From NCBI GenBank assembly GCA_944333305.1, contig CALVKV010000077.1:1-6222 (forward strand): DNA of 6,222 bases, in the 5' to 3' direction. The notes beneath the pieces are model-generated. The model was given only the letters and a program-made list of their open reading frames with translations, was not told where the DNA came from and did not search any database. This DNA is from an uncultured Bacilli bacterium. GTDB taxonomy: Bacteria; Bacillota_I; Bacilli_A; RF39; UBA660. Below are positions 1 through 6,222 of the stretch, piece by piece; the first letter of the stretch is position 1, and each line of letters starts with the position of its first letter. The translations under genes were made by a program, and so were the position numbers.

Positions 1-27
1 TGTTATTAATTTTCATCTCAATTTGTG

Positions 28-60
28 CCTTTCAGAGGACTGAAAGGACGATAGAAAGGA
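28..60 (+). promoter_or_regulatory. Leader hairpin and ribosome binding site upstream of the SpoVID-like gene
   Basis: A perfect 8-bp inverted repeat, CCTTTCAG at 28-35 and CTGAAAGG at 40-47, has a 4-nt loop. The sequence GAAAGGA occurs twice, at 42-48 inside the hairpin and at 54-60 where it is the best Shine-Dalgarno for the gene starting at 74, although the 13-nt gap is longer than usual. CCTTTC at 28-33 could pair with either copy, so it might hide or free the ribosome binding site. No T-run follows, so it does not look like a terminator. The region further 5' is cut by the window edge and I see no convincing promoter in it. Confidence 0.35.
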
Positions 61-73
61 ATGTTAGAGAATT

Positions 74-904
74 ATGAGACAAATAATAACTTTAGAAAAA
101 GAAATAGCTTTTAAGACAATGGTAGGTGAAATTACAAGCATTTCATTAGAACCTGATTTAGCCTTTATAAATGATAGTGAAATTGAAGGTAATTTGGTGA
201 TTAGTGGTACTTATAAAATGACAGAAGCTAGTACTATTGAAGAAGAGTTTAATTATAAAATACCAGTAGAGATTATGCTTACTAGTTCGCTTGATGAAGA
301 GAAAAGGAAAATAGATATTAATAATTTTACTTATGGCATTGTTAATGAAGAGTCATTAGAAGTTAAAATAGAGGTATTAATTGAAGGCCTTGAAAAGGTT
401 GATATAGATGTAATAGAAGAAGATAGTGAAGAGGTCTTAGAAGAGGAGAAACTTGAAGATACTAAAGAAGATGTTAGAGAAGAAAAATCTTCTAGTGCAG
501 AGGTTTTAGATGATGCAATGGCAGAAGATGATATTGAAGTTTTAAAAACTGAAAATGAAGAAATAAATGATGATGCTTTACCTAACTTTGATGATGTGAG
601 TAATAAAATAAATTTAGAAGAAGAGACTGTTAGTTTAAATAAGAGTGATGATGTAGAAGTTAAGACTAATAATGAAAATAATAAAGAAGTTATGGATTCT
701 ATATTTGAGAGTTTTGCTAATACAGAAGAAACATATGCGACTTATTCTGTTTATATTTTGAGAGAAGATGATAATTTAGAGGAAGTTATGGCTAAATATA
801 AAACTAATAGAGAGACTATAGCAGAATATAACGATTTAGATAATTTAAAAATAGGTACAAAGTTAATTATACCTACAACTATTACGGAAACAGATGAAGG
901 ATAA
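74..904 (+). CDS. spoVID: SpoVID-like spore coat assembly protein with C-terminal LysM domain
   Basis: Predicted morphogenetic protein that helps the coat encase the forespore, acting on the mother-cell side of the spore surface. Residues 1-110 resemble the SPOCS/SpoVID N-terminal domain: the pattern LEKEIAFK...ISLEPDL followed by an ISGTYKM strand is characteristic. Residues about 111-205 are a low-complexity linker very rich in Glu and Asp. Residues 207-223 form a short helix-like segment, as just before the LysM domain of SpoVID, and 225-268 match a LysM domain (YSVYILREDDNLEEVMAKY...IAEYNDL...KIGTKLIIP). At 276 residues it is much shorter than the roughly 575-residue Bacillus subtilis protein, mostly because the linker is short. 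The ATG at 74 gives a natural N-terminus for the family; an ATG at 61 is out of frame. It overlaps the next gene by 11 bp, and that gene is YsxE-like, the usual partner of spoVID, which strengthens the call. A SipL-type coat protein is the alternative. Confidence 0.82.
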   Translation: MRQIITLEKEIAFKTMVGEITSISLEPDLAFINDSEIEGNLVISGTYKMTEASTIEEEFNYKIPVEIMLTSSLDEEKRKIDINNFTYGIVNEESLEVKIEVLIEGLEKVDIDVIEEDSEEVLEEEKLEDTKEDVREEKSSSAEVLDDAMAEDDIEVLKTENEEINDDALPNFDDVSNKINLEEETVSLNKSDDVEVKTNNENNKEVMDSIFESFANTEETYATYSVYILREDDNLEEVMAKYKTNRETIAEYNDLDNLKIGTKLIIPTTITETDEG

Positions 905-1772
905 ATGTATAAGTAAATATACATATTTAAAAGATATTAGAGTTTTATCTTTTGATGATGAGAAAGTAATAATAAAAAGAAAAAAGAAATATGATATTGA
1001 AAAAATATATAAATATTTAGATGATCATAATGTTAATAGCTATTTAAGACCATTTAAGGTAACTGAAGAGGAGTTATATTTTAATTATTTAGATAAAAGA
1101 AATTTAGATAATGATGAGGTTGCTAAACATTTAGTTTATGCTCTTAGTGATTTGCAAAATAAAACTACTGTTTATAAGGAAGTAGATAAAGATAAATTAA
1201 AAGAAGAATATGATGAGTTTAATAGAAAAATAAATTATTTAGAAGAATATTATTTTACTTTACAGGACTTAGTAGAAAATAAAGTTTATATGGCTCCTTC
1301 TGAATACCTTTTTATAAGAAATGTTTCTATTATATATAGCGCTTTAAATTATGCTAAAAGTTTGGTAGAGTCTTGGTATAAAATAATGAGAGAAAAAACA
1401 AGAGAAAGATATGTTTATGCCCATGGGAAATGTGAACTTAATCATTTTATTGCTGCTACTAATGATTATTTCATAAGTTTAGAAAAAGCTCATTTGGCAA
1501 AACCTGCAGAGGATTTTATACATTTTTTTAAGAGTAATTGTATGGATGCAGATATGATAAGTAATTTTAGATTATATCAACATAGGTATCATTATAAAGA
1601 GGAGGAATATCTTTATTTACTTATAAATATTACGATACCTCTTAAGATAGACATTTATCCTTCTAGTTTAGATAAATGTGTAGAATTAGGAGTTTTTTTT
1701 GATAAATTAAAATTGACGAGTGAATTTGTTTTAAAAAATGAGAAAGATAAGAAGCAGTATGAAAAGCACTAA
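894..1772 (+). CDS. ysxE: YsxE/CotS-like spore coat pseudokinase
   Basis: A 292-residue protein with a degenerate aminoglycoside-phosphotransferase/CotS kinase-like fold, probably a structural spore-coat component. The marker is HGKCELNHF at 177-185, in the place of the HGDxxxxN catalytic loop, and ISLEKAHLAKPAEDFIHFF at 194-212, in the place of the metal-binding IDxExAxxGxPxxDL segment. By this alignment the catalytic Asp is Lys179, the loop Asn is His184 and the metal-binding Asp is Ser195, so phosphotransfer is unlikely. The N-terminal KVIIKRKKKYDIEKIYKYL fits the beta strand and helix of the N-lobe. The start ATG lies inside the end of the upstream SpoVID-like gene (11-bp overlap) with a weak GGAAA site just upstream, implying translational coupling in one sporulation operon. 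In Bacillus subtilis ysxE also follows spoVID. The family call rests on weak motifs plus this order. Confidence 0.68.
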   Translation: MKDKCISKYTYLKDIRVLSFDDEKVIIKRKKKYDIEKIYKYLDDHNVNSYLRPFKVTEEELYFNYLDKRNLDNDEVAKHLVYALSDLQNKTTVYKEVDKDKLKEEYDEFNRKINYLEEYYFTLQDLVENKVYMAPSEYLFIRNVSIIYSALNYAKSLVESWYKIMREKTRERYVYAHGKCELNHFIAATNDYFISLEKAHLAKPAEDFIHFFKSNCMDADMISNFRLYQHRYHYKEEEYLYLLINITIPLKIDIYPSSLDKCVELGVFFDKLKLTSEFVLKNEKDKKQYEKH

Positions 1773-1952
1773 TTCTATTAATAATAATAAAGCATGAATT
1801 CTTGTAACTAAAAATAAAAGTAATATTGCTTGATAACAGATTATAACTGCTAAAGCTAGAAGTGCTCCTAAGTAAAGAAGACTTGTTCTTCTTTTTTGTT
1901 TGCAAAAATTGCATCTACAAAAGGGACTGTGTTTATTTCCTTTGAATTTCAT
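1731..1952 (-). CDS. Small two-segment membrane protein with Cys-rich N-terminus
   Basis: A 73-residue protein of unknown function. The N-terminal head holds His8 and the cluster CRCNFC (Cys12, Cys14, Cys17) followed by the basic stretch KQKRR, which could bind a metal such as zinc. Two hydrophobic segments follow, about residues 24-48 and 53-73, and the protein ends in the second one, so it is probably an integral membrane hairpin with the Cys-rich end in the cytoplasm. The chosen ATG (1952-1950) is preceded by AGGTGATG, a good match to the extended Shine-Dalgarno; a GTG and another ATG lie 9 and 6 bases further 5' but sit inside that ribosome binding site. Codon choice (A/T-ending, AGA for Arg) matches the real genes here. 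Its last 42 bp overlap the end of the YsxE-like gene tail to tail. A mother-cell sporulation promoter may lie upstream, so a role in sporulation is possible but unproven. Confidence 0.62.
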   Translation of the reverse strand: MKFKGNKHSPFCRCNFCKQKRRTSLLYLGALLALAVIICYQAILLLFLVTRIHALLLLIELVLFILLLIFLIF

Positions 1953-1967
1953 AAACATCACCTGTAA

Positions 1968-1994
1968 TAGTTTATGAAATAATAAAAAAGATGT
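1968..1994 (-). promoter_or_regulatory. Candidate sigma-K/sigma-E type promoter for the small membrane protein
   Basis: Read on the minus strand, CATAAACTA (1976-1968) fits the sigma-K -10 consensus CATAnnnTA and comes within one base of the sigma-E form CATACAnT. AC at 1994-1993, 16 bases upstream, fits the short sigma-K -35 element. It is 4 bp from the end of the ribosome binding site arm, so the 5' leader would be very short. These motifs carry little information in AT-rich DNA. The call is supported mainly by the sporulation genes next door. Confidence 0.35.
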
Positions 1995-2011
1995 TAAAAA
2001 TCTAAATTTAA

Positions 2012-2020
2012 TGATAAAAT
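2012..2020 (+). promoter_or_regulatory. Extended -10 promoter for the 2041 gene and dnaI
   Basis: TGATAAAAT is an extended -10 (TGn plus TAAAAT, five of six to TATAAT), followed 9 bases later by the ribosome binding site AGGTGAT. No clear -35 is seen, as expected for an extended -10 promoter. The same nine bases occur at 4338-4346. The transcript leader would be only about 10-15 nt. Confidence 0.5.
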
Positions 2021-2040
2021 GTAATTAGCAGGTGATGTTT

Positions 2041-2481
2041 ATGCATGAAGATTTAGATAAAACAGATAGAATAGCTAGAAAAGTTATGGGTTTTAGAGAA
2101 GATGAAGAATTAGAGTATGATAAAGTTGTTGAACATTATGCTTTTCTTTTAGGTTATTATGCCACTAATTTAACTGATGAAGAGTTTGTAAATATAGAAT
2201 ATTATGAAAGCTTAAATTATAGTTTTAATTATTGTACTGGTGGCTGTTTAGAAGAATATCTTTATACAGACTTGAATACTGATAGTTTAAGATTGAAAGC
2301 TAGTGAGAATGTGCATTATAGTGCCATATTAACAGGAGCTTCTAAAATAGTAGGTCGTTTTAATAATCTTGGTTTAGAAAATATGGCTTCTATTATGGGA
2401 TCGGCTTTTTATGTTATTGCTAACGCAATATATAATTTTGAAAAAGATTTTGAAGATGATAATAGTAAAGTGTTTAGTTAG
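2041..2481 (+). CDS. Uncharacterised acidic protein encoded upstream of dnaI
   Basis: I do not recognise this 146-residue protein. It is acidic and looks mostly helical, with no signal peptide and no long hydrophobic span except a moderately non-polar helix near residues 112-132 (MASIMGSAFYVIANAI). It has two cysteines four apart (Cys65 and Cys69, CTGGC). The ATG at 2041 is preferred because AGGTGAT (2030-2036) ends 4 bases before it; in-frame GTG 2032 and ATG 2035 lie inside that ribosome binding site. It ends 11 bp before dnaI with the dnaI ribosome binding site at its stop codon, so the two are cotranscribed. In Bacillus the gene before dnaI is dnaB, a much larger replication initiation protein. 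Nothing here resembles the DnaB/DnaD domains, so a link to replication is suggested only by position. Confidence 0.75.
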   Translation: MHEDLDKTDRIARKVMGFREDEELEYDKVVEHYAFLLGYYATNLTDEEFVNIEYYESLNYSFNYCTGGCLEEYLYTDLNTDSLRLKASENVHYSAILTGASKIVGRFNNLGLENMASIMGSAFYVIANAIYNFEKDFEDDNSKVFS

Positions 2482-2492
2482 GAAGTGTAGTT

Positions 2493-3398
2493 ATGAGGAA
2501 AGTTGGTACTTTAGTTAAGAAAAATGATGTTACTAAATTAAAAAGTTATTATGGTGAAGCGTTAAGTGATGCTTATTTTAAGAATTATGTAGATAAAATA
2601 GATTTACCTTTAGAAGCTTTAATTAAATATACTTCTAGCATTGAAGATTGTGTTAGAGAGGAAGAAAACTGTAAAAAGTGTAAAGGCTTAAAGAATTGCC
2701 CTAATGCTTTAAGAGGACATGTTTATACAGCTTTAAAGGATGGCAATGGCTTAAACTTTAGTTATTTACCTTGTTCTAAGCTTATTAAAGAAGAAAATAC
2801 TTATGCTTATAAAAAGAATATTACTTGTTTTGATTTACCTAAAGAAATAAGTGATGCTAGTTTTTCTAAGGCTTATTGTGATGATAATAAAAGACTTCCT
2901 ATTTTTAAATATTTTAAAGAATTTATGGATAGTTATTTAAAAAATAAAAGTGGTAAAGGGTTATATTTAAGTGGTTCTTTTGGGAGTGGAAAGACTTATT
3001 TAATTGCAGCACTTTTTAATGAGCTTGCTAAGAAAAATATAAATTCGGCTTTAGTATATTATCCTGAGTTACTTAGAAGTTTAAAGTCATCTTTTGGAAG
3101 TGATTACGAAGAAAGGTTTGATTTTATTAAGACTGTACCTTTATTATTATTAGATGATATAGGAGCAGAAAATACGACTGCATGGAGTAGAGATGAAGTA
3201 TTAGGACCGATACTTCAGTATAGAATGGAAGAAGAATTACCTACTTTCTTTACTTCTAATTTAAGTTTAAAAGAGTTAGAGAATGCGTTAAGTATTACTA
3301 GTAATGGCAGTGAAAAGGTTAAAGCGAAAAGGATTATTGAAAGAATTAAACAGTTAACTGTACCTTTAGAATTAATAAGTAAAAATAGAAGGAATTAA
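2493..3398 (+). CDS. dnaI: Primosomal protein DnaI, replicative helicase loader (AAA+ ATPase)
   Basis: Loads the replicative DNA helicase at the origin or at restarted forks, using ATP, in the cytoplasm. Residues 1-110 form the helicase-binding N-terminal region with a probable zinc site (Cys60-x2-Cys63, Cys69, His76, Cys94), as known for Bacillus DnaI. Residues about 130-300 are the AAA+ domain: Walker A GSFGSGKT at 161-168, Walker B LLLLDDIG at 207-214, sensor 1 TFFTSN at 251-256, and a basic helix KAKRIIERI at 277-285 with the likely arginine finger. The length of 301 residues is close to the roughly 311 of B. subtilis DnaI, with no missing motif. The ribosome binding site AGGAAG overlaps the stop codon of the upstream gene. 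DnaC-type loaders share the AAA+ core but lack the Cys/His-rich N-terminus, so DnaI is the better name. Confidence 0.93.
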   Translation: MRKVGTLVKKNDVTKLKSYYGEALSDAYFKNYVDKIDLPLEALIKYTSSIEDCVREEENCKKCKGLKNCPNALRGHVYTALKDGNGLNFSYLPCSKLIKEENTYAYKKNITCFDLPKEISDASFSKAYCDDNKRLPIFKYFKEFMDSYLKNKSGKGLYLSGSFGSGKTYLIAALFNELAKKNINSALVYYPELLRSLKSSFGSDYEERFDFIKTVPLLLLDDIGAENTTAWSRDEVLGPILQYRMEEELPTFFTSNLSLKELENALSITSNGSEKVKAKRIIERIKQLTVPLELISKNRRN

Positions 3399-3408
3399 GA
3401 TAAAAGTT

Positions 3409-3417
3409 TGTTATAAT
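3409..3417 (+). promoter_or_regulatory. Extended -10 promoter for the TPR protein
   Basis: TGTTATAAT is a perfect extended -10 (TG, one base, TATAAT), 11 bp after the dnaI stop codon, with no clear -35. The ribosome binding site AGGAGG starts 6 bases after it, so transcription would begin at or next to the ribosome binding site and give a nearly leaderless mRNA. No terminator hairpin separates it from dnaI, so read-through from dnaI is also likely. Confidence 0.6.
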
Positions 3418-3434
3418 AGTATTAGGAGGTAGTT

Positions 3435-4304
3435 ATGGATAACAAAATTAATAATATGTTAAACAAATTTTTGGAGGATGCAAATTTGGAAACGGAGGAT
3501 GATATTCAAAAAGCATTAGATGAGTTTGCAAAAAAATATAATGATGGTGATATTGAATATGAAAATACAGCTTTAGATGATGCTTATGAGTTGTTAGAAC
3601 AGGCTCAAGAAGCTAAAACTAAAAAAGAAGCTATAAGTCTTGCTAAAAAAGCTTTTAAGACTAGTAATGCTTGTTTTGATGCAAAGTTATTTTTAATGGA
3701 TTTGGAAGAAAATACAATTAAAGCTAATAAAATTTTAGACGATAGTCTTGCTTTTGAGAAGAAAAGACTAGAACAAGAAGGCTTTTTTGATGAAGATAAT
3801 ATTGGACATTTTTATGGCCTTTTTGAAACAAGACCATATATTAGGGGACTTTATATAAAAGCTAGAACTTTGAGTGAAGCTGGTAAATATAAGAAAGCAA
3901 TTGATGTTTGTAAAGAGATACTTAGATTAAATGAGAATGATAATACAGGTGCTAGATATATGTTAATGGCTTTATATGCAGTTTTAGAAGAAGAAAAGCC
4001 AATGCTTGATTTATATAAAAAATATAAAGAAGAATATTTAGAAATGTTATTTCCGCTTTTTGTTCTTTATTATAAACAAGAAAATAATGTTAAAGCTAAA
4101 AAGTATTTAGAAAAGATTAATAACGCTAATAAGAGCTTTGTAAAATTTTATAAAGGCAATATTAATTATGAAGATAATGCTATACCAGGATATTATTTTA
4201 AAGGAGCTGCTAGTGAAGTGCTAATGTATATGGAAGATTATGCTTTTCTTACAAATACTTTAAATGATATAGATGATTATGTTATAGAAAATAGTAAGAA
4301 TTAA
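3435..4304 (+). CDS. TPR-repeat protein of the ST7-like/SEC-C-associated type
   Basis: A 289-residue cytoplasmic protein built of helical repeats, probably a protein-binding scaffold. Its signature is ETRPYIRGLYIKARTL at 131-146, then GKYKKAIDVCKEILRLNENDNTGARYML at 150-177. The combination ETRPYxR... plus LNxxDNxGxRY...L is familiar from bacterial TPR proteins related to ST7, in which the first helix starts with ETRPYMRA. The C-terminal PGYYFKGAASEVLMYM segment (251-266) also fits the end of that family. The N-terminal 60 residues are acidic and helical. No transmembrane span or signal peptide is seen. The molecular role of this family is not known to me. The ATG is set by AGGAGG (3424-3429) with ideal spacing, and the gene has its own promoter. 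Confidence 0.75.
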   Translation: MDNKINNMLNKFLEDANLETEDDIQKALDEFAKKYNDGDIEYENTALDDAYELLEQAQEAKTKKEAISLAKKAFKTSNACFDAKLFLMDLEENTIKANKILDDSLAFEKKRLEQEGFFDEDNIGHFYGLFETRPYIRGLYIKARTLSEAGKYKKAIDVCKEILRLNENDNTGARYMLMALYAVLEEEKPMLDLYKKYKEEYLEMLFPLFVLYYKQENNVKAKKYLEKINNANKSFVKFYKGNINYEDNAIPGYYFKGAASEVLMYMEDYAFLTNTLNDIDDYVIENSKN

Positions 4305-4316
4305 AACTAGAACTTC

Positions 4317-4346
4317 TTTACATATTTATTTAAGATATGATAAAAT
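4317..4346 (+). promoter_or_regulatory. Promoter of the G-tract leader transcript
   Basis: TTTACA (4317-4322, five of six to TTGACA), an 18-bp spacer and TAAAAT (4341-4346) preceded by TGA form the most complete promoter in the window. Transcription would start near 4353, about 20 nt before the ribosome binding site of the leader ORF at 4388. It starts only 13 bp after the TPR gene stop codon, with no terminator between them. Confidence 0.6.
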
Positions 4347-4387
4347 TAAATCATTAAAGATAAAGATAAGGAAAGAAGGTAAAAAAT

Positions 4388-4447
4388 ATGAAGAAAGCAT
4401 GTTTACAATATGTTACCTGGGGGGGGGGTCATTTAACCCTAACCTAA
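4388..4447 (+). CDS. Short leader ORF (19 codons) containing the G10 tract
   Basis: An ATG with a strong ribosome binding site (AGAAGG at 4374-4379, 8-nt spacing) behind a good promoter opens a 19-residue ORF, MKKACLQYVTWGGGHLTLT. The G10 tract supplies the Trp-Gly-Gly-Gly part. As written the ORF stops at TAA 4445-4447. With one extra G it would read 34 codons and stop at TAA 4489-4491, inside the downstream hairpin. With one fewer G, or two more, it would stop at TAA 4434-4436. The peptide resembles no product I know, and none of the three frames reaches the surface protein gene at 4622, so this is probably a regulatory leader rather than a split gene. That it is translated is inferred only from the start signals. 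Confidence 0.5.
   Translation: MKKACLQYVTWGGGHLTLT
4419..4428 (+). repeat. Mononucleotide G10 tract
   Basis: Ten consecutive G in a very AT-rich sequence, the longest G run in the window by far. Tracts of this length are classic slipped-strand mutation sites, known for instance as poly-G phase-variation tracts in Campylobacter. Here the tract sits inside the translated leader ORF. Homopolymer length is also a common sequencing error, so the exact count needs checking against reads. Confidence 0.95.
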
Positions 4448-4510
4448 GTAATAAAATTACTTTCTTTCATAGTGTAAAAAGAATAGAGTAAGAGATTATT
4501 CTATTCTTTT
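4446..4510 (+). promoter_or_regulatory. Attenuator-like set of alternative hairpins
   Basis: Three mutually exclusive stems can be drawn. Stem A: AAGTAAT (4446-4452) with ATTACTT (4456-4462). Stem B: TTACT and TTCTTT (4457-4467) with AAAGAA (4478-4483) and AGTAA (4487-4491), 11 pairs with a 3-nt bulge. Stem C: the terminator-like hairpin 4477-4510. Stem A would use part of the 5' strand of B, and B would use the 5' strand of C. That is the protector, antiterminator and terminator order of a classic attenuator, directly after the leader ORF. Chance pairing is a real risk in AT-rich DNA. Confidence 0.45.
4477..4510 (+). terminator. Terminator-like hairpin with GAGA loop upstream of the surface protein gene
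   Basis: A 15-bp stem (one G-T pair) joins AAAAGAATAGAGTAA at 4477-4491 to TTATTCTATTCTTTT at 4496-4510 through a GAGA tetraloop at 4492-4495. The T-rich end of the stem (TTCTTTT) would serve as the U-tract, which is short because ATAATG follows. It lies between the leader ORF and the gene at 4622, so if it works it limits transcription into that gene. A TATAAT hexamer at 4510-4515 overlaps its base but lacks a -35 or TGn. Confidence 0.6.
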
Positions 4511-4525
4511 ATAATGTCAAAATAA

Positions 4526-4551
4526 TTGATACAGAGGATTATATGTGTCAA
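4526..4551 (+). other. Inverted repeat upstream of the surface protein gene
   Basis: TTGATACA (4526-4533) and TGTGTCAA (4544-4551) form an 8-bp imperfect palindrome (one G-T pair) around GAGGATTATA. TTGATA could also be a -35 element, but no good -10 lies at 16-18 bp, and TATAAG at 4573-4578 is too far away. It may be an operator or a small mRNA hairpin. Support is weak. Confidence 0.25.
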
Positions 4552-4621
4552 TATTAAAATAGTTATTTAAGGTATAAGAATAAGTGATATAGATAAGAAT
4601 AAAGAATATGGAGAGACGTAT

Positions 4622-6037
4622 ATGAAAGATAAAAAGAAGAAAGTAACAGCAATAATTATAAGTATATTAATAGTATTAATTCTATTACTTGCTATCGCTT
4701 ATGCTTACTTTTCTACACAACTATCAGGAACAGATCAAATAGTAAAAGTAGGAGAGTTAGAATTAGTATTAGATGAAACTAGTGAAGGGATAAGTTTAGA
4801 TAGTGCAATAGGTATAAGTGATAAAAAAGGATTAGAATTAGAAGGTTCAAATTTTAAACTAATAAATAATGGAAATAAGGCAGTAGATTATACAATCTAT
4901 TTAGATGATAATAGTATAGGAGATAATGATACTAGAATAGATGATAAGTATTTAAAGTATAATTTAAATAAAAATGGATTAGACAGTGGTGCAACATTAC
5001 TAACAAGAATAGGAGCGAATCCAAATAGAATATTAGACTCTGGAACAATAGAAGGAAATAGTACAAATGAATATAATTTAAAGTTATGGATAACTGATGA
5101 AGTAGATGGTAACTATTCTGGCCAAGTATTTAGTGGAAAGTTAAGAGTAGAAGTAAGCCAAGAAAGACCATTAGCAGTAGATACATTATTAGCGAAAGCA
5201 AATTCAGAAGACTTAGATTATAATAATGCAACTAGTGAACAACAAAAAGAGATGTGGACGTTTAGCCATCCTGCAACAGAACAGACAGAAGCTTTAACAG
5301 ATTATAGATATATAGGAAGTAATCCTAATAATTATGTAACATTTAATGATGAATTATGGAGAATAATAGGAGTGTTTACAGTAGATGATGGAACAGGAAA
5401 TATGGAACAAAGACTAAAGTTAATAAGAATGCAAACTACAGGTTCTATTTACTTTGGACCAACAAGTGATTGGACTAGTTCACCATTAATGGAGAATTTA
5501 AATTCAGGAGATTATTGGACTAATAATTTGAATGCTGAAGCAAAAAATATGATAGGAGATACTCTATGGTATTTAGGTGGAACCTCAAACTTTGAAAGTT
5601 CAACTACTGGATTGACGAGTCATTTTTATTCATATGAGCGAGGAACAACTGTATATAATGGAAGAGCTACAAATTGGGTAGGCAAAGTTGGCTTAATGTA
5701 TCCTAGTGATATAGGATATGCCACAAGTGGAGATACAACAATGGATAGAAATAGATGTTTAGATATACAATTAAGTCATTGGCATGATCAGCGTGTACCA
5801 GGAGCATCTCGTTGTGCAACTAATGATTGGTTATCGATAGTTACTACTACTACTATTACACCTTATACCATTAGGTCTGATTATGTGTTTCGTATTAGTG
5901 GAACAAGTTATTTGCAATACATTTTAACCTATAATAACTTTTTTGTTATTAATCCAGTTGTCTATTTAACATCTAATGTTAAAATTATAGAGGGAGATGG
6001 AAGTAGTAGTAATCCTTATATTTTTCGTAAATTTTAG
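4622..6037 (+). CDS. Membrane-anchored surface protein: TasA/camelysin-like N-half, DUF6273-like C-domain
   Basis: A 471-residue exported protein. Lys-rich residues 2-7 and a hydrophobic segment at 8-30 form a signal anchor, followed at once by AYFSTQLSGTDQIVKVGELELVL, typical of the mature start of SipW-type, TasA/CalY-like and related beta-sandwich surface proteins. Residues 31-180 fit that fold (NNGNKAVDYTIYL, GNYSGQVFSGKLRVEV). After a linker (181-230) comes a domain at about 231-471 with YVTFNDELWRIIG (238-250), GKVGLMYPSDIGYA (354-367), Cys379 and Cys398 which could form a disulfide, and NPVVYLTSN (444-452) before GDGSSSNPY. This resembles domains of the DUF6273 type that occur as many paralogues in gut Bacilli; the function is unknown, and adhesion or ligand binding is a guess. 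The ATG follows TGGAGAG (4609-4615) at good spacing. Arginine codons change from AGA to CGT near codon 391. Expression is probably governed by the G-tract leader upstream. Confidence 0.75.
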   Translation: MKDKKKKVTAIIISILIVLILLLAIAYAYFSTQLSGTDQIVKVGELELVLDETSEGISLDSAIGISDKKGLELEGSNFKLINNGNKAVDYTIYLDDNSIGDNDTRIDDKYLKYNLNKNGLDSGATLLTRIGANPNRILDSGTIEGNSTNEYNLKLWITDEVDGNYSGQVFSGKLRVEVSQERPLAVDTLLAKANSEDLDYNNATSEQQKEMWTFSHPATEQTEALTDYRYIGSNPNNYVTFNDELWRIIGVFTVDDGTGNMEQRLKLIRMQTTGSIYFGPTSDWTSSPLMENLNSGDYWTNNLNAEAKNMIGDTLWYLGGTSNFESSTTGLTSHFYSYERGTTVYNGRATNWVGKVGLMYPSDIGYATSGDTTMDRNRCLDIQLSHWHDQRVPGASRCATNDWLSIVTTTTITPYTIRSDYVFRISGTSYLQYILTYNNFFVINPVVYLTSNVKIIEGDGSSSNPYIFRKF

Positions 6038-6058
6038 TTTAATATAATTATATCAACT

Positions 6059-6087
6059 AAAGAATCTTTATGATTCTTTTTATTTTC
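6059..6087 (+). terminator. Intrinsic terminator of the surface protein gene
   Basis: AAAGAATC (6059-6066) and GATTCTTT (6072-6079) form a perfect 8-bp stem with a 5-nt loop, followed by a T-rich tail (TTATTTT). It starts 21 bp after the stop codon. The stem has only two G-C pairs, but the layout is typical of low-GC Firmicutes. A 9-bp direct repeat TTTCCCATA at 6084-6092 and 6094-6102 follows, with no evident role. Confidence 0.75.
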
Positions 6088-6130
6088 CCATAATTTCCCA
6101 TATTTTTTTAATAATTCTTACACTTTTAAT

Positions 6131-6139
6131 TGATATGAT
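6131..6139 (+). promoter_or_regulatory. Extended -10 promoter of an unfinished downstream transcript
   Basis: TGATATGAT is an extended -10 (TGn plus TATGAT, five of six to TATAAT). It is followed by AAAGGA (6153-6158) and an ATG at 6167, 8 nt further on. That ATG is followed at once by TAG TAG. A GTG at 6160 opens 14 codons before TAG at 6202, but the ribosome binding site is too close to it. The window ends at 6222, so the gene served by this promoter cannot be seen. Apart from the terminator upstream I see nothing else in 6088-6222. Confidence 0.45.
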
Positions 6140-6222
6140 TAATTTGTAAAAGAAAGGAAGTGGTAAATGTAGTAGAGAAATTTAAGTTACGTTTACAACT
6201 ATAGTTTTTTTACATAAATTAT

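Follow-up and report, generated by a model that had tools for sequence, protein, structure and literature searches.

The gene for an exported surface protein in the stretch of DNA analysed here (6,222 nt, hereafter the window) lies behind a short leader in which a run of G residues, set inside a small open reading frame, selects where a ribosome would stop relative to a terminator-like hairpin. This leader and its relatives are best explained as a genome-wide, phase-variable and ribosome-controlled attenuator, an interpretation that we consider quite probable from the sequence comparisons described below. The first-pass annotation had proposed poly-G phase-variable attenuation for the window, and this interpretation is supported in most of its parts. 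The window carries genes for a SpoVID-like protein, a YsxE-like protein (a profile match under its cut-off), DnaI and a TPR protein, followed by the leader and the gene for the 471-aa exported protein. Its DnaI shares 95% identity with DnaI of one uncultured Bacilli genome and 86% with DnaI of two species of Candidatus Onthousia, a taxon placed in Bacilli incertae sedis in the NCBI taxonomy, and we assign the window to a Bacilli genome from the gut that stands close to this taxon. No Rfam family matched at gathering score within the window, and the leader was accordingly not identified as a known RNA family or riboswitch.

All elements of the leader lie on the forward strand. A promoter scan placed a promoter-like site, TTTACA-18-TAAAAT with TG ahead of the -10, at 4317-4346; the site claimed by the annotation is thus present, but sites of this class occur in the window at chance level (41 found against 40.7 expected). 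Across the family a -10-like motif lies 12-45 nt 5′ of the Shine-Dalgarno (SD) sequence in 119 of 136 copies, against 67.2 expected from mono-shuffles. The SD sequence of the window, GAAAGAAGGT (4371-4380), doubles as the 5′ strand of a long-range helix, P1, whose 3′ strand is the anti-SD sequence UACUUUCUUUC at 4458-4468. The leader ORF starts at the ATG at 4388 and, as assembled with G10, has 19 codons and ends at 4447. Another ATG, at 4399 and in a different frame, would open a 30-codon ORF ending at 4491 with G10; its distance of 18 nt from the SD sequence, against 7 nt for the ATG at 4388, makes its use as the start improbable. The direct repeat GTTTAC-AATAT-GTTACC (4401-4417), with an 11-bp period, ends one base 5′ of the G10 tract (4419-4428), which accounts for five overlapping G6 matches where shuffles give 0.08. 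The hairpin at 4477-4510 resembles an intrinsic terminator, its arms (4477-4491 and 4496-4510) being 93% complementary; the stem is A-U-rich and a generic terminator scan does not report it. Further 3′, a second promoter-like site with a degenerate -10 (TTGATA-17-CAATAT) is seen by eye at 4526-4554, near which the promoter scan gives an alternative -10, AATATT, at a spacing of 18 with 9 of 12 matches. The surface protein gene spans 4622-6037 and encodes a beta-rich protein with an N-terminal membrane helix.

The tract length decides which stop codon closes the leader frame. With G9 or G12 the stop lies at 4434-4436 and with G10, the state of the present assembly, at 4445-4447, both predicted OFF; with G11 it lies at 4489-4491, within the 5′ arm of the terminator, and the predicted state is ON. 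When the window sequence was re-read and complementarity computed, the annotated coordinates of the SD sequence, leader ORF, tract and terminator stem all proved right, and the three stop positions were exact. We propose that a ribosome would load at the leader SD sequence and translate across the run of Gs. In two of the three phases it would halt before the anti-SD strand (5 or 16 nt past the tract in the window), P1 and the terminator would fold, and transcription would end. In the third phase (G11, G8 or G14 in the window) the ribosome would reach the stop in the 5′ arm and block the hairpin, so that RNA polymerase could continue into the surface gene. Slippage at the poly-G tract, presumably also within a population, would shift cells between the two states. 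The putative role of P1 would be to occlude the SD sequence after the first ribosome. Conceivably the anti-SD strand could, as a double lock, also cover the SD sequence of the surface gene itself.

The same layout of SD sequence, short ORF, G tract, anti-SD strand, terminator and surface gene is common across the genus. Inspection of G runs of at least 7 in 80 dnaI loci and the window revealed the same leader in eight further loci. A gapped pattern running from the SD sequence to G7 was found in 24 of 35 genus genomes, and the same pattern read backwards gave three matches, all in one genome. Among 193 family genomes it occurred in three (G019, G009, G011), all of them also members of the genus list, and backwards it gave three matches in two genomes; in viral contigs the leader pattern had no match. 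A covariance model built from 57 copies matched 34 of the 35 genus genomes, with up to 37 matches per genome and 418 in total (sum of the column), and weakly matched eight other genomes in a 145-genome family sample that includes two genus genomes. The underlying alignment holds 57 of 64 chosen representatives, seven with odd or misplaced terminators having been omitted, which biases it towards the consensus.

Our main set comprises 139 copies from 24 genomes, the copy of the window included; one chance-like match (G021:C11) was not collected. The frame analysis left out five of the 139, three being too short and two (L115, L147) having no P1 strand, and a further four of the remaining 134 had no ATG ORF running to the tract, three through a stop codon and L183 for lack of an ATG; in L155 a stop codon stands at the first G of the tract. 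For a divergent set, 82 of 100 rows were kept after removal of eight that lay at a contig end or were truncated by it and of ten low-scoring extra matches. Twenty of the 82 were then dropped (seven without a tract of at least 6, three short, and ten without a hairpin by rule, several of which show a hairpin by eye) and six more had no ORF, leaving 56 parsed copies.

The frame logic seen in the window is a property of the family. An ORF reaches the tract in 130 of the 134 parsed copies, and in 119 of these 130 two phases come to a stop 5′ of the anti-SD strand, and the stop of the third falls within the 5′ arm of the terminator. A frame-free recount found the pattern of two short stops and one long stop in 120 of 130 copies, against 10.9% for dinucleotide shuffles with fixed landmarks. 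The 130 copies fall into 28 clusters at about 75% identity, and five of the 28 representatives break the pattern; in three of these five (L114, L198, L227) the hairpin finder had picked another stem. Measured from where the anti-SD strand begins, the long stop falls at 27 or 30 nt in 126 of 130 copies and at a multiple of three in 129, despite two unlike terminator sequences. The distance from ATG to tract ranges from 22 to 51 nt and is mostly 22, 25, 28, 31, 34, 40 or 43 nt (118 of the 138 copies with an SD-proximal ATG), and 115 of 139 copies have ATGs solely in the in-frame phase. Among the divergent copies, drawn from the genus and from a single genome outside it (G125), 52 of 56 have two phases classed as short, their stops lying over 12 nt ahead of the terminator, and a third that extends into the terminator or beyond; the long phase ends in the 5′ arm in 29 of the 52, in the loop in eight and past the terminator in 15. 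The leader ORF, terminator and frame logic on which the annotation had built its interpretation are thus retained in relatives.

Tract length itself varies from copy to copy. In the 139 copies we counted tracts of 9 (76 copies), 10 (20), 8 (15), 6 (14), 7 (7), 11 (5), 12 (1) and 13 (1), a range bounded below by the search pattern, whose lower limit was G6. Near-identical copies differ in their number of Gs: among 190 copy pairs at least 88% alike over at least 220 nt, 105 differ in tract length, and a G10 copy (L216) and a G11 copy (L218) share 99.8% identity over 509 nt, these differences being between genomes or paralogues in assembled contigs. The length thus varies among relatives instead of being fixed at ten, which speaks in favour of the annotated switch. 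The predicted state differs in 34 of 172 similar pairs for which both states are known. As assembled, 107 of 130 copies are predicted OFF and 23 ON; 21 of the latter have their stop in the arm and two just before a stem misplaced by the finder. Predicted ON copies are rarer than one third (P = 5e-5, kinship ignored), and in one genome (G022) three of 27 copies are predicted ON.

Folding of 4353-4520 gave -47 kcal/mol (z = -5.7), and none of 200 shuffles was as good. The family consensus consists of two helices, P1 (SD sequence with anti-SD strand, 10 bp; 4371-4380 with 4459-4468 in the window) and the terminator. Three alternative hairpins had been described for the window; two of them, the SD/anti-SD helix and the terminator, belong to the consensus, but the pairing of the Gs with CCCUAACC appears in the window's own fold and is absent there, and a role of the tract as part of an RNA stem was rejected for the family. 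P1 is 98.8% paired in 57 copies and nearly invariant, with five of its ten pairs never varying and no double-sided change in this set. The terminator is 94.8% paired, with one clear exchange between C-G (27 of 57) and U-A (24 of 57). For the two helices together, cells with a double change number 26 against 10.9 in shuffles, above all 500 of them; pairs with a double change show no excess (2 against 1.7), and shuffles yield more further pair types (15.7 against 14). A swap test took 56 copies of the divergent set and every eighth copy of the main set (17). In it the SD/anti-SD duplex across groups averaged -12.45 kcal/mol with its own strand and -10.17 with swapped strands; the own strand paired better in eight of 11 groups and worse in G016, G125 and G220, and the own pair was within the best 10% for 28 of 73 pairs. 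Because of this mixed test and the near-invariance, we regard the P1 helix in the family as supported rather than proven. Placing a ribosome at the long stop lowers the mean pairing probability of the terminator to 0.018, from 0.91-0.92 when the ribosome is absent or sits at a short stop (129 copies); in two of the 129 the probability stays above 0.8. This is as expected, since it follows from the location of the long stop and is nearly true by construction. In the consensus there is no competing antiterminator hairpin, and no run of regulatory codons was seen in the leader.

A downstream gene was found for 123 of the 139 copies; in the other 16 no 100-aa ORF begins within 400 nt, and for five of these 16 at least 800 nt of downstream sequence was available. 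By a crude rule, 121 of the 123 genes encode a membrane helix and/or a YA-type N-terminus, often SYAAF, SYAMF or YAYF, and 40 of the 123 proteins resemble the window protein at E 1e-5. Ten proteins were scanned against profiles: two passed the cut-off of DUF6273, camelysin/TasA (PF12389) remained below threshold (12.0 bits for the window protein and 17.7 for L153, against 22.5), and one reached 12.6 against a cut-off of 19 for the SipW-dependent family TIGR04088. The structure model of the window protein (pLDDT 76) begins with a helix and is then beta-rich. A fold search gave weak beta-sandwich matches, six with E ≤ 0.001 (best 2.1e-4, TM 0.28), from which we did not adopt a name, and a PDB profile search gave three matches at E 0.07-0.4, one of them annotated Pilin. 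The leader and gene of the window do not form a coding fusion, as the longest leader frame ends at 4491 and the gene starts at 4622, and the tract of the window lies outside the frame of the surface gene. On the upstream side, 29 of 136 copies follow an open frame that closes no more than 40 nt from the SD sequence, so that some copies are intercistronic, in arrays.

Where the gene starts within 60 nt past the terminator, as in 102 of 121 copies, there is little space for another promoter. The window is among the other 19, and its gene might be driven mainly by a promoter of its own behind the terminator (TTGATA at 4526), with the tract changing expression little; we consider this possible, if on balance unlikely, and even then the tract would still matter in the majority class that has no such promoter. 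By eye, TTGAT[A/G/T] stands just 3′ of the terminator in ten of the 19 copies with a gap of more than 60 nt, the window included, and several of these ten have TGTG-TANNAT, a good extended -10, 17 nt further on. At the corresponding position the closest relative carries a similar type of gene behind TTGAAC..TGTGTTAGAAT, where G runs of at least 7 are absent and no leader is seen by eye. The -10 of the window, CAATAT, is however degraded when set against the TAAAAT, TAGTAT and TACTAT of its siblings. Because of the promoter-like site behind the terminator and the leaderless relative, the attenuator in the window may raise expression above a base level rather than act as a full switch.

Other readings of the tract appear less likely. 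The Gs could vary the spacing of a promoter that straddles them, as in Neisseria porA; related genera do have promoter-spacer tracts, six of 30 sampled tracts scoring at least 9 of 12 matches, and L045 and L071 also look like such tracts. In the genus, however, the tract sits inside an ORF with its own SD sequence, and porA-type hexamers score 9 of 12 in two of the 139 copies and never higher; in the divergent copies three of 75 score 9 and 21 of 75 score 8, all of these being raw scores. The -35/-10 straddle at 16-18 nt is thus lacking, and we rejected this reading for the genus as very improbable. P1 and the tract might instead act after transcription, translation being controlled by P1 or by a C-rich small RNA on the Gs, with the frame pattern as a secondary matter. 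A G-repeat/small-RNA rheostat operates at Helicobacter tlpB, and the strong retention of the pairing between P1 and the leader SD sequence would suit such control; it would predict neither the two short stops and one long stop nor the in-frame leader lengths, and we judge it improbable. It is hardly credible that the tract arose as an artefact of assembly or is a merely neutral repeat: the material consists of assembled contigs, some of which end at the tract (L199), but 24 of the 35 genus genomes have the tract leader, and the same frame logic comes with it.

Beside the attenuator reading, the direct repeat next to the tract deserves separate mention. GTTWAC-N5-GTTAMC, with up to two mismatches and ending 0-4 nt 5′ of the tract, accompanies 136 of 139 main copies (0.16 expected from mono-shuffles), 66 of 75 divergent copies (0.11 expected) and four of 30 tracts of other genera (0.02 expected), as well as 12 of 15 other-genus tracts that were selected by the model and are hence biased. 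Of 28 other family genomes, 23 contain poly-G tracts of at least 8; eight of the 28 were picked through covariance-model matches, so that motif counts for the 28 are not unbiased. A related pattern (TTAAC, a gap of 4-7, TWRMC, then the tract) was found in three of the 28: at 28 places in G101 (43 tracts), where five examples are TTGACG-Gn-TATAAT promoters; at 20 in G094 (26 tracts), where five examples precede FTLIELLA-like pilin starts when translated by eye; and at five in G125 (8 tracts). It was absent from the other 25 and gave no match when read backwards. Since 20 of the 23 tract-bearing genomes are without it, the repeat is not a general feature of poly-G tracts in the family. In promoters its second half doubles as the -35 box, and within leaders its nucleotides stay the same although the amino acids that they encode differ (TTTACAATAT against TTCACTAAAT); common descent or a role at the DNA level would explain this conservation equally. 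A doubtful idea, which we put forward tentatively, is that tract and repeat form a portable DNA cassette, used as leader in Onthousia, as promoter spacer and as pilin-like coding start elsewhere, with the repeat recognised by a factor responsible for making, protecting or mutating the tract. If this were true, phase variation would be programmed and targeted over the whole surface repertoire rather than arise by passive slippage, and the shared motif raises the question of a dedicated factor that maintains hypermutable G tracts.

In E. coli pyrBI attenuation, the position of the ribosome on a leader ORF decides the fate of an intrinsic terminator. The same principle governs E. coli trp, as summarised in PMC3894217. 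Both sense amino-acid or nucleotide supply, whereas the input of the Onthousia-type leader would be a heritable tract length. The closest precedent is found in the pil1 and pil3 loci of Streptococcus gallolyticus UCN34, where GCAGA repeats in a leader peptide precede a premature terminator (Danne et al., 2014; PMC3894217). According to that paper, the mechanism was tested by mutants and a reporter, its dependence on translation by chloramphenicol; longer leaders end in or after the premature terminator, ribosomes prevent its formation, and cells are mostly low with some high (PMC3894217). The combination of slippage with ribosome-controlled attenuation, which the annotation had put together from separate precedents, has thus been demonstrated experimentally for pil1. 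Both systems share a frame-changing repeat in a leader-peptide gene, a terminator and a surface structure, and the sequence features of a pil1-type switch recur here: the repeat lies in a small ORF with SD sequence and start codon (130 of 134 copies), a conserved hairpin with a T run stands between leader and gene, and the repeat number moves the stop from well before the terminator to within it (119 of 130). They differ in that pil1 and pil3 are two loci with a pentamer in 22 and 13 copies, where out-of-frame repeat numbers give the high state, whereas the Onthousia-type leader has a homopolymer (6-13 G) for which a single phase out of three is predicted ON, together with an SD/anti-SD helix, another family of surface proteins and a genus-wide distribution with up to 37 copies per genome. 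We infer an independent origin, and would describe the system as a genome-scale homopolymer variant of a pil1/pil3-type mechanism, with a proven precedent and not new in kind.

Other poly-G switches resemble it in part. Slippage at poly-G is reported to control a surface protein in Neisseria porA (PMC3639595), with the tract in the promoter rather than in a translated leader, and this porA-like layout is used by some related genera of the family. Campylobacter switches likewise shift frame at poly-G, but there, as reported in PMC11955535, the regulated ORF itself is broken, whereas the leader frames of the window end before the gene and never join it. Among the papers listed in literature searches, judged by titles and the openings of abstracts, no other appeared to report a poly-G-switched leader attenuator or the Onthousia system.

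If the attenuator reading holds, what was a regulatory oddity of two S. gallolyticus pilus loci would become a system found throughout a genus, in as many as 37 copies per genome, and hundreds of natural variants would be at hand for testing how a ribosome defeats a terminator. The ON or OFF state of each copy could be read from tract lengths in metagenomes, so that the choice of surface repertoire in uncultured gut bacteria would become directly measurable. With so many switches per genome, each cell could wear a different coat.

Some copies of the leader are altered at or beside the G tract. In loci L116, L166 and L184 a TTATSCTTAAGCATAA-like palindromic insert lies immediately 3′ of the tract; L115 and L147 carry a related insert in place of the remaining leader. 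Elsewhere the tract itself is broken up or short (L111, L159, L162, L155, L342 and L398; e.g., GGAGGGGGG), which should reduce slippage, and these copies may represent locked states. Further downstream, the interval between terminator and gene in L207, L211, L212, L215, L217 and L226 holds a palindrome similar to TGGTTATATAACCA and, 3′ of it, a TATAA resembling a −10 box, possibly an operator and a second promoter. A distant relative carries a G10 leader (L066, position 6045) whose frames, read by eye, comprise two short and one longer, followed by a gene for a TM-anchored surface-type protein; a clear terminator was not seen at this leader.

Poly-G tracts also occur in other settings. In five loci of genome G094 (L266, L275, L281, L286 and L290), prepilin-like FTLIELLA sequences lie directly 3′ of the tract, which is preceded, as in the leaders, by a motif of the GTTWAC-N5-GTTAMC type, and these tracts are apparently coding-frame switches of the pilin-like genes. 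Two tracts from more distant Bacilli resemble promoter spacers, namely G11 in TTGCCA..G11-TATAAT (L045, position 3374) and G10 in TTGAAA..G10-TATAAT (L071, position 7109). Genome G043 (~1.3 Mb) is another poly-G-rich lineage, with 69 tracts of G8 or longer, none of them matching the similar motif pattern TTAAC, 4–7, TWRMC, then the tract.

Apart from poly-G, the window encodes SpoVID-like and YsxE-like genes (74–1772), which hints at spore formation in this uncultured lineage.
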